A DNA stretch of 64,000 bases from Lactiplantibacillus mudanjiangensis. GTDB taxonomy: Bacteria; Bacillota; Bacilli; Lactobacillales; Lactobacillaceae. The translations under genes were made by a program, and so were the position numbers. How positions within the stretch are numbered: the stretch's first letter is position 1; every line of letters begins with the position of its first letter. Positions 1 to 64,000 of this stretch are shown piece after piece. Below the pieces are notes generated by a model. The model did not search any database, was not told where the DNA came from, and was given only the letters and a program-made list of their open reading frames with translations. The stretch covers positions 1 through 64,000 of the forward strand of contig NZ_BJDY01000001.1 of the NCBI RefSeq assembly GCF_005405385.1, given 5' to 3'.

Positions 1-3
1 CAT

Positions 4-76
4 GGAGGATTAGCTCAGTTGGGAGAGCGTCTGCCTTACAAGCAGAGGGTCACAGGTTCGAGCCCTGTATCCTCCA
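4..76 (+). tRNA. tRNA-Val (TAC)
   Basis: Cloverleaf with acceptor arms GGAGGAT and ATCCTCC, a GGTTCGAGCC T-arm, and a seven-base anticodon loop CTTACAA giving anticodon TAC. The CCA end is not encoded. First of eight tandem tRNA genes, probably the tail of a larger rRNA-tRNA array to the left. Confidence 0.97.
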
Positions 77-128
77 TATACTGATATTACATCAGTAATA
101 GTTTAATATGTTACATCATGAGTGTAAT

Positions 129-201
129 GGCTCGGTAGCTCAGTCGGTAGAGCAATGGATTGAAGCTCCATGTGTCGGCGGTTCGATTCCGTCCCGCGCC
201 A
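129..201 (+). tRNA. tRNA-Phe (GAA)
   Basis: Anticodon loop TTGAAGC gives anticodon GAA; the D-arm and the T-arm GGTTCGATTCC are normal. The acceptor arms GGCTCGG and CCGCGCC leave one T-C mismatch at the fourth pair (132 against 197); the other six pairs are Watson-Crick. Confidence 0.95.
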
Positions 202-206
202 TTTAT

Positions 207-289
207 GGAAGGGTAGCGAAGTCTGGCTAAACGCGGCGGACTGTAAATCCGCTCCTTCGGGTTCGGTGGTTCGAATCCACTCCCTTCCA
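207..289 (+). tRNA. tRNA-Tyr (GTA)
   Basis: Class II tRNA of 83 nt with a long variable arm (CTCCTTCGGG). Acceptor arms GGAAGGG and CCCTTCC pair perfectly and the anticodon loop contains GTA. CCA is not encoded. Confidence 0.97.
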
Positions 290-297
290 TTTTTTAT

Positions 298-371
298 AGG
301 GATATAGTTCAATGGTAGAACAACGGTCTCCAAAACCGTCGATGTGGGTTCAACTCCTACTATCCCTGCCA
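298..371 (+). tRNA. tRNA-Trp (CCA)
   Basis: Acceptor arms AGGGATA and TATCCCT, discriminator G, anticodon loop CTCCAAA giving CCA. The 3' CCA is encoded at 369-371, which most neighbouring tRNA genes here lack. Confidence 0.97.
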
Positions 372-375
372 TGAT

Positions 376-449
376 GGCGGTATTGGCGAAGTGGTTAACG
401 CACCGGATTGTGGCTCCGGCACGCGTGGGTTCGATTCCCACATACCGCC
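376..449 (+). tRNA. tRNA-His (GTG)
   Basis: Anticodon GTG in the loop TTGTGGC. The extra 5' G at 376 opposite C at 449 is the G-1:C73 pair characteristic of tRNA-His; the acceptor arms GCGGTAT and ATACCGC follow. Confidence 0.96.
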
Positions 450-456
450 CTTTGAT

Positions 457-528
457 TGGGTTATAGCCAAGTGGTAAGGCAATGGACTTTGACTCCATCA
501 TGCGCTGGTTCGACCCCAGCTAACCCAA
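457..528 (+). tRNA. tRNA-Gln (TTG)
   Basis: Acceptor arms TGGGTTA and TAACCCA, anticodon loop CTTTGAC giving TTG, T-arm GGTTCGACCCC. CCA is not encoded. Confidence 0.96.
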
Positions 529-550
529 TTTGCTTGGGCAATAAAATGAT

Positions 551-621
<71 letters not shown>

Positions 622-674
622 TTCCTGTGACGGTTATCATCCTGATCAGTAAGGTTCCAAGTTTTTAATGTTAT

Positions 675-759
675 GCCGGCGTGGCGGAATTGGCAGACGC
701 GCTGGACTCAAAATCCAGTTCCCGTTGAGGGAGTATCGGTTCGACCCCGATCGCCGGTA
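675..759 (+). tRNA. tRNA-Leu (CAA)
   Basis: Class II tRNA of 85 nt with long variable arm (CCCGTTGAGGG) and anticodon loop CTCAAAA giving CAA. Acceptor GCCGGCG pairs with CGCCGGT, the first pair being a G-T wobble. Last tRNA of the cluster, followed by a strong terminator. Confidence 0.96.
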
Positions 760-794
760 CTAAGAGATTCATCAGAAGCTCTAAGTACCTTGAG

Positions 795-831
795 AAGTCT
801 TCATATCATTGATATGGAGGCTTTTCTTTTT
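795..831 (+). terminator. Terminator of the tRNA cluster
   Basis: Thirteen-base-pair stem (795-807 with 811-823, including two G-T pairs), three-base loop, then a T-rich tail. It ends transcription of the eight-tRNA unit. Confidence 0.9.
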
Positions 832-880
832 GCCTACAATCTACATATGACAACAGGATCAAGCCATCAAATGCAGAAAA

Positions 881-936
881 TCCCTCGTGCCCTGGTAAGT
901 AGCAGTGCTTACTAAGGACGAGGGACCTTTTTTAGT
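881..936. terminator. Hairpin between the tRNA cluster and the broken HTH gene
   Basis: Arms TCCCTCGT (881-888) and ACGAGGGA (918-925) enclose a second stem TGGTAAGTA/TGCTTACTA. Six Ts follow on the plus side and a shorter T run follows on the minus side, so it could stop transcription from either direction. Confidence 0.7.
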
Positions 937-1149
937 TCTCTTTTTCAAGTTCAATCATTTCATCTAACACTTGGCCAGGTGTTTTTTTTAATACTTGTGC
1001 AGTTGCTTTTAGAATACGACCAGAAATACTATTGGTGCCACCCTTAGAATCACTAACTCGTTGCAAGGTAGAGGCTCCAACAGCGTCTCTTTGGTAATCT
1101 GGTAACGTGTAATCTCGTGTTGGCCTAAGTACTTTTGAAAAATACTCAT
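932..1149 (-). pseudogene. Frameshifted small XRE-like helix-turn-helix protein
   Basis: From an ATG at 1149 with ribosome binding site AAGGAGA the frame reads MSIFQKYLGQHEITRYQITKE and then goes out of frame near 1085-1095. In another frame the protein resumes as a continuous stretch beginning AVGASTLQRVSDSKGG and ending QVLDEMIELEKEN with a stop at 932-934. Inserting one base near the junction would restore a roughly 72-residue small DNA-binding protein with the feel of an XRE/Cro-type HTH. Either this is a genuine one-base deletion or a base-call error; the first frame alone would give only a short scrambled product. Family assignment is by motif impression, not search. Confidence 0.75.
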
Positions 1150-1225
1150 TAAAAATGGTCTCCTTAATATTACAATTATCGAGTTAGCCATTCTAGTAGT
1201 GCAATGCTCAATACGTTATATGATG

Positions 1226-1432
1226 CTATTTGATTTCAGTCTCGTTTTGGTCATTCAACAGTTGTTGACGGTCAGAAATTAGGGACAAAAAATCTGTCAA
1301 GTCATCTTTAGTGGCCTGCTTTTTAATGAAATTGCGAGCAGTAGATCGTGAATTAATGTAGCGCATACGTTCTTTGTGTTCTGTATCCCATTTCTTGTTG
1401 GCACGCTTCTTTGCCTCGGTATATTCAGCCAT
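1226..1432 (-). CDS. Small basic protein of unknown function
   Basis: A 68-residue, highly charged and Lys/Arg-rich protein starting MAEYTEAKKRANKK, with the pattern RSTARNFIKKQATKDDLTDF in its middle. The start is well supported by AGGAGG eight bases upstream. I recognise the type as a small protein common in Firmicutes, often near mobile or plasmid-like genes, and it could be a DNA-binding (ribbon-helix-helix-like) protein, but nothing in the sequence proves that. It lies downstream of a perfect 15-bp inverted repeat at 1489-1534, which could be its operator, and upstream of the broken HTH gene on the same strand. Confidence 0.7.
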   Translation of the reverse strand: MAEYTEAKKRANKKWDTEHKERMRYINSRSTARNFIKKQATKDDLTDFLSLISDRQQLLNDQNETEIK

Positions 1433-1488
1433 ATAAAAAACCTCCTGATTAGTTTACATTATCAAAGATAATTCAAATGATCAAAGTG

Positions 1489-1534
1489 CTAATTGCGACA
1501 TAATTAGTATATTTCTTAGTTATGTCGCAATTAG
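1489..1534. repeat. Perfect 15-bp inverted repeat
   Basis: CTAATTGCGACATAA at 1489-1503 is repeated as its exact reverse complement at 1520-1534, with a 16-base spacer. No T run follows on either strand, so it is not an obvious terminator. It sits upstream of the 68-residue protein gene and could be an operator or a recombination site. Confidence 0.8.
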
Positions 1535-1584
1535 GGTAGCTTTGTTTAAAAATGTGATAAAAAACAGAAAGCTTATTAAGCTAG

Positions 1585-2061
1585 TCATTTGTATTGATTT
1601 TCCATCTGAATCTCACCGGATGTTTCCATGGAATCTGGGGTAGCTTTTAGTGCTTGTTCTTGAGTCATACCATCGTGTTCCATCTTGTAAGCAGCAGGTG
1701 ACATTCCATATTTATTCAGAAAGCCCGTCAAAGTAGTTGGTTCAGAGTTGGCTGATGATTGAGATTGACTTGCGGCTACTTGTTTACTACTTTGTTGTGC
1801 TGCGATTGACGAGCTGGCGGCACTGGCAGAACTTGCTTTATCTTCAGAGTGTTTTTTTGCAATTGAGGACGCTTTGGTCTTGCGCTCAATCTTCGCCTTA
1901 CTTTCAGATATGGCTTTACTAGAATCTACCGCTTTTTTCTTGTTGTTAGCAACTAAGCTACTGGACTTGGTATTGGCGTTATCTTTACTTTGGGTACTAC
2001 TGCATCCTACCAGTAAAAGACCGCTTAATAAAATGCCGGCCAGGATTAATCCTTTGTTCAA
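1585..2061 (-). CDS. Ser/Ala/Lys-rich lipoprotein
   Basis: Predicted lipoprotein of 158 residues. The start is taken as a TTG at 2061 because GGAG lies eight bases upstream and the product then begins with a clean signal peptide (MNKGLILAGILLSGLLLVGC) ending in the lipobox LVGC; the open frame further upstream has no such support. After the lipidated Cys comes a low-complexity linker rich in Ser, Ala, Lys and Gln (residues about 25-105), typical of a cell-wall-spanning spacer. A compact C-terminal part (TLTGFLNKYGMSPAAYK ... ETSGEIQ) looks folded and conserved but I cannot name it. It should sit on the outer face of the membrane. Confidence 0.8.
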   Translation of the reverse strand: MNKGLILAGILLSGLLLVGCSSTQSKDNANTKSSSLVANNKKKAVDSSKAISESKAKIERKTKASSIAKKHSEDKASSASAASSSIAAQQSSKQVAASQSQSSANSEPTTLTGFLNKYGMSPAAYKMEHDGMTQEQALKATPDSMETSGEIQMENQYK

Positions 2062-2145
2062 TTGACTCACTCCAAAAAAGTCAGCTTTTAGAGACTTCAG
2101 TATTTGGTCGATGGTGCATCTTAAATACATCATAAATAACTAAAA

Positions 2146-2181
2146 ACACGGCGTCTAGCTTAAATATGCTAGATGCCGTGT
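2146..2181 (-). terminator. Terminator of the 2186-2545 gene
   Basis: Arms ACACGGCGTCTAGC and GCTAGATGCCGTGT with an eight-base loop; on the minus strand the stem is followed by TTTTTA. It lies directly after the stop of the small secreted protein gene. Confidence 0.85.
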
Positions 2182-2185
2182 GTCA

Positions 2186-2545
2186 TTACTTAGTCAACCA
2201 ACGACTATTCAGTCGGTTCGTCACCCAAAAGTAGTGTTGATTGGTGGTTAAGCCGTGCCCTTTAACAACCCAATGCCAGCTGGCACCACCATTAATTGCC
2301 TCAATTGTAGTTCCAGGTTTCAAATAGACCTTAGCTACAAAATGATCCTTATAGGCTGGGGTCATGACCTTAACTTTATAGGCCCAGGTGCCCTTGCGAA
2401 TCCGGACACGATGAAAATGATACCAATAACGTGAATTGCCGGCTGGTAAGCTAGCAGCGTTTACTATGCTCGGCTGTGCTAAGGCTAGAGTCCCCATACT
2501 TAGCATTAAGCTGACTAATCCCAATAATGTTTTATTAATTCGCAT
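2186..2545 (-). CDS. Small secreted protein with KGHG motif
   Basis: A 119-residue protein with a signal peptide (hydrophobic core LLGLVSLMLSMGTLALA, likely cleavage near VNA-AS). The ATG at 2545 is chosen because it follows a GGGGGG stretch at a usable distance and gives the positively charged start MRINK. The mature part is aromatic and basic and ends with WHWVVKGHG followed by a W-rich tail. The KGHG signature recurs in the next gene (2636-2950) and in the secreted protein at 53242, so these look like one family of small extracellular proteins. Function unknown. Confidence 0.75.
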   Translation of the reverse strand: MRINKTLLGLVSLMLSMGTLALAQPSIVNAASLPAGNSRYWYHFHRVRIRKGTWAYKVKVMTPAYKDHFVAKVYLKPGTTIEAINGGASWHWVVKGHGLTTNQHYFWVTNRLNSRWLTK

Positions 2546-2635
2546 CTTAAAACGCCCCCCATACATAAATAACTGGATTTATTATGCGCTATTTTTAAAA
2601 TAATACAACTGATCAGATTAGGGTACAGTATTGAT

Positions 2636-2950
2636 CTAGTATTTGAACCAGTGTGTGCTATTAGTTCGTGCATAGTAAACAGTACGACCATGGCCTTTGA
2701 CATGCAGCATATAGCCATCTTTTCCCATATGATAGAATGCCGCCAGCGTAATTGAACGACCACGTTTTAAGTGTAGACGTTTGCCAAGCCGATTATCTGC
2801 AAAACAATCACCTTGAATAAACCGATAAACGGTCGTTGGTCGGGTGACGTAGGCATGACGATAGTAGCTGGCCTGTGCGGACAAGGAACCAGCAGGTAAT
2901 AATAAGCCAAGTGCTAAAACTGCAGTTAAAAGTTGATGCTTGAATTTCAA
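2636..2950 (-). CDS. Small secreted protein with KGHG motif, TTG start
   Basis: A 104-residue secreted protein. GGAGGGG lies six bases upstream of a TTG at 2950, which gives the start MKFKHQLLTAVLALGLLLPAG; a TTG 15 bases earlier would place the ribosome binding site inside the gene. Signal peptide cleavage is likely near AQA-SYY. The mature part is about 75 residues with many Tyr, His and Arg and the motif VKGHG before a W-containing C-terminus, as in the downstream gene at 2186-2545. The two genes are about 90 bases apart and probably arose by duplication. Function unknown. Confidence 0.72.
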   Translation of the reverse strand: MKFKHQLLTAVLALGLLLPAGSLSAQASYYRHAYVTRPTTVYRFIQGDCFADNRLGKRLHLKRGRSITLAAFYHMGKDGYMLHVKGHGRTVYYARTNSTHWFKY

Positions 2951-3069
2951 AATGTTCCCCTCCAAAGTAAAGTGATCTGTAAAAATAATCCTTTTTCAAT
3001 ATACGCTAACCTTGACGCAACGGGAAGGGTATACTAAAAATAAGCTTATTTTGAACGAGGAGCGACGTC

Positions 3070-3549
3070 ATGCCAACAATTCAAAGTTTATACGATCCTA
3101 ATCGACCAACGTTATTATTATCCTTACATCCAGAAAACACGCAAGCCATCCTGACGCAAACTAAACGATTCGAATATCGCCGACGGTTTTATCAGGACGC
3201 TTTTCAGGCTTTCGTTTACACAACTGGGCCAAACGGTGGGGTCGACTTATTTATTCAATGTGAGACACCGATTCGGGGAACTGCCGATGAACTCGCCCAA
3301 CTTGAACAAGCTGATCCTGAATCATTACGGCAATACTTTGCGGGCTTAGAATCCGGTCTCGCAATTCCAATCAGCAAAGTTGTAGAATTACCCAAACTCA
3401 GTTTAGCAACGCTTAAAACGCGTTTCTCGAACTTTGTGGCGCCACGCAGTTATGTCTTTTTAGATCGACCAGCGCGTCAAGCACAATTTGCCTACTTTTT
3501 TCAACAACCGGTTAGTCGAATGATGGTCAACGAAAAAAAGCCCCGCTAA
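3070..3549 (+). CDS. ASCH/PUA-like domain protein
   Basis: A 159-residue protein whose N-terminus (LLLSLHPENTQAILTQTKRF followed by EYRRRF) matches the pattern of ASCH/PUA-like small proteins, which begin with a beta strand, a helix and a conserved E(F/Y)RRR element and are thought to bind RNA or modified nucleotides. AGGAG lies about nine bases before the ATG. Monocistronic. Its last codons (NEKKPR and stop) overlap the hairpin that serves as terminator of the convergent acetyltransferase gene. Precise function unknown. Confidence 0.75.
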   Translation: MPTIQSLYDPNRPTLLLSLHPENTQAILTQTKRFEYRRRFYQDAFQAFVYTTGPNGGVDLFIQCETPIRGTADELAQLEQADPESLRQYFAGLESGLAIPISKVVELPKLSLATLKTRFSNFVAPRSYVFLDRPARQAQFAYFFQQPVSRMMVNEKKPR

Positions 3550-3560
3550 TTAGCGAGGCT
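3533..3560 (-). terminator. Terminator embedded in the end of the convergent gene
   Basis: Stem AGCCCCGCTA/TAGCGAGGCT at 3539-3560. On the minus strand all pairs form (one as U-G) and a run of seven Ts follows, whereas on the plus strand there is an A-C mismatch and no T run. It therefore serves the minus-strand gene at 3568-4089. Confidence 0.85.
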
Positions 3561-3567
3561 GACGAAC

Positions 3568-4089
3568 TTACTTAATTATTTTTTCATAGACGTAGCAGAC
3601 GTCATCTTGATGATAAACGCCGACCATTTCGCCAACTTGTTCGAATTTCATTTTACCGATTAAATGTTGCATTGGGAGATTATCCGCATGAGTATCAATC
3701 CGAATACTTTTAATTTCAGGATGACGGCGGATGATGTGATCAATAATCTTTTCGAATAATTGCGTGGCGTAGCCGTTACCGGCATGATTAGAATGGATCG
3801 CCACACGATGAATTACCATATAAGGTTCAGTGGTATTCAACCATTTGGCATTAGCCGTGTCGTAAGTGGCATCAGGTGATGGTACAACCGCAACGGCGCC
3901 GACTGTGGCTTGATCATCGGCGTGGAATAAGTATGCTGAACCATTCATAATATCTTCAGTAATTTGGTTACGGGAAGGGTAATCGCCTTGCCATTGGTTG
4001 ACCCCGGCTTCGGCTAATTGGTTACGACCATCGCTCAAAATATCGATGATCGTGTCTAAATCATTTAAAGTGGCTTTTTCAAAGTACAT
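3568..4089 (-). CDS. GNAT-family N-acetyltransferase
   Basis: A 173-residue GNAT enzyme that would transfer an acetyl group from acetyl-CoA to an unknown amine. The segment YMVIHRVAIHSNHAGNGYATQLFEKII contains beta-4 and the acetyl-CoA loop (here written R-V-A-I then H-A-G-N-G-Y-A), and the C-terminal NLPMQHLIGKMKFEQVG segment is the usual beta-6/7 region. The ATG at 4089 is chosen because GAGGAG lies nine bases upstream; the longer open frame above it has no signal. It is 109 bases downstream of the phosphoesterase gene on the same strand. Confidence 0.85.
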   Translation of the reverse strand: MYFEKATLNDLDTIIDILSDGRNQLAEAGVNQWQGDYPSRNQITEDIMNGSAYLFHADDQATVGAVAVVPSPDATYDTANAKWLNTTEPYMVIHRVAIHSNHAGNGYATQLFEKIIDHIIRRHPEIKSIRIDTHADNLPMQHLIGKMKFEQVGEMVGVYHQDDVCYVYEKIIK

Positions 4090-4198
4090 GTGACGTAACT
4101 CCTCTCTTAAATCCTCAACTTGGCTTGCAAGCTGACTTAAACAGTATACAGAAAATTCGTTAAATTGAAAGAATTTGACCTCAAAACTTAGAATATTT

Positions 4199-5038
4199 TT
4201 ATTGTCCGATTTTTCGTAAAATTGCCGCAGCTTGGGCATCTAATTGATATTTGGCATTGTAAGCGGCTACGGCTGATGGATCGTATTGATAAGCGCCAGT
4301 TGATAGTGTTTGTTCATAGAATGGCAAGTAGGGCAGCTTGTGGTCACGGGCAATTTGGATGGCCTGTTGCCAATCAAAAGGCACTTGGCGATAATCAATC
4401 TGTTGCAAGCCATTTTCATCAATCGTCAATAATAAATACATGGCTTGATGTTGACGTAAGGCCGGTCGCAGCGCAGTTGGTAAGCCGACGGTACCGGCAT
4501 TTAAGATCAACTGACCATCACTGGAATAGCGCATTAGGGGTTGGTGAGTATGCGCGTAGATGATGACGTCAGGATTACCCGTCGCAGCTTGATCAAAGTT
4601 AGCTTGCGGGGCGGTCGGTGCTAGCGTGTGACCACTCGCAAAATTTGGTAAAACATGTTGCAAACGAAAGGTTAAACGGCCAACTTTTTTGGTCACGGTT
4701 AAGGGTAAATGCATTAATTGTTCAAAATGCGCCGACGACAATTGTTGGCGATCATAAGCCGTTAAAATGGTCGCCATGACTTGTTTCGGTTTAGTAAAGT
4801 TTTCCGGTGTTGCGGTTAAAACTTTCTGATAGTTCTGTTCATGATTGCCTAACACGTAAGCGCTGGGGGCAACGGTTTCTAATAATTGTAAGCAACGTTC
4901 AGCTTCAGGACCACGGACAGTAATATCGCCGACTGTCCAATAATCGGTCACTTGTTGGGCTTTAGCATCGGCCAAAACGGCAGTTAGGGCAGTGGCATTG
5001 CCATGAATGTCCGACAAGACAGCGATTCTTTGTAACAT
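4199..5038 (-). CDS. Calcineurin-like metallophosphoesterase
   Basis: A 279-residue two-metal phosphoesterase. The five family blocks are visible: SDIHGN at residues 9-14, VGDITVRGP near 36, LGNHE near 84, and the C-terminal YAHTHQP metal ligands. It resembles the YfcE/serine-threonine phosphatase-like group; substrate unknown. GGAGG lies nine bases before the ATG. Likely cytosolic. Confidence 0.88.
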   Translation of the reverse strand: MLQRIAVLSDIHGNATALTAVLADAKAQQVTDYWTVGDITVRGPEAERCLQLLETVAPSAYVLGNHEQNYQKVLTATPENFTKPKQVMATILTAYDRQQLSSAHFEQLMHLPLTVTKKVGRLTFRLQHVLPNFASGHTLAPTAPQANFDQAATGNPDVIIYAHTHQPLMRYSSDGQLILNAGTVGLPTALRPALRQHQAMYLLLTIDENGLQQIDYRQVPFDWQQAIQIARDHKLPYLPFYEQTLSTGAYQYDPSAVAAYNAKYQLDAQAAAILRKIGQ

Positions 5039-5164
5039 GTGATAACCTCCAATTAATCCTTAACTAATTATTTACAGACTTAAACATTTCTTCTCGATTT
5101 TGTTAACCGGCTGTAACTGGTCTGCAAAGTTTACGCAACTTAACTTTGTTACGCTATTGATTGG

Positions 5165-5250
5165 AACGAACGAAATATATCAGCACGTATATTCAAGCCA
5201 ATTCGTTTCAGGCCGTTGTCATCCGAACGATGATAACGGCTTTTATTTTA
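5165..5250 (+). ncRNA. Possible small RNA or orphan leader ending in a terminator
   Basis: A 12-bp stem (5212-5223 with 5229-5240) followed by TTTTATTTT is a good intrinsic terminator on the plus strand, and an AACGAA/TTCGTT-type hairpin precedes it. No open frame lies upstream on this strand and the neighbouring gene runs the other way, so the terminator must end a short untranslated transcript starting after about 5050. The promoter was not identified with confidence. Confidence 0.4.
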
Positions 5251-5290
5251 CCGAAAAATACGACAAAACTAAATTAAAATAGAATTAGGG

Positions 5291-5319
5291 TTGACAGTGC
5301 AAAATGAGAATGCTTTAAT
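5291..5319 (+). promoter_or_regulatory. Promoter of the aromatic operon
   Basis: Perfect -35 box TTGACA at 5291-5296, 17-base spacer, and -10 box TTTAAT at 5314-5319. Transcription would start about 20 to 25 bases before the leader peptide ribosome binding site. Confidence 0.8.
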
Positions 5320-5353
5320 ATAAACATCAACTTAACGGAAAGGAAAGATAATT

Positions 5354-5410
5354 ATGACTCAACTACTCACCACCAACGCGTATTATTTTGGCTTTTATTA
5401 CTTTAGGTAG
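5354..5410 (+). CDS. Aromatic leader peptide
   Basis: An 18-residue peptide, MTQLLTTNAYYFGFYYFR, preceded by the ribosome binding site GGAAAGGAAAG. Residues 10-17 contain four Tyr and three Phe around one Gly. It lies between a strong promoter and a terminator that precedes the chorismate/tyrosine genes, which is the classical layout of ribosome-mediated attenuation (as in pheL and trpL of enterobacteria). Shortage of charged tRNA-Phe or tRNA-Tyr would stall the ribosome on the aromatic codons. Confidence 0.85.
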   Translation: MTQLLTTNAYYFGFYYFR

Positions 5411-5425
5411 CGTTCGTATCAGTTT

Positions 5426-5584
5426 CTTAGATGCGGACGGTAAACACGTTCGTGTCTAAGGTGAGCAAAGTCATTTTTGTCTTTGACCAGCTAGACACCA
5501 GAAGTCTAGCTGGGATAAAATCCAATTATTCCATCGTGGTTTTTTAAGCCAGCTAGATTTCTAAATCTAGCTGGCTTTTTTGTT
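5426..5584 (+). promoter_or_regulatory. Attenuator of the aromatic operon
   Basis: Three stems follow the leader peptide. The first (5426-5438 with 5448-5460) is 13 bp including wobbles. The second pairs CCAGCTAGAC (5487-5496) with GTCTAGCTGG (5504-5513). The third (5546-5560 with 5563-5577) is a terminator with a T run. Stems two and three share the sequence CCAGCTAGA/TCTAGCTGG, so either left arm can pair with either right arm; this gives mutually exclusive antiterminator and terminator folds. No T-box motif is present. Confidence 0.82.
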
Positions 5585-5622
5585 TTTCTAATTCGTTTTT
5601 AATCATCTAAGGAGTGACCGCG

Positions 5623-7098
5623 ATGCAACGTCGAACATTATCTTTAAGTTTATACCTCAATTACTTAGTACACGGGATTGGGCTCATTATTTTGACCCAA
5701 AACATGCAAGCCTTAAGCCAACATTGGCAAACGCCAATCGCCACCGTTTCTTACGTGGTTTCTGGGATCGGGGTTGGGCGATTATTAGCCTACTTCTTAT
5801 TCGGAAAATTATCTGATCGTTATGGCCGAAAGTTATTTATCAATCTAGGGATGGTCAGCTACTTGATCTTCTTCATCGGTATGGCGTTTGTGACCAACAT
5901 TCAAGTCGCATACGGGTTAGCCATTTTAGCTGGGATTGCCAATTCAGCTTTAGATTCAGGGACATACACAACGTTTATTGAAATGGGTGGCCGTCAAGGG
6001 TCAGCTAATGTCTTAATCAAAGCGTTCATGTCCGCTGGTGAATTCATCTTGCCATTGTTCATTGCTAGCTTAGAAAGTACCAATCAATGGTACGGCTGGT
6101 CATTCTTACTAGCTGCCGTTATTTTACTCGTTAACTTGGTCTTACTTAATCGGCAAACCTTCCCAGTACGGAATCAAACCGATGCTAGTGATACTGCCCA
6201 AACACAACCATTACCAAAATGGCGGCGGGGTGTTGCCAGCGTGAGCTTAGCCGGTTACGGTTACACGTCAATGGCGGTCATGATCTTGTACACCCAATGG
6301 ATCAGTTTATTTGTCACTAGTGAAATGGGTTACTCACGGGTCTTGGCCCACTTATTGCTATCGCTTTACAGTATCGGGTCCATTACCGGGGTGTTAGTGA
6401 CCTTCTGGTTGCTACATCGCGGCATGGCTGAAGGTAAATTATTAGTCACGATGAATGCTAGTGCGTTAGTGGCGTTACTCGTGGTTTGCTACACCAACTG
6501 GTCATGGCTATCAATTATCGCCTCCTTCATGTTTGGTTTCACCGCTGCTGGTGGGATGATGCAAGTTGGTTTGAACTTATTTATCCGTTTATACCCACGT
6601 GCCAAAGGGACGGTTACTGGCATCTTCTTTACATTTGGCAGTATCGCCGCCTTCACGATTCCAATTGTGACTGGCTGGTTATCCAAACAAAGTATTGGCG
6701 CAGCGATGCGTTTTGATTTGATCATTGGCTTAGCTGGCGTCATTTGTGTGGCAACCGCGGTTTGGGCTTTACGCGCAACTAAAACGCTTGACCACGAACG
6801 CCAACAAATTAACCAGATTGATCAACAAATTATTCACTTACTCAATCAACGTTTTGACACGGTCACCACGATTGGTGAACTCAAACAGGCGGCACAATTA
6901 CCCGTTTTAGATGCGAGTCGCGAAGCTGTTGTCCTAGATCGCGTGGCGCAAAAGAGTCAAGCGGCAGCCCACACACCATATTTACAAGCTATTTACGAAG
7001 CCATTATGGCCAATTCACGAGCTTATCAAACCGCTCGAAAAACGACTGAAACTCAAGTAACGACCACCGCGTCGAAGGAGGAACTATCACATGATTAA
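5623..7098 (+). CDS. MFS transporter fused to AroQ-type chorismate mutase
   Basis: A 491-residue fusion. Residues 1 to about 385 form a 12-helix major facilitator with the loop GKLSDRYGRK between helices 2 and 3. Residues about 391-475 form an AroQ chorismate mutase; comparison with the E. coli P-protein mutase suggests conserved active-site Arg (ERQQI), Arg (NQRF), Lys (GELK), Glu (SREA) and Gln (SRAYQ), so it should convert chorismate to prephenate. The ATG at 5623 follows AAGGAG. First structural gene of the attenuated operon and overlapping aroC by eight bases. The transporter's substrate is unknown; an aromatic acid or amino acid is the natural guess. Confidence 0.88.
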   Translation: MQRRTLSLSLYLNYLVHGIGLIILTQNMQALSQHWQTPIATVSYVVSGIGVGRLLAYFLFGKLSDRYGRKLFINLGMVSYLIFFIGMAFVTNIQVAYGLAILAGIANSALDSGTYTTFIEMGGRQGSANVLIKAFMSAGEFILPLFIASLESTNQWYGWSFLLAAVILLVNLVLLNRQTFPVRNQTDASDTAQTQPLPKWRRGVASVSLAGYGYTSMAVMILYTQWISLFVTSEMGYSRVLAHLLLSLYSIGSITGVLVTFWLLHRGMAEGKLLVTMNASALVALLVVCYTNWSWLSIIASFMFGFTAAGGMMQVGLNLFIRLYPRAKGTVTGIFFTFGSIAAFTIPIVTGWLSKQSIGAAMRFDLIIGLAGVICVATAVWALRATKTLDHERQQINQIDQQIIHLLNQRFDTVTTIGELKQAAQLPVLDASREAVVLDRVAQKSQAAAHTPYLQAIYEAIMANSRAYQTARKTTETQVTTTASKEELSHD

Positions 7099-8263
7099 TT
7101 ACGTCACTGCAGGAGAATCACACGGTCCACAACTTACTGGGATTTTAACTGGAATTCCCGCTGGTTTAACTTTAGATATTGAGGCGATCAACGCTGGTTT
7201 AGCGGCTCGTCAAGGGGGCTTTGGCCGTGGCAATCGCCAACAAATTGAACATGATACGGTGACGGTTACTGGTGGGTTACGACATGGCGTGACACTTGGC
7301 TCACCATTAGCATTAACGATTCAAAATCGCGATCATGCGCATTGGTCAGATATTATGAACCCAACGAGTCCGGCGACCCCAGAAAATACCTTGCGACAAG
7401 TTACCCGCCCACGTCCGGGCCATGCCGATTTAGTCGGTGGGATGAAATACGGTCATCGTGATTTACGAAACGTTTTGGAACGCTCATCGGCCCGTGAAAC
7501 GGCGATGCGCGTGGCGATTGGGCAAGTTTGTAAACAACTCTTAGCGCAACTTGGCATTGAACTCGTGGGTTACGTCCAACAAATCGGGTCAATCACCGCC
7601 GATGCCACAGAAGCGAGTGTTACGGTCGCTGAATTAAACGATGCCATTACGACCAATGATTTACGAATTACCGATCAAACGAAAGTTGATGAGATTCATG
7701 ATCTGATTACCGCCACGAAAAAGGCTGGCGATACGTTGGGCGGCGTGATTCGCGTCGTTGCGACCAACGTGCCAGCGGGATTAGGCAGTTACACCAACTG
7801 GGACACTAAGTTAGACGGGCAATTAGCCGCCGCAGTGATGGGTGTGAATGCGATGAAAGGTGTCGAAATTGGAGATGGCTTTGCCGCTGCCGGGAGTTAT
7901 GGAAGCCAAGTGATGGATGAAATCGATTGGCATGCCGAAGACGGTTGGTCACGATTGACGAATCACCTAGGCGGTTTTGAAGGTGGCATGACTAATGGAA
8001 TGCCAATTATTGTCAAAGCGGCGATGAAGCCGATCCCAACGCTATACAAACCGTTACAAAGTGTTGATATTCAAACGAAAGCGGTCCAAAAAGCCAGTGT
8101 TGAACGATCAGATACCACGGCAATTGTGCCAGCGTCGATTGTCGTTGAAAGTGTGGTCGCCATCGAATTGGCGAAGGCCTTAACGGCAACCTTTGATGGT
8201 AGTAACTTAGCACGTTTGCAAACGACTATCCAAACTTACCGCGACGAATTGCAGGCCTACTAA
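7091..8263 (+). CDS. aroC: Chorismate synthase
   Basis: Chorismate synthase of 390 residues, converting 5-enolpyruvylshikimate-3-phosphate to chorismate with reduced FMN. Signature GESHG at residues 8-12, GRGNRQ, and the RSSARETAMR block are present, and length is normal for the family. AAGGAGG precedes the ATG within the end of the upstream gene, and its stop overlaps the start of the next gene (8263), so translation is probably coupled. Cytosolic. Confidence 0.96.
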   Translation: MINYVTAGESHGPQLTGILTGIPAGLTLDIEAINAGLAARQGGFGRGNRQQIEHDTVTVTGGLRHGVTLGSPLALTIQNRDHAHWSDIMNPTSPATPENTLRQVTRPRPGHADLVGGMKYGHRDLRNVLERSSARETAMRVAIGQVCKQLLAQLGIELVGYVQQIGSITADATEASVTVAELNDAITTNDLRITDQTKVDEIHDLITATKKAGDTLGGVIRVVATNVPAGLGSYTNWDTKLDGQLAAAVMGVNAMKGVEIGDGFAAAGSYGSQVMDEIDWHAEDGWSRLTNHLGGFEGGMTNGMPIIVKAAMKPIPTLYKPLQSVDIQTKAVQKASVERSDTTAIVPASIVVESVVAIELAKALTATFDGSNLARLQTTIQTYRDELQAY

Positions 8264-8811
8264 TGCGGTTGCATACGTTAGGTCCGGCGGTGACCGATAG
8301 TTACGCGGCGGCCCAATATTACAACGAAACTGCCTGTGAGGGCCAAGCTGAAATTATCGGGCATCCGAGTTTTGAAACGATTTTAACGCATTTAACAGCC
8401 TATGCCGGCGATTGGCTCATTATTCCAGCGGCGTTTCAGTCGCCAAGTTTACAAGCCAGTTGGGGTGATATCCATTACGCGTTACTTAGTCAGATGACCT
8501 TGACCACTTGTTTTATGACTGAACTCGATCCATTGGTCGTGGTTGCCCGAACCGATGCTGATAATCGAATCGGGTATACGCACGCCGCGACCGCCCAATT
8601 ATTAAAACGAACGGTGAGCAATGTGGTCGTTCAAACGGCGGCCAGCAAGTTTTTGGCTTATCAACAATATCAAGAAAATCAAGCCGGCTATGTGTTGACG
8701 AATGAAAAAAACGTCACTTTGTCGGCCAACGAAAAAATACTAAAACGGCTCACGCCATCGATGGTGTGGTGCGTTTATCAGATTAAGGATGATGACACAT
8801 GCAAACATTAA
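8263..8811 (+). CDS. Aromatic-operon protein, weakly prephenate dehydratase-like
   Basis: A 182-residue protein with no clear family. Its start (MRLHTLGPAVTDSYAAAQYY) recalls the LGPxGTxSxxAA opening of prephenate dehydratase, LIIPAAFQSPS sits where the conserved VPIENS block would be, and TAASKFLAYQQY recalls the later STAxAA element, but the key catalytic Thr-containing motif of PheA and the ACT domain are not recognisable. It could be a degenerate or repurposed PheA-like periplasmic-binding-fold protein. It overlaps aroC by one base and aroA by 13 bases, so it is made with the pathway enzymes. No standard pheA is present in this operon. Confidence 0.6.
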   Translation: MRLHTLGPAVTDSYAAAQYYNETACEGQAEIIGHPSFETILTHLTAYAGDWLIIPAAFQSPSLQASWGDIHYALLSQMTLTTCFMTELDPLVVVARTDADNRIGYTHAATAQLLKRTVSNVVVQTAASKFLAYQQYQENQAGYVLTNEKNVTLSANEKILKRLTPSMVWCVYQIKDDDTCKH

Positions 8812-10109
8812 CGTCACGCCCCGCCACGGGGTTACAAGGAACATTAACAGTGCCGGGGGATAAAAGTATTTCCCATCGTGGCCTAATGTTAGGGGCAATT
8901 AGTATGGGTCAAACGACCTTAACCAACTTTTTACCAGCTGATGATTGTTTATCGACATTAACGGCGCTGCAACAATTAGGTATCGACATTAATCGCGATG
9001 ACACTACAGTCACGATTCAAGGACGCGGCTTACATGGCTTAACGGCATCGGCTCAACCACTCGATATGGGCAATGCTGGCACCGCGACGCGTTTGATGGC
9101 TGGGTTATTAGCCGGACAAACTTTTGACAGTACGCTAGTTGGCGATGCCTCGCTCAGTCAACGACCGATGGCGCGGGTCCAACAGCCGTTAGCGACAATG
9201 GGGGCGGAGATTGACTTAACCGATGGGCATTTGCCGATGCATATTCATGGGCGATCACTAATGGCGGCCGATCATTACCCGTTACAAGTCGCCAGTGCCC
9301 AAGTCAAAAGTGCCTTAATTTTGGCAGCAATTCAGGCACCAACTGCCAGTACAATTATTGAAAAGTTACCGACCCGCGACCATACAGAACGGCTGTTAAA
9401 CGCGTTTGGTGGCGATGTTCAAACCGCCGCCGATGGTCGAACGATTACGATTCAACCGCAACCTAAGTTGCAAGGACAAGCGGTGACGGTTCCGGGCGAT
9501 ATGTCATCAGCGGCTTTCTTCATGACTGCTGCCAGCATTGTTCCTGGGTCTAACATACGTTTGACCCAAGTTGGGCTTAACCCTACGCGAACTGGGTTAC
9601 TCAATGTTTTACAAAGAATGGGTGGCGATGTGACGGTAACTTCGGCAAAAAGTGTTGGTGAACCACTAGGCACGGTAACTGTAAAAGCCGCATCATTAAA
9701 CCCAATTGATTTAGGGGCCGAAGATATTCCAGCGGTGATTGATGAATTACCATTAGTAGCCTTGTTAGCTGCGACCGCCGATGGGGTGAGCCATATTACA
9801 GGGGCCGAAGAACTACGCTTCAAAGAAACAGATCGGATTGCCACCATCGTGACTGAATTGCAGAAATTAGGTGTGGCTATTACCGAACAACCGGATGGCT
9901 TCACGATTGATGGTCGTGGTGACTGGCAGCTTCAAACGCCAGTCTTTGACAGTCATGGTGATCATCGAATCGGCATGATGATGGCGGTAGCGGCTTTGCG
10001 ATTAACTGAAACCACAACGTTAGCTGATGAAGCTGCGATTAATATTTCTTACCCACGATTCTTTACAGATTTACAACACTTACTACCAACGGAGGTGAGC
10101 AACGCATGA
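8799..10109 (+). CDS. aroA: EPSP synthase (3-phosphoshikimate 1-carboxyvinyltransferase)
   Basis: EPSP synthase of 436 residues, adding enolpyruvate from PEP to shikimate-3-phosphate. Visible landmarks are PGDKSISHR (residues 19-27), MGNAGTATRLMAGLL, the RFKETDRI segment and the C-terminal DSHGDHRIGMM block. Full length. It overlaps both neighbours, the downstream tyrA by four bases (ATGA), which indicates tight translational coupling. Confidence 0.96.
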   Translation: MQTLTSRPATGLQGTLTVPGDKSISHRGLMLGAISMGQTTLTNFLPADDCLSTLTALQQLGIDINRDDTTVTIQGRGLHGLTASAQPLDMGNAGTATRLMAGLLAGQTFDSTLVGDASLSQRPMARVQQPLATMGAEIDLTDGHLPMHIHGRSLMAADHYPLQVASAQVKSALILAAIQAPTASTIIEKLPTRDHTERLLNAFGGDVQTAADGRTITIQPQPKLQGQAVTVPGDMSSAAFFMTAASIVPGSNIRLTQVGLNPTRTGLLNVLQRMGGDVTVTSAKSVGEPLGTVTVKAASLNPIDLGAEDIPAVIDELPLVALLAATADGVSHITGAEELRFKETDRIATIVTELQKLGVAITEQPDGFTIDGRGDWQLQTPVFDSHGDHRIGMMMAVAALRLTETTTLADEAAINISYPRFFTDLQHLLPTEVSNA

Positions 10110-11203
10110 CACAAGTCTTAATCAAAGGGTTCGGCTTAATTGGGAGTTCGCTCGCGTTAGCCATTCGCCAAGCACATCCAGATGTGACAATTGTTGGTCA
10201 AGACGTGCAATCAGCCAGTTTAACTTATGCGTTAGATCACCAGCTAATTGATGCAACGGCGACAGAATTAACGACGGCCGCCCCACAAGCGGATGTGATT
10301 ATTTTAGCGGGGCCCGTCAGTGTGATTTGTGACGACTTAGCGATCTTAGCCACGTTGCCATTAAAACCACAAGTACTCATTACCGATGTTGGGAGTACCA
10401 AGCAAACGGTCTTAAAAGCAGCCCGACCGTTGCAACAACGAGGATTTACGTTTGTCGGTGGTCATCCGATGGCCGGCTCACACAAAGCTGGTGTTCAAGC
10501 GGGGCGGGCGGATTTGTTTGAAAATGCCTACTATTTCTTAGTTCCCGGTTTAGCGCCGCAAAGTGCCTTGGATAACTTACAGACCTTATTACAAGCTACT
10601 CATGTTAAATGGTTAACGGTTACGCCCAAGCAACATGATCGCTTAGTGGCGCAACTGAGTCATTTACCACACATTGTGGCTGCCGCGTTAGTGAATCAAA
10701 CCCAAGCGGCCTTGGCAGATTCACCATTGGGCCTACGGTTAGCAGCGGGTGGGTTTAAAAGCATTACCCGAATTGCCTCAGCTGATCCCACCATGTGGAC
10801 CGCCATTTTACAAAACAATGCCGATTTGATTATCCAACAGTTGCAGGCTTATCAAGCTGAATTGGCTGAGATTCAAACGGCGATTGCCGCTCAAGATACG
10901 GCGCAATTAACGCAATTCTTTGCGGCTGCGAAAACGACTCGGGATCATTTGGGACCTGAACATCTCGGCAGTTTACCGAACTTTTACGATTTATTCTTAA
11001 ACATTCCTGATCAAGTCGGGGCACTCGCCGATGTGACGCAACGGTTAGCGGCGGCTGAGTTGAGTTTAGTGAATATTCATATTTTAGAAATTCGCGAAGA
11101 AGTCGATGGCGTCTTACAAGTGACGTTTGGTGATGCCGCTACTCGCGATCAAGCCGCAACGTTATTACAAGCAGCGGACTACCAAATTGTTAGGAGAGAT
11201 TAG
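10106..11203 (+). CDS. tyrA: Prephenate dehydrogenase with ACT domain
   Basis: A 365-residue TyrA that oxidatively decarboxylates prephenate to 4-hydroxyphenylpyruvate with NAD. Nucleotide-binding GFGLIG lies at residues 8-13, the DVGSTK and GGHPMAGSH catalytic segments follow (with the expected His), and residues about 295-360 form a C-terminal ACT domain (IPDQVGALADVTQRLA), which in such enzymes binds tyrosine for feedback inhibition. Chorismate mutase activity is supplied by the fused transporter gene at the start of the operon rather than by this protein. Confidence 0.93.
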   Translation: MTQVLIKGFGLIGSSLALAIRQAHPDVTIVGQDVQSASLTYALDHQLIDATATELTTAAPQADVIILAGPVSVICDDLAILATLPLKPQVLITDVGSTKQTVLKAARPLQQRGFTFVGGHPMAGSHKAGVQAGRADLFENAYYFLVPGLAPQSALDNLQTLLQATHVKWLTVTPKQHDRLVAQLSHLPHIVAAALVNQTQAALADSPLGLRLAAGGFKSITRIASADPTMWTAILQNNADLIIQQLQAYQAELAEIQTAIAAQDTAQLTQFFAAAKTTRDHLGPEHLGSLPNFYDLFLNIPDQVGALADVTQRLAAAELSLVNIHILEIREEVDGVLQVTFGDAATRDQAATLLQAADYQIVRRD

Positions 11204-11204
11204 G

Positions 11205-11729
11205 ATGCAAGCAATTTTAATTGGATTCATGGGCAGTGGTAAAACGACGGTCGGCCAACTCTTGGCAGCACAAACTGGGACGGAACATGCGGACTTAGAT
11301 GATTTGATTGTGAGCAGTGCCGGTCAGGCGATTACGACCATTTTTGCGGAAAAAGGGGAAGGTTACTTCCGGCAATTGGAACAACAGACGTTAAGAGCGG
11401 CTTTGCAACAACCCGGTATTTTATCCACGGGTGGCGGTACGCCGACAATCGCGGCCAATGCGGCGATTTTAACAGCGAGTGCGGTGCCGGTGATTTTATT
11501 AGACGCCAGTGATGAGACGACGCTGCAACGAGTGATGGGCGATGCGAGTCGGCCATTAGTCAATGATTTGGATACGGATGCGTTGTTATCCTTAAAACAT
11601 CGCCGGGCACCGTTATACGAAGCGACGGCTGATTTAGTGATTTCAACAGACACGTTGACGCCACAACAAATTGTCACGACGATTCAAGACTGGTTAGCGA
11701 AGCCCGCACAACAAGTGGCACAAGCTTAG
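11205..11729 (+). CDS. aroK: Shikimate kinase
   Basis: A 174-residue shikimate kinase. Walker A GSGKTT (residues 10-15), the shikimate-binding Asp in HADLDDLI, and GGGTP near residue 78 are present; the lid Arg lies in MGDASRPL. The ATG at 11205 is chosen because AGGAGAG lies just upstream, spanning the tyrA stop; an upstream in-frame ATG lies deep inside tyrA. Last gene of the operon, followed by a strong terminator. Confidence 0.94.
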   Translation: MQAILIGFMGSGKTTVGQLLAAQTGTEHADLDDLIVSSAGQAITTIFAEKGEGYFRQLEQQTLRAALQQPGILSTGGGTPTIAANAAILTASAVPVILLDASDETTLQRVMGDASRPLVNDLDTDALLSLKHRRAPLYEATADLVISTDTLTPQQIVTTIQDWLAKPAQQVAQA

Positions 11730-11743
11730 CAATATTAGCTTGA

Positions 11744-11807
11744 AAACAGATTAAATCCCATGGTAGAACCGAGTCAGGTTCTGCCATGGGATTTGGTCTG
11801 TTTTTTT
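11744..11807 (+). terminator. Terminator of the aromatic operon
   Basis: Very long stem: AAACAGA, AAATCCCATGG and AGAACC pair with AGGTTCT, CCATGGGATTT and TCTGTTT, followed by seven Ts. It closes the unit that starts at 5291. Confidence 0.95.
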
Positions 11808-11826
11808 ATGATGTGGTGAATGCGGC

Positions 11827-12348
11827 TTATTCATAGATGTCGTAGGAAAGTTTATCGAAGTCTGGCTCATCGACTGGGTCGGTTATTTTGCCGATTTCGA
11901 TACTTTCGGTCAGCAACTCGTTGAAATTAGCCGACATAATTTCGTGGTGTTTCCGTTGAAAGTTGGTTAGACTTATCCAGGATGTTTGATCGTCTTCACT
12001 AATCACGCCATCGAGCTCCTCAGCTAAGTGTGCAACTAAGTTATAGAAGGCTTTTTGATTGAATGGTAGTTCAAGGGTGAATTCAGAATATACGACGACT
12101 ACATTTTTGTTGTGTGTTTCATGAATATAAATATATGCTGCATCCTAATGAACCTTGACCTTGTTCCATTCTTTATTGAGGTCTGAAGGCATGATACCAA
12201 AGCCAAAGTCTGATAACGCGTTTAAGGCCTCGTTTGAACCCAAATGGTTTACCCAAGGATCAGGAGTTTTAATTTCCCAGATTCTTTGAGCTAATTGTTG
12301 GTAATCATCTTGTAGATCATGTTTTTTAATCTTAATAAACGCTCGCAA
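11827..12348 (-). pseudogene. Unknown protein split by an in-frame amber codon
   Basis: The gene starts at a TTG (12348) seven bases after GAGGAGG and reads MRAFIKIKKHDLQDDYQQLA to NKVKVH, then meets TAG at 12145-12147. Without any frame change it continues DAAYIYIHETHNKNVVVVYS and so on for about 105 residues to a TAA at 11827-11829. A single substitution at the TAG codon would restore a 173-residue protein. The part after the stop has no start codon of its own near its beginning. Family not recognised; the sequence looks like a cytosolic, acidic protein. No evidence of amber suppression is visible. Confidence 0.8.
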
Positions 12349-12475
12349 GCTAATTCCTCCTCGTAAATCTACCTTTATTGACATAGGACTATAGACCGCG
12401 GTGGCTGATTTTAAAAGGTTAACTATTCATTAGCGTATTGACCTAATAATTGAATTTAAAACATGATGCTAATAC

Positions 12476-12522
12476 AAAAAGCCAGTCCTGAGTTGGTATT
12501 ATCTCAACTCAAGGCTGGCTTT
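12476..12522 (-). terminator. Terminator of the membrane phosphodiesterase gene
   Basis: Arms AAAGCCAG..TGAGTTG and CAACTCA..CTGGCTTT; on the minus strand the stem ends in a T run (TTTTTG). Confidence 0.88.
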
Positions 12523-12527
12523 AATAT

Positions 12528-14321
12528 TTAATCGTTCGATGTCAAACTAAGCTCATTCATAAAGGTTAACAATAATTTAGCGTAACCAGGATGATCGGTG
12601 TTGCTCTTAGCTTCTGCCTGCATTTCATGAAGGTTATCCGTAATGATACCGGTGACGCCCATGAACATCATCTGATCCATTTGATCAGTATCATCGATAT
12701 CCCAAGCATAGACCGTCTTATGGTGACGATCCGCTTTATCCACGAATTGATCGTTTAGAGTGGTGACTTCCATCGTGTAACCGTTGGCCTTTGTATATGG
12801 GAAGGTCAAGTTATAGGGCATGATATAGCTGACAAATTGTTTTGAATCTAATGTTTTTAAGTCGTTCATGACTTTGTAACTCAACGTATGGACTTGCTCA
12901 TGATTGGCTAGTAATTTCTTGCCATACCACTTGATAAAGTTTTTGGTATCTTGACGTCGATAAGCCGATGACGTCTTGATTTCAACGAGCAATTTTTGAT
13001 GATGTTTAATGGCCGCGTTGAGATATTGGTCAAAACTTGGAATCTTGGCTTGATGGCCGTTTTCACGGACCGTGATCTTCTGCAATTGCTTCAAGGTAAG
13101 TTGGCTAGGCTTTTTATTGATCCCAGCTAAATTTTTGAGGCGCGTATCATGCATGACCACGAATTTATGGTCTTTAGTGACCTGAATATCCATCTCAACG
13201 TAGTCCGGCTTTTCACGGCTCGTTTTGATTAACGCTGGAATCGTGTTTTGAACGCCGTTGCCATCATCCACGCCACGATGAGAAATCATGAGTGGTTTAG
13301 AAATGGCTAAACCGTTTAAATAAACTAAATTGAAAACCACTAATAATCCACTAACTAACGTTAAACCAATCACCACGCCACTCCGAGTTAACCGCCGTAA
13401 TCGTGGGGCTTCATTGAAATGTAATTGGTCGGCACTTGGTAAGCTAAGATCTTGGCGGTAACTGGCAATAATCAACATCATAAAAATTGCGGTTGTGTAG
13501 CAGATAATGATTTCGGTGATGACTTCCATGATGAATAAATTCACCGTAGCGGCCGCTATCCCAAAATTAGTGGTATCAAAATAAAGCTGTGCTAGGTATA
13601 ACGCGGCATAGATGACTGTTACTAGCACGGTCACCATCCCTAAAATGATGATTGAATGCCAAAAGTAACGCCAGACCCGATGACGACTCTGCTGCCAACT
13701 TTGTTTAACCGCCACACGCCATGGCAATTGATCGATGATCATTAACGGTAGTAACGTCATTAGTCGTAACCCCAGATAACCGACAACTAAGTAGAACACA
13801 ACGAGTGCCACAGCCATCCATGGTTTTTCTAACAAGAAACTGACAATAAATGCTGGAATCTTGGCTTTATTGAGCAGTGGGGTGGTGAATAGGTAACTCC
13901 CAAACGGTAAAATAACAATAAAATAGCCGATAAAAAAGATAAACGTACTAATGGACGTGTCATGCAAACTTTGAATGGTCTCTTGCATGACTGCTCGAAC
14001 CGTTTTGAGCCGACCATTTAAAATATTGGTAATCCCGAGTAATAAGAACGCAAACTGCCAATAAACTAAAATAATAATGGCCAGTAAGATGACGAGCATG
14101 CCAAGCGCCGCTAAGGGATGCTTGACGATGATATTACCGAAATTTGTATAGGATACATAGGCTACGCCTTGGGATTTGAGTAACATTTCCAAAGCCCAAT
14201 TAAAAAATGGAATTGCTAAATAACTGATGACTAGGTTAGTGCCAAAAATCAAGGCTACATAACTGCCCCAGTGTTGATAAAAGCGGCGGGTGCCAGCCCA
14301 CCAAAAACGCCATGCCCCCAT
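12528..14321 (-). CDS. Membrane-anchored glycerophosphodiester phosphodiesterase
   Basis: A 597-residue protein. The first 325 or so residues hold about eight membrane segments (the membrane domain found in a subset of bacterial GDPD proteins); residues about 340-580 form the catalytic domain, opening SHRGVDDGNGVQNTIPAL and containing VEMDIQVTKD and MHDTRL, the metal and catalytic residues of the family (His-Arg, Glu-Asp, His-Asp). It should cleave glycerophosphodiesters, or possibly glycerol-phosphate polymers such as teichoic acid, at the membrane face. A GGGGGGC ribosome site precedes the ATG. Monocistronic, with its own terminator. Confidence 0.9.
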   Translation of the reverse strand: MGAWRFWWAGTRRFYQHWGSYVALIFGTNLVISYLAIPFFNWALEMLLKSQGVAYVSYTNFGNIIVKHPLAALGMLVILLAIIILVYWQFAFLLLGITNILNGRLKTVRAVMQETIQSLHDTSISTFIFFIGYFIVILPFGSYLFTTPLLNKAKIPAFIVSFLLEKPWMAVALVVFYLVVGYLGLRLMTLLPLMIIDQLPWRVAVKQSWQQSRHRVWRYFWHSIIILGMVTVLVTVIYAALYLAQLYFDTTNFGIAAATVNLFIMEVITEIIICYTTAIFMMLIIASYRQDLSLPSADQLHFNEAPRLRRLTRSGVVIGLTLVSGLLVVFNLVYLNGLAISKPLMISHRGVDDGNGVQNTIPALIKTSREKPDYVEMDIQVTKDHKFVVMHDTRLKNLAGINKKPSQLTLKQLQKITVRENGHQAKIPSFDQYLNAAIKHHQKLLVEIKTSSAYRRQDTKNFIKWYGKKLLANHEQVHTLSYKVMNDLKTLDSKQFVSYIMPYNLTFPYTKANGYTMEVTTLNDQFVDKADRHHKTVYAWDIDDTDQMDQMMFMGVTGIITDNLHEMQAEAKSNTDHPGYAKLLLTFMNELSLTSND

Positions 14322-14588
14322 GGATAAGCCCCCTAAAATTGATTTAGTTATAGTTTAGCATATTCAGGTTAATGACTTCGGAAAAATTTAGTCATGTTAG
14401 GCAGGCGAATATTTGGATGATTGCACTAGACCAATACAAAGAAGACGCTGATTGTTTAATCAAGATGCGAATAAACGATGAAACTTTAATGCTGTTTTCA
14501 TAATTTACTTACATCAGTGATCATGACGGTGTATAACAAAGTTAGGTAGACCAAAACACTAGATGATAGCTAAAGGAGCGTTTTAACT

Positions 14589-15983
14589 ATGAATAAAACT
14601 AAACGAAATTTAACCATTGCTTTAACAAGTACCGTATTAGTCGGTGGTGTGGCTGTCGCACCGCAATTATTGCAGCATCAACAACCCAACACAACTGTCC
14701 AGGCCGCAACTAAAGCAAAGCCAAGTGGCACCAAGGCCCCTGGATCAACGAGTGGCAGTGGCGCTAAGTTGGCTGGTAAAACAACCGTTACCGGAACGAA
14801 AACGCTTAGCAATCAGACCATTAGAGCCACGACTGCGAATCAATCGGCGGTCTACGTCAAAAATGGTGGCAAGTTAACCTTAAACACAAGTAAGTTAACT
14901 AAAACGGGTAGCACAAGTAGCACTGATAGTAGTAATTTTTATGGGCAAAATGCCGGATTACTAGTCACCAAAGGCAGTCAAGCAACCGTCAATAAGTTAA
15001 CTGAGACTACTCAAGCCACTGGTGCCAATGGGATCTTCGCAACTGGTAAGAATGCTAAAGTGACGGTGAAAAATTCAACAATTAAGACAACCAAATCCTC
15101 GTCACGTGGTCTTGACGCGACTTATAAGGGTAAAATTACGGCGACAAATACCAATATTTCTACCAAGGGTAGTCATTCAGCCGCGTTAGCGACCGATCGT
15201 GGCGGTGGTACGGTTAGCCTGACTAAGGGGACGTTGAAGACTGCCGGTGATGGCTCGCCAGTGATTTATTCTACTGGTGCGATTACGGCTAACAATGTGA
15301 CTGGGACGGCAACTGGCGCTGAAGCGGCGGATATTGAAGGGTCAAACAGCATCACTGTCAAAAACTCGACTTTAACGGGGACTAAAAACAACGGGGTGAT
15401 GTTGTATCAAAGCATGTCAGGTGATTCTACCGTTGGGACATCAGTCTTTACGATGACGAATGGACACTTAACGTCTAAAGTTAAGAGTGGTACTAAAGGA
15501 ACGACCAATCATACTGGTGCGTTATTCTACGTAACGAATACCACGGCTAAAATTAATTTAACCAAGGTGAAATTAACGAATGCCTCGAACACGTTAATTC
15601 GATTAGCCAGTGATCGTTGGGGAACTAGTGGCAGCAATGGTGGTAAATTAACCTTTACGGCTAAGCAACAAACACTGAAGGGTAATATTTTAGTGGCTAA
15701 AGGTAGCACATTGAAGTTGAACTTAACAAGTGGCAGTAAATTTACCGGTGCCATTAATAGTGCTGACACAGCTGGCAAGACGACCGTGACCTTAAAGGGG
15801 AGTAATCAATGGTCAGTAACCAAAAACTCTCATGTGACGGCGTTGATTAGCACGAAGGCGGCTTTGAAGCATATTAAGTCGAATGGACACAATGTTTACT
15901 ATACTAAGAGCAACAGTGCCAATAAATGGTTAAATGGTAAGACCTATAAGTTAGCTGGTGGTGGCAAGTTGATCGCTGAATAA
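14589..15983 (+). CDS. Secreted beta-helix-like surface protein
   Basis: A 464-residue secreted protein. The signal peptide (LTIALTSTVLVGGVAVAP, cleavage near VQA-AT) is followed by a Thr/Ser/Gly/Lys-rich body with recurring 20-25-residue units of the type VKNSTLTGTKNNGV and VTVKNSTIKTTKSS, as expected for a right-handed parallel beta-helix (pectate-lyase/adhesin-like fold). No LPxTG anchor or lipobox is visible, so it may be released or held non-covalently. AAAGGAG precedes the ATG. It lies next to repeat copy A. Adhesion is a guess; catalytic residues could not be assigned. Confidence 0.78.
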   Translation: MNKTKRNLTIALTSTVLVGGVAVAPQLLQHQQPNTTVQAATKAKPSGTKAPGSTSGSGAKLAGKTTVTGTKTLSNQTIRATTANQSAVYVKNGGKLTLNTSKLTKTGSTSSTDSSNFYGQNAGLLVTKGSQATVNKLTETTQATGANGIFATGKNAKVTVKNSTIKTTKSSSRGLDATYKGKITATNTNISTKGSHSAALATDRGGGTVSLTKGTLKTAGDGSPVIYSTGAITANNVTGTATGAEAADIEGSNSITVKNSTLTGTKNNGVMLYQSMSGDSTVGTSVFTMTNGHLTSKVKSGTKGTTNHTGALFYVTNTTAKINLTKVKLTNASNTLIRLASDRWGTSGSNGGKLTFTAKQQTLKGNILVAKGSTLKLNLTSGSKFTGAINSADTAGKTTVTLKGSNQWSVTKNSHVTALISTKAALKHIKSNGHNVYYTKSNSANKWLNGKTYKLAGGGKLIAE

Positions 15984-16051
15984 CTATAGTTGGAAAGCTA
16001 ATTATGGTGATAGAAGTTGTATCGGAACTGGCTTGAGTAAGGCTAAATGAG

Positions 16052-16374
16052 CCACCTGCGCCAGTCAGTGATTCTGCCGACTGTGGGGACCGGTTCCAGC
16101 CAAAATGCGGGCTTCCACCTCGCTTTTAAGCCTAGCTAAAACCGCTAGTCTCAAAAGTCGTCCACATCGTAAGTCCGGGAAAACCACCCAGACTAACGAT
16201 GTTTTCACGGTCGGCGCCATCACTGGCTGGCTTCGGTTATATTGCGAATACCAATCGCTACCATAACCGAGAGTACCTCCAAATTGAGCCTAGCCGTGGG
16301 AGCACTTAGCGATTTAGACTTAGAGTCTGGCGCTTTTGAAACACGTGCTTGGTGGATCAAAACGATGATTCAGA
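16052..16374 (+). repeat. Dispersed structured intergenic repeat, copy A
   Basis: About 320 bp, closely similar to the reverse complement of 26131-26421. Shared blocks include CAGTGATTCTGCCG, GGGGACCGGTTCCAGCCAAA, CGCTTTTAAGCC, GACTAACGATG, TAACCGAGAGT, AGCCGTGGGA, TTAGCGATTTA and GGCGCTTTTGAAACACG. Copy A carries about 42 extra bases after CGCTTTTAAGCC. Internal dyads (CGGTTAT with ATAACCG; CCAGTCAGTGAT with ATCACTGGCTGG) suggest folding. No open frame is shared by both copies. It fills the gap between the convergent surface-protein and mntH genes. Confidence 0.85.
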
Positions 16375-16395
16375 TTTTAGCCGGATTAGTCAATA

Positions 16396-16435
16396 AAATC
16401 CTGATGAAACGCATTACTGCGGATCATCAGGATTT
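16396..16435. terminator. Bidirectional terminator near mntH
   Basis: Arms AAATCCTGATGA (16396-16407) and TCATCAGGATTT (16424-16435), followed by Ts on the plus side and by TTTTATT on the minus side. It probably ends the hemH-mntH transcript. Confidence 0.85.
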
Positions 16436-16442
16436 TTTTGGG

Positions 16443-17768
16443 TCAAATTAACTGCCAGATTAAGTTTAAATTTAATAAAGTAATGATTGTGGTTAAACCG
16501 TAGCCTAACCAAGTGACGATTGGGCGATTAACGTGAGTGCCCATCAGCCGAGAATTACTAGTTAGTGCCACCATTGGGTATAGCGTAAAAGGAAGGGCGA
16601 TGCTCAAGGCGACCTGGGCATAAATAATTAAATTTTCAAAAGCTTGATCGGTAAACCCAACTGCCCAGCCAATGATGAAAATCGGAATTAAAGTGACCAG
16701 TCGAGTTAACAGCCGTCGTTGCCACAAAGGAAGTCGAATGTGTAAGTAGCCTTCCATCACGATTTGTCCAGCTAAGGTGCTGGTGATTGACGAAATTAGC
16801 CCAGTAATGAGTAAGGCAAAGGCGAACAAGGTGCTCATAAGCGGACTAGCTAAATGACCGACAATGGCGGGAGTCTTCAAGCCGCTGAAGACCGCTGCTA
16901 AACTAGCTAACTGATGATCGGTATGAAAGAACAAGGTACCACCAAGAATAAGTAATAATGCGTTGATAATAAAGGCAGCGATTAAATGGACCGTAGAATC
17001 CCACTTGGCAAAGCGTAACGCTTCATTGACTTGGGCGGGATTATGTTGATCATAGCGTCGACTCTGGGCCAACGAAGAATGCAAATACAAATTATGTGGC
17101 ATGATCGTGGCACCTAAAATGCCTAAACTCAATACTAATGCAGCGTGATTCTTAAAAATCAAGCTAGTAGGGATGAGGCCAGTTAAGATGGCACCTGTTT
17201 GTGGTTGTGCACGGCCAACTTCAAGACCAAAGATGATGCCAACTGTTAGGATAGCCGCTAAAACAATGAATTCAATGCGACGAATGCCAAAGCGTAAGAA
17301 AACTAGTACAACTAAAACATCGGCAATCGTTAACAAAATGCCGGCAACAAGTGGCAAGTTGAATAGGAGTTTCAAGGCCACGGCAGTTCCAATGACCCCA
17401 GTCATGTCCGTTGCCATCATCGCAATTTCGTTCAATAACCATAAGCTGTACCGGACTGGTCGTGGCAACGTGACCGCGATGGCCTGAGCTAAATCTTGGC
17501 GTGCAATCACGCCCAATTTAATGGCGAGTGTTTGCATAAACATGGCCACAATAATGGCCATCAGTAAAACCGCTAATAAATGATAGCGAAACTGGCTGCC
17601 GCCGGCTAATGAGGTTAACCAATTACCTGGGTCCATATAACCAACGGCGACTAGCGCCCCTGGGCCACTGTAAGCTAAGAATTTTTGCCAAAAAGCCGAT
17701 TGCGTCACATCTGGAACCGGCACACTTTGATTGATTTCCGATAAACTTTTTTGCGTCTCTTTAAGCAT
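16443..17768 (-). CDS. mntH: NRAMP-family Mn2+/Fe2+ transporter
   Basis: A 441-residue proton-coupled divalent metal importer with about 11 membrane helices. The metal-site motif DPGNW lies at residues 46-50 and the second one, MPHNLYLHS, near residue 222. It overlaps hemH by eight bases (its start lies inside the end of hemH), so the two are co-transcribed. Pairing a metal importer with ferrochelatase suggests joint handling of iron or manganese, but no metal-regulator box was identified with confidence. Confidence 0.94.
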   Translation of the reverse strand: MLKETQKSLSEINQSVPVPDVTQSAFWQKFLAYSGPGALVAVGYMDPGNWLTSLAGGSQFRYHLLAVLLMAIIVAMFMQTLAIKLGVIARQDLAQAIAVTLPRPVRYSLWLLNEIAMMATDMTGVIGTAVALKLLFNLPLVAGILLTIADVLVVLVFLRFGIRRIEFIVLAAILTVGIIFGLEVGRAQPQTGAILTGLIPTSLIFKNHAALVLSLGILGATIMPHNLYLHSSLAQSRRYDQHNPAQVNEALRFAKWDSTVHLIAAFIINALLLILGGTLFFHTDHQLASLAAVFSGLKTPAIVGHLASPLMSTLFAFALLITGLISSITSTLAGQIVMEGYLHIRLPLWQRRLLTRLVTLIPIFIIGWAVGFTDQAFENLIIYAQVALSIALPFTLYPMVALTSNSRLMGTHVNRPIVTWLGYGLTTIITLLNLNLIWQLI

Positions 17769-18714
17769 GGGTCGTCACCGCCAATTGTTGGCTTGCTAAA
17801 TGGGCTAAGAATTGACTGAAAGTGGTGTCATCGTTCATCGGTGGGACGAGATCTAAGCGGTCACCACCGCTGGTCTTAAACGTTTGGTAGTTTTGGACGT
17901 AGTCTTCTTCCAAGGTTTCCAAACAATCGACAACAAATGATGGCGTGGCAATCAACACGTTTCGTTTGCCCATTTCAACGAGTGACATGAGTTCATTTTT
18001 TAAATATGGTTTTAACCATGGCATCGGGCCAAACTTTGATTGATAGGCGGTCATCACTTTGGCGCGTGCCGTGGGACTTAATCGTTCACAAATGGCTTGC
18101 GTGGTTGCGTCACACTGTTGTTGGTAAGGATCGCCGTGATGAACCATGGCCGTTGGAATACTATGGTAACTCATAATAATTGCATCGTAGTGGTGTTGAT
18201 CGTAGCATCTTTGAATCTGATCAGCTAACAAGTCTTGGTAGATCGGTTGATCGTAAAAATGGGTGATAAATTTAAACGAAATCCCGGTCGCTTGGGCCTG
18301 TTGTTGAATACCAGCGTGAGTACTTTGGGTATACTGTGGGAAGAGCGGTAAGACCACGATATCAGTGTCGCCTCGTGCGTGCATCGCCGTCATGGTTTGA
18401 TCGATGGCGGGGTCACCGTAAGTCATCGCTAACTGAACATCCCAGGTTGGTAACTCGGCTTGCACGAGTCGCTGAATCGCCTGTGAATTGACAATTAACG
18501 GGGAACCTTGTGGCAACCAACTGTCGCGATAAAACGTGGCTGAACGCCAAGCCCGCATTGGCAAGATAATCCCTCGTAAAAGTGGCTGCCAAATAGCTGG
18601 TGGCATTTCAATGACATTTTGATCACTTAGAAACGTTTTTAAATATGTTTTGACATCCTGAGTCTGCGGTGAGGCTGGGGAACCGAGATTAACTAATAAT
18701 AAACCAGGTTGCAT
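17761..18714 (-). CDS. hemH: Ferrochelatase
   Basis: A 317-residue ferrochelatase that inserts ferrous iron into a porphyrin (in Gram-positive bacteria usually coproporphyrin III). The catalytic His lies in MSYHSIP and the metal-path Glu in CLETLEED; the N-terminus LLLVNLGSPASPQ is typical. The ATG at 18714 follows AAGGAAG; the longer frame upstream is unsupported. First gene of the hemH-mntH pair. No other heme biosynthesis genes are in the window, and lactobacilli of this group are known to lack the complete pathway, so it presumably works on imported porphyrin or is a relic. Confidence 0.93.
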   Translation of the reverse strand: MQPGLLLVNLGSPASPQTQDVKTYLKTFLSDQNVIEMPPAIWQPLLRGIILPMRAWRSATFYRDSWLPQGSPLIVNSQAIQRLVQAELPTWDVQLAMTYGDPAIDQTMTAMHARGDTDIVVLPLFPQYTQSTHAGIQQQAQATGISFKFITHFYDQPIYQDLLADQIQRCYDQHHYDAIIMSYHSIPTAMVHHGDPYQQQCDATTQAICERLSPTARAKVMTAYQSKFGPMPWLKPYLKNELMSLVEMGKRNVLIATPSFVVDCLETLEEDYVQNYQTFKTSGGDRLDLVPPMNDDTTFSQFLAHLASQQLAVTTHA

Positions 18715-18905
18715 AGTCAACACTTCCTTATTTAAAGGTTCAAATTTATCTTCGCACAAACATTCGGCAAAAAGTAGTTAAAACGATTGATTTATAGCGA
18801 TTATCACTTGATAAATAGTGCACGAGTTGGTGAGTTCACTTAATTTGAAAAGTTAACGATGGTAAAAGTAGGGCAGCAAGCTTACACTGAAAAGATAGAG
18901 AGTGA

Positions 18906-19676
18906 GTGAGGATTATCAATACGTTAATGATGAGTTTATTACTGTTAGTTGTGGGAACTGTTGCTGGGATTGTCAGCACGGTGGGCGGTCTAGCGTCGCT
19001 AGTGTCTTACCCAGCCCTATTGGCGTTAGGGCTACCGCCAGTAACGGCCAATGTCACAAATACGGCGGGATTAGTTTTTACGGGAGTCGGTTCGGCGGTC
19101 GCGTCACGGCGAGAATTGAAAGGCCATGGTCGCGATTTGATTATGTTACTGCCCTTGACGATTGTTGGGTGTATTGTGGGATCAATTTTATTATTTGTGA
19201 TTCCAGCAGCGACCTTTCAAAAAGTGGTGCCGTTTTTTATTCTAGCGGCGGGTATTTTAGTGTTGATCCCTCGGCATATTCAAGTGAGAACGAGCGGTGA
19301 ACCTGCCACTTTTTCTTGGCGAACATTGGGTGCTTGGATCGGTGTTGTGTTAGTTGGGGTTTATAGTGGTTATTTTGGTGCAGCTGGTGGGGTGTTGATG
19401 TTATCGATGCTTTCTGTAATTAGCACGGCATCTTTTGCGGAATACAATGCCCAGAAAAATTTAACAATGGGTGCGGTTAATTGTGTCTCAGCGGTCATGT
19501 ATGCCTTTCAGACCACGATTCCGTGGCATTTAGTTTGGCCACTTGGAATTGGGTTTTTAGTCGGTGGCTTAGTAGGTCCACAAATTGTGCGCTGGTTACC
19601 CGATCGGTTGACGAAGATTGTTATTGGGATTGGCGCGTTAGTTTTGGCTGGGAGTTTGTTTATGCAGGCTTATTAA
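18906..19676 (+). CDS. TSUP/TauE-SafE family permease
   Basis: A 256-residue membrane protein with about eight helices in two repeated halves; the family hallmark Gly-rich segments appear as GGLASLVSYPALLALGLPP and GYFGAAGGVLMLSML. Members move sulfite, sulfonates or related organic anions out of or into the cell; the substrate here is unknown. The start is uncertain: GTG at 18906 keeps a weak upstream ribosome site, whereas ATG at 18927 has GTGAGG too far upstream. Divergent from hemH across about 190 bases. Confidence 0.85.
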   Translation: MRIINTLMMSLLLLVVGTVAGIVSTVGGLASLVSYPALLALGLPPVTANVTNTAGLVFTGVGSAVASRRELKGHGRDLIMLLPLTIVGCIVGSILLFVIPAATFQKVVPFFILAAGILVLIPRHIQVRTSGEPATFSWRTLGAWIGVVLVGVYSGYFGAAGGVLMLSMLSVISTASFAEYNAQKNLTMGAVNCVSAVMYAFQTTIPWHLVWPLGIGFLVGGLVGPQIVRWLPDRLTKIVIGIGALVLAGSLFMQAY

Positions 19677-19757
19677 TCGAAAGTGGTTATGACTGCCGCC
19701 AGTGGTTGAACGTATTTTCATCACGGCCAGCCATCAGCCAAATTAATTTTTATTTAG

Positions 19758-20582
19758 CTAAGAAAGAGCACTAATTAGTGTTTTTAAAGTGCCAATCCGA
19801 GTCTGAATCGCTTCAATTTGACGTTGGATTGATGGAAATGGTATCTGTTTGTTTAATTGTTCTAGTTTAGTACGGCTAGCATTTAACTTCTGTTCTAATT
19901 CGGTAGCAAGTGATTTGAATTCAGTCGAGTTTGTTTGAGCGGCTGCAAATTGTGCCGCTACTAGCTGTGAAGTATATTTTTGAATTTCTTGAACAGTTTG
20001 GTCACATTCATTGGTTAATTCAATAAATTTAGCGTAGTCGGAACTGTTTAGAATAGTTTCTAATTCACTTTGATACTCACTAAGTTCAGCTTGATAACCG
20101 GCAATTTTAGTCGCCAATGCTTGTTGTTTAGCTGTTTCGGCGGATACGATAGGGGTAGTGGTATCAGTATTATTGCTGGTCGAAGTCGGTTGATTAGCAG
20201 TGGTTGATTTAGTGATAGGTTGTTCCTTAGTAACCGACTGTGTCATCTTTTTGGCAATTTTGGCGTGTTTAAACGTACGGGTACGATAACCTGCTTTAGT
20301 TGCTTTAATAGTAAAGGCCAAATTTTGATAGCTCTTTCTAGTTTTCAGTTTGAAAGTCCCTTTACGGGTAGTTTTGGTTTTGGTAACTAATTTTTGATTG
20401 GCATTGAACATTTTAATGGTTGCCTGCTTAGTTGTTTGTCCTGAAACTTCGTGTTTGGTCACCCTAATCTTTGTGATCGCAGCGACCATTTTTTGCTTGG
20501 CTTGACCTGTGATATTAGCGGTGTTTAATGCTAATCCTAGGATAGCCAATGTGGTCATTACCCACAGTAATATTCTTTTCAT
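19758..20582 (-). CDS. Secreted coiled-coil protein
   Basis: A 274-residue exported protein. ATG at 20582 is chosen because AAGGAG lies nine bases upstream. After the signal peptide (LLWVMTTLAILGLALNTA) comes a Lys/Thr-rich, probably Ig-like or carboxypeptidase-regulatory-like stretch (residues about 35-110: VTKHEVSGQTTKQATIKMF...), then a Thr/Ser linker, then about 120 residues of heptad-rich coiled coil (AETAKQQALATKIAGYQAEL...). No anchor motif. Function unknown; possibly a wall-associated structural protein. Confidence 0.72.
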   Translation of the reverse strand: MKRILLWVMTTLAILGLALNTANITGQAKQKMVAAITKIRVTKHEVSGQTTKQATIKMFNANQKLVTKTKTTRKGTFKLKTRKSYQNLAFTIKATKAGYRTRTFKHAKIAKKMTQSVTKEQPITKSTTANQPTSTSNNTDTTTPIVSAETAKQQALATKIAGYQAELSEYQSELETILNSSDYAKFIELTNECDQTVQEIQKYTSQLVAAQFAAAQTNSTEFKSLATELEQKLNASRTKLEQLNKQIPFPSIQRQIEAIQTRIGTLKTLISALS

Positions 20583-20649
20583 AATCAAAAACTCCTTTTA
20601 TAATTTCCCCCTCTAAATAGAGTATCCGATAACGGGTTTAATTTCCACG

Positions 20650-20695
20650 AAAAAAACGTGATTTGAATGATTAACAGTCCATTCAAATCACGTTT
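20650..20695 (-). terminator. Terminator of the permease-alsS operon
   Basis: Arms AAACGTGATTTGAATG and CATTCAAATCACGTTT with a 10-base loop; on the minus strand six to seven Ts follow. Confidence 0.92.
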
Positions 20696-20702
20696 CTAAT
20701 GA

Positions 20703-22373
20703 TTACAATCGAATCGTTGTATTGCCTAACTTTTCAATTAACTTCATATTTTCGCGGTAATCAACGGGAACGGTAATAATGTGTACACCCGTTTTAGCAG
20801 CAACGGCGGCTTTGAGAATCGGTTCAAATTCATCAGCTTTAGTAACTCGATAGCCTTTAGCGCCAAAGCTTTCTGCGTATTTAACGAAATCAGGATTGCT
20901 GAAATCAACTTCATCGTGATGTTGTAATTCCATGTCCATCTTCCATTTGATCAAGCCATATGAAGCGTCTTCCCAAATGACGATCACGAGATGTAAGTGA
21001 TTACGCATCGCAGTTTCGATTTCTTGGGAGTTCATCATGAAACTCCCATCACCCATGACCGCCACAATTGTACGATCGGGGTAAGCCAACTTAGCACCAA
21101 TGGCCCCAGGTAAGGTCCATGACATTGTCGATAATCCATTATCGATTAGGCACGTATTAGGTAGATAAGTTTGATACAATCGGGCCATCCACATTTTAAC
21201 CGCACCTGTATCCACAAGCACGATCGCGTCATCGGCTAAAGCTTCGCGGGTATCGTTGACCACTTTTTGCGGCAACATTGGGAAAGCCTCACTAGCGGCA
21301 CCCATTGCCAATTCTTTTTGGATCATCTGCCGAATCATTGGTTTACGGTTATCGAATTGGATTTCTTGCGCTTTCAACGCACTAATCAATGCCGCTAAGC
21401 TAGGGCGAATATTGGCAATGATGTTCAAAGTCACGTCATAATGACTATCTGTATCTTGGCGGAACATGTTGATATGAATGATCTTTTTGTCACCACGAGG
21501 ATTGATCTTTTTCGGATCAAATTGTTGAATCGAAAAGCCAATCGCAATGATTAAATCAGCATCGTCAAAAGCAAAGTTTTCGTAATCTTTACGCATAAAG
21601 CCAACGACACCTAAGGCATGTTTATGCCGATCTGAAATGACCCCTTTACTCATAAAAGTGGTGGCGACTGGAATATTAAGCAACTCACTCAACTCACGGA
21701 CATATTGTTCGGCGTGCTTCCAAGTGACCCCATCACCGGCTAAAATGACTGGATGTTTGGCAGCGGCAATTAATTCCACCGCTTTTGCAATATCACTGGC
21801 TGTAGGTTGCGTGACTGAGATTGGGGCAATAGGTAATGGTTGGCTATCTGGATCAGCTGAGGCCATTTCCACATCTTGTGGGACTGACAAGTAAGTTGCA
21901 CCGGGTTTGTCACGTTTTGAAATGGAGAATGCTTTTCGGACCATTTCGGGTACCGCGCGTGGTGTGAGAACCATGTTGGCGTATTGGGTCACCGGTTTGA
22001 ACATGGCAACTAAATCAATTACTTGATGGGATTCTTTGTGCAATCGATTTAAGCCACCTTGCGCACTAATAGCAACGAGTGGGGTGGATTGGGTTTCAGC
22101 ATCAGCGACGCCTAGCAGCAAATTAATTGCACCGGGACCTAAAGTGGCGACGCACACACCGGGATTCCCCGTTAGTCGACCATAGACGCTAGCCATAAAC
22201 GATGCCCCTTGTTCATGACGCGTTAAAATGAATTCAATTTGAGTTGATTGTTTAATTGCATCTACCAGATGAATATTTTCTTCACCAGGAATGCCGAAGA
22301 CGTATTTGACGCCTTCATTTTCTAGACATTCTACTAATAGTTGCGCAGTATTACGAGACATTGTTGTCGACAT
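20703..22373 (-). CDS. alsS: Catabolic acetolactate synthase
   Basis: A 556-residue thiamine-diphosphate enzyme that joins two pyruvates into acetolactate, the first step to acetoin. N-terminal VFGIPGEENIHLVDAI, the activating Glu in TRHEQGAS (residue 54), and the ThDP/Mg motif beginning MGDGSFMMN are present, and the C-terminus (VPVDYRENMKLIEKLG) is typical of AlsS rather than of the FAD-dependent IlvB. No regulatory subunit gene follows. The start lies two bases after the permease stop, with AGGAAG in the permease end, so it is the second gene of that operon. Confidence 0.9.
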   Translation of the reverse strand: MSTTMSRNTAQLLVECLENEGVKYVFGIPGEENIHLVDAIKQSTQIEFILTRHEQGASFMASVYGRLTGNPGVCVATLGPGAINLLLGVADAETQSTPLVAISAQGGLNRLHKESHQVIDLVAMFKPVTQYANMVLTPRAVPEMVRKAFSISKRDKPGATYLSVPQDVEMASADPDSQPLPIAPISVTQPTASDIAKAVELIAAAKHPVILAGDGVTWKHAEQYVRELSELLNIPVATTFMSKGVISDRHKHALGVVGFMRKDYENFAFDDADLIIAIGFSIQQFDPKKINPRGDKKIIHINMFRQDTDSHYDVTLNIIANIRPSLAALISALKAQEIQFDNRKPMIRQMIQKELAMGAASEAFPMLPQKVVNDTREALADDAIVLVDTGAVKMWMARLYQTYLPNTCLIDNGLSTMSWTLPGAIGAKLAYPDRTIVAVMGDGSFMMNSQEIETAMRNHLHLVIVIWEDASYGLIKWKMDMELQHHDEVDFSNPDFVKYAESFGAKGYRVTKADEFEPILKAAVAAKTGVHIITVPVDYRENMKLIEKLGNTTIRL

Positions 22374-22375
22374 GC

Positions 22376-23755
22376 TTAGACTTCCTTACGTTGTTTAAAT
22401 TTTTGACTAAGATAATAACCGAGATAACAAATGACCACAAACGGCACGGTATAATATAGCGCAATTCGCTGGTTAGGATCAAACCAAATCAACAAACACG
22501 ATAAGCCGCTTAAGATAAAGGCTAGCCATGGGACGACCGGGTAACCAGGCGTTCGATAAACCAAGTCTTTCGGATCGTTGCCAGCTTTGAGATAAGCTTT
22601 ACGAAAGTTGATTTCAGATAAGGCAATCGCCATCCAAACGATAACGACTGCTAAACCGGAGATTGACACCAGCACTAAATAAACTGAACCGGCCGCATAA
22701 ACACTAGACAGCAATGCTAAAATCCCGCCGAGCATACTGGTTGCGAGCGCAATCAGTGGGACGTCACGTTTAGTGGTACGTTTGAATACTTTGGGCAAGG
22801 TGCCTTCGTTAGCTAATGACCACAACATCCGAGTTGACGCATATAGCCCAGAATTTGCGGCCGACATGATCGCGGTTAAGACGACAAAATTCATCAAATC
22901 GGCTGCGTATGGGATACCAATTTCGTTAAAGACTAGCACGAATGGACTTTGGGTGACGCCGGCTTGTTTATAAGGAATTAATGCCGCCATCACGAACATA
23001 CTCCCCACAAAGAAGATAATGAGACGCCAAAGCGTCGTCCGAATGGCAGTCGGAATGGTGTGGGCCGGATCTTTAGTTTCGCCGGCGGTAATACCGATCA
23101 GCTCAGTGCCAGAAAAGGCGAAGTTAACCGTGAGCATTGTGGTGAAGACGCCACCAAAACCATTTGGAAACCAGCCATTTTTCGTATAATTGCTTAAAAA
23201 TGGCGCGTGATCATGGCCTTGTAAGTGAAAGACGCCGACCATTGCTAGGCCGCCAAGAATAATAAAGGCAATAATGGCGACTACTTTGATGCTGGCAAAC
23301 CAGAATTCAGCTTCCGCGAACCAACGAACCGAAAGCGCGTTGATGGTAAAAATGACGACCATGAACAGTAAGCTCCAGATCCAAGTCGGGACGTGGGGAA
23401 ACCAATGTTGCATAATCAGGCCGGCCGCGGTAAATTCCGAACCAAGCGCAATGGTCCAAGTGAGCCAATATAAAATCGCCACGGTAAAACCAGTTCCGGG
23501 GCCAATATACTTTTTGGCGTAGACATGAAAAGCGCCGGTATAGGGCATAGCCACAGCTAACTCGCCGAGACATAACATAACCAAGTACACCAAAATGGCG
23601 CCGATGGTATAGGCAATTAAAGTCCCAATTGGGCCGGCTTCATGAATGGTGTAACCGGAACTTAAAAAGAGACCGGTACCGATGACACCGCCAAGGGAGA
23701 TCATCAACACGTGCCGGGATTCCATTTGGCGGTTTAAATGGGTTTGTTTAGACAT
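22376..23755 (-). CDS. Amino acid permease (AAT family, MmuP-like)
   Basis: A 459-residue amino acid permease with 12 helices of the APC superfamily. The opening [24 protein letters not shown] and the segment [18 protein letters not shown] are characteristic. The sequence is closest in feel to S-methylmethionine permeases, and the divergent neighbour is a homocysteine methyltransferase that uses that compound; yet it is co-transcribed with alsS. The substrate is therefore an inference, with lysine or branched-chain amino acids as alternatives. Confidence 0.85.
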
Positions 23756-23861
23756 AAATATGAACGGCCTTTCTGGTGTTTTTGAATTAATTAGAATAAA
23801 ATGAGTAAATCGTCAATGCAATTAGAATAACATAAGTTTAGGGTAGAAAGGAACTTGATTC

Positions 23862-24788
23862 ATGTCAGTTAATGAAATTAAACGCTTACTTGCCCATGGC
23901 CCAATCGTCAGTGATGGTGCCATGGCAACCGAACTAGAAAAACGGGGTGTCGCGACCGATAGTGCGTTGTGGTCGGCCACCGCGATGCTAGATCAACCAG
24001 AAGCAATTACGGCTGTTCATCAGAGCTATTTTGCGGCCGGTGCTCAAATTGCCACTACCAACACGTATCAAGCAAATGTGCCCGCGTTTGTTCAAGCTGG
24101 AATTGAAGCCCCAGTGGCACGCCAATTGATTCAAAAAGCGGTCACCTTAGCCCAAACGGCCCGTGATACGACTGCGCCGGCTGGCTTGGTGGCGGGAAGT
24201 ATCGGCCCATATGGGGCTTATTTGGCCGATGGTAGTGAATATACCGGTCATTATCAATTAGATGATGTGGCGTATCAAGAATTTCACCGTGAACGGCTCC
24301 AACTCGTCACTGAAGCTGGTGTGGATTTGTTGGCCTTAGAAACGATGCCAAATTTTGCGGAAGTACAGGCTTTAGTTAAGTTAGTGACGATTGATTTTGC
24401 GGATACGCCTTACTGGGTCAGTTTCAGTATTGAAGATCCCAACACGTTATGTGATGGGACGTCATTAGCTGAGGCGGCAAAATGGGTCGCACAACAACCA
24501 AATGTCGTGGCAGTTGGCGTTAACTGTACGCGGTTAGAAAATATTGAACCAGCCTTAAAAACATTACGACAAGCAGTTGAGATCCCATTAATCGTTTATC
24601 CAAATTCAGGAGATCAATATGATCCCGTGACAAAGACCTGGCAACCAACAGCGGCATCTGAGCAGTCGTATGCGGATTGGGTGCCTAGTTGGTTAGCGGC
24701 CGGCGCCCAAATTATTGGCGGTTGTTGTCGAACCACACCAGCCGATATCGCTGCGGCAGCACAAGTGATAAAAGCTAGCCACAATTAA
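23862..24788 (+). CDS. mmuM: Homocysteine S-methyltransferase
   Basis: A 308-residue zinc-dependent methyltransferase making methionine from homocysteine, with S-methylmethionine or SAM as methyl donor. Landmarks: SDGAMATELEKRG at the N-terminus, TTNTYQAN, the zinc ligands in VGVNCTR and in the C-terminal IIGGCCRTTP. AAAGGAA precedes the ATG. Divergent from the MmuP-like permease, which fits methionine salvage; no T-box or SAM riboswitch was seen in the 106-base gap. Confidence 0.93.
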   Translation: MSVNEIKRLLAHGPIVSDGAMATELEKRGVATDSALWSATAMLDQPEAITAVHQSYFAAGAQIATTNTYQANVPAFVQAGIEAPVARQLIQKAVTLAQTARDTTAPAGLVAGSIGPYGAYLADGSEYTGHYQLDDVAYQEFHRERLQLVTEAGVDLLALETMPNFAEVQALVKLVTIDFADTPYWVSFSIEDPNTLCDGTSLAEAAKWVAQQPNVVAVGVNCTRLENIEPALKTLRQAVEIPLIVYPNSGDQYDPVTKTWQPTAASEQSYADWVPSWLAAGAQIIGGCCRTTPADIAAAAQVIKASHN

Positions 24789-24804
24789 ACTGGAGGACAA
24801 CGGC

Positions 24805-24990
24805 ATGATTTTCTTAGGATTAGCAATTCTGATTTTGATGGTATTAAGTTGGGGGCTATTTACCTTAGTTTGGCGTTGCCGGTCTAATTGGGGTTGGTTG
24901 ATACTTTGGGGAACCTTAGCAATTGGCTTAACGTTAATTAGTGCCGCTTGGCTATACGTGATCATCGGCATTGCTTTAACGGCTGATTAA
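24805..24990 (+). CDS. Small two-helix membrane protein
   Basis: A 61-residue protein with two hydrophobic segments (residues about 2-23 and 29-57) separated by a short RCRSN loop. CTGGAGG nine bases before the ATG and its position 16 bases after mmuM, before a shared terminator, argue that it is translated. Function unknown. Confidence 0.65.
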   Translation: MIFLGLAILILMVLSWGLFTLVWRCRSNWGWLILWGTLAIGLTLISAAWLYVIIGIALTAD

Positions 24991-24995
24991 TACTG

Positions 24996-25044
24996 AGTAC
25001 CGTGTTGAATGGCGCTAATATGCCAATCAGCACGGTACTTTTGT
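24996..25044 (+). terminator. Terminator after mmuM
   Basis: Arms AGTACCGTG (24996-25004) and CACGGTACT (25031-25039) with inner ATGGC/GCCAAT pairing, then TTTTG. Confidence 0.85.
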
Positions 25045-25139
25045 GTTGTTGGTTTAATCGTCTGAGCGAATCACTGGTGTTGCACCAATAAAAGCTTATG
25101 ATAAACATAACGATATTATAAGATAAGGGGACGGTGACG

Positions 25140-25955
25140 ATGCATTACGGGATATTTTATAACGCCCAAGCAGGGAGTGGTCAGGCCGCAACGGTGGCCA
25201 AACAATTAGCGTCACAACTAAAAAAGCATCAGCATACGAGTGAGTATTTAGTGGCGACGAGTGCCAAGCGGGCAATTCAGACCGTTAGTCAGGCAGTTCC
25301 AGCACTAGATTGTTTGGTGATTATTGGTGGTGATGGCACGCTGAATGTCGGATTAACGGGAATGTTGCAGGCTAAACATGCGATACCGTTAGGCGTGATT
25401 CCGATGGGGACGGTGAATAATTTTGCCAAGCGATATCAGATTCCACAAGATCCAAATGAAGCCATCGACGTGATCGTGACGGCGGCAAATCAACGTCAAG
25501 TGGGTATTGCGCTGGTCAATGATCAGCAAGTAGTGGTCAGTTCGCTCACGGTCGGCCATTTAGCAACAATTGCGAATGATGTTCATCAACGTGATAAGCA
25601 ACGTTGGGGACGCTTAATCTACTTAGGTAAGTTGATTCAACATTTTGGCAAGCGACATTTAATGAAGATCCGCTATCAGCTAGACCAACAAGCGCCGAAA
25701 GTACGAACGACGCGGCAAGCGTTATTGACGACGACAAAATCAATTGGTGGTTTGCCTTATAAACGATCGGTTGCCGGAAAGATGAATTTGACCATTGTTG
25801 GTCGCTGGCGTTGGCGTCAATTTGAATTGCGGCAAGTACGCCTGCTTCCGGTTGACAAGCAAACGGTGACGACGCGCATTGACGGTGATGTCGGTCCTAA
25901 GTTGCCGATCAATATCCGGTATGCGCCAGATTGGTTAACACTCTTGATTCCATAA
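25140..25955 (+). CDS. Diacylglycerol kinase-family lipid kinase
   Basis: A 271-residue member of the DagK/sphingosine-kinase superfamily. FYNAQAGSG opens the protein and the nucleotide-binding GGDGT lies at residues 63-67, followed by PMGTVNNFAKR. Such enzymes phosphorylate diacylglycerol or a related lipid; the substrate is not determined. ATG at 25140 is preferred over a GTG six bases earlier because AAGGGG then lies at normal distance. Single gene with its own terminator. Confidence 0.9.
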   Translation: MHYGIFYNAQAGSGQAATVAKQLASQLKKHQHTSEYLVATSAKRAIQTVSQAVPALDCLVIIGGDGTLNVGLTGMLQAKHAIPLGVIPMGTVNNFAKRYQIPQDPNEAIDVIVTAANQRQVGIALVNDQQVVVSSLTVGHLATIANDVHQRDKQRWGRLIYLGKLIQHFGKRHLMKIRYQLDQQAPKVRTTRQALLTTTKSIGGLPYKRSVAGKMNLTIVGRWRWRQFELRQVRLLPVDKQTVTTRIDGDVGPKLPINIRYAPDWLTLLIP

Positions 25956-26000
25956 AAAATGCGTGACCTTAGCAAAAATGACTAAGGCCACGCATTTTAA
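25955..26000. terminator. Terminator after the lipid kinase gene
   Basis: Arms AAAATGCGTG..CCTTAG and CTAAGG..CACGCATTTT with a 9-base loop. Confidence 0.85.
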
Positions 26001-26130
26001 GTGTTAATAGACTAAAGGTCGAATGTTGTTTTTTAACAATAACCGTTGATTAAAAATAGATTGCTTTGCCACCTGCCGTTCGCCCACCTTGAGCCGAAAC
26101 GCTGTGGGCGGACCGGTTCAGCCGAAAAGT

Positions 26131-26421
26131 GGTCTGAACCATCGTTTTGAACCACCAAACCCGTGTTTCAAAAGCGCCAAGCTCTAAACGATAAATCGCT
26201 AAGAGCTTCCCACGGCTGGGCTCAATGTGGGCTCACTCTCGGTTATATTAGTGATTACTAGATTAGTGTCCACGATATAACCGGAGTCAGCCAGTGATAG
26301 CGCCGGCCGTGAAACCATCGTTAGTCCGGATGGCTTTCCCGGGCTTAAAAGCGAGGTTGAAGCCTGCACTTTGGCTGGAACCGGTCCCCACAGCCGGCAG
26401 AATCACTGGCTGGCGTAGGTG
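26131..26421 (-). repeat. Dispersed structured intergenic repeat, copy B
   Basis: Inverted copy of 16052-16374, about 290 bp, lacking the 42-base segment of copy A. Read on the minus strand it contains dyads CCAGCCAGTGAT/ATCACTGGCTG, CGGTTATAT/ATATAACCG and AAGCTC..CGAT/ATCG..GAGCTT. Two more hairpins flank it on the low-coordinate side (CGCCCAC/GTGGGCG at 26091-26110 and GGTTCAG/CTGAACC at 26115-26140). Like copy A it lies between two convergent genes and contains no open frame conserved with A. The remainder of the gap 25956-26476 shows only the upstream terminator. Confidence 0.85.
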
Positions 26422-26476
26422 ACTAATTTAGTCTAACTCAAAACGTTTCTGTTAAAGATTCACTCACGACTTTTAG

Positions 26477-27214
26477 TTAATAGAGTAAAAACATTAACAC
26501 GAATTGAACGAGGGTATTGATGAACAAGTGTTGACGCAAACGACCAAATGCCTGTTGTGAAAACCATATGGCAATAGTGATCACAATTGCTAAAATGGTT
26601 TGCCACGTCATGGGTTGTAAGAAGATGGTGACAACTAAAACGAAGCCCATAATTGCTGAAATTAACTGATTAATTTGACGCTTTTGGCTAAACGTTGGCA
26701 CATATAAAAAGCCGTAACTAGCTGCTAGTGGAGCTAACTTCCATAAGAACGTCGTGGATAAATATTGATTCTGTAAATAGAAGACTGCCACTGGAATGGT
26801 AAAGGTCATGACGATACTGAAAACAACCAGACCGAAGTAATTTTGCATACCGAATCTTGGAATGGCCATGATAAATAGCCAAGCACTAGCGGTTAGCAGT
26901 AAATATAATAGCTCAGACTCTTGGGCGATGATATTGGTGAAAGCCAAGGCAATGGCAATCCCAATCGCAATCAAACTCCATTGAGTCGGAATTTGGCGAT
27001 CTAAAATAATGAAAACAGCAGCTGTAATCGCGACAGTATACCCAATTAAAGGCAATTGGGTGGTCGAAAAGGTCGCTGTTTGGAAGGAACGACCGTAATC
27101 AAGTGCCGCCCACCAACAGATAATACTTTGTAAGATTACATACAACACCAACTGCACATAATCCCGATTTAGTTTTAATTTTCCAATTCGAAGCATCGAC
27201 TCAACATCTTTCAT
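26477..27214 (-). CDS. Integral membrane protein of unknown function
   Basis: A 245-residue protein with about eight hydrophobic helices and short loops, no charged catalytic motif and no recognised family. The ATG at 27214 has only a weak ribosome site (AGGAT 15 bases away); a second in-frame ATG lies 18 bases inside. It reads away from metK and converges on repeat copy B. Possibly a small permease or an FUSC/DUF-type membrane protein; undecided. Confidence 0.65.
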   Translation of the reverse strand: MKDVESMLRIGKLKLNRDYVQLVLYVILQSIICWWAALDYGRSFQTATFSTTQLPLIGYTVAITAAVFIILDRQIPTQWSLIAIGIAIALAFTNIIAQESELLYLLLTASAWLFIMAIPRFGMQNYFGLVVFSIVMTFTIPVAVFYLQNQYLSTTFLWKLAPLAASYGFLYVPTFSQKRQINQLISAIMGFVLVVTIFLQPMTWQTILAIVITIAIWFSQQAFGRLRQHLFINTLVQFVLMFLLY

Positions 27215-27318
27215 AAGTTAATGTTTTAATCCTACCGATAAGCTGTCGTGGGGTCAATAATTAGGTCAGATTCTTTAAAAAATTTGATGATTGTGTTAGA
27301 GTAATACAGTTATGAGCA

Positions 27319-27514
27319 GTTCCCGAAAGGATAAGAGGCACGCCTCAACTATGCTGAAACGTGCACTCACAAACTGGTGGCTGTGCCTAGCTACGCTTAG
27401 CAATTACTGCCAAACCCGCAGTCATTACCAAGCTAGGCTATGCGCGCCACCAAAACGTTTGTGAGCACACTCTTAGATGCCTTGTAACCGAAATATCTAA
27501 GGGGGAATTTTAAA
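27319..27514 (+). promoter_or_regulatory. S(MK) box (SAM-III) riboswitch of metK
   Basis: The conserved parts of the S(MK) box are present: GTTCCCGAAAGGAT at 27319-27332, AGATGCCTTGTAACCGAAA at 27475-27493 and GGGGGAATT at 27501-27509. The last contains the metK Shine-Dalgarno, which pairs with GTTCCC when SAM is bound and blocks translation. Between the two conserved halves, where other species have a short variable hairpin, there is an insertion of about 142 bases that is itself a long palindrome. Confidence 0.93.
27361..27468 (+). repeat. Long palindrome inside the S(MK) riboswitch
   Basis: Arms GTGCACTCACAAAC and GTTTGTGAGCAC enclose further pairing (GGTGGC/GCCACC, CCTAGCT/AGCTAGG, AATTACTGC/GCAGTCATT), forming a stem of more than 40 bp with bulges that covers the variable segment of the riboswitch. 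Confidence 0.85.
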
Positions 27515-28699
27515 GTGAGTGAAAGACACCTATTTACATCTGAATCAGTTTCTGAGGGCCATCCCGATAAAATCGCGGATCAAATCAGTGATTCAATTTT
27601 AGATGCTATGTTGGAACAAGACCCAGAAGCACGAGTTGCCGTTGAAACATCAGTGACAACTGGGTTAGTGCTGGTCTTCGGTGAAGTATCAACCAAGGCC
27701 TATGTAGATATTCAAAAAGTAGTTCGTAATACCATCAAATCAATTGGGTATACGGACGGCCAATACGGTTTTGACGGTGACAACTGTGCCGTTCTGGTTT
27801 CGTTGGACGAACAATCACCTGATATCGCGCAAGGGGTCGATGATTCCTTGGAAACTCGTGAAGGTGACGGGGACCCATTGGACCAAATCGGCGCCGGTGA
27901 TCAAGGGATGATGTTTGGCTATGCCATCAACGAAACCCCTGAATTAATGCCACTACCAATCTCATTGAGCCATCGCTTAATGCAAAAGATTGCCGCTTTA
28001 CGTAAGGATGGGACCATTAAATGGTTACGTCCAGATGCCAAGGCACAAGTTACGGTTGAATATGATGAACAAAATCAACCACAACGCGTAGATACGGTTG
28101 TGTTATCAACGCAACATGATCCTGATGTTGACTTGGAAACGATCCGCCAAACGGTGATTGACCAAGTTATCAAGGCCGTTATTCCAGCTGACTTGTTGGA
28201 TGATAAAACCAAGTATTTGGTTAACCCAACTGGTCGTTTTGTTATCGGTGGTCCTCAAGGGGACGCTGGTTTGACTGGTCGGAAAGTCATCGTGGATACT
28301 TACGGTGGTTTTGCCCATCATGGTGGTGGAGCCTTCTCTGGTAAGGATGCTACTAAGGTTGACCGTTCAGCAAGTTATGCGGCCCGTTACATCGCGAAAA
28401 ACGTGGTGGCAGCTGGGTTAGCAGACCAAGTTGAAGTTCAATTGGCTTATGCTATTGGGGTTGCTGAACCTGTATCGATCGCGGTGGATACTGCCGGTAC
28501 TGGTAAGGTTAGCGATGAAGCTTTGATTAGTGCTATTCGCAAACATTTTGATTTACGCCCAGCTGGGATTATTAAGATGTTAGACTTACAACGCCCAATT
28601 TATCGTAAAACAGCGGCTTATGGTCATTTTGGCCGAACTGATGTGGACCTTCCTTGGGAACATACTGATAAAGCAGCGGCTTTGAAAGCTGAATTTTAA
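27515..28699 (+). CDS. metK: S-adenosylmethionine synthetase
   Basis: A 394-residue MetK making SAM from methionine and ATP. GHPDK at residues 15-19, [12 protein letters not shown] from residue 126 and GGGAFSGKD at 270-278 are the family signatures. Translation starts at GTG (27515) after GGGGGA, the sequestered ribosome site of the S(MK) riboswitch, so synthesis should fall when SAM is plentiful. Monocistronic. Confidence 0.97.
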
Positions 28700-28754
28700 A
28701 TAAAAAACGGTGACGATGCCAACGGATCGTGCCGGTCTGTAGGTACTCGACGCT

Positions 28755-28787
28755 AAAAGCGACCTCTCTTTGAGGTTGCTTTTTTAT
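28755..28787 (+). terminator. Terminator of metK
   Basis: Arms AAAAGCGACCTC and GAGGTTGCTTTT around a five-base loop, followed by a T run. The preceding 55 bases contain further potential pairing. Confidence 0.88.
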
Positions 28788-28822
28788 TATGGCAAGAAAT
28801 AAAAAAGTGAGGGAATTGTTTT

Positions 28823-30340
28823 ATGCAACAACGAAAAACCAACGTTTTGGCAGTTACAATAGCCATTTACGTGGCGACGTTTATGAGTGCAATCGAAGGG
28901 ACGATCGTGTCAACGGCGTTACCGACAATTGTCGGAGATTTACATGGGGTCTCGTTAATGAACTGGGTCTTTTCGATATATTTATTGACGAACGCAATGA
29001 TGACGCCGATTTATGGGAAATTGACCGATTTAATTGGCCGTAAGCCGGTGATGCAAGCGGGGTTAATTATTTTTATCATTGGGTCCATGATGAGTGGACT
29101 ATCGAACTCGATGCCGGTTTTGATTTTCTGGCGGGCCATTCAAGGAATTGGTGCTGGGGCGTTGATGCCAGTTTCGATGACAATTATTGCGGATATTTAT
29201 TCGTTTGAACGCCGGGCTAAAGTTTTAGGCTTTAACAGTTCGGCCTGGGGAATTGCGTCCGTTTTAGCGCCATTAATTGGGGGCTTGATTGTCGATAAAT
29301 TAAGCTGGCACTGGATCTTCTTCATCAATGTGCCAGTTGGCCTGATTACGTTAATTTTATTCCAAGTTTATTTACGTGAACCTAAACGTCACAGTGATGT
29401 GAAGGTTGATTATTTAGGTAGTTTTTGGTTAATGCTATTTTTACTTGGCCTAATGTTAAGCTTCCAATTATTAGGCAATACGACGATCAACTGGGCAATG
29501 GTCATTTTAGCTTGGGTTGTGAGTGTCTTGAGTCTCTGGCTATTTATTCGGCGTGAAGGTCGGACGAGTGAACCGGTTATTTCACTAGACTTATTTAAAA
29601 ATCGGACTTTCGTGATTCAAAATGCCGTGGCCGCGTTAATTAGCGGGTTTCTAATGGCCGTGGAAGTTTACATTCCAACTTGGACACAAGGTATTTTAGG
29701 GGTACCTGCATCTTTAGCTGGCTTTGCGGTCACACCTAGTTCGTTAATGTGGATTATTGGATCGTTTGTGACTGGTCGGTTATTGGCTAAATGGGCACCA
29801 CGCCGGATTATCTATTTGAGTCTGGCCTTTATCGCGGTGACTGGTCTTTGTTTAGCACTCATCCCGGTATCGACACCGTTTGCCTGGTTCTTCTTAATTA
29901 CCGCTGTTGGTGGGGTTGGTTTCGGGATTGTGATCACCGCAACGACCGTGACCTCACAACACTTAGTCTCACCAAAAACGGTGGGGGTCGCGACTTCATT
30001 TAATACGTTGAGCCGGACTATCGGCCAAACGTTGATGATTTCAATCTTTGGGATTGCACTCAATGTTGGCATGAATCAAGGTATTCAGACCCATGCCGGC
30101 ACTAACATGGCGATGATGAATAAATTAATTAACCCACAAACGGCAACTGAATTGCCGACTAAATTGTTACCAACATTGCGTGGTATTTTATATAACGGGT
30201 TACATGGAGTTTACTTGATTGGGCTAGGCTTGCTAGTCTTAGCCGTAATTGTGAATAGTCTAGATCGTGGTCCACAATTAACAGCGGCGCAACATGCGGC
30301 TAAATTGCAACGGGGGTCAGCCCATGAAACGACGGACTAA
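28823..30340 (+). CDS. DHA2-family (14-helix) MFS drug exporter
   Basis: A 505-residue EmrB/QacA-type multidrug exporter. The motif A loop GKLTDLIGRKPVM lies between helices 2 and 3, and the motif C region VLAPLIGGLIVD lies in helix 5; 14 hydrophobic helices can be counted. Substrate unknown. GAGGG precedes the ATG. Its end overlaps the start of the following hydrolase gene by 17 bases. Confidence 0.9.
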   Translation: MQQRKTNVLAVTIAIYVATFMSAIEGTIVSTALPTIVGDLHGVSLMNWVFSIYLLTNAMMTPIYGKLTDLIGRKPVMQAGLIIFIIGSMMSGLSNSMPVLIFWRAIQGIGAGALMPVSMTIIADIYSFERRAKVLGFNSSAWGIASVLAPLIGGLIVDKLSWHWIFFINVPVGLITLILFQVYLREPKRHSDVKVDYLGSFWLMLFLLGLMLSFQLLGNTTINWAMVILAWVVSVLSLWLFIRREGRTSEPVISLDLFKNRTFVIQNAVAALISGFLMAVEVYIPTWTQGILGVPASLAGFAVTPSSLMWIIGSFVTGRLLAKWAPRRIIYLSLAFIAVTGLCLALIPVSTPFAWFFLITAVGGVGFGIVITATTVTSQHLVSPKTVGVATSFNTLSRTIGQTLMISIFGIALNVGMNQGIQTHAGTNMAMMNKLINPQTATELPTKLLPTLRGILYNGLHGVYLIGLGLLVLAVIVNSLDRGPQLTAAQHAAKLQRGSAHETTD

Positions 30341-31049
30341 AGTTTTATGGTCACTGTTAGTTGTCATTTTACTAGCTTTAGGGATTGGTTACGGTACGGT
30401 TAAGTCTAAGATTCATCAGCCAAGCGTCGCAGCCACCACAGCATTAAAGACGGCGACTAGGACGACTAGCAAGTATACGTTTTTTAAAGGTGACGGTAAG
30501 CACAAGCAACCTGCGGTGATCTTTTATCCGGGTGCGTTGGTGGAACCAGGTAGCTACAGTATTTGGGCGCATCAATTAGCGCAAAAAGGGTATAACGTGT
30601 ACGTGATGCATTTTCCATTAGACTTAGCGGTGTTAGCTGGCAATCAGGCTAATGCAGTACCGACTAAAGTGCGGCACAACTATGTGATTGGCGGTCATTC
30701 GTTAGGCGGGGTGATGGCGAGTCGCTATGCGGCTAAACACACCAGTGGTCTTAAAGGTGTCTTTTATCTAGCAAGTTATCCTGATAAAAAGGGCCGACTA
30801 GATCAAACTAATGTGAAAGGCTTGTCAGTAACTGGCAGTCGTGATGGTGTGCTGAACTGGTCAAGTTATCGCAAGAGTAAGACTTATCTGCCAAAATCAA
30901 CGCAGTTTGTCACATTGAAAGGTGGTAATCACGGTGGCTTTGGGAGTTATGGGCATCAAAAAGGCGATCGTCAAGCAACGATTAGTCAGGCTAAGCAACA
31001 ACGATTGATTAGCACAACCTTGGCTAAGTGGTTAGCACAACTCAACTAA
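30324..31049 (+). CDS. Membrane-anchored alpha/beta hydrolase
   Basis: A 241-residue alpha/beta hydrolase with an N-terminal signal anchor (VLWSLLVVILLALGIGYG). The nucleophile elbow GGHSLGG is at about residue 125, VIFYPGALVEPGSY holds the oxyanion region, and GGNHGGFG near the C-terminus carries the likely catalytic His. ATG at 30324 follows CGGGGG. Co-transcribed with the MFS exporter. The active site should face outside the cell; substrate unknown. Confidence 0.85.
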   Translation: MKRRTKVLWSLLVVILLALGIGYGTVKSKIHQPSVAATTALKTATRTTSKYTFFKGDGKHKQPAVIFYPGALVEPGSYSIWAHQLAQKGYNVYVMHFPLDLAVLAGNQANAVPTKVRHNYVIGGHSLGGVMASRYAAKHTSGLKGVFYLASYPDKKGRLDQTNVKGLSVTGSRDGVLNWSSYRKSKTYLPKSTQFVTLKGGNHGGFGSYGHQKGDRQATISQAKQQRLISTTLAKWLAQLN

Positions 31050-31054
31050 ATTAT

Positions 31055-31116
31055 GACAAGACTTAAAAAGACCTAGACGCCGATTGATTAGCGTTTAGGC
31101 CTTTTTGAGTCTTGTC
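31055..31116. terminator. Bidirectional terminator
   Basis: Arms GACAAGACT..AAAAG..CCTA..CGC and GCG..TAGG..CTTTTT..AGTCTTGTC, serving both the hydrolase gene and the convergent methyltransferase gene. Confidence 0.9.
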
Positions 31117-31118
31117 GA

Positions 31119-31688
31119 TTAGCGCTTTTGAATGGCTAACAGATAAGGCGGTGTATGAACTTGATTGATGAAGCCATACTGTAAAACTTGAAACTGATGT
31201 TGATCTAACTGAGTCATATGATCCAGCACCGCTTGGGCCTCTTTGTCGCCACCGGGATGTCCCGCGTAAACGAGTAAAATAATGACCCCGTTAGTCGCCA
31301 AACGAGCTTCTAAAGCTTGAATCGCGGCTAGGGTGGTCGTCGGTTTGGTAATAATCGTTTTGTCGCCACCAGGTAAATACCCGAGATTAAAAATGGCACA
31401 TTTAACAGTGGTGGCTTCAGGTAAAACTTGAGCGACAGTTTCATGTCCGGCATGAGTTAATGTGACTTGATGATCTAGCCGTTCAGCCTGGAGCGCTTGT
31501 TGTGTATGCTCAATGGCTGTTTTTTGAATATCAAAGCCATAAACATGACCACTCGGGCCAACTAATTTGGCAAGATAAACCGTGTCATGGCCGTTACCAA
31601 CAGTGGCATCGACTACGGTATCACCTGGATCGACACTTTGATTGATAAGCGTATGACTGAACGCTAGTGCAGAACTAAGTTGAATGAT
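31119..31688 (-). CDS. Class I SAM-dependent methyltransferase (YtqB-like), abnormal start codon
   Basis: A continuous frame of about 189 residues with all motifs of a YtqB-type rRNA methyltransferase: DATVGNGHDTVYLAK (SAM-binding motif I), YGFDIQKTAIEHT (motif II), FNLGYLPGGDK (catalytic region) and VYAGHPGG. No ATG, GTG or TTG lies between the in-frame stop upstream and motif I. AAGGAG lies six bases before an ATC (31686-31688) and nine before an ATT (31683-31685), followed by IQLSSALAFSH, which is how relatives begin after their Met. It therefore uses a rare AUC/AUU start or has lost its ATG by one substitution. The ribosome site overlaps the PAP2 stop. Confidence 0.8.
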   Translation of the reverse strand: MIQLSSALAFSHTLINQSVDPGDTVVDATVGNGHDTVYLAKLVGPSGHVYGFDIQKTAIEHTQQALQAERLDHQVTLTHAGHETVAQVLPEATTVKCAIFNLGYLPGGDKTIITKPTTTLAAIQALEARLATNGVIILLVYAGHPGGDKEAQAVLDHMTQLDQHQFQVLQYGFINQVHTPPYLLAIQKR

Positions 31689-31699
31689 CGTTCACTCCT

Positions 31700-32353
31700 T
31701 TATTGATGTTGCGGTTTTAACGGGCCGGTTCGATAACCAGTCGTCAAACGGGTACTTAAATATAATAAACAACTCCCCAACATGAAGCCGCCCAAGGTAT
31801 CACTAGGGTAGTGAACACCAACGATGATTCGGCTCATCATCATTAATAGAATTAAAATGAGACCAATGCCCAGTAACCACCATTTGGTAGTTGATTTGGG
31901 ATATAGTGTCCAACCGATAACAATTAAACTCCCAATCAGCATTGTGGTTGATGTCGAATGCCCACTAGGATAACTGAAACCACCGATTTGAACGAGCCGC
32001 CAGGCAGTGGGGCGCGGGCGTTCAATGATTTGTTTGACAAAGTAATTCCCGTAACCGCCTAAAATCCAAGTGTTAATCCATAGAAACAAGGTTGCACGGG
32101 GCTGACGAAAAAGCCATAATGCCCCACCTAGAATTAGGGTGATGATGGTAATACTATGTGGATTGCCAAGTTTGGTGTAGCCGACCATCAATTGTTGAAA
32201 CCACTGTGGACTATGGTGAAGTGGTAAGGCAATCGATTGATCAAATAAGTGGATAATACCGGCTGATTGGGCTACTAAGACGGTCCAAATGAGCCACAAA
32301 ATGAATAGACCCAGCATCCAAGTATCGGATGCGCGCCATTTAGCGTGTGTCAT
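31700..32353 (-). CDS. PAP2-superfamily membrane phosphatase
   Basis: A 217-residue phosphatase with about six helices. The three catalytic motifs are clear: KQIIERPRP, SYPSGHST and SRIIVGVHYPSD. Such enzymes dephosphorylate undecaprenyl pyrophosphate or phosphatidylglycerol phosphate at the outer face of the membrane. ATG at 32353 is preceded by GGAGGAGAGG; the TTG further upstream lies before that site. Its stop overlaps the ribosome binding site of the methyltransferase gene, so the two form an operon. Confidence 0.9.
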   Translation of the reverse strand: MTHAKWRASDTWMLGLFILWLIWTVLVAQSAGIIHLFDQSIALPLHHSPQWFQQLMVGYTKLGNPHSITIITLILGGALWLFRQPRATLFLWINTWILGGYGNYFVKQIIERPRPTAWRLVQIGGFSYPSGHSTSTTMLIGSLIVIGWTLYPKSTTKWWLLGIGLILILLMMMSRIIVGVHYPSDTLGGFMLGSCLLYLSTRLTTGYRTGPLKPQHQ

Positions 32354-32490
32354 CGCCTCTCCTCCGTTCAAATTAATCTCCGACTATTATAGCATTCAAT
32401 GATTTTGGCGGGCAAATAATCGCAAAGAATCCCGAGCAATGCTTGAATAATCCGGTGGGGTTTGCTACCATGATAACTAATAACTTTGCG

Positions 32491-32721
32491 ACTCTGACAA
32501 GGACTAGTAGTCGGCGATGATTTTCAGAAACCCCGTGGTTGTTGCAAACGGGGATTCATGGCCAACGAACTCACCTTCGAGTCTTCCGGCTGAAACAAGT
32601 AGGTTCGGACGTGGTTTCGCGTTAAGATTCCCAAGAAGCCACGATTATCGTGGAATCATAGGTGGTACCGCGGAACCTCGTTTCGTCCTATAAGCGCTTT
32701 TTGCTTATAGGCGTTTTTTTG
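32491..32721 (+). promoter_or_regulatory. T-box leader of leuS
   Basis: The T-box sequence AGGTGGTACCGCG begins at 32660 and is followed by a terminator (CCTATAAGC/GCTTATAGG and a T run, 32687-32720). Stem I begins near 32491 and the specifier loop appears in GAACTCACCTTC, with CTC as the probable leucine codon. Uncharged tRNA-Leu would stabilise the antiterminator and switch leuS on. Confidence 0.9.
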
Positions 32722-32733
32722 TCTAGAGTGTGA

Positions 32734-32830
32734 AGGACAACGGGTTGCGGTTGAGCATTGCCTAGCTAAAGCCTGGATGCGGATTTTGCATTTAGGCTTT
32801 AGCGTAGCAAGCGGAAACCGTAGTTGTCCT
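32734..32830 (+). repeat. 97-base palindrome between T-box and leuS
   Basis: Nested arms AGGACAAC/GTTGTCCT, CGGTT/AACCG, TTGC/GCAA, GCTAAAGCCT/AGGCTTTAGC and ATGC/GCAT make a near-continuous long hairpin in the leuS 5' untranslated region, downstream of the T-box terminator. There is no T run, so it is not a terminator. It shares the string TGCCTAGCTA with the palindrome in the metK riboswitch. Confidence 0.85.
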
Positions 32831-32922
32831 GAACATGTTTCAAAAAAGCAGTCGACACTAGTCCAAAGTTAAGGTCAACATTGCTAGCTACATAGCAGGC
32901 ACAAGAAAGGGGTACTTTATTC

Positions 32923-35346
32923 ATGGCATACAACCATCACGTCATTGAACATAAATGGCAGCATTACTGGAAGGTCAATAAGACTTTCAAAACATTAGAC
33001 GGCACCGATAAGCCTAAATATTACGCATTGGACATGTTCCCTTATCCATCTGGTCAAGGGTTACACGTTGGGCATCCTGAAGGGTACACTGCGACAGATA
33101 TCATGTCTCGTTTGAAACGGATGCAAGGTTACAATGTATTACATCCAATGGGGTGGGATGCGTTTGGCCTTCCCGCTGAACAATATGCGTTAAAGACCGG
33201 GCATAACCCCAAAGACTTTACCGCTAAAAATATTAAAAACTTTAAACGCCAAATTCGCTCACTTGGGTTCTCATATGACTGGGATCGCGAAGTTAACACC
33301 ACTGATCCTAGCTTCTACAAGTGGACCCAATGGATTTTTGAGCAATTATACAAAAAAGGATTAGCTTACGAATCTGAAACGTTGGTTAACTGGGCCCCTG
33401 ATATGATGGGTGGGACCGTGGTTTCTAACGAAGAAGTGATTGACGGTAAGACTGAACGAGGCGGCTTCCCAGTTTATCGAGTGCCAATGAAACAATGGAG
33501 CTTGAAGATTACGGCGTATGCTGATCGTTTGATCGATGACTTAGATGACATCGACTGGCCTGAAAGCATTAAAGAACAACAACGTAACTGGATCGGTCGG
33601 TCAATCGGGGCAGCTATTCGCTTTAAGGTTGCCGGTGCTGAAGATCATCAAATCGAAGTCTTCTCAACGCGTCCAGATACGTTGTTTGGGGCTAGCTACT
33701 TAGTGTTGGCACCTGAACATGACTTAGTTGAAAAATTAACCACACCAGAACAAGCTGAAGTGGTTAAGGCTTATAAAGAAAAGATTTCAACCAAGTCTGA
33801 CTTGGAACGGACTGATTTGAATAAAGACAAGACTGGGGTCTTCACTGGGAGTTACGTCATTAACCCCGTTAATGGTGAAAAACTACCAATCTGGATTGCC
33901 GATTACGTTTTAGCTTCTTATGGGACTGGGGCCGTAATGGGTGTGCCTGCTCATGATGGTCGGGACTTTGAATTTGCCCACAAGTTTGATTTGCCAATCA
34001 AACCAGTAATTGCTGGTGACAACGATTATGACAAGCAAGTCTACACCGAAGATGGCGAACATATTAACTCTGGTTTCTTGGATGGCATGGCAACTAAACC
34101 GGCTGTTGACAAGATGGTTGACTGGTTAGTTGAACATGGTGCTGGTGAAAAGAAGGTTAACTACCGTTTACGGGACTGGATCTTCTCACGTCAACGTTAT
34201 TGGGGTGAACCTATTCCCGTTATTCATTGGGAAGATGGCGAAACCACATTAGTGCCTGAAGACGAATTACCATTGCGTTTACCAGCGACTAAGAACTTGG
34301 AACCATCCGGGACTGGTGAAAGCCCATTAGCCAATATTGACGATTGGGTCAATGTGGTTGATGAAAACGGTCGTAAAGGGAAACGTGAAACCAACACGAT
34401 GCCACAATGGGCTGGGAGTTCATGGTACTTCTTACGTTACGTTGATCCTCGCAACAGTGAAGCTTTAGCCGACTACAAGAAGTTGAAGTATTGGTCACCA
34501 GTTGACTTATACGTCGGTGGGGCGGAACATGCCGTCTTACATTTACTTTATGCCCGTTTCTGGCACAAGTTCTTGTATGACTTAGGCGTTGTACCTAATA
34601 AGGAACCTTTCCAGAAGTTAGTTAACCAAGGGATGATCTTGGGTGACAACCACGAAAAGATGTCGAAATCACGTGGGAATGTGGTTAACCCCGATGACAT
34701 CGTGGACCAATATGGTGCCGATACGTTACGGCTCTATGAAATGTTCATGGGACCATTGGAAGCGTCAATTCCTTGGAGTACCGAAGGCTTGCATGGTGCT
34801 AACAAGTGGATCGAACGGGTTTGGCGTTTAATCATTGACGAAAATAACCACGTTCGTGATCGCGTCACAACTTTCAATGATGGTAAGTTGGACAAGATCT
34901 ACAACGAAACGGTTAAAAAAGTCACCGAAGACTACGAAGCGATGCGCTTTAATATTGCCATCTCTCAAATGATGGTCTTCGTGAACGAAGCTTACAAGGT
35001 AGATGACTTACCAGTTGTTTATATTGAAGGCTTAGTGAAATTATTAGCCCCAATCACGCCACATTTATCTGAAGAATTATGGTCATTATTAGGCCATGAA
35101 CACACGATTTCTTACGCAAGTTTCCCAACTTATGATGAAAGTAAGTTAGTGGAAGATACCGTTCAAATCGTGCTTCAAGTTAACGGTAAAGTCCGCTCAC
35201 ATGCGGAAGTTGCGGTTGATATGGGTAAAGAAGACTTAGAAAAATTAGCCTTAGCTGATGAAAAGGTCCAAGAATTTATCGAAGGCAAGACGGTCCGTAA
35301 AGTGATCGCCTTACCTGGTAAATTGGTCAATATCGTCGCTAACTAA
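32923..35346 (+). CDS. leuS: Leucyl-tRNA synthetase
   Basis: A full-length 807-residue class I synthetase that charges tRNA-Leu. The HIGH-type motif is HVGH at residues 48-51, the KMSKS motif lies near residue 580, and the CP1 editing domain is recognisable from [26 protein letters not shown] precedes the ATG. Controlled by the T-box upstream. Confidence 0.97.
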
Positions 35347-35361
35347 ATTAGCTTGATAACG

Positions 35362-35399
35362 AGCGTCTGCAATCTACTGGATTGTGGGCGCTTTTTTTG
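35362..35399 (+). terminator. Terminator of leuS
   Basis: Arms AGCG..CAATC and GATTG..CGCT with a T run of seven. Confidence 0.82.
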
Positions 35400-35500
35400 T
35401 GAGCTTAGCCACATTGTAAAGGTGTTAAGACTTATTTAAACGTTGTTGCGCAGTTTATAATGATATGATTAGGTTATCAAAAGGTTAATGAGGTGTAAGA

Positions 35501-36250
35501 ATGAGGAAATGGATTAAATGGCTATTAGTGGGGTGCTTACTCCTTTTGCTTGGGGTAGGAGCAGTCTATGAGCATGCGCAACAAGGGACCTCAGCCCAGG
35601 CTAAGACGAAAGCATTACCCAAGAATGAAGGTAAAGTTATTGTTTATTATCGGTATGGTAAAAAGGGCAGTTCACACAAATCGGTTTATGAGACAAAGAC
35701 ATTAACTGGAAAAGTTGGGACGACTTATCACACATATGCTGCTGACCTGTTGAACAATTATAATTGGATGGTGTTGCATAGTCATTCTAAAAATGTAACG
35801 GGTACCTATACTCATAAAAAAACAACTAAAGTTTATTACGATTATTGGGATGTGGTTGAAAAGAATTATGAGTTTAAACATGGCGCGGATTTGTTACTAG
35901 AATTAACTGCTGATCATCGAATTGGTGGTTTTGATCGTAACTTGCAAGATGGTGTTGAAATGGTGGCACAACGACCAAGTTTTAAGCAATCATATTATGA
36001 AGTTACCTATTCTGAGCGTGGGGATACGAGTGGTGAGGGTAAAAATGATAGTGGTCTGAAAGAATTCAGGTATCGATTAGGCACAACTCATCGCTACAAA
36101 GATCCTAGAAATGGCAACATTTATACGCTGGTCATTACGAAAAAAGGTGGCATTACTTTCCATGCAGTTGCCACTAAGGGTAGCACGATGGATGAATTGG
36201 TCAAGGTCAATGCACGTGGTAAATTAGTTAAAGCGGAGATTAAAAAATAA
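35501..36250 (+). CDS. Membrane-anchored protein with a MucBP-like domain
   Basis: A 249-residue protein with an N-terminal signal anchor (WLLVGCLLLLLGVGAVYEHA). Residues about 45-115 match the MucBP fold: GKVIVYYRYGKKG, then LTGKVGTTY, then NVTGTY and a closing VYYDY strand. MucBP domains occur in mucin-binding and peptidoglycan-attached adhesins. The remainder (residues 120-249) is not recognised. There is no LPxTG. A Cys in the signal segment (VGCLLLLL) is followed by hydrophobic residues and does not form a convincing lipobox. Monocistronic. Confidence 0.75.
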   Translation: MRKWIKWLLVGCLLLLLGVGAVYEHAQQGTSAQAKTKALPKNEGKVIVYYRYGKKGSSHKSVYETKTLTGKVGTTYHTYAADLLNNYNWMVLHSHSKNVTGTYTHKKTTKVYYDYWDVVEKNYEFKHGADLLLELTADHRIGGFDRNLQDGVEMVAQRPSFKQSYYEVTYSERGDTSGEGKNDSGLKEFRYRLGTTHRYKDPRNGNIYTLVITKKGGITFHAVATKGSTMDELVKVNARGKLVKAEIKK

Positions 36251-36265
36251 GATAGTTATTTGGCA

Positions 36266-36296
36266 GGAATCCTGACGGTTGTTAGGATTCTTTTTG
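36266..36296 (+). terminator. Terminator of the MucBP gene
   Basis: Arms GAATCCT and AGGATTC around a 10-base loop, followed by TTTTTG. Confidence 0.8.
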
Positions 36297-36435
36297 ATAA
36301 TCTGTGGTCATTCGGAAATAGTGGGGTTGATTAAGGTTCGTTTAAACTCGTGAGTTAACTCAGAATTAAATTGCAAGTTATCAAGATTTCCTCTAGAATA
36401 GTTAAGATTGAACTAAGAAAGTGGGTTAAGCAAAC

Positions 36436-38106
36436 ATGTCTGAGGAATCGCAAGCAAATCAGCCACAAGGTGGACACGTTAATTCGGAAGCTGACGCGCA
36501 TCAAAAGATGGTGCGGGGCTCAGCTTGGATGACAGCCGGGAGCCTCTTTTCACGGATTCTCGGGGCTATTTACATTATCCCCTGGGTCATGTGGCTCGGT
36601 AGTGCCTCTGCACAAGGGAATGCCCTCTATGCAAAGGGGTATAATATTTATAGTTTCTTCCTGTTAGTGGCGATTGGTGGGATTCCGTCAGCCATTTCAA
36701 AACAGGTTTCGGAATATAATGCGATGAATGAATACGGTGTCGGTCAGCGTTTATTTAAACGGGGCTTACTCCTGACAACGGCCATGGGGATTGTCGCGGG
36801 GTGCATTTTATGGTTTGGTGCGCAACCGATTGGGGCCGTGTTTGGTGGTAGCGATCCACATATGATTCCCGTCTTACGGGCGTTAGCGATTGCATTAGTG
36901 ATTATTCCATCGATGTCGTTAACTCGGGGGTTCTTCCAAGGTTATCAAGAGATGGCGCCTTCAGCGGTGTCTCAATTTGTTGAACAAGTCTTTCGAGTGG
37001 TTTATATGTTGGCCGCAACTTATTTTATCATGCGGGTGCAACGTGGTGATTGGGTTAATGCAATTACCCAATCGACTTTTGCGGCTTTTATTGGGGCGGC
37101 CGCGAGTTTCTTACTACTCGGTTGGCACTATTATCGCAAACAACCGGAATTAAATCGATTGGCGGCACAAAGTAACGATCATTTAGTGATCCCAGTTTGG
37201 CAGCTCTTTAAAGATATTATTATTCAAGCGATTCCGTTTATCGTGATTGATACGGCTACAACGGTCTTTAACTTGTTTGATCAAGCGACATTCCAACCGA
37301 TTATGGAACATGTTTTCCATATGAATGTGTCAACGATTAATACGTTGTATGCCTTATTTGCGTTTAACTCTAACAAACTGGTCATGATTATCGTCTCATT
37401 GGCCTCCGCGATTGCCATTACCGTGGTCCCATTACTTTCAGAATCATTAGCGGCCCATAATTTAAGACAAATTCGTAAGCAATTAGAAGATGCCTTGATT
37501 TTGTTCCTCTTCATCATGATTCCCGGTTCTTTAGGCATGGCGGCAGTAGCTTATCCATTAAACACACTCTTTTATGGTTACGATGAATTGGGTGCGTTGA
37601 TTTTACAGATTTCCGCGTTCACCGCCATTATCTTAGGCTTGTTTACGGTGACATCGGCCTTAATGCAAGGCTTATCGCGTAATCGTGACGTGATTAGGTT
37701 CTATTTGATCGGGTTGATTGTCAAATTAATTATTCAAGTCCCGTGTGTCATCTTCTTATCAGCTGCAGGGCCATTAGTGGCGACTGCTGTTGGGATGGCT
37801 GTTGCCAGCTTCATGATTCTGTATGATCTTGAGGTCAATTTTGGTGTTCGGTATGCTAAATTGTTACCAAAAATCAATCGAATTTTGATTTATTCTATTT
37901 TGACCTACTTGGCGGCGACTTTAGTGGTCCATGGGTTAAACTTGATTTTAAATGAACAAAGTAAGTTGCAAGCATTAGTGATCGTGATTGTTGCCGTGGC
38001 TGCTGGTGGCGCAGTTTATGCGTACTTTGCCTTGAAGTCACACTTAGCTGACTTAATGATTGGCAGTCGAGCAGCCAGTTTACGGCGAAAACTACGGATT
38101 AAGTAG
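36436..38106 (+). CDS. MurJ/YtgP-type lipid II or polysaccharide flippase
   Basis: A 556-residue MOP-superfamily flippase with about 14 helices after a hydrophilic N-terminal tail of 25 residues. GSAWMTAGSLFSRILGAIYIIPW opens the membrane part and FFQGYQEMAPSAVSQFVEQVFRV is a hallmark of the YtgP/SpoVB branch, whose members flip lipid II in Gram-positive bacteria. Followed after seven bases by an RsuA-type gene, as in many Firmicutes. Essentiality is inferred from the family only. Confidence 0.88.
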   Translation: MSEESQANQPQGGHVNSEADAHQKMVRGSAWMTAGSLFSRILGAIYIIPWVMWLGSASAQGNALYAKGYNIYSFFLLVAIGGIPSAISKQVSEYNAMNEYGVGQRLFKRGLLLTTAMGIVAGCILWFGAQPIGAVFGGSDPHMIPVLRALAIALVIIPSMSLTRGFFQGYQEMAPSAVSQFVEQVFRVVYMLAATYFIMRVQRGDWVNAITQSTFAAFIGAAASFLLLGWHYYRKQPELNRLAAQSNDHLVIPVWQLFKDIIIQAIPFIVIDTATTVFNLFDQATFQPIMEHVFHMNVSTINTLYALFAFNSNKLVMIIVSLASAIAITVVPLLSESLAAHNLRQIRKQLEDALILFLFIMIPGSLGMAAVAYPLNTLFYGYDELGALILQISAFTAIILGLFTVTSALMQGLSRNRDVIRFYLIGLIVKLIIQVPCVIFLSAAGPLVATAVGMAVASFMILYDLEVNFGVRYAKLLPKINRILIYSILTYLAATLVVHGLNLILNEQSKLQALVIVIVAVAAGGAVYAYFALKSHLADLMIGSRAASLRRKLRIK

Positions 38107-38113
38107 GTGAATT

Positions 38114-38848
38114 ATGCGAATTGATAAATTTTTACATGCGATGCGCATTGGGACGCGGACTCAGGTGCGTCGGTTAATTAAAGATGGCCATATTAGTGCG
38201 AACGGCGAGCGGGTTTTATCAGGCAAACAACAAGTTAACCCGGTGAACGATGCCGTGTTTTTAGATGATGAACAAGTACGCTATCAACAATATTTTTACT
38301 ATGTCATGAATAAGCCGGTTGGGGCAATTACGGCGACAACTGATGCGACCGATAAGACAGTGCTCGATTTGTTTAACAAAACGGATTATCGTGATGATCT
38401 GTTTCCGGTTGGTCGCTTAGATAAAGATACAGAAGGTATTCTGTTAATTACTAATGACGGCGGCTTGTCGCACGCGCTAGTTTCGCCAGCGCACCATGTC
38501 ACCAAGGTCTATGAGGCCGAAGTCACCGGTGAAATTACGGCTGATCAAGTGGCTGGGTTTAATGACGGCTTAACACTAAAAGACGGCACCGAATTGCAAC
38601 CAGCCCAGGCTGAGATTGTGGCGTTCCATGAAATTGAAAACTTTACCACGATTCGGATGATGATCCATGAAGGCAAGTATCATCAAGTTAAACGGATGAT
38701 CGGGACTTTGGGTGAACGAGTCGTGCAATTGAAACGGATTAAATTTGGCTCATTGACGTTGCCAGTTGGCTTGTTAGCGGGAAATTATCGAGCATTGACC
38801 GATGACGAATTAGTCGCATTAAAGGCTGATGCTGGACAAACTGAATAA
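38114..38848 (+). CDS. RsuA-family 16S rRNA pseudouridine synthase
   Basis: A 244-residue pseudouridine synthase. The N-terminal S4 RNA-binding domain (MRIDKFLHAM ... RRLIKDGHISANG) covers residues 1-60; the catalytic Asp is D103 in GRLDKDTEG. The target is probably the uridine corresponding to 16S rRNA position 516 of E. coli. In an operon with the flippase gene. Confidence 0.92.
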   Translation: MRIDKFLHAMRIGTRTQVRRLIKDGHISANGERVLSGKQQVNPVNDAVFLDDEQVRYQQYFYYVMNKPVGAITATTDATDKTVLDLFNKTDYRDDLFPVGRLDKDTEGILLITNDGGLSHALVSPAHHVTKVYEAEVTGEITADQVAGFNDGLTLKDGTELQPAQAEIVAFHEIENFTTIRMMIHEGKYHQVKRMIGTLGERVVQLKRIKFGSLTLPVGLLAGNYRALTDDELVALKADAGQTE

Positions 38849-38869
38849 GATGATGTCAGTTACAAGACC

Positions 38870-38911
38870 GGGTTTTCAGAAGCGACATATTCTGAAAACC
38901 TTGTTTTTTTA
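38870..38911 (+). terminator. Terminator after the pseudouridine synthase gene
   Basis: Arms GGTTTTCAGAA and TTCTGAAAACC, then TTGTTTTTTT. Confidence 0.88.
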
Positions 38912-39050
38912 GGCTCTTTTTTCTTATTGATGGCACAATTGTTTCAGATTTGTCTTTTTTTTGAAATGAAATAATGCTATTATAAACAAATAATACTTAT
39001 GAACACTATTATTATTTACTTACTATTTGTAGCATTACTGGAGGGATTTG

Positions 39051-40898
39051 ATGACGACGCAACAGCTATCCTTAGATTTACCGGTCTTCTTGATTCGGAT
39101 TGTCATTGTGAGTTTTTTTAGTATTGGGTTTATCCAATTTTTTCAAAGAATTTGGAATGATGTTTTTGATAAGCCTAACCCCGTACGAACCACTTACTGG
39201 GGGAAACGGCTGCTGTTAACGGTACTGACAGTTGTTCTGGGTACCTTGATTCACTTGGATGCGATGTGGTTTATTCATAATGATTCGGCCATTATTTATC
39301 ACAATTGGGCGTTGTTTGTCCTGATTTTGCCGTTATTATTTGATGGCTTTTCAAAATTAGAATTGGGTATTCAGATAGCAGCGTTAGTTAGTATCTGGGT
39401 CATGCATCATGATCCTAACCTCTTTGAGCCAGCTATTTTAATCGCTTTTGTGGTCTATATTTTACTGATTATATTACTAAAACGTTTCCGCCACGAAATT
39501 ATGCGTAACTGGTGGCTGGGGGTTTTAGGTGCGAGTGTACTATCCGCGTTATTTTGGTTCACCGTGCCGGTACATTCCATGGGGATGCATGTGACGGTTG
39601 AGTGGGCGTTACAGGCAGTCATTCTCTATACCTTAATGGTGGCGTTTGTTTTAGGGTATTGGATTCGCCAGTATCGTGAAGATCAACATCGACGGCGATT
39701 AGAACGCCTGGCAGACTATGAGCGTGGCGTTGAGCATAATAGCTATGCCGATCACCAACAAGAATTGCAAACGATTTTTTCAACTGCCCAAGCAAATGAA
39801 AGCAAGTTGAGCTTTGCGACGTTTGATTTGGATAATCTAAAGGCCATTAATGATCGTTTTGGGCGACTAGCTGGTAATGCGGTCTTACTAGGCGTCGCTG
39901 AACTGATGAAACAATTGTTGGCTGACTCAAAAGTGGACTATCAACTTTTCTTAACCAGTGGTGAGGAGTACAACGTGATTTTCCCGGGTCGTAGTGCCCA
40001 TGACGTTTTACCAATTGTCAGCGCCTGTTGGCAAGGTATTCGTAAGAGCGAGTTTGCTTACGAAGATCGGTTTATCACTGTAACAACCTCGGTCGGGGTA
40101 ACAGAGGTACGTCAAGACGATACCACCATTAATAGTCTTTATAAGCGGGCCGATGATGCGTTATTGAAGAGTAAACAAGCTGGAAAAGACACAATTACGA
40201 TTGACGGTGAGATTGTGGTTGAAAATCGTCATGAAAAAGATTTATCTGAATATTGTTATTTTTCACAAGGGGTCTATGATGTTCAAGATGACCAATTACC
40301 GATGTATTATCATGAATTGTTGTTGAGAACTTACGACGCTACTCAAAAGCGTTGGATCTTACCAGACTATTTTGAAATTCCTGTCTGGATGCAAATCACG
40401 TTGCTCAAAGAACTGATGGCGCATACGTCAATTCAACGGTTTAACTTGAATTTAACGGCGGCTCAGTTTAATGATATTGAAGTTGCTCAGGCATTGACTC
40501 AGTTCGCCAATAGTTCAGAAGGGCCAGAGCAGTTATCGATCGAAATCACAGATTTAAAGGACTCACAAACAACACGCCGAATTAGTGCCTTGTATCGGTC
40601 CGTCAATATGAAAATTTTGATTGATGATGTCGGTAGTGATAATTCGTTTGAATTGGTTAGTGGTGCATTGCCATATGTGAATGGCATCAAATTTGCAATG
40701 CAAAACTTGCGCCAAAGTACGAGTGAAGATGAATTGGCAGAACGTGTGGCTTTTTGGTTTAAGATTGCGCAAAAGAACCAGTTGAACTTTATTTTAGAAG
40801 GGGTCGAGACCGAAGCCGAATTAGCCATGGCGAAATCATTAGGCATTCCGTATGTGCAAGGCTATTTCTTTGGTAAGCCAGCACCAGTTAAAAGTTAG
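39051..40898 (+). CDS. Membrane GGDEF-EAL protein (cyclic-di-GMP turnover)
   Basis: A 615-residue protein: about six membrane helices (residues 10-205), a short linker, a GGDEF domain (about 235-385) whose signature reads SGEEY (residues about 303-307), and a C-terminal EAL domain (about 395-612). The EAL ligands appear conserved: Glu in HELLLR, Asn in NLNLTA, Glu in IEITD, two Asp in IDDVG, Lys in GIKF, Glu in LEGVET and Gln in VQGYFF. It may therefore make and/or degrade cyclic-di-GMP in response to a membrane signal. ATG at 39051 follows GGAGGG. No PilZ or other receptor was seen nearby. Confidence 0.88.
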   Translation: MTTQQLSLDLPVFLIRIVIVSFFSIGFIQFFQRIWNDVFDKPNPVRTTYWGKRLLLTVLTVVLGTLIHLDAMWFIHNDSAIIYHNWALFVLILPLLFDGFSKLELGIQIAALVSIWVMHHDPNLFEPAILIAFVVYILLIILLKRFRHEIMRNWWLGVLGASVLSALFWFTVPVHSMGMHVTVEWALQAVILYTLMVAFVLGYWIRQYREDQHRRRLERLADYERGVEHNSYADHQQELQTIFSTAQANESKLSFATFDLDNLKAINDRFGRLAGNAVLLGVAELMKQLLADSKVDYQLFLTSGEEYNVIFPGRSAHDVLPIVSACWQGIRKSEFAYEDRFITVTTSVGVTEVRQDDTTINSLYKRADDALLKSKQAGKDTITIDGEIVVENRHEKDLSEYCYFSQGVYDVQDDQLPMYYHELLLRTYDATQKRWILPDYFEIPVWMQITLLKELMAHTSIQRFNLNLTAAQFNDIEVAQALTQFANSSEGPEQLSIEITDLKDSQTTRRISALYRSVNMKILIDDVGSDNSFELVSGALPYVNGIKFAMQNLRQSTSEDELAERVAFWFKIAQKNQLNFILEGVETEAELAMAKSLGIPYVQGYFFGKPAPVKS

Positions 40899-40910
40899 TC
40901 GTAGTGTTTG

Positions 40911-40954
40911 AAAAAAGGCGGTAGAAAATCCGATGATTTTCTACCGACTTTTTG
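40911..40954. terminator. Bidirectional terminator
   Basis: Arms CGGTAGAAAATC (40919-40930) and GATTTTCTACCG (40935-40946), flanked by A6 and T5, shared by the convergent GGDEF-EAL and nnrD genes. Confidence 0.92.
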
Positions 40955-40956
40955 AG

Positions 40957-41784
40957 TCATTTTTGACTATAACGGTGTAAATATTGTGGAATTAATGGCG
41001 TGATCTGATGTGGTAAGACAACGTATTTTTTTTGTGCGAGATCATCGGCAATCTGGCTATGAACGTAGACGGCACTTAAAATGGCCTTGGTAAAATCAGT
41101 GAATTGGGCACTAAAACCACCGACCATTCCGGCGAGTGTATCACCCATGCCACCGGTTGCCATCGCGGGTGTCCCGGCAATATTTTGCCAACTACTTATT
41201 CCTTGATAAATCGTTGTTTGATGACTCTTTACAACTGCGGTGACGCCGAGTTGCTGAGCCGCAGCTAAATTAGCAGTAGGTGTTTGGTCGACAATCGCTA
41301 GACCACTGAGTCGTTGCCATTCCATTTGATGCGGTGTGACAACAATTGAGCCTGCGGGTAACGGCTGTGAGTGGGTGGCTAGTAATGTAATCGCCGAGCC
41401 GTCAATCACGAGTCGCTGGGTGGCCGTTAATTCGGTTAAAACAGTTGTAAGTAGTTTTTTTGCTAAATCATCGGTACCCAATCCCGGGCCAATCACAATA
41501 ACGGTCGCGGATTTAAGTTGTTGTTTAACAAAAGTGAGGTCAGTGTAGTCAACGACCATTGCTTCTGGTAATTGGGCATGAAGACTCGTGAAATTTTCAG
41601 GGTCAGTGGCAACCGTAACGAGGCCCGCACCACTATAAACTGCGGCAGTGGCGGCCATGATGATGGCGCCACCAAAATTTTGATTACCACCAATGAGCAG
41701 TAAGCGGCCATAAGTGCCTTTATGTGAGTCAGCTGGTCGTGGTGTAATCGTTTGTGCCACTAGGGCTGAGGTAATAGGTTTCAT
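40957..41784 (-). CDS. nnrD: ADP-dependent NAD(P)H-hydrate dehydratase
   Basis: A 275-residue metabolite-repair enzyme that restores damaged NAD(P)H hydrates. The ribokinase-like fold shows SHKGTYGRLLLIGGNQNFGGA near the N-terminus, GPGLG in the middle and the catalytic ATGGMGDTLAG near the C-terminus. The epimerase partner domain (NnrE) is not fused and not in the window. Monocistronic. Confidence 0.92.
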   Translation of the reverse strand: MKPITSALVAQTITPRPADSHKGTYGRLLLIGGNQNFGGAIIMAATAAVYSGAGLVTVATDPENFTSLHAQLPEAMVVDYTDLTFVKQQLKSATVIVIGPGLGTDDLAKKLLTTVLTELTATQRLVIDGSAITLLATHSQPLPAGSIVVTPHQMEWQRLSGLAIVDQTPTANLAAAQQLGVTAVVKSHQTTIYQGISSWQNIAGTPAMATGGMGDTLAGMVGGFSAQFTDFTKAILSAVYVHSQIADDLAQKKYVVLPHQITPLIPQYLHRYSQK

Positions 41785-41906
41785 CGTTAAGCTTCCTTTC
41801 GTACTTTACGCTTAGTATAGCAGACTTGATAACGGTTGCTTAAGATTATTAACTTAGCGCAACCTATGCTAAAATTAACTTATAATAGAATTGGGAGGCA
41901 CCAAAG

Positions 41907-43310
41907 ATGACAATTGATTGGTCAACAGAAGCAGCTAAACGGCAAGATGATTACTTAGCCGACTTAACCACCATGTTACGCGTACCTAGTTTTCGCGATG
42001 ATAGTCAGGCCACTGACGATGCACCATTGGGACCAGGACCTAAAAAAGCCTTGGAAACGTTCTTAGCTATCGCTAAACGTGATGGCTTTAAGACGAAAAA
42101 TATCGACAACTTGGTCGGTTATGCGGAATATGGCGAAGGCGATGAAACGCTAGCCGTGTTAGCGCATGTGGATACGATGCCAGCTGGTAATGGTTGGGAT
42201 ACTGATCCATTTGAACCAACGATTAAAGATGGTAAGTTATATGCGCGGGGCGCATCTGATGATAAGGGACCTGGGATGGCTGCTTATTATGGGTTGAAGA
42301 TGGTTAAAGACTTAGGCCTCAAATTAAACAAAAAAGTGCGTTTTATTGTCGGTACTGATGAAGAAAGTAACTGGACTGGGATGAAACGGTATTTTGAAGT
42401 TGAACCAGCGCCAACATTAGGCTTTTCACCCGATGCTGAATTTCCGTTAATTAATGGTGAAAAAGGGAACGTTAGTTTACAAGTTCATTTTGGCAACACT
42501 GATACGGGTGACTTTAACCTCGTTTCCTTTGAGTCTGGATTACGAGAAAACATGGTTCCTCGTGAAGCTGTTGCGGTCGTTTCAACAGATAACAATGAAC
42601 AACTTGCGGCAGACTTTACGGCTTACTTGGATGAACAACCGGTTATTGGTGAATTAACGGTCGTCGATGCGGGCGTTCGCTTAGAAGTGATTGGGAAAGC
42701 TGCTCATGGGATGGAACCACGTAATGGGATTAATGCCGGGACTTATTTGGCTGATTTTCTACAACGTTATGCCTTTGCTGGCGATGCTAAAAACTTCTTA
42801 GGCTTTATTGCTGAAAAGTTACATGTGGATTCACGAGTTGAACACCTTGGCTTAGCCTTTACTGATGACGTAATGGGCGATTTGACGATGAATGTTGGTT
42901 TATTACACTTTGATCATCAAAACGGTGGCGACTTAACGTTGAATTTCCGTTATCCAAAGGGGATCGAACCAGCAACTTTAACTAAGGGTGTCAAAGCCGA
43001 ATTACCAGCTGGCGCAACGGTTAGCCAAGGTGACTTCATGGTGCCACATTACGTTGACCCTGAAGATCCAATTGTGAAGGACTTAATGGACGTCTATCGT
43101 CGTCAAACAGGCGATGTTGACTCACAACCTGAAATCGTTGGTGGTGGGACATACGGTCGAATGATGGCACGTGGAGTGGCCTTTGGTGCCTTGTTCCCAC
43201 ATACTGAAGATACGATGCACCAAGCCAATGAATTCCAACCAGTTGCTGATTTAATGGCAGCGATGTCTATCTATGGGGAATCCATTGCTGTGTTAGCGAC
43301 TGACAAGTAA
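41907..43310 (+). CDS. pepV: Dipeptidase PepV
   Basis: A 467-residue M20-family dizinc dipeptidase. Zinc ligands and catalytic residues are visible in LAHVDTMPAG (His and Asp near 87 and 89), GASDDKGPG, TDEESNW and the C-terminal FPHTEDTMHQ. It releases amino acids from imported dipeptides, a standard activity of lactic acid bacteria. AATTGGGAGG precedes the ATG. The universal stress protein gene follows 23 bases later and probably shares its transcript. Confidence 0.95.
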   Translation: MTIDWSTEAAKRQDDYLADLTTMLRVPSFRDDSQATDDAPLGPGPKKALETFLAIAKRDGFKTKNIDNLVGYAEYGEGDETLAVLAHVDTMPAGNGWDTDPFEPTIKDGKLYARGASDDKGPGMAAYYGLKMVKDLGLKLNKKVRFIVGTDEESNWTGMKRYFEVEPAPTLGFSPDAEFPLINGEKGNVSLQVHFGNTDTGDFNLVSFESGLRENMVPREAVAVVSTDNNEQLAADFTAYLDEQPVIGELTVVDAGVRLEVIGKAAHGMEPRNGINAGTYLADFLQRYAFAGDAKNFLGFIAEKLHVDSRVEHLGLAFTDDVMGDLTMNVGLLHFDHQNGGDLTLNFRYPKGIEPATLTKGVKAELPAGATVSQGDFMVPHYVDPEDPIVKDLMDVYRRQTGDVDSQPEIVGGGTYGRMMARGVAFGALFPHTEDTMHQANEFQPVADLMAAMSIYGESIAVLATDK

Positions 43311-43333
43311 GACCTTTTAAGGAGGGGATTGCC

Positions 43334-43840
43334 ATGACAAATTACCAACAGATTCTGGTTGGCATCGATACATCACCGCAATCACAATTGGCGTTAGATA
43401 AAGCCATTGCGATTGCCCGTCAAAATCAAGCTGCTTTGGATATTGTGACTGTGATTAATACGGAAAAGTTTATCGGTATTACCCAAGGACCCATGGGATT
43501 TGGTGCGGCAACGCCCCAATTATTGCAGGAACTAACAAATAAACTGAAAGCAAATTTAGCGCGAGCACGTAAACAAGCGGTGGCGGCTGGCGTTGAACTG
43601 GTCCAAGTGCATTTGCATACAGGCAACTCCAAGTTGTTATTAGCGACCGAGTTACCGGCACTGTATGGAACGGATTTGATTATTGTGGGTGCAACGGGTT
43701 TGAATGCTGTATCACAATTCTTAATTGGATCCAACGCCACGTATGTTATGCGTAAAGCGAGTTGTGATACGTTGATTGTACGGACTGATTTACAACATCA
43801 GTTAGTGACACCACCGAAACGCTCACAGCGTAAAATTTAA
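43334..43840 (+). CDS. Universal stress protein (UspA family)
   Basis: A 168-residue UspA-type protein: ILVGIDTSPQSQLALDKAI opens the Rossmann-like fold and the ATP-binding GATGLNAVSQFLIGSNATYVM segment closes it. AAGGAGG lies nine bases before the ATG. Cytosolic, function in stress survival inferred from the family. Confidence 0.92.
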   Translation: MTNYQQILVGIDTSPQSQLALDKAIAIARQNQAALDIVTVINTEKFIGITQGPMGFGAATPQLLQELTNKLKANLARARKQAVAAGVELVQVHLHTGNSKLLLATELPALYGTDLIIVGATGLNAVSQFLIGSNATYVMRKASCDTLIVRTDLQHQLVTPPKRSQRKI

Positions 43841-43851
43841 TGGTTTAGTTG

Positions 43852-43890
43852 AACCGACTAGCTGGAAATCCCCAGTTAGTCGGTTTTTTT
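43852..43890 (+). terminator. Terminator of the pepV-usp unit
   Basis: Arms ACCGACTA..CTGG and CCAG..TAGTCGGT followed by seven Ts. Confidence 0.9.
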
Positions 43891-43928
43891 GTGCTTTCAT
43901 GAAAACTGAAATGAAAAAATGCGACCTT

Positions 43929-43967
43929 TTTACATAACTAATACTTAATCTTTACATCAAAACGACA
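43929..43967 (+). promoter_or_regulatory. PhoP-box-like hexamer array upstream of ugpC
   Basis: Four hexamers spaced exactly 11 bases apart: TTTACA (43929), AATACT (43940), TTTACA (43951) and ACGACA (43962). Direct TT(A/C/T)ACA-like repeats at this spacing are the layout bound by PhoP dimers in Bacillus, and the downstream operon scavenges organic phosphate. Inference; no binding is shown. Confidence 0.55.
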
Positions 43968-44050
43968 ATTTTGAAACGTCATCTGGCATGCTTTAGACAG
44001 TGATTGTGACGACAAATCACAAATTAAAACTATGAGGGAGTTAGGCATTT

Positions 44051-45160
44051 ATGGGAATTGAGTTGCAGGGAATAACGAAGACGTATGACAGCAAGCAGGC
44101 ACCAGTTTTGAGTGATATTAACGCTGAGATTCAAGACGGGGAATTATTTGTGATTGTTGGACCATCCGGTTGTGGGAAAAGTACCTTGCTGCGAATGATC
44201 GCAGGGATTATTCCCATTTCTGCTGGCGTATTAAAAATCAATGGGCAGGTAATGAATGGGGTCTCACCTAAGGATCGTAATTTGTCGATGGTTTTTCAAA
44301 GTTACGCCTTGTATCCCTTTCTAACCGTTGCTGACAATGTGGCGTTTGGCTTAAAAGCTCGCAAGATGGCACCTGCCGAAATTGAACAACGGGTTAACGA
44401 TGCATTGAGCATGGTGGATTTAACTGAATACCGTGATCGTAAGCCGCGGGCGTTGTCGGGGGGACAACGGCAACGCGTGGCATTAGCCCGGGCAATCGCC
44501 AGTGATTCCAAAATTTGTTTGATGGATGAGCCACTATCAAACTTGGATGCACAATTACGTGTACAAATGCGTGCAGAAATTCGCGAACTTCAACGTAAAC
44601 TTAATTTAACCTTGATCTATGTGACCCATGACCAAACGGAAGCGATGACGATGGCTGATCATGTGATGGTCTTACATGACCAACAAGTACAACAAATTGC
44701 TTCGCCGCTGACTATTTATAATCAACCAGCCAATTCATTTGTGGCTCAGTTCTTTGGCACGCCCCAAATCAATTTGTTAACGGCTAATACGGCGGGAACT
44801 CAGGCTTCACCTCGATTAACAATGACTAATGAATTGCAACTTGACTTAGATAAGCCATTAGCTGCTGGGACGTATACGGTTGGTATCCGCCCAAATGCCT
44901 TGAGCTGTCGCCCAGTTGCTGATGATGATGGCAATGCGACGGTCATTAATGTGGAAACTTTAGGTGATCAAACCATTATTGAAGCAGTCTTGGATGATGA
45001 CACCGAAGTAAGAATTGTTGAAGCGGGTCAAGTTCATGTGGCCTTGGCACAACGAGTGTTGGTTACGGCCTTAGGACCAGCCTTTATCTTTGATGAAACT
45101 GACACCTTAATTGCTGAGAAAAGGGGGTTACAAGATGCTCGAGTCGTTGCCGTCAACTAA
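44051..45160 (+). CDS. ugpC: Glycerol-3-phosphate ABC transporter ATPase
   Basis: A 369-residue ABC ATPase of the MalK/UgpC/MsmK type. Walker A GPSGCGKST lies at residues 37-45, the signature LSGGQ near 135 and Walker B ICLMDEPLSNLDA near 155; the C-terminal 130 residues form the regulatory TOBE/OB domain. First gene of ugpCAEB-glpQ. Its end overlaps ugpA by 26 bases. Substrate assigned from the operon context. Confidence 0.92.
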   Translation: MGIELQGITKTYDSKQAPVLSDINAEIQDGELFVIVGPSGCGKSTLLRMIAGIIPISAGVLKINGQVMNGVSPKDRNLSMVFQSYALYPFLTVADNVAFGLKARKMAPAEIEQRVNDALSMVDLTEYRDRKPRALSGGQRQRVALARAIASDSKICLMDEPLSNLDAQLRVQMRAEIRELQRKLNLTLIYVTHDQTEAMTMADHVMVLHDQQVQQIASPLTIYNQPANSFVAQFFGTPQINLLTANTAGTQASPRLTMTNELQLDLDKPLAAGTYTVGIRPNALSCRPVADDDGNATVINVETLGDQTIIEAVLDDDTEVRIVEAGQVHVALAQRVLVTALGPAFIFDETDTLIAEKRGLQDARVVAVN

Positions 45161-46103
45161 AAAAACACAACCAACGTCATCACATGAGCCCCAAGCACAA
45201 CCGCAAGTAAAATCGCCAGTGGCTAGCTTTGAATTGCGAAAGAATGACAAATATTATGCATGGTTATTTTTAGGACCCTCATTATTGTTATTGAGTATTT
45301 TTGTGTTCTATCCTATGCTACGGACATTGTATCTAAGTCTATTTTTGACGGATAATTTTGGTGAACCAACCGTGTTTGTTGGCCTACAGAATTATCTTCA
45401 TCTACTAAAATCGGCCCCCTATTTGGCTAGTTTAAAAGCAACAACGACTTACGTGGTTGGTGTCGCTAGTCTAACGATTGTCTTTGGCCTTTTATTAGCT
45501 GCGATGGCCAACCAAAAATTGCGTGGAATCGAATTTTTCCGGACAATTTTTACAGCAACTATGGGTGTGTCCGTATCTGTTTCAGCGATTTTTTGGTTAT
45601 TCATGTTTAATCCCACTATTGGGGTTCTCAACCAAGTGATTATGTTCTTTGGTCATCAACCGATTGCCTGGCTAACAACACCAGGATGGGCGATGGTAGC
45701 GGTGATTGTGACGAGCGTTTGGATGCATTTAGGGTTTACCTTCCTGCTATTCTTTGGCGCGTTACAATCTGTGCCTAAGAGCTTGTATGATGCGGCGGAT
45801 GTGGCTGGAGCCTCATCACGATACCAATTCTGGCATATTACGTTACCGATGATCTCGCCAACGATGTTTTTTGTGGCCGTCATTACGTTGATCTCAGCTT
45901 TTAAGAGTTTTGGTTTAATTGATCTGATGACTGCTGGTGGTCCCACAAATGCGACGAATTTATTAGTTTATCGAATTTATAAAGATGCGTTTATGAACGG
46001 TAATTATGCACAAGCCAGTACGGAATCCATTATCTTGGCGATTATTATCGCTTTGATTACGTTAATTCAATTTAAGTTATTAGCAAAGCGGGTGAACTAC
46101 TAA
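45135..46103 (+). CDS. ugpA: ABC sugar/glycerol-3-phosphate permease, UgpA-type
   Basis: A 322-residue inner permease with a long Pro/Gln-rich cytoplasmic N-tail (residues 1-40) and six helices. The EAA loop that docks with the ATPase reads DAADVAGASSRYQFWHITLP. ATG at 45135 follows AAGGGGG inside ugpC; the stop overlaps the ugpE start as TAATG. Confidence 0.9.
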   Translation: MLESLPSTKKTQPTSSHEPQAQPQVKSPVASFELRKNDKYYAWLFLGPSLLLLSIFVFYPMLRTLYLSLFLTDNFGEPTVFVGLQNYLHLLKSAPYLASLKATTTYVVGVASLTIVFGLLLAAMANQKLRGIEFFRTIFTATMGVSVSVSAIFWLFMFNPTIGVLNQVIMFFGHQPIAWLTTPGWAMVAVIVTSVWMHLGFTFLLFFGALQSVPKSLYDAADVAGASSRYQFWHITLPMISPTMFFVAVITLISAFKSFGLIDLMTAGGPTNATNLLVYRIYKDAFMNGNYAQASTESIILAIIIALITLIQFKLLAKRVNY

Positions 46104-46948
46104 TGGAAAATGCCACGATGAACCGAGCCATGTTTAAACGGCGTTTGGGAAAGACGGCGAAATATACCATGCTATTGATTTTAGCGTTAATTATTATTTT
46201 CCCGTTTGTCCTTGGCCTTTGGACAAGCTTTTTACCCTCAATGGATATCGCTAAAGGGGCGCTTTGGAGTTCCCATTTATCGTTGAATAATTATGTTGCA
46301 GCCTTTACGCAAACTAAAATCTTGCAATATTTGCTGAATAGTCTAATTATTTCGACACTAGTGATGTTTGCCCATGTCTTTTTCTGTTCACTGGGCGCCT
46401 ATGCGTTTGTTTTTCTAAAATTCAAATACCGTGATCAATTATTTTATGCGGTTCTAGCAACAATGATGCTCCCATTCGAAGCTGAAGTGATTCCTAACTT
46501 TGTGACGGTCAAATGTCTGGGCCTACTTAATCACTATTCGGTGATGGTCATTCCATTTTTAACCTCAGCTTTCGGGATCTTTATGTTGCGGCAAGCCTTT
46601 TTACAAATTCCACGAGATCTGAAAGAAGCGGCTGACGTCGATGGCTTGAATCATTGGCAGTTCTACTGGCGGGTTACGCTACCGTACGCAAAAATTAGTC
46701 TGTTTACGTTGGCAGCTTATAGCTTTTTAGGTAGTTGGAACCAATATCTCTGGCCGATGCTCACGACCTTTAGTGATCATTTGCGGCCAGTTCAAGATGG
46801 GTTACGTCAGTTACAATCAGAAGAAACGTTTAATGATTGGGACATGATTCAAGCCAGTGCCGCGATTGTCGTAATCCCAACGTTAATTGTGTTATTTATT
46901 GGCCAACATTACTTTAAGTCTGGGTTAAATGAGGGAGCTGTCAAATGA
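46103..46948 (+). CDS. ugpE: ABC sugar/glycerol-3-phosphate permease, UgpE-type
   Basis: A 281-residue permease with six helices; EAA loop EAADVDGLNHWQFYWRVTLP. Forms the transmembrane heterodimer with the product of the preceding gene. Overlaps ugpB by four bases. Confidence 0.9.
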   Translation: MENATMNRAMFKRRLGKTAKYTMLLILALIIIFPFVLGLWTSFLPSMDIAKGALWSSHLSLNNYVAAFTQTKILQYLLNSLIISTLVMFAHVFFCSLGAYAFVFLKFKYRDQLFYAVLATMMLPFEAEVIPNFVTVKCLGLLNHYSVMVIPFLTSAFGIFMLRQAFLQIPRDLKEAADVDGLNHWQFYWRVTLPYAKISLFTLAAYSFLGSWNQYLWPMLTTFSDHLRPVQDGLRQLQSEETFNDWDMIQASAAIVVIPTLIVLFIGQHYFKSGLNEGAVK

Positions 46949-48297
46949 CAAAATTAACAAACAGCTTAAAAAGATATTGGCAAGTTGTTGGTCTGGCTGT
47001 CATTGTGATCTTAGGTTTTAGTGTTTTTGGTTATGCGCGAACCCAAGTCCATGCTGCCAGTGGTCGGACGAAGATCGTCTTTTGGCACGAAATGAAGGGG
47101 CCCGGTCAAAAACAACTGAATAGCTTTATTACGGCTTTTAATAAGTCGCAAACCAAGTATGAAGTTGTCCCACAATTTCAAGGCAGTTATAACGCGGTGA
47201 TTCAAAAGATTATGAATACGCATGGGACAACTGCATCACCAGCAGTCTTCCAATCAATGGATATCTCAAGTAGTCAAATGTATCACAGTGGGTATACGGT
47301 ACCGGTACAAAAATTCATTGACCGTGACAATTATGATATTAGCCAAATTTCCTCAGTTGCCCGTGGGGTTGCCACTCGTAACAATAAATTATTGGCGATG
47401 CCATTCAATACGTCACAAACCACACTCTTTTATAATGCTGGTTTGTTGAAAAAGTATGGGATTAAACCATTACCTGTGAGCCCAAGCTATAGCGATATTT
47501 CACGTGTGTCAAGTCAACTTTATCAAAAATCCAACCATAAGATTAAAGGGATGAGTGTCGAAGCTTATTCATGGTTATTTGAACAATTCTTATCAAATGC
47601 CAATGAAGAATTTGCAAACCATCATGATGGTCACGTTGGTATTGCTGATAAAGTTAAGTTTACTGGGCCGGTTGCAATCGAATCTATGAAATGGTTACAA
47701 GGTCGAGTTAAAGCTGGTGATTTCATGAATTATGGTAATTCTAAGAATGAAATGGCGGCCTTTTTATCTGGCAAACTAGGCCTGTTTATGCAAACCTCTG
47801 CTGATACGAGTCTATTAATTAAAGGCCTAGGTAAAGATCTAGGTGTGACCTATTACCCGCATCCAGATGGGGTTAAGCCAAATGGTATTTCTGTTGGAGG
47901 TGCCTCAATGTGGATTGCTAATGATAAATCGGCAACCGTTCAAGAAGGGGCCTGGCAATTCATTAAGTTCTTAGTGAGTGCGCAAACGCAAGCTAAATGG
48001 GAAAAGGCGACTGGGTACTTGGCCATTAATAATAAAGCAACTCAGGAGCCAGTTTTGAAGCAACTCTATGCGAAGTACCCAATGACAAAGATTCCAGGAG
48101 ATCAATTGAAGAGTGCCAAAGCTAATTACACCAACTCGGGTATCTTTGTTGATGGGGTTGTTGCGGCGCGAGCATTGATTGAAAATGCCATGCAACAAAT
48201 TTATGCGGGCAAAGATGTTAAGCAGTCGTTGCAAACGGCTGAAAATTCGTACAACAAAGTGTTAAAATCAACTAACCGGGCTAATGGCCACGGCTAA
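46945..48297 (+). CDS. ugpB: Extracellular solute-binding protein, UgpB-type
   Basis: A 450-residue family 1 solute-binding protein. The mature part starts TKIVFWHEMKGPGQKQLN, the typical opening of the UgpB/MalE group, and SAQTQAKWEKATGYLAIN near the end fits UgpB-like proteins. The N-terminus (VVGLAVIVILGFSVFGYA then VHAAS) is a hydrophobic segment with no lipobox Cys, unusual for a Gram-positive importer; it may stay as an uncleaved anchor or be cleaved at VHA-AS. Should capture glycerol-3-phosphate or glycerophosphodiesters. Confidence 0.88.
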   Translation: MTKLTNSLKRYWQVVGLAVIVILGFSVFGYARTQVHAASGRTKIVFWHEMKGPGQKQLNSFITAFNKSQTKYEVVPQFQGSYNAVIQKIMNTHGTTASPAVFQSMDISSSQMYHSGYTVPVQKFIDRDNYDISQISSVARGVATRNNKLLAMPFNTSQTTLFYNAGLLKKYGIKPLPVSPSYSDISRVSSQLYQKSNHKIKGMSVEAYSWLFEQFLSNANEEFANHHDGHVGIADKVKFTGPVAIESMKWLQGRVKAGDFMNYGNSKNEMAAFLSGKLGLFMQTSADTSLLIKGLGKDLGVTYYPHPDGVKPNGISVGGASMWIANDKSATVQEGAWQFIKFLVSAQTQAKWEKATGYLAINNKATQEPVLKQLYAKYPMTKIPGDQLKSAKANYTNSGIFVDGVVAARALIENAMQQIYAGKDVKQSLQTAENSYNKVLKSTNRANGHG

Positions 48298-48312
48298 ACG
48301 GAAAGAGTTGAA

Positions 48313-49005
48313 ATGAGAATGACAAGTCAATCATTAATTTATGGTCATCGTGGTGTACCAGTTAAGTTTCCTGAAAATTCATTGGCTGGTTTCGCGTATG
48401 CGATTAGTCAGGGCATTGATGGATTAGAATTCGATGTCCATTTAACTAAGGATCAAGTTCCGGTTATTATGCACGATGAGAAGATTGATCGAACAACGGA
48501 TGGTCAGGGCGCGATTGCTGATTATACGTATGCTGAAATTCGTCAATTTCATCTAAAAAATGGTGAGCCAGTGCCCACATTAGCTGAGTTGCTAGCTTTA
48601 GTGAGTGGTGAACCTGTTCATCTGAACCTAGAATTTAAAACAGATAAACACTATTATCAAAATATTGAACGGATTGTCTTACACATGATCCATGAGACAG
48701 ATCTGGTTTACCCAGTCGTGTTCTCTTCGTTTAATCTTAAAAGTTTGCAACGAGGACGAGCATTAGATCCAAACCAAAAGTATGCGTTTCTATCGTCAGC
48801 TAAAATTGGCGATCCAGAAGGTTTTGCAGCCGCTGAGCATCTAGAAGGATTACACTTAGAGCACTATCAAGCGATGCATGATGTTGCTGAACGTGTCTGG
48901 ACCGTTGATGACCCAGCCGAAATGCGGCAATTGTTTGATAAACAGGTGAGTGGTGTGATTACCGATGATTTTGAGTTAGCACAGGATATTCGCGCAGCCG
49001 TTTAA
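48313..49005 (+). CDS. glpQ: Cytosolic glycerophosphodiester phosphodiesterase
   Basis: A 230-residue single-domain GDPD without signal peptide: GHRGVPVKFPENSLAGF near the start, LEFDVHLTKD and MHDEKIDRTTDG supply the catalytic His, Glu, Asp and His. It would hydrolyse glycerophosphodiesters brought in by the adjacent transporter to glycerol-3-phosphate and an alcohol, as UgpQ does in E. coli. Last gene of the operon. GGAAAGAG precedes two nearby ATG codons (48313 and 48319). Confidence 0.92.
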   Translation: MRMTSQSLIYGHRGVPVKFPENSLAGFAYAISQGIDGLEFDVHLTKDQVPVIMHDEKIDRTTDGQGAIADYTYAEIRQFHLKNGEPVPTLAELLALVSGEPVHLNLEFKTDKHYYQNIERIVLHMIHETDLVYPVVFSSFNLKSLQRGRALDPNQKYAFLSSAKIGDPEGFAAAEHLEGLHLEHYQAMHDVAERVWTVDDPAEMRQLFDKQVSGVITDDFELAQDIRAAV

Positions 49006-49023
49006 AGTCGATCGTAACCCATC

Positions 49024-49070
49024 AAAAAAGCCATTACTAAGCTGTTTTAGCTTGGTAATGGCTTTTTTTG
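49024..49070. terminator. Bidirectional terminator
   Basis: Arms AAAAGCCATTAC and GTAATGGCTTTT with a T run on the plus side and a complementary one on the minus side, between the convergent glpQ and deoxynucleoside kinase genes. Confidence 0.92.
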
Positions 49071-49074
49071 TCTG

Positions 49075-49722
49075 TTAGACGTTGGCTGGTTTACGGACCT
49101 TAGCTAATTCGGCATCGATTTGTGCCAAGACAGCTTGTTGGTTGTCAACTTTTTCCAAGTCATATTGTTGTAAGTCAATCTTCATCTTTGGACTAGCGTC
49201 GTATTCGTCGAACCACTTCCGATAAGCGGTCCACATCTTGTAGTAATAAGATTCCAATTCAGGATTGTTATCAAATTGTTCGTAATCACGACCACGTTTC
49301 TTGATCCGATATAAGATTGTTTCAAAGTCAGTTTCTGAATAAACCATCAAATCTGGTGCCTTTTTAGGTAATTCAGTTAGTTCCGTCATCATGTTATCGA
49401 GCAATTGAAGATAAACATTTAATTCTGTATCTGAAATATTACCTTCGGCGTTGTTTTCTTTAGTGAAGAGGGCATCTTCATAAATTGAACGGTCGAGGAC
49501 GTTGTTGTCATCGGCTAATGCCTTCTTGATCATTGCAAAACGCTTGTTAAGGAAATAGATTTGTAATAGGAAACCATAGTTCTTGGGATCCGAATAGTAT
49601 AGTGGCAACACCGGATTGTCGCCAACGGGTTCGTAGAAAGCTTTAGTTCCAAGGTGATCGGCGATTAAACCAGTTAACGTGGTTTTGCCGACCCCAATCA
49701 TTCCTGCTGTTATTATCACCAT
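49075..49722 (-). CDS. Deoxynucleoside kinase
   Basis: A 215-residue kinase of the deoxyadenosine/deoxyguanosine kinase family used in nucleotide salvage by lactobacilli. P-loop GMIGVGKTT at residues 7-15, the DRS motif in NVLDRSIYED, and RIKKRGRDYEQ as the lid. Well-formed single gene; adenosine versus guanosine preference cannot be read from sequence. Confidence 0.92.
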   Translation of the reverse strand: MVIITAGMIGVGKTTLTGLIADHLGTKAFYEPVGDNPVLPLYYSDPKNYGFLLQIYFLNKRFAMIKKALADDNNVLDRSIYEDALFTKENNAEGNISDTELNVYLQLLDNMMTELTELPKKAPDLMVYSETDFETILYRIKKRGRDYEQFDNNPELESYYYKMWTAYRKWFDEYDASPKMKIDLQQYDLEKVDNQQAVLAQIDAELAKVRKPANV

Positions 49723-49821
49723 GATAGCCCCTCTTTATAGAAAATTGCACAATATATTGTATCAAAAAAAGAAGCCCAATACTATATAGACTTTTGGCTA
49801 AAACTTTGCTTCAGGTCACTT

Positions 49822-50205
49822 TTATTGCTTTTTGGCCTGTTCTTTCAATAAGTCACGAATTTCACTTAAATATTGTTCAGACAAGTCTGGTGTTGGTTCC
49901 TCTTCAACTTCAGGTTCTTTACGAACGATCTTATTAATCACTTTCACCAGCAAAAAGACGACAATTGCAATGATGAAAAAGTTGATAATTGAATTGATAA
50001 AAGCCCCATATTTAAACGTGGCGTCACCAATCGAAACTTTCAAGTTAGACAGGTCAATCTGACCGAGAAAGATCCCAATTAATGGATTGATTAAATTGTT
50101 GGTCAAAGATTTAACGATGCCAGTGAAAGCTGACCCAATAATAACCCCAACGGCTAAGTCAATGACATTACCCCGCGCAATAAAAGTTTTAAATTCTTCA
50201 ATCAT
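49822..50205 (-). CDS. mscL: Large-conductance mechanosensitive channel
   Basis: A 127-residue MscL: the amphipathic N-helix MIEEFKTFIARGN, first helix VIDLAVGVIIGSAFTGIVKSL, second helix INSIINFFIIAIVVFLLVKVIN, and a charged C-terminal bundle. It acts as an osmotic safety valve in the cell membrane. Confidence 0.96.
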   Translation of the reverse strand: MIEEFKTFIARGNVIDLAVGVIIGSAFTGIVKSLTNNLINPLIGIFLGQIDLSNLKVSIGDATFKYGAFINSIINFFIIAIVVFLLVKVINKIVRKEPEVEEEPTPDLSEQYLSEIRDLLKEQAKKQ

Positions 50206-50419
50206 AGTGTATAACTCCCTTCGTTTTTTACCTTAATTAGCATAGCAAAAAGTGATTGGAGCGGCAACCAAAAGGCCCATCGAGATTTGACGTGATGATT
50301 TTGATGGTTTAAGTGACGTTAGTTTTGTTGGTTGACGAACGGTGCAAGTGTTGATCATCTCAAGCCGGTTTCTTGTCACCTATAATGAAATTAAATCGTA
50401 ATAAGTGTGGTGAGGGGAA

Positions 50420-51619
50420 ATGATCAAGACTCAACATAAACAACTGATTTATTTCATTATATTAATGGGTGTCGTGAATTTATTTGCTGATATGACACAT
50501 GAGGGTGCCCGCAGTATTTATGGCGCGTATTTGAGTTTTCAAGGTTTAACTGCAGCACAGATTGGTTTTGTCACGGGTGTCGGTGAGTTTATTGGTTATG
50601 GGTTACGCCTTATTTCGGGAAATATTGTGGATCGAACCCAGCGATACTGGCCCGCAATGACGATTGGTTTTGTGATCAATGTTTTGTCGGTACCAGCGCT
50701 AGTCTTTTGTAATCGTCAAGGATGGCTATTGGCTTGTGTTCTGATTATTAGTGAACGCGCAGGTCGTGCCATTCGGTTACCGGCTAATAATACGATGCTT
50801 TCTTTTGCCGGTTCACAAATGGGCAATGGTCGTGCTTTTGCATTAGAGGAGTTTTTGGATTCAATCGGCTCATTTCTGGGACCGGTGTATTTATATCTCA
50901 TCATGACTTTGGGTGTTACCGCAACAACAAACTATCAGGCGTTATTTGCGTGGCTTATTGTACCAGCGATATTAACATTAGTCGCCTTGATGTTTGCGCA
51001 TCAGCAGTTTCCACGTCCAGAAAAATTTGAACCTGATAAGGTGACGACCGGTCAGACTAAGATCGATGGCAATACTTGGTTGTACGTCATCGGCATTGTG
51101 AGTTTTGCGTTAGGATTCATGGATTTTCCAATTATAACGATGCATATTCAGCGACTAAATTTGGTTAGCAATATAAACTTGCCACTCTTGTATGCACTAG
51201 CCATGATTATCGGGGCGATAGCGACACTGGTCTTTGGTGGTGCTTATGATCGTTGGGGGATTAAGGTGCTAAGTTGGTCGACATTATTAGCAGCACCCTT
51301 CAGTGGGTTTATTTTCCTATCACATCATCTTTCAGTCATCTTAATTGGCATTGTGTTATGGGGAATCGGCATGGGGGCACAGGAATCTTTAATGGAGGCG
51401 ATTGTTGGTGCAATGGTCGCCCGTCGTCAGCGCGCGCGTGCATTTGGCTTTTTCGATATGGTTTTTGGAATTGCGTGGTTTATCGGTAGTTGGTTATTAG
51501 GACTATTATATGATTGGTCATTGCCAATCATGGTTATTTGTTCAGTGGCACTGCAGCTAGTGGCAGCGAGTTGCTATTTAATCATTAATTGGCGAACAAC
51601 AAAAATGGGGGCAGCATAA
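50420..51619 (+). CDS. MFS transporter
   Basis: A 399-residue, roughly 12-helix major facilitator. The segment MTHEGARSIYGAYLSFQGLTAAQIGF and GRAIRLPANNTMLS are striking but I cannot tie them to a substrate. GGTGAGGGG precedes the ATG. Its stop overlaps the start of the phosphatase gene (TAATG), and a flavodoxin-like gene follows, so it belongs to a three-gene operon. Confidence 0.82.
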   Translation: MIKTQHKQLIYFIILMGVVNLFADMTHEGARSIYGAYLSFQGLTAAQIGFVTGVGEFIGYGLRLISGNIVDRTQRYWPAMTIGFVINVLSVPALVFCNRQGWLLACVLIISERAGRAIRLPANNTMLSFAGSQMGNGRAFALEEFLDSIGSFLGPVYLYLIMTLGVTATTNYQALFAWLIVPAILTLVALMFAHQQFPRPEKFEPDKVTTGQTKIDGNTWLYVIGIVSFALGFMDFPIITMHIQRLNLVSNINLPLLYALAMIIGAIATLVFGGAYDRWGIKVLSWSTLLAAPFSGFIFLSHHLSVILIGIVLWGIGMGAQESLMEAIVGAMVARRQRARAFGFFDMVFGIAWFIGSWLLGLLYDWSLPIMVICSVALQLVAASCYLIINWRTTKMGAA

Positions 51620-52329
51620 TGAAAAAAATCACAGTGAATTTTATTCGGCATGGGGAAACTTATTTTAATGTATTCGATCGTTTTCAGGGCTGGTCGGATA
51701 CGCCGTTGACAGCGCACGGTCATGCGCAAGCACAAGCAATCGGGGCGGTTGTTTCATCGCTGAAAGTTGATCACTTGTATGCGAGTGATATGACTCGTGC
51801 CCGAGAAACGGCGGCCGATATTTGTCAGGCTAATCATTGGGACGTGGCAAAAACAGTAACTTGTTTACCAAGTTTGCGAGAACATTTTTATGGTTGTTTT
51901 GAAGGCCAACCTCAGGCGGAAACTTGGCGTCAAATTGCACAAGTACATGGCCTACATAACTATTCAGAGCTTGTTCAGACCTATTCGGTGGATCAGGCTC
52001 AAGATTTTTTGAGTCAGCAGGATGCAAGTGGCTTTGCTGAAACGAGTGCTGATTTCTGGAACCGCTTTTTGGAAGGTGTTCAGACCATTATGAAGGCAAC
52101 GCCAGATAATGGGGAAGTTCTGGTTGTCTCACATAGTTCGGTCATACGGGCCCTAGTTGGTCGTTATGCGCCACAACGATTAAATCCGATTACACCTGAA
52201 AATGGTAAACTCACTCGAATTTGTGTTTCTAAGCCATTTAATAAACCAATTGATTTTCGCGTCTTAGCTTACAATTGTACGACCATAAATGCAGCCAATA
52301 GTATTGGTACCGGGAGGCGACTAATATGA
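51619..52329 (+). CDS. Histidine-phosphatase family protein
   Basis: A 236-residue member of the phosphoglycerate-mutase-like superfamily: RHGET at residues 10-14 carries the phosphorylated His, MTRARETA and LREHFYGCFEG follow, and the second His is in VSHSSVIRAL. Acid/sugar phosphatase activity is likelier than mutase activity; the substrate is unknown. Overlaps both operon neighbours. Confidence 0.88.
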   Translation: MKKITVNFIRHGETYFNVFDRFQGWSDTPLTAHGHAQAQAIGAVVSSLKVDHLYASDMTRARETAADICQANHWDVAKTVTCLPSLREHFYGCFEGQPQAETWRQIAQVHGLHNYSELVQTYSVDQAQDFLSQQDASGFAETSADFWNRFLEGVQTIMKATPDNGEVLVVSHSSVIRALVGRYAPQRLNPITPENGKLTRICVSKPFNKPIDFRVLAYNCTTINAANSIGTGRRLI

Positions 52330-52811
52330 TTGATACATTAATTATTTATGGAAGTGCCGAGAATACTGGTTTTGAGCAGTCGATTCTAACTTACTTTACG
52401 AGGGGACTATCTTTAAAAGGCCATCGTTTCCAAATTGTGCGTCTTGATGATCAAACGAGTTATCAAGCAGCTTGTATCGCTAATTATCAGGAAATTGTCT
52501 TCATTTGTGCGTTAGAGCATGGCTTGCCGGCAAAAACATTGCAAGTTGGACTTATGAGACTAGTCACATTGATTCAAAACGAATCCGTAGCTGATATAGC
52601 AAATCCCGCTGAAGCATTAGTAATTACGTATTCGCCAGAATCGACTTGGGCGATCAAACGACATTATGGTAATTTGATGCGACAGCCGCAGTTAACGCAG
52701 CTATTTACAGCATTAAAAATAAAAAAACAACGTTGGCTTAACTTAGGTAAGATTGAAGCTAAAAGTCAACGACAGAAGTCGCTGTTTTTGGAAGGGTTTT
52801 TGTTACCTTGA
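52326..52811 (+). CDS. Flavodoxin-like fold protein
   Basis: A 161-residue protein whose opening IIYGSAENTGFEQSILTYFTRGL followed by VRLDDQ and IVFICALEHGLP resembles the flavodoxin-like NAD(P)H oxidoreductases, but FMN contacts later in the chain are not obvious. It overlaps the phosphatase gene by four bases (ATGA). Role unknown; possibly a redox partner for a substrate moved by the MFS transporter. Confidence 0.6.
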   Translation: MIDTLIIYGSAENTGFEQSILTYFTRGLSLKGHRFQIVRLDDQTSYQAACIANYQEIVFICALEHGLPAKTLQVGLMRLVTLIQNESVADIANPAEALVITYSPESTWAIKRHYGNLMRQPQLTQLFTALKIKKQRWLNLGKIEAKSQRQKSLFLEGFLLP

Positions 52812-53241
52812 GGTCTGTTTCCTGATGATTAGCTATGTTGGACAGGTTAGTTGACGTTCTTACCGTTAATTCCGTTGACTAACACGGCATGTAAAAAGTG
52901 ATTAAACGTTGTTTTTAAAATCAGCTTTTTTTCAAAAAATCCAAGAAAATAACAATTAGTTAGAACTGACTGTTAGACTGACAAATGATTAATTTTTATA
53001 CATTATCAATAGAATGTGATGTAGCCGATGTTTTGACACTTCATTGTGAGGCAACGATTGCTGCAATTGATGAGATGCTTGCAATGGGTGTTAGGAATAA
53101 TGAACTAGTAAGAACTTATTAGCCGATTAATGATATGACGTAAATGACATTAATATTACGATTATGTTACATAATCAATTGTTGACACATAACTGTAATA
53201 AAAGTATGATAAATGACATATTGAGATGGGGGTATTTACCA
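52812..53241. other. Intergenic stretch, 430 bases
   Basis: AT-rich gap. It contains a palindrome at 52847-52883 (GTTAGTTGACG and CGTTGACTAAC, no T run), one short open frame at 52985-53122, and the promoter region of the secreted protein gene. No other signal was recognised. Confidence 0.5.
52985..53122 (+). CDS. Possible 45-residue protein
   Basis: ATG to TAG frame encoding an acidic, Cys-containing peptide (MINFYTLSIECDVADVLTLH...VRNNELVRTY) with a helix-like pattern in its second half. No convincing ribosome site precedes it, so it may be a gene remnant or chance. Confidence 0.25.
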   Translation: MINFYTLSIECDVADVLTLHCEATIAAIDEMLAMGVRNNELVRTY

Positions 53242-53916
53242 ATGAAAAAAACACTAACTTTATTAACCGTAGTCGCATTAGCCTTACCATTAGCGATGGC
53301 AACCGTCCCCGCGAATGCACAAAGCATGACGGTCGCTGCCAATACACAAATTAAGCATATTACGTATACAATTGTTAGTCATAAGACGTTTAAAACCGCT
53401 AAAAATTATCATACGAACAGTCTGAAATCAACGGTTTATCAAGGACTGATTGCGGCTGATCAACCAACGATTAACTTAACGGCTAAAAGTCATTTAAAGG
53501 CTTATACAACCTATAAAGTCACGCAACAAGTCAAAGTCAAATTAACTAGTAAAAAACAAGCTAGTTTAAGTTACATTAAGGGTCACGGCTGGGTACGCAC
53601 AGATACGTTAAGTGCTGGTAAATTAACAGCTACTAAATACATCATTTTATCAAGTAGCTTCTATAAGACAGCTAAAACTTATCATACCAAAGATGCGAAG
53701 CCAGTCGTTTATCAAGCAAGCATTGCGGCTGACCGACCAACCATGACTTTAAAGGCGAAGCGTAATCTAAAATCTTCAACCACCTACAAAGTGACAAAAC
53801 AGGTTAAACTTAAAGCAACAACGAGCAAGAAAAATCGGACTTTTGTCTATGTTAAAGGTCAAGGGTGGGTCTTAAAGAGTAGTTTAACAGCAGGTCAGTT
53901 CAAACGTGCTGATTAA
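53242..53916 (+). CDS. Secreted two-repeat protein with KGHGW motif
   Basis: A 224-residue exported protein. ATG at 53242 follows GAGATGGGGG. Signal peptide LLTVVALALPLAMATVPANA is followed by two homologous units of about 88 residues: the first runs from ITYTIVSHKTFKTAKNYHT to KGHGWVRTDTLSAG, the second from TKYIILSSSFYKTAKTYHT to KGQGWVLKSSLTAG. The KG(H/Q)GW ending links it to the small secreted proteins at 2186 and 2636. Probably wall-associated; function unknown. Confidence 0.78.
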   Translation: MKKTLTLLTVVALALPLAMATVPANAQSMTVAANTQIKHITYTIVSHKTFKTAKNYHTNSLKSTVYQGLIAADQPTINLTAKSHLKAYTTYKVTQQVKVKLTSKKQASLSYIKGHGWVRTDTLSAGKLTATKYIILSSSFYKTAKTYHTKDAKPVVYQASIAADRPTMTLKAKRNLKSSTTYKVTKQVKLKATTSKKNRTFVYVKGQGWVLKSSLTAGQFKRAD

Positions 53917-53972
53917 TTAGGTCGAGATTTAAAGAAGCACAACATAGTGGGGACGTGTTGTAATCATTAAAA

Positions 53973-54011
53973 CCAGCCTAGTTGCTAATCGCAACTAGGC
54001 TGATTTTTTTT
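53973..54011 (+). terminator. Terminator of the two-repeat protein gene
   Basis: Perfect arms CAGCCTAGTTGC and GCAACTAGGCTG around a five-base loop, then eight Ts. Confidence 0.93.
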
Positions 54012-54082
54012 GTAGCTTTGCTTAAGACTTGCTTCATAAGATTTGGCGATTGTGACTTTTTTAAGACGTTTAATCTTTATCC

Positions 54083-54113
54083 TTGACCTGGAGTCGGCTC
54101 CAGGTTTTATGCT
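54083..54113 (+). promoter_or_regulatory. MerR-type promoter and operator
   Basis: TTGACC (-35, 54083-54088) and TATGCT (-10, 54108-54113) are separated by 19 bases instead of 17, and the spacer region holds the dyad ACCTGGAG/CTCCAGGT (54086-54093 and 54098-54105). An overlong spacer with a central dyad is the hallmark of MerR-family activation; the MerR gene is the third in this operon. Confidence 0.82.
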
Positions 54114-54165
54114 GTGAAACAGTTACTAATTAACTTATCACAACAATTCTAGGAGGAATTAACTT

Positions 54166-54675
54166 ATGAAATCTATCAATTGGCCAAGTCGTTATTTACC
54201 TGGGAACACCGATAATTTTGTTTCCAATGAAGTGATCGTTAAAAATCTGACGGTTGAACAAGTTTGGGCGTACCTTGTCGATACGAGTAAGTGGGAAGGC
54301 TATTATGACAATGCCGCTAATATTGTTTTAACCGATCAATCAACGTCTGATTTGCAACAAGGTGAACGGTTCCACTTTGATACGTTTGGTTTTCCAATCG
54401 AAGCGCAAGTTATGGAACTGGTGGAACCACAAGACAATCAAATTGCCCGAATCAGTTGGCATGGGTGGCAAGATGGCGATGAAAACACGGCGCTAGATGT
54501 TTATCACGCTTTCTTGTTAGAAGCGTTACCAGGTAATCGAGTACGCGTGTTAACCCAAGAATCACAACTTGGCAAACCAGCCGCTGATATGGCTAATGAA
54601 ACCCCTAATCCAATGCTAAATGGACATCAAGCTTGGTTGGATGGTCTGGTCAATGCTGCTCGGAAAGGAGCCTAA
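54166..54675 (+). CDS. SRPBCC-domain protein
   Basis: A 169-residue START/SRPBCC-fold protein: EVIVKNLTVEQVWAYLVDTSKWEGYYDNA is the typical opening, followed by beta strands and a long C-terminal helix. The fold binds hydrophobic ligands. TAGGAGG precedes the ATG. First gene of a MerR-controlled operon with a short-chain dehydrogenase. Confidence 0.82.
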   Translation: MKSINWPSRYLPGNTDNFVSNEVIVKNLTVEQVWAYLVDTSKWEGYYDNAANIVLTDQSTSDLQQGERFHFDTFGFPIEAQVMELVEPQDNQIARISWHGWQDGDENTALDVYHAFLLEALPGNRVRVLTQESQLGKPAADMANETPNPMLNGHQAWLDGLVNAARKGA

Positions 54676-54680
54676 CGTCA

Positions 54681-55514
54681 ATGACAAAAACATGGTTAGT
54701 TACGGGTACTTCTAGTGGCTTTGGTCGAGAATTAGCCACTTTATTAGCACAACAAACCGATGTTAACTTAATCGCAACTGCTCGGAAAATGAGCGATCTA
54801 GACTATTTGGATAACTTTGATCACGGACAAATTGCGAAAGCCCTATTGGATGTGACCAATGTGGATCAAATTGCGACTATCGTGAACCTGGCGCAAGACC
54901 GTTTCGGCGGTCTTGACGTTTTAGTTAATAATGCTGGTTTAGGCTACTTTGCAACGATTGAAGAAAGTGATGATGCGGCGGTGCGGCACATGTTTGACGT
55001 CAATGTATTTGGTTTAGCGGCGATGACTAAGGCTGTTTTACCAATTATGCGGCGGCAAAAGTCCGGGACCATTGTGAATTTATCATCGGCATTAGGGCTG
55101 GTCACGCTACCAACGATGGGTTATTATAGTGCCACGAAGTTTGCGGTAGAAGGTTATTCAGAAGCTTTACAACAGGAAGTTGCTGACTTAGGGATCGATG
55201 TGATGATCGTGGAACCGAGTGGTGCGCGGACGAATTGGGCGGGTAAGTCTTCACAAAAAGACGTCCCAACGATCGCGGATTATGCCCAGTTTAAAGATCA
55301 AGTTGCTGGGACCAATGCGAGTGCCGGCAGTGAACCTGGTGATCCTGAAGTGATTGCCCAGCTTATTTTTGAACAAGTGACAGCTGTCACGCCAACACCT
55401 AAACATTTACCATTAGGTCACTTTGCTTCGGCCGGGTCGCAAGCGCATTTAACGACCCTTTTAGCTGAAATCAAAGCGTTAAGCTCCTTATCGGACAGTG
55501 CCGATCACGCCTAG
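54681..55514 (+). CDS. Short-chain dehydrogenase/reductase
   Basis: A 277-residue SDR: cofactor motif TGTSSGFG at residues about 8-15, NNAG at about 86-89, catalytic Ser in LSSALG and YxxxK in YYSATKFA. ATG at 54681 follows GGAAAGGAG. Substrate unknown. Confidence 0.9.
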   Translation: MTKTWLVTGTSSGFGRELATLLAQQTDVNLIATARKMSDLDYLDNFDHGQIAKALLDVTNVDQIATIVNLAQDRFGGLDVLVNNAGLGYFATIEESDDAAVRHMFDVNVFGLAAMTKAVLPIMRRQKSGTIVNLSSALGLVTLPTMGYYSATKFAVEGYSEALQQEVADLGIDVMIVEPSGARTNWAGKSSQKDVPTIADYAQFKDQVAGTNASAGSEPGDPEVIAQLIFEQVTAVTPTPKHLPLGHFASAGSQAHLTTLLAEIKALSSLSDSADHA

Positions 55515-55577
55515 CTTGCTACCTAGAGCCTTTTAGCGTAAGCTCAAGGACAAGCTTATGAAAGTGAGGGTAACGTG

Positions 55578-56084
55578 ATGGTTTATAGTATTGGTCAAGT
55601 TGCCAAAAAGTTAGGTGTCAGTATTGATACGCTGCGTTATTATGATAAATCAGGGTTGTTGCCATTTGTGAAACGCAATGCAGCCGGCCGTCGTGAATTC
55701 ACGGCTAATGATTTGCATTTGATGCAGACAATTATGTGTTTGAAAAATGCCGGGGTGCCGGTCAACGAAATCGCTACGTTTGTGCAGTTGCGACTACGAG
55801 GCGATACGAGTCTGGATGAACGGTACCAACTGCTGATTGAGCATGAAAAAAATCTTAAAACCAAGATTTTGGACTTGCAGGAAACCTTGGCGTATTTACA
55901 ATATAAAAAATGGTATTACGAAACGGCAGTCGCTGCTGGCACGGAAACAATTCACTTTGTGCCAGGCACGAATGAGGTTGATCCAGACCTAGCCCGGCAA
56001 TACCAACAACATCTAATGGCAATTGGTGATACGACGACATTAGCATTATTTAATGAGGTCGTCGATGTACCAGCGAAGAATTAA
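55578..56084 (+). CDS. MerR-family regulator
   Basis: A 168-residue MerR protein: N-terminal winged helix VYSIGQVAKKLGVSIDTLRYYDKSGLLPF, a dimerisation coiled coil (about residues 80-115) and a short C-terminus without metal-binding Cys, so it probably senses an organic compound. GAGGG lies seven bases upstream. It likely controls its own operon through the dyad at 54086-54105. Confidence 0.9.
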   Translation: MVYSIGQVAKKLGVSIDTLRYYDKSGLLPFVKRNAAGRREFTANDLHLMQTIMCLKNAGVPVNEIATFVQLRLRGDTSLDERYQLLIEHEKNLKTKILDLQETLAYLQYKKWYYETAVAAGTETIHFVPGTNEVDPDLARQYQQHLMAIGDTTTLALFNEVVDVPAKN

Positions 56085-56085
56085 C

Positions 56086-56131
56086 AAAAACGGGTATCTC
56101 AGCTTATCATGCTGAGGTACCCGTTTTTTAC
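56086..56131. terminator. Bidirectional terminator
   Basis: Arms AAAAACGGGTA..CTCAGC and GCTGAG..TACCCGTTTTTT between the convergent MerR and EamA genes. Confidence 0.92.
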
Positions 56132-56145
56132 TAAATAAAGGCTGA

Positions 56146-57024
56146 TTAATCGTTAAAACGAATTGTCATCCAAACGCTACTAATGATTAAAAGGCAGCCA
56201 ATGAAAAATCCCCAAGTGATGGTCTCTCCTAAGCATAGCCAACCAAGTAAGGTACCCGCAATTGGTTGGAGTAAAAAGAATAATCCCGAACGGCTCGCCT
56301 CGATAAGCTGTAGTCCCTGATTCCACATTATAAAGGCTACAGCAGTTGAAATGCATCCCAGATATAATAAGCAACCAATAACTATTGGATTAGCAAAATT
56401 AATCGACATTAAAGTCTGGCGTTGAACCAGGATAACTGGTGATAGCACTATTAATGCCACTAAGGTTGCGAATAAAGTGATTTGTAGGCTGCTATATTGT
56501 GGTGAGACTTTTTTGACAAGAACTGACATTAAGGCCCAGGTTACGGCGGCCACAAGCAGTGATAATATGCCTAAAAATATATTTTTGCCTTGAAAGTGGA
56601 TGCCAATAATCATAATGACACCAACGGTTGCCATCATCACCGATAGGATTTTTAGGTGAGTGAGGCGTTCATGGAGAATTGCCCAGGCAAAGATAATCAT
56701 GAAAGTCGGTGTTGATGAGGTAACAACGGCCCCGGTTTGAGCGGTGGATAGCCAAGTCCCAGTCTCTTGAGCAACAATCGAAATGGTATTACCAATCAAA
56801 CCGATAAGTATTAATAGGTATAGATCATGTTTTGTAAAGTGCCAATGTTCATGACGCAACCATGAAGTAAGTCCTAGAATAACTGCAGCAATTAAATAGC
56901 GTAGCCAAACCAGTTGGATCGGTGGAATTATTGTGACAACTACTTTAACAACGACAAACATCCCACCCCAGATAATAGCGGCCGTACTGAGCAATAGTGT
57001 CCCTAATAGTGTTTTTGATTTCAT
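56146..57024 (-). CDS. EamA-family (DMT) transporter
   Basis: A 292-residue transporter with ten helices in two EamA repeats; AAIIWGGMFVVVKVVVTIIPPIQLVWLRY opens the first and AAVTWALMSVLVKKVSP the second. ATG at 57024 follows GGAGGA. Export of amino acids or metabolites is usual for the family; the substrate is unknown. A C-terminal fragment of a related gene survives at 60247-60340. Confidence 0.88.
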   Translation of the reverse strand: MKSKTLLGTLLLSTAAIIWGGMFVVVKVVVTIIPPIQLVWLRYLIAAVILGLTSWLRHEHWHFTKHDLYLLILIGLIGNTISIVAQETGTWLSTAQTGAVVTSSTPTFMIIFAWAILHERLTHLKILSVMMATVGVIMIIGIHFQGKNIFLGILSLLVAAVTWALMSVLVKKVSPQYSSLQITLFATLVALIVLSPVILVQRQTLMSINFANPIVIGCLLYLGCISTAVAFIMWNQGLQLIEASRSGLFFLLQPIAGTLLGWLCLGETITWGFFIGCLLIISSVWMTIRFND

Positions 57025-57425
57025 AGTTAATGTTCCTCCGCATGTGATTTTAAATAACAAGCAAATCATCAGCGGACTAACCGCTGACTAACGGTTAGCT
57101 GGAACATCACATTCATTTAATGGTGAAAAGATCAATGGTGACACTTCCTCTCGGTGTGTTGGTTCTGATAAAAACTTAGTATAACATGTAGGGATATTCG
57201 TTGCGAGTGCCAACATGTAGGGTCAGTAGCGATGGTCATTAGATCATTGGGTGTTGGCTTTTTTAGTATCGTGACTGATGACTTAGTTAGTTAACCGTTA
57301 CTTTTTGGATTGTGCGACAAATTGGTAAAAGTAAGTTGTTTCAATGCGTCATGACCGGATAATTGATATTAATTGACTTATAATCAACGCAAAGCTTTGA
57401 TTCAGTCAATATGAGGGGGATTGGC
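57025..57425. other. Intergenic stretch, 401 bases
   Basis: Contains a possible leader hairpin of the EamA gene (TCAGCGG/CCGCTGA near 57070-57090), two direct copies of AACATGTAGGG (57183-57193 and 57212-57222) and AT-rich sequence before the ABC transporter remnant. No gene seen. Confidence 0.5.
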
Positions 57426-57698
57426 ATGACACAGCCGATTTTAGTCGTTAAACAGTTGACTAAAAATTATAAGCATCAAGTTGTCCTACACAATGTGAGT
57501 TTTAACTGTACGCAGGGGCATATCATTGGCTTAAATGGAATCCGATTAATCTGATGAACTTTTCATCTCAATTAGCTGTACCATCAATAGAGTAAAATGA
57601 CGCAATTGTCGAATGTTCAGTTGTTTTGGGGAAATATTATCTATATCGTGATTTTTCTGGCATTGGATTTAATGCTGTTTCGAAAACGTGAAGTTTAA
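57426..57698 (+). pseudogene. ABC transporter operon reduced to its two ends
   Basis: ATG at 57426 (after GAGGGGG) begins a normal ABC ATPase, MTQPILVVKQLTKNYKHQVV and on to GHIIGLNG, then reading collapses just where Walker A should continue (stop at 57552-57554). At 57597-57698 the last 33 residues of an ABC-2-type permease survive: a hydrophobic helix (IIYIVIFLALDLMLF) and the end RKREV. A deletion has removed most of both genes. Both halves point the same way, as in an ATPase-permease operon. Confidence 0.8.
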
Positions 57699-57716
57699 AA
57701 CTTAGTTGATTTTAGG

Positions 57717-57765
57717 AAGTCTGTCAAGAGTTATCAGGTCATTAATGACTCGTGACAGACTTTTT
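57717..57765 (+). terminator. Terminator of the former ABC operon
   Basis: Arms AAGTCTGTCA..GAGT and ACTC..TGACAGACTT followed by TTTTG. Confidence 0.88.
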
Positions 57766-57816
57766 GTTTGGCTTTGTAGTGAATCAATGAAGTTTTAACG
57801 CAACTTGATCAGCAAC

Positions 57817-57957
57817 TTAATGCATGCTTGGATTAGTGGCGCTATTGTTGGTATCGGCAATGATCCCTGCTTTTGCTTGTGCGCTTGTTGATCCAGCGAT
57901 AGTGCAACCCAAAACGACTGATGCACCTAATAATGTCAGATAAACTAGTCTTTTCAT
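57817..57957 (-). CDS. Small secreted peptide
   Basis: A 46-residue precursor: MKRLVYLTLLGASVVLGCTI forms a signal peptide ending in TSAQA, leaving a mature peptide of roughly 17 residues (AGIIADTNNSATNPSMH). The signal region contains a Cys (LGC) that could also be read as a weak lipobox. The ATG at 57957 has only a poor ribosome site. It diverges from the TetR gene with the TetR operator in between. It could be a small surface peptide or signalling molecule, or a degenerate gene. Confidence 0.5.
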   Translation of the reverse strand: MKRLVYLTLLGASVVLGCTIAGSTSAQAKAGIIADTNNSATNPSMH

Positions 57958-58092
57958 GATAAATGATTCGCCCGAAGCGTTATTTGTTAAGTTCCAGTAT
58001 AAAACAGGATAGAACCAGATACTAGATAAGCCTGAGTGGACTGAATATTCGGTCATTTTCTAATTCAATTTTTTAGAAAAATATTGGCAATA

Positions 58093-58110
58093 ACTAAATG
58101 ATCATTTAGT
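58093..58110. promoter_or_regulatory. TetR operator 1
   Basis: Perfect 18-base palindrome ACTAAATGATCATTTAGT ten bases before the TetR start codon, at the position expected for autorepression. Confidence 0.8.
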
Positions 58111-58119
58111 ATAAAACAC

Positions 58120-58698
58120 ATGCGAAAGATAGATGAACAAAAGAAGCAATTGATTGAACAGACTGTTTTTGTGATTACCAAGGAAGAGGGGATTCAAGGA
58201 TTATCGTTTGGTAAGATAGCAAAACGAGCCCAAGTCAGTTCTGGTGCACCGTATGTTTACTTCAAAGACAAAACAGATATGTTGTCACAACTGTATTTGA
58301 AGGTCAAACTTTTGGCTGATGATCATTTACAGCAGGACATTGATAAAGGTAAAACGATTGAAGAAAAGCTGTTCTTAAGTGTGAATCACTTTGCACGGGT
58401 GTACGCTAATTATCCATTAGAGGCGAACTTCATGACGGAGATTAGGGCTAATCCGAAACTAGTCACCGCTGAAGTGAGAGCGGCTGGTAATCGTTCGGCT
58501 AAACCATTAGTTGAGGTGATGCAGGCAGCGATTGCGCAAGATTGTGTGACAACGACTAATGTTGAGTATGCGACGGTGTTACTGTTTGCGCCGTTCATGA
58601 TGTTATTGTCGGAGCGGGCGGCGGTAGGACAAACTGCTAGTTTGGATGAACTGGAAGCAGTCGTGCATTTAGCCGTTGAGGGTATTTTGAAAAAATAA
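58120..58698 (+). CDS. TetR-family repressor
   Basis: A 192-residue TetR regulator: N-terminal HTH with GLSFGKIAKRAQVSSGAPYVYFKDKTDML (residues about 27-55) and an all-helical ligand domain. No strong ribosome site; the start is the first ATG after the operator, so it may be translated from a nearly leaderless message. It heads an operon of two NAD(P)-binding proteins. Confidence 0.9.
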   Translation: MRKIDEQKKQLIEQTVFVITKEEGIQGLSFGKIAKRAQVSSGAPYVYFKDKTDMLSQLYLKVKLLADDHLQQDIDKGKTIEEKLFLSVNHFARVYANYPLEANFMTEIRANPKLVTAEVRAAGNRSAKPLVEVMQAAIAQDCVTTTNVEYATVLLFAPFMMLLSERAAVGQTASLDELEAVVHLAVEGILKK

Positions 58699-58728
58699 AG
58701 TGAAGAAACGCTTTATTTTTTGCTATTT

Positions 58729-58748
58729 AACTAAATGATTGTTTAATT
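58729..58748. promoter_or_regulatory. TetR operator 2 (imperfect)
   Basis: AACTAAATGATTGTTTAATT keeps the left half ACTAAATGAT of operator 1 and a degenerate right half. It lies between the TetR gene and the next gene, just before its ribosome site, and could control the two oxidoreductase genes separately. Confidence 0.6.
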
Positions 58749-58765
58749 AAAAGGAGACGTTACAC

Positions 58766-59368
58766 TTGCAAATAACTATTTTTGGCGAAACCGGTAGTGT
58801 TGGTGATTACCTGATTGATGAAGCGCTCCGTCAAGGTCATACGGTTGTGCCAGTGAGTCGGCATCAGCATACCGCTGACACGCGCATAGCAGTGAAGTGG
58901 CAAACGGTTGATTATGACGATATTGCTAGTCTTGCTAAAACAATGGCTGGCAGTGATGCGGCTGTCATTTCATTGGGGGATTATAGCGTGGTGAAACCGA
59001 CTGAACATATTCTGCTTGCGATGAAGCAAGTTGGTGTGACTCGAGTCGAAATCATTACTGGATTCGGAACTAGTCCAGCAAGTCGTCAACAATTAAGTCT
59101 CGGCATGCGAGCGGTGATATTAGGCAAGCATCCGATGTTAGTAACGAAAGAGAAACAAGATAAGGTGGTTCGGCAATCTGGATTGGATTTTACGATTATT
59201 CAGCCGCCAACGCTGACGTTCGGACCGGCCACCCATGCTTATCGCTATGGCGATTATCCGCATAAGTCAATTCGAGGTAGTATTTCGCGGGCTGATCTAG
59301 CTGAGTTTATGATCACTAATCTGAGTGAAAATCGGTACCATCAAGAATCAGTATATATTCAAAACTAA
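58766..59368 (+). CDS. NAD(P)-binding atypical SDR (NmrA/YwnB-like)
   Basis: A 200-residue NAD(P)-binding protein: ITIFGETGSVGDYLIDEALRQGH is the Rossmann dinucleotide site, and FTIIQPPTLTFG with the C-terminal SISRADLAEFMI is typical of NmrA-like atypical SDRs. It starts at TTG, with AAGGAGA eight bases upstream. Probably a reductase or redox sensor; substrate unknown. Confidence 0.86.
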   Translation: MQITIFGETGSVGDYLIDEALRQGHTVVPVSRHQHTADTRIAVKWQTVDYDDIASLAKTMAGSDAAVISLGDYSVVKPTEHILLAMKQVGVTRVEIITGFGTSPASRQQLSLGMRAVILGKHPMLVTKEKQDKVVRQSGLDFTIIQPPTLTFGPATHAYRYGDYPHKSIRGSISRADLAEFMITNLSENRYHQESVYIQN

Positions 59369-59393
59369 ATGAAATTATAAGGAGATTATGAAA

Positions 59394-60215
59394 ATGCAAA
59401 AGAAAACAGTTTTAATTACCGGTGCTTCAAGTGGGATGGGCTACGCGGCGACAATGTTGTTTGCCCAAAAAGGTTGGGAAGTCTATGCTGGTGCTCGACG
59501 AGTGGATAAGATTCCAACTGGAAGTGGGATTCACCCAGTAAAATTAGACGTTACTGACGCAGTTTCAAGAGCGGCATTTGTACACGCAGCCCAAGTTGAG
59601 GGCAGCTTAGATGTGTTGATCAATAACGCTGGTTATGGCGAATATGGACCATTAGAAGAAGTGAGCTTAGCACATGCCCATAAACAATTAGAAACGAATT
59701 TGTTTGGCGCGACCGAATTAACGAAGTTGGTATTACCGACAATGCGTCGTCAACGTTCAGGTCGGATTGTTAACATCTCCTCAATTGGGGGTGACATGTA
59801 TTCGTCATTAGGTGGCTGGTATCATATTGCCAAACACGGTTTGAATGTTTGGTCAGACGTCTTAGACACGGAAATCAGACAATTCGGACTACGGTCGGTT
59901 ATTGTTGAACCAGGTGGTACCGCATCGTCATGGAGTGAGATTGCTATGGGATCGATTAAAAATAACCTCTCACCAAATACACCCTATCAAACGTTAGTAG
60001 ATGGCACCTTAAAGATGATTACTAATGTGGGCAGTCATTCTTCCGCAACCTCAGAAGATTTGGCTAAAGTTTTCTATCGGGCAGCAACGGATCAGCGCGC
60101 AAAACGGCGTTATTACTATAATTTTAGTGATCGCATGATGGCACGGATGGCACGTGTTCATCCAGAAATTTTCCATCAAGTGGTCATGCGGATGTCTGCG
60201 CGGGCCATTCGCTAG
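59394..60215 (+). CDS. Short-chain dehydrogenase/reductase
   Basis: A 273-residue classical SDR: TGASSGMG near residues 8-15, NNAGYG, catalytic Ser in ISSIGG and YxxxK in WYHIAKHG. ATG at 59394 lies nine bases after AAGGAG, while the ATG six bases earlier is too close. Third gene of the TetR-controlled operon. Confidence 0.9.
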   Translation: MQKKTVLITGASSGMGYAATMLFAQKGWEVYAGARRVDKIPTGSGIHPVKLDVTDAVSRAAFVHAAQVEGSLDVLINNAGYGEYGPLEEVSLAHAHKQLETNLFGATELTKLVLPTMRRQRSGRIVNISSIGGDMYSSLGGWYHIAKHGLNVWSDVLDTEIRQFGLRSVIVEPGGTASSWSEIAMGSIKNNLSPNTPYQTLVDGTLKMITNVGSHSSATSEDLAKVFYRAATDQRAKRRYYYNFSDRMMARMARVHPEIFHQVVMRMSARAIR

Positions 60216-60246
60216 CGTTGGTGTTAAGAAAATTAAGCTTTTGAGT

Positions 60247-60340
60247 TCAACGATTAATCGGCAAAATGAATGTTGCTCCATTACCAATGATTAAGAGACA
60301 GCCAACGAAAACGGTCCAATTTACACTAATCATGATGTAT
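60247..60340 (-). pseudogene. C-terminal remnant of an EamA transporter
   Basis: Reading the minus strand gives ISVNWTVFVGCLLIIGNGAT and ends FILPINR with TGA at 60247-60249, aligning with the end of the intact EamA protein at 56146 (ITWGFFIGCLLIISSVW). Upstream homology stops, so only the last helix survives. Confidence 0.65.
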
Positions 60341-60374
60341 TTGATTTTGAATAGACTGACGAGGAGATGGCGCC

Positions 60375-60424
60375 AAAAAGGTTCTGAATGAATGGAAATT
60401 ATGTCGACTCATTCAGAACTTTTA
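60375..60424. terminator. Bidirectional terminator
   Basis: Arms AAAAGGTTCTGAATGA and TCATTCAGAACTTTT around a 17-base loop, ending the MerR-GyrI gene on the minus strand and anything reading through from the SDR gene. Confidence 0.88.
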
Positions 60425-60427
60425 TGT

Positions 60428-61231
60428 TTAAATCAATTGATATTCAATAGAGATTTGATTGGAACTAGCCTTGGTTGTTAAGCGTTCCGCAAGATTTAAT
60501 TGCCAATAGTTATCAGCGATTTTTAATTGTTGCTGATGGACAGTTTTCTGAATCTTAGCTAAGGCGGCCATAATATCAACGCGTTCACTGGATGCCGTCA
60601 TCACTAAATATCTGCCGGCTGGTCGCGTAATAATGGGTACCGTAGTTTGTTTTGTATTGCTAACGGTTTTAATGATGCGGAAGTTGGCTTCGGGATAGTG
60701 TTCAGGTGAGCTGTCTTTGAGTGCAGTTAAAAAGCCAGATTCTTGTTTATTAAGCAACTTCAGGGGATTAATTAAGCGATAAAATTCCTGATAAAGCTGA
60801 CTAATATCATCGTCGGTGCAGCCAACAGATTGTGATGAACACCAAAAATCAGTAGCCGGTCGTTCAATAATGGTTGGGGTCAACGTCATCGTTGGAATTG
60901 CAGATTGCGGATGTTCGTAACGTTCAGTCAGCACCGTTTGTAATTCAGTTAAATTCGTGATTTCAGATTGGATTTTGGCAAGTGTTTGTTGTAATTGTTG
61001 ATCCAAGCTTTCCGGTTGTTGCTGTGCTTGTAGGTGTTTAATATCTTTGACTGATAAACCGAGCTTACGTAATTGTAAAATGAATTTTAATTGATAAAGC
61101 TGATCATAATCATAGTAACGATAGCCATTAGGAGCAACTTTGGCTGGTTTGAATAATTCATTCTCGTCATAAAAGAGTAACGTACGCCGGGTCGTACCAG
61201 CTAAAGCGGCAAATTTTCGAATTGTTAACAT
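60428..61231 (-). CDS. MerR-family regulator with GyrI-like effector domain
   Basis: A 267-residue BmrR/TipA-like regulator: residues 1-70 are the MerR winged helix (LTIRKFAALAGTTRRTLLFYDEN ... YRYYDYDQ), about 75-115 a coiled coil, and 125-267 a GyrI-like ligand-binding domain. It likely senses a hydrophobic or cationic compound. AAGGAGG precedes the ATG. Divergent from the alcohol dehydrogenase-like gene, its probable target. Confidence 0.88.
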   Translation of the reverse strand: MLTIRKFAALAGTTRRTLLFYDENELFKPAKVAPNGYRYYDYDQLYQLKFILQLRKLGLSVKDIKHLQAQQQPESLDQQLQQTLAKIQSEITNLTELQTVLTERYEHPQSAIPTMTLTPTIIERPATDFWCSSQSVGCTDDDISQLYQEFYRLINPLKLLNKQESGFLTALKDSSPEHYPEANFRIIKTVSNTKQTTVPIITRPAGRYLVMTASSERVDIMAALAKIQKTVHQQQLKIADNYWQLNLAERLTTKASSNQISIEYQLI

Positions 61232-61247
61232 TTTTTCAGTTTCCTCC

Positions 61248-61278
61248 TTGAGGTGTCCCTTACGTTACAGTTTACACT
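61248..61278 (+). promoter_or_regulatory. Possible MerR-type promoter of the dehydrogenase gene
   Basis: TTGAGG (61248-61253), 19-base spacer and TACACT (61273-61278), with an imperfect dyad CTTA..TAAG across 61259-61281. The long spacer fits control by the divergent MerR protein, but the boxes are weak. Confidence 0.4.
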
Positions 61279-61322
61279 AAGCCTTGTAGAAATAAATGAG
61301 TTAACTTAATGGAGGTTCGATT

Positions 61323-62267
61323 ATGAAAGCAGTTGTGGTTAATAAACCTGGCGATTCAAGTGTCTTAGAACTAGTTGATCGGCCAATGCCGGTTGCGGAT
61401 GCCACGCATTCGGTAATGAAGATTAAAGCCTTTGGTGTGCATCGCTATGAAGTGTTGACGCGTGAGGGCGGGTCGCCCAGTGTTCAATTTCCACGCGTGA
61501 TTGGGGTGGAAGCAGTTGGTGAAATTGCGGCTACTGATCCGGCGTCAGCCCTAACGGTTGGTCAACGGGTTATCACGTTAAACGGTGGGTTTGGTCGTGA
61601 ATTTGATGGGAGTAATCAGGAATATGCCTTAGTCCCCAATGAACAACTTTATTCGGTTCAATATCAAGGCAGCTGGGTCGATCTCGCCCAATATCCAGAA
61701 ACCTTTGTGACGGCTTGGGGCTCAATTAAGAGTTTGCGTTTACAACCAGGGCAAACGATGTTAGTGCGAGGCGGGACTAGTGCGGTTGGTCTGGCAATGA
61801 TTCAATTGGCCCATGCGATTGGGCTTAACATCGTGGCTACGACGCGCAAATCAGAACGAGTTGCACAACTTAAAGCTTTGGGAGCAGATGAGGTCGTATT
61901 AGATGTTGATAGTCAATTGCAGACGGACCAACAGATTGATGGGATTGTTGATTTAGTTGGTACAGCCACGGTTAAAGACTCCATGCAACACCTACAAGTC
62001 GGGGGCACATGTTGTGTTGTCGGGTTGCTGGCTGGTGAATGGATCATGCCAGATTTCTCACCATTTGAGTTACAAAATCGGTATTTGACTGATTATGATT
62101 CTGGTTTCGTTGACCAAGCGTTAATTGATGAATTGTTTACTTTGATTAATCGTGACCATCTTGAAATTCCAATCACGAAAGTCTTCAAGTTAACGGAACT
62201 TGCGGCGGCCCATGATTTTGTGATGCGCAATCCAGCAATGGGTGAAGTCATCGTAACGACTGATTAA
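61323..62267 (+). CDS. Zinc-free alcohol dehydrogenase/quinone oxidoreductase family protein
   Basis: A 314-residue medium-chain dehydrogenase of the quinone-reductase branch: VIGVEAVGEIAATD, then the NADPH fold VRGGTSAVGLAMIQLAHAIG with the AxxGxxG-type loop, and no structural zinc Cys cluster. Probably reduces quinones or enones. TGGAGG lies eight bases before the ATG. Divergent from the MerR-GyrI regulator. Confidence 0.9.
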   Translation: MKAVVVNKPGDSSVLELVDRPMPVADATHSVMKIKAFGVHRYEVLTREGGSPSVQFPRVIGVEAVGEIAATDPASALTVGQRVITLNGGFGREFDGSNQEYALVPNEQLYSVQYQGSWVDLAQYPETFVTAWGSIKSLRLQPGQTMLVRGGTSAVGLAMIQLAHAIGLNIVATTRKSERVAQLKALGADEVVLDVDSQLQTDQQIDGIVDLVGTATVKDSMQHLQVGGTCCVVGLLAGEWIMPDFSPFELQNRYLTDYDSGFVDQALIDELFTLINRDHLEIPITKVFKLTELAAAHDFVMRNPAMGEVIVTTD

Positions 62268-62738
62268 GTAGAAAAATTAGATTGAAAGTGCGTTTTAGTG
62301 CTTAGTTTTATTGGACTAAAGTACTAGCGCACTTTTTTGATTTTAAAATGAAATAATGTTCGAAATAAAAAAATTTATTTGTTGTGGAAAAAAGTGCAGT
62401 TCAACAGGGGGTTAAGCGGCAAACCATGATTGTGTGTTGACGGAATAATCTAGTCCATCAAGCTTAGTTTCAATGCGGCATAGATTCTTGGTTATGATCG
62501 TTGAATATTGTTGATAACGCAGTGATTAAGAGCAATAATCATTGAGTTTAATAGACTGGATAAAATAAGTATTAGTAATTAATAGTGTTAATTAAATTAA
62601 TGATATTTTGAAGATAATTTCATATCTTGATATCAATGAAAATTGTAAGTCTTTTTATCATCATGCTCTACTCAAAATAATGTAAGATAATTAGTGTTCA
62701 GAGATGTTAGAATTAATAAATTGAAAGGAGCGATGAGT
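62268..62738. other. Intergenic stretch, 471 bases
   Basis: Beyond the terminator at 62285-62338 the sequence is strongly AT-rich with no open frame or clear repeat; it presumably holds the promoter of the surface protein gene that follows. Confidence 0.5.
62285..62338 (+). terminator. Terminator of the dehydrogenase gene
   Basis: Arms AAAGTGCG..AGT..CTTAGT and ACTAAA..ACT..CGCACTTT followed by TTTT. Confidence 0.85.
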
Positions 62739-64000
62739 ATGCAACACCGGCGATTATGGTACCGGAGCGGCCTCGGTCTAGCATTAGCAATAGGCATGAT
62801 TGGCTACCCGGAACCACAAACGATTATTCGGGCGGTACCCCAATCGCAAGCGAGCATCGAGAAAAAATTATCATCGACTGCTAGTGTGTTTTCTGATACG
62901 ACACCGGTGTCGGAGAGTGCCGCTAGTAGTCAGACATCATCGGCAGCAACTGATTCGTCTGTGGATGAGAAAGTGAATAATCATTCCGATTCAGAAGCAA
63001 GCAGTGATAGTCGTTCAAGTACAAAGCTGGAAAAAGATAAAAAATCAGAAACGGCTATGACGAAAGCGACTAGGGCAGCGGAGATGGTCAATGGGACTGT
63101 TGCGATGACATTGGATACAAATGGTACCTTGCATTTAAGTGGTGGCTCATTTGGGACTGATGTTGGAAATTGGATTACACAAACGTTGACCGCTAATGGC
63201 TATAATCCAACGCAAGTTTCAAAAGTGGTGATTGAGGGGCGAATTACGACCTATAACATCAGTAATTATAATTACCTGTTTGCGGGGTTAGCTAACTTAA
63301 CAACTATTGAGGGTTTAGCTAATGTGGATCTGTCTAATGTGACCAGCCTAGAATATCTATTCAACGAAGACCGTCAGTTGCGGCAAGTTGATTTCGGACA
63401 ACGTAACCTGTCGAGGGTTCAAAGTTTTAAAGGCATGTTTTATCAATGTTCATCTTTAACAACGATCACTGGGATTAGTCAGTGGCAGACCACGAGTGTG
63501 ACGGATCTCTCACAAATGTTTACCGGTTGTTCGCAATTGGTGACACTAGACTTGAATGGTTGGGATGTTAGCCAAGTGGTCAGGCTGGTTGCAACATTTA
63601 AGGATTGTGCTAAGTTAACAACATTGAATGTCGCTGATTGGAGTACTGGCTCGTTGATTACGTTGGAAGATACATTTAATGGTGATAGTTCTTTAACGAC
63701 ACTGCCGGTTGGTAAATGGAATGTTGGTAAAGTCGGCACTTTAATTAGAACGTTTAATTATTGTTCTTCGTTAACGTCATTGGATGTTGCCAACTGGGAT
63801 ACGCGGCAGGTGATGGTCATGTCCGCAACATTTAGAGGAATGTCCAAGATAAAATCGTTACCGATTGATAAGTGGCAAACAGGGCGTGTGCATAATATGC
63901 AACTTACGTTCTATGAAGATGCCAGTTTGGAAAACATAAATATCGCTAATTGGGATACGAGTCAGGTTAATTCGTTAGATTATACTTTTGCAAAACTTTC
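62739..64000 (+). CDS. BspA/DUF285-type surface protein (start only)
   Basis: Frame open from ATG 62739 (GAAAGGAG eight bases upstream) to the window end, at least 420 residues. After a signal-like N-terminus (GLGLALAIGMIGYPEP) there is a Ser/Thr/Lys-rich spacer to about residue 120, then a beta-rich entry (MTLDTNGTLHLSGGSF) and at least seven repeats of 23-25 residues of the form W..sxVxxLxxTFxxCsxLTTLdVxxWdTsxV, the DUF285/BspA leucine-rich-like repeat. Such proteins are large cell-wall adhesins in lactobacilli. The C-terminal anchor lies outside the window. Confidence 0.9.
   Translation, partial: MQHRRLWYRSGLGLALAIGMIGYPEPQTIIRAVPQSQASIEKKLSSTASVFSDTTPVSESAASSQTSSAATDSSVDEKVNNHSDSEASSDSRSSTKLEKDKKSETAMTKATRAAEMVNGTVAMTLDTNGTLHLSGGSFGTDVGNWITQTLTANGYNPTQVSKVVIEGRITTYNISNYNYLFAGLANLTTIEGLANVDLSNVTSLEYLFNEDRQLRQVDFGQRNLSRVQSFKGMFYQCSSLTTITGISQWQTTSVTDLSQMFTGCSQLVTLDLNGWDVSQVVRLVATFKDCAKLTTLNVADWSTGSLITLEDTFNGDSSLTTLPVGKWNVGKVGTLIRTFNYCSSLTSLDVANWDTRQVMVMSATFRGMSKIKSLPIDKWQTGRVHNMQLTFYEDASLENINIANWDTSQVNSLDYTFAKL

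Follow-up and report, generated by a model that had tools for sequence, protein, structure and literature searches.

A probable ribosome-mediated attenuator with a tyrosine/phenylalanine leader peptide in front of aromatic amino acid genes of Lactobacillales

Firmicutes are thought to monitor amino acids mainly via T-boxes. In Escherichia coli and Salmonella, the his and phe leaders combine a peptide rich in regulatory codons with successive arms that pair alternately and a terminator in last position; the his leader has six arms. The DNA analyzed here, a stretch of 64,000 nucleotides from Lactiplantibacillus mudanjiangensis (the window), raises the question how an operon for aromatic amino acid synthesis is controlled in a member of the Lactobacillales. 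A first-pass annotation had proposed an attenuator with alternative pairing in front of this operon. Our analysis argues strongly for this type of control: the element is very probably a ribosome-mediated transcription attenuator, in which charged tRNA-Tyr and tRNA-Phe would be sensed via the leader peptide MTQLLTTNAYYFGFYYFR.

The leader region and the operon behind it

The control region and the genes that follow it were assigned as listed here.

5291 to 5319, + strand: promoter, read from the sequence (TTGACA 5291-5296, 17-nt spacer, TTTAAT 5314-5319)
5337 to 5343, + strand: leader ribosome site GGAAAGG, 10 nt ahead of the ATG at 5354
5354 to 5410, + strand: leader ORF MTQLLTTNAYYFGFYYFR, stop codon TAG 5408-5410 (from the sequence, a chance count and conservation in relatives)
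5623 to 7098, + strand: first gene, MFS transporter fused to a type II chorismate mutase (Pfam MFS_1 and CM_2)
7091 to 8263, + strand: aroC, chorismate synthase (Pfam)
8263 to 8811, + strand: 182-aa protein without a Pfam match; prephenate dehydratases rank first for the predicted fold, with low TM-scores
8799 to 10109, + strand: aroA, EPSP synthase (Pfam)
10106 to 11203, + strand: tyrA, prephenate dehydrogenase (Pfam)
11205 to 11729, + strand: aroK, shikimate kinase (Pfam; start picked by us)

The promoter claimed by the first-pass annotation is confirmed at these positions, and a by-eye comparison of upstream regions revealed a similar layout in many relatives. A consensus promoter scan that demands an A at the second position of the -10 box did not list it. 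The ribosome site and the aromatic peptide are likewise present, and the latter is beyond chance. Seven aromatic residues, a mixture of Tyr and Phe, fall within eight codons of the leader ORF. Among the 730 ATG ORFs of 10-45 aa in the window this value is reached once, by the leader ORF itself, and the runner-up has five. In 50 first-order Markov copies of the window, seven aromatic residues were reached by one of 53,071 ORFs and six by 20. The leader ORF with its ribosome site is conserved in relatives and constitutes a putative translatable short ORF between promoter and first gene. Its cluster of Tyr/Phe codons would fit the end product of an operon that contains tyrA, aroC, aroA, aroK and a chorismate mutase.

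To describe this operon as leading from chorismate to tyrosine is too narrow, because aroA and aroK belong to it as well. Among named sequences, the first gene is matched best by one from L. daowaiensis (86%), and the fusion of MFS transporter and chorismate mutase is kept across several genera. The 182-aa protein has neither a Pfam nor a useful NCBIfam match. Its AlphaFold model (mean pLDDT 92) has 3mwb as top match (E 3e-9), TM-scores range from 0.33 to 0.48, and other periplasmic-binding-type folds follow after the prephenate dehydratases. With its 182 aa the protein has no ACT domain and might therefore perhaps be a feedback-free PheA; homologues were found by tblastn in 21 of 26 loci searched.

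Two further observations concern the surroundings of the promoter. Part of its spacer, AAAATGAGAATG (5300-5312), appears by eye to be conserved in many relatives from Lactiplantibacillus and Levilactobacillus and is possibly a regulator site or an extended promoter element. Ahead of the promoter, a terminator-like hairpin lies at 5210-5242 on the + strand, with no + strand gene of at least 80 aa directly before it. Near relatives seem, by eye, to have conserved this hairpin through compensatory changes, and it may be the end of an unannotated short RNA within 5040-5242.

Alternative pairings behind the leader ORF and their covariation

The stretch 5320-5600 folds far more stably than its own shuffles (z -8.6, 0/200). 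Three stems had been described, two of them with identical arms and the last a terminator, and these stems are real: the first joins 5426-5439 to 5447-5460, the second CCAGCTAGA (5487-5495) to TCTAGCTGG (5505-5513), and the third repeats the same arms, CCAGCTAGA at 5549-5557 and TCTAGCTGG at 5566-5574, followed by T6. A terminator scan called this last stem at 5546-5577. The description had overlooked arm A (5411-5420) and a pairing of the Tyr/Phe codons with 5467-5472. Together, the arms are as follows.

5341 to 5359, + strand (approximate limits): arm S, leader ribosome site and start codon, complementary to K
5390 to 5395, + strand: arm P (GGCTTT, codons Gly13-Phe14), inside the aromatic codon block, partner Q
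5411 to 5420, + strand: arm A, immediately 3' of the stop codon, partner B
5426 to 5439, + strand: arm B, partner A or C
5447 to 5460, + strand: arm C, partner B or, with 5452-5458, D
5467 to 5472, + strand: arm Q (AAAGTC), behind C, partner P
5470 to 5486, + strand (approximate limits): arm K, linker between Q and D, complementary to S
5487 to 5498, + strand: arm D, partner C (5492-5498) or E (5487-5496)
5504 to 5513, + strand: arm E, partner D or F
5549 to 5560, + strand: arm F, partner E (antiterminator) or G (terminator)
5563 to 5581, + strand: arm G (5563-5574) and T-run (5576-5581), intrinsic terminator with F

Each of the seven arms A to G can pair with the preceding or the next arm, and neighboring helices are mutually exclusive. 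In one state, A:B, C:D and E:F leave G unpaired; in the other, B:C and D:E go along with the terminator F:G. Arm A lies directly behind the stop codon, and hence the first stem belongs to the relay. A further pairing suggested by the single-sequence fold, CTCACC (5366-5371) with GGTGAG (5460-5465), is by eye kept at most in the nearest species and was dropped.

From this arrangement we propose the following mechanism. A ribosome waiting on the Tyr/Phe codons would cover P, so that P:Q could not form, and would leave A free. A:B, C:D and E:F would then form, G would be without a partner and the polymerase would enter the aro operon. A ribosome at the stop codon would cover A, giving B:C, D:E and the terminator F:G. 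With no ribosome on the leader, P:Q, in Lactiplantibacillus together with S:K, would lock B:C and thereby bring about termination.

Conservation of these pairings was analyzed in two alignments. Relatives were sought with the fusion gene, except for a Nicoliella plasmid locus that was found by DNA similarity. From the loci L001-L058 we used 42, which gave 32 distinct upstream regions and 30 sequences in the first alignment (A1). The other loci were L001 and L002 from the own genome, the transporter paralogues L020-L032, which match only in the MFS part, and L057, which matches only in the mutase domain. A1 omits L040, a duplicate from the same species as L007, and L053 with its degenerate peptide and arms; for L008 and L054 the ends were placed manually. 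The alignment covers Lactiplantibacillus, Levilactobacillus, Liquorilactobacillus, Bombilactobacillus, Ligilactobacillus, Sporolactobacillus and the one Nicoliella plasmid. The second alignment (A3) consists of 43 distant leaders out of 62 listed loci; nine loci were excluded beforehand (near duplicates, and L181, which has no leader), one because no terminator was found, and nine as near duplicates or cut short.

In A1 the peptide ends in Y-Y-[YF]-G-F-x-Y-F-R, with some departures. At the DNA level its Gly codon is almost always GGC (26 of 29 counted leaders), which is a pointer to RNA pairing. The terminator state including P:Q has 94.4% of its cells paired and two-sided changes in 23 of 41 pairs (shuffled mean 7.8; 0/500). 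For the antiterminator state, 94.3% of the cells are paired and 9 of 26 pairs show two-sided change (shuffled 5.3; 5/500), while cells with two-sided change number 20 against 7.8 in shuffles (0/500). Sliding the partners by one to three columns lowers the paired cells from 94% to 22-43%. The distant set behaves in the same way: the terminator state is paired in 95.9% of cells with two-sided change in 15 of 31 pairs, the antiterminator state in 94.1% with 10 of 22 pairs (0/500 shuffles each), where D:E and E:F were counted by their gap-free cores only (5 and 4 pairs).

As a second measure, duplexes of arms from one species were compared with duplexes of arms swapped between species (2000 permutations). 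Such permutations keep the relatedness of species in, and unpredicted pairs from the same sequences served as control. In both sets the own-species duplex is better for P:Q, A:B, B:C, C:D, D:E, E:F and F:G, with 0-1/2000 permutations in A1 and 0-32/2000 in A3, the weakest being C:D in A3 (32; 0.25 kcal/mol). Twelve of 13 other arm combinations had no own-species advantage in both sets. The exception was D:G (2 and 1/2000), a signal that arises because D:E, E:F and F:G hold; next came P:B (55/2000) and E:G (112/2000), in A1 only. Individual leaders illustrate the compensation in P:Q: GGC has become GAC (Asp) with partner GTC in L056 and CGC (Arg) with partner GCG in L051, and in L157 TTT has become TAC with a partner changed to match. 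Within Lactiplantibacillus and Levilactobacillus, S:K also has an own-species advantage (-13.62 versus -10.87 kcal/mol swapped; 0/5000 permutations), measured in 18 of the 20 leaders of these genera in A1 after omission of two near duplicates; in A3 it has none (1055/2000).

The alignment of related lactobacilli that the first-pass annotation had suggested as a check thus yields conserved aromatic codons and covarying arms. The aromatic peptide and both pairings are conserved with compensatory changes, as expected for an attenuator with alternative pairing, and in A1 and A3 alike the covariation points to a terminator and an antiterminator that would be mutually exclusive. The omitted locus L053 (2785-2963), from Liquorilactobacillus cacaonum, carries its degenerate peptide and arms before a first gene that matches in part, and is possibly a natural loss of the element.

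Folding response to the position of the ribosome

We modeled a transcript that ends at F, folded only the RNA ahead of the ribosome and placed the 3' edge of the ribosome at +12. For the window, the probability of the antiterminator, P(E:F), is 0.07 with the A-site at codon -12, 0.85 at -10, 0.93-0.95 at -9 to -4 and 0.72 at -3; it is 0.07 at -2 and 0.09 at the stop codon. The aromatic codons of this leader occupy -9 to -7 and -5 to -2 before the stop. Moving the ribosome edge by 3 shifts the open stretch by one codon. The mean over A1 is 0.44 at its peak, 0.17 at the stop and 0.06 without ribosome, with 15, 5 and 1 of 30 sequences at P(E:F) of at least 0.5. The corresponding A3 means are 0.48, 0.18 and 0.11 (23, 8 and 3 of 43 sequences), and the open stretch of A3 starts about two codons later than that of A1, like its aromatic block (-7 versus -9). 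In the Enterococcus type (L060), P(E:F) was 0.05 or less at all positions under these settings.

The response depends on what the upstream RNA is allowed to do. When it was free to pair across the ribosome, the switch was gone in A1 (mean 0.06-0.08 at every position); the window gave 0.04 at -12 and 0 elsewhere. In A3 it was weakened (peak 0.28, stop 0.16, no ribosome 0.10). Nor did a switch appear in A1 when equilibrium folding was run with the footprint masked and the upstream RNA left free. With 20 nt of upstream RNA allowed, the values for stalled ribosome, stop and no ribosome were 0.33, 0.12 and 0.13 in A1 and 0.44, 0.09 and 0.06 in A3. On this modeling, the antiterminated state must be kinetic, or depend on something that occupies the leader ribosome site. 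Masking Q in the absence of a ribosome did not free E:F (A1 0.05, A3 0.07), and P:Q is therefore not the sole lock in the equilibrium model; the role that we assign to P:Q without a ribosome is proposed because of its covariation.

In Lactiplantibacillus and Levilactobacillus the loss of the switch is in part due to S:K. With upstream RNA free, a lone stalled ribosome and S unmasked, P(E:F) of the window is 0. Masking S brings it to 0.71-0.85 at -10 to -8 and 0.55 at -7, to about 0.2 at -6 and -5, and to 0 from -4 on; the A1 peak mean then is 0.35 (12/29). Since S:K covaries within this clade and an S mask restores E:F in the static model, one may ask whether two ribosomes are involved here. 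S:K crosses C:D and would force termination unless a second, initiating, queued ribosome holds S. Readthrough would then need a Tyr/Phe stall and ongoing leader initiation, amounting to an AND gate, and the later aromatic codons would not be counted, as the S-masked values fall to 0 from -4. We regard such a gate as rather unlikely.

An improbable explanation is that the nascent peptide itself acts as sensor, with TnaC as a precedent. With free Phe/Tyr in abundance, the end ..GF-x-YFR-stop would arrest the ribosome on the stop codon, A would be covered and transcription would terminate, and charged tRNA would be irrelevant. The conserved peptide end speaks for this, and Arg occupies the final sense codon of 25 among the 29 A1 leaders counted (AGG 24, AGA 1) and of all 37 counted A3 leaders (AGA). 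However, the conserved Gly codon is part of P:Q and co-varies with its partner at the cost of the residue, as in L056 and L051. Furthermore, four of these 29 A1 leaders have Lys, Ser or Gly where the others have Arg, L048 has Ile there, and the distant leaders L089, L169, L170 and L174-L177 extend three codons further. Finally, the aromatic block coincides with the stretch of ribosome positions that allow antitermination, as sensing of charged tRNA requires. Attenuation by ribosomes that wait for charged tRNA-Tyr or tRNA-Phe would account for this coincidence.

Distribution, target genes and related elements

The window is matched over its full length by Rfam family RF02863 (sRNA_2410) at a lax threshold, with 23.9 bits and hence below the gathering cut-off of 61; a search of the own genome gave no match at E 0.001. 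The RF02863 model starts with ..TTAGCTACTTTAGATAG, whose in-frame translation finishes with Ser-Tyr-Phe-Arg-stop. At E up to 0.001 the family matches 130 of 246 Lactobacillales genomes (41 of 64 genera, 60 genomes over the cut-off) and none of 14 control genomes. All of the 30 best-scoring loci contain a leader ORF, mostly ending ..YFSYFR at the expected place, and lie before aroE (11) or a substrate-binding protein (19). The arms and their relation to the leader ORF are the same as in the window. We infer common descent of the window element and the RF02863 set, and conclude from these comparisons that RF02863 probably represents the 3' part of a leader-peptide attenuator. Of 250 genomes from the class, 22 have matches at E up to 0.0001, and five of these lie outside the order Lactobacillales. 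The three of these loci that were read, all from one genus, have a leader ending FYFSYF ahead of a gene that by eye resembles DAHP synthase.

A covariance model of our own (R1), built from 23 of the 30 A1 rows and including the last nine leader codons, matches 143 of 301 Lactobacillaceae genomes at E up to 0.001 (25 of 40 genera). A second match in the own genome (L196, E 0.99) has no leader by eye and was taken as chance. We chose 66 further loci by hand for diversity, 34 from R1 and 32 from RF02863 matches. An aromatic leader ORF is at the expected place in 64 of them and absent from L144 and L181; since R1 spans the last nine codons, only the ORF start is independent evidence in its 34 loci.

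First genes behind the element were grouped in 96 loci by clustering the largest ORF. They encode an ABC substrate-binding protein in 49 loci, aroE in 20, an MFS transporter (with chorismate mutase) in 14, aroC in 4, and PheA-like and DAHP-synthase-like proteins in 2 each. Single cases are aroA, a pheA-like gene (L163), an APC permease, another binding protein (L177) and an unrelated-looking transporter (L144). Pfam backs the substrate-binding and aroE groups on three N-terminal pieces, one of them under the cut-off, and the remaining names were given by eye. The NCBIfam TrpX model matches two of the binding proteins below its cut-off, and PDB relatives of one binding protein are 6hni, 3lft and 3lkv. 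It appears that, throughout Lactobacillales, retuned forms of the same element would control aro operons headed by aroE, further aromatic genes and ABC transporters of the TrpX-like type.

We counted F/Y/W in the best 9-residue block of leaders from A1, A3 or the fetched set only. Leaders before binding proteins of Lactobacillaceae gave 42/7/0 (n=10; eight Phe-only, one Tyr-only), other binding-protein leaders 92/72/0 (n=33), aroE-led leaders 35/51/0 (n=17), MFS-led leaders together with the set of the window 88/164/7 (n=43) and the remaining leaders 27/28/2 (n=11). In these counts the leader composition goes with the target gene, and the mixture of Phe and Tyr codons pointed out in the first-pass annotation is conserved before aro operons. 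Before PheA-like first genes, the L132 leader has Phe only, and in that of L152 the last eight codons include four for Phe, with a single Tyr upstream of them. None of the 43 counted leaders before TrpX-like transporters has a Trp codon in the aromatic block. This absence and the Phe-only composition of eight of the ten Lactobacillaceae leaders suggest that the "tryptophan" TrpX-like binding proteins behind the element should serve Phe/Tyr.

Two loci stand out individually. L184 and L185 are transporter genes of one genome that differ by one residue in the first 40, and their leaders end in YYFSYFR and YYSYYR; the specificity of the leader may here diverge faster than the gene. In Nicoliella spurrieriana, an attenuated aro operon with aroE-aroD first adjoins trp genes on a 344-kb plasmid (L058, 6001-12261), and neither annotation nor tblastn gave a PheA-like gene in this operon.

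These data also bear on the view, reflected in the name that Rfam and Sinel et al. use for the Enterococcus relative, that the element is a small RNA acting in trans, with the terminator as merely its end. According to the accessible part of that report, sRNA_2410 was found by RNA-seq as a 195-nt RNA and confirmed in Northern blots as two transcripts (Sinel et al., 2017; PMC5593968), and the strings "leader" and "attenuat" are absent from its text. Expression as an RNA favors the small RNA, but 94 of 96 loci have an aromatic leader ORF whose end lies where expected, the first gene downstream is almost always related to aromatic amino acids, and the pairings are mutually exclusive, as an attenuator needs. 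We therefore give this explanation very little weight, noting that a terminated leader can also appear as a small RNA, perhaps with a second role in trans.

The least credible alternative, which we hardly entertain, is a T-box or a leader that binds tRNA or protein in some other way. In its favor, Firmicutes usually have T-boxes at genes of this type, and a Trp T-box is present at S. suis trpX, though none is predicted at the S. pyogenes homologue (PMC9382623, in excerpt). Against it, RF00230 gave no match in 5200-5700 with E values of up to 5 allowed, but does detect a T-box elsewhere in the window, at 32485-32693. This one is ordinary and precedes a gene whose product reads as leucyl-tRNA synthetase (32923-35346). 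Enterobacterial amino acid leader families of Rfam also had no match in 5200-5700 at E up to 5, and low-scoring matches to other families (mir-8536, Teg23 and others) were put down to perfect hairpins.

The element shares a codon-rich leader peptide, alternate arms and a terminal hairpin terminator with the his and phe leaders of E. coli and Salmonella. It differs from them in having seven arms plus P:Q and two amino acids in one peptide; moreover, it is the codon-block stem, not the first hairpin, that would force termination here when no ribosome is present. RF02863 of Enterococcus faecium resembles it in arm order, in a leader ORF that mostly ends YFSYFR over the 5' end and in target class, but is catalogued as a small RNA, and the window scores under its cut-off. 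That amino acid genes of Firmicutes usually use T-boxes or TRAP, as the first-pass annotation had put it, holds in that T-boxes are usual; leader-peptide precedents do exist in the sources available in excerpt, namely Listeria rli60 and Bacillus hisS/his. In the sections available of PMC5864092, rli60 (ilv-leu) is a ribosome-mediated attenuator in a Firmicute, for which small RNA or cis element was at first open and which was tested by mutation; compared by description, it has four segments and branched-chain codons, unlike the window element. His leader peptides in bacilli (PMC2965389) and his attenuators in other Firmicutes (PMC9413887) are described in partial texts, and PMC11472039, as excerpted, is unrelated to the element. 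The excerpt of PMC8632094 describes uORFC-13-1 at Acholeplasma aroF, likewise a short ORF with a Phe codon before a terminator upstream of an aromatic gene; by description it differs in comprising 24 sequences from one genus and environmental DNA.

An automated screen from 2005 listed database-predicted attenuators before tyrA operons of L. plantarum, E. faecalis and S. pneumoniae (PMC1173090, partial text), and these very likely correspond to the window element. Its Table 7 places an attenuator before ORF>aroG>ORF>aroF>tyrA>aroE of L. plantarum, which would be the operon of the window if aroG, aroF and aroE mean chorismate synthase, EPSP synthase and shikimate kinase, as we read them; the word "leader" is absent from the text as available. 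Among the matches listed by a full-text search, judged by titles and abstract openings, there was no report of a Phe/Tyr leader peptide in Lactobacillales. As far as this search shows, the leader peptide, the relay, the spread and the re-reading of RF02863 are new. The mechanism is of a known kind; the seven-arm relay with its codon-block stem, the two-amino-acid peptide and the wide spread set the element apart.

Amino acid monitoring in Firmicutes is commonly equated with T-boxes, and here an attenuator that would be read by the ribosome stands in front of genes for both synthesis and uptake. About half of the sampled genomes carry profile matches (130/246 and 143/301), most of them not read individually. 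A catalogued "small RNA", RF02863, would thereby become a leader with a checkable function.
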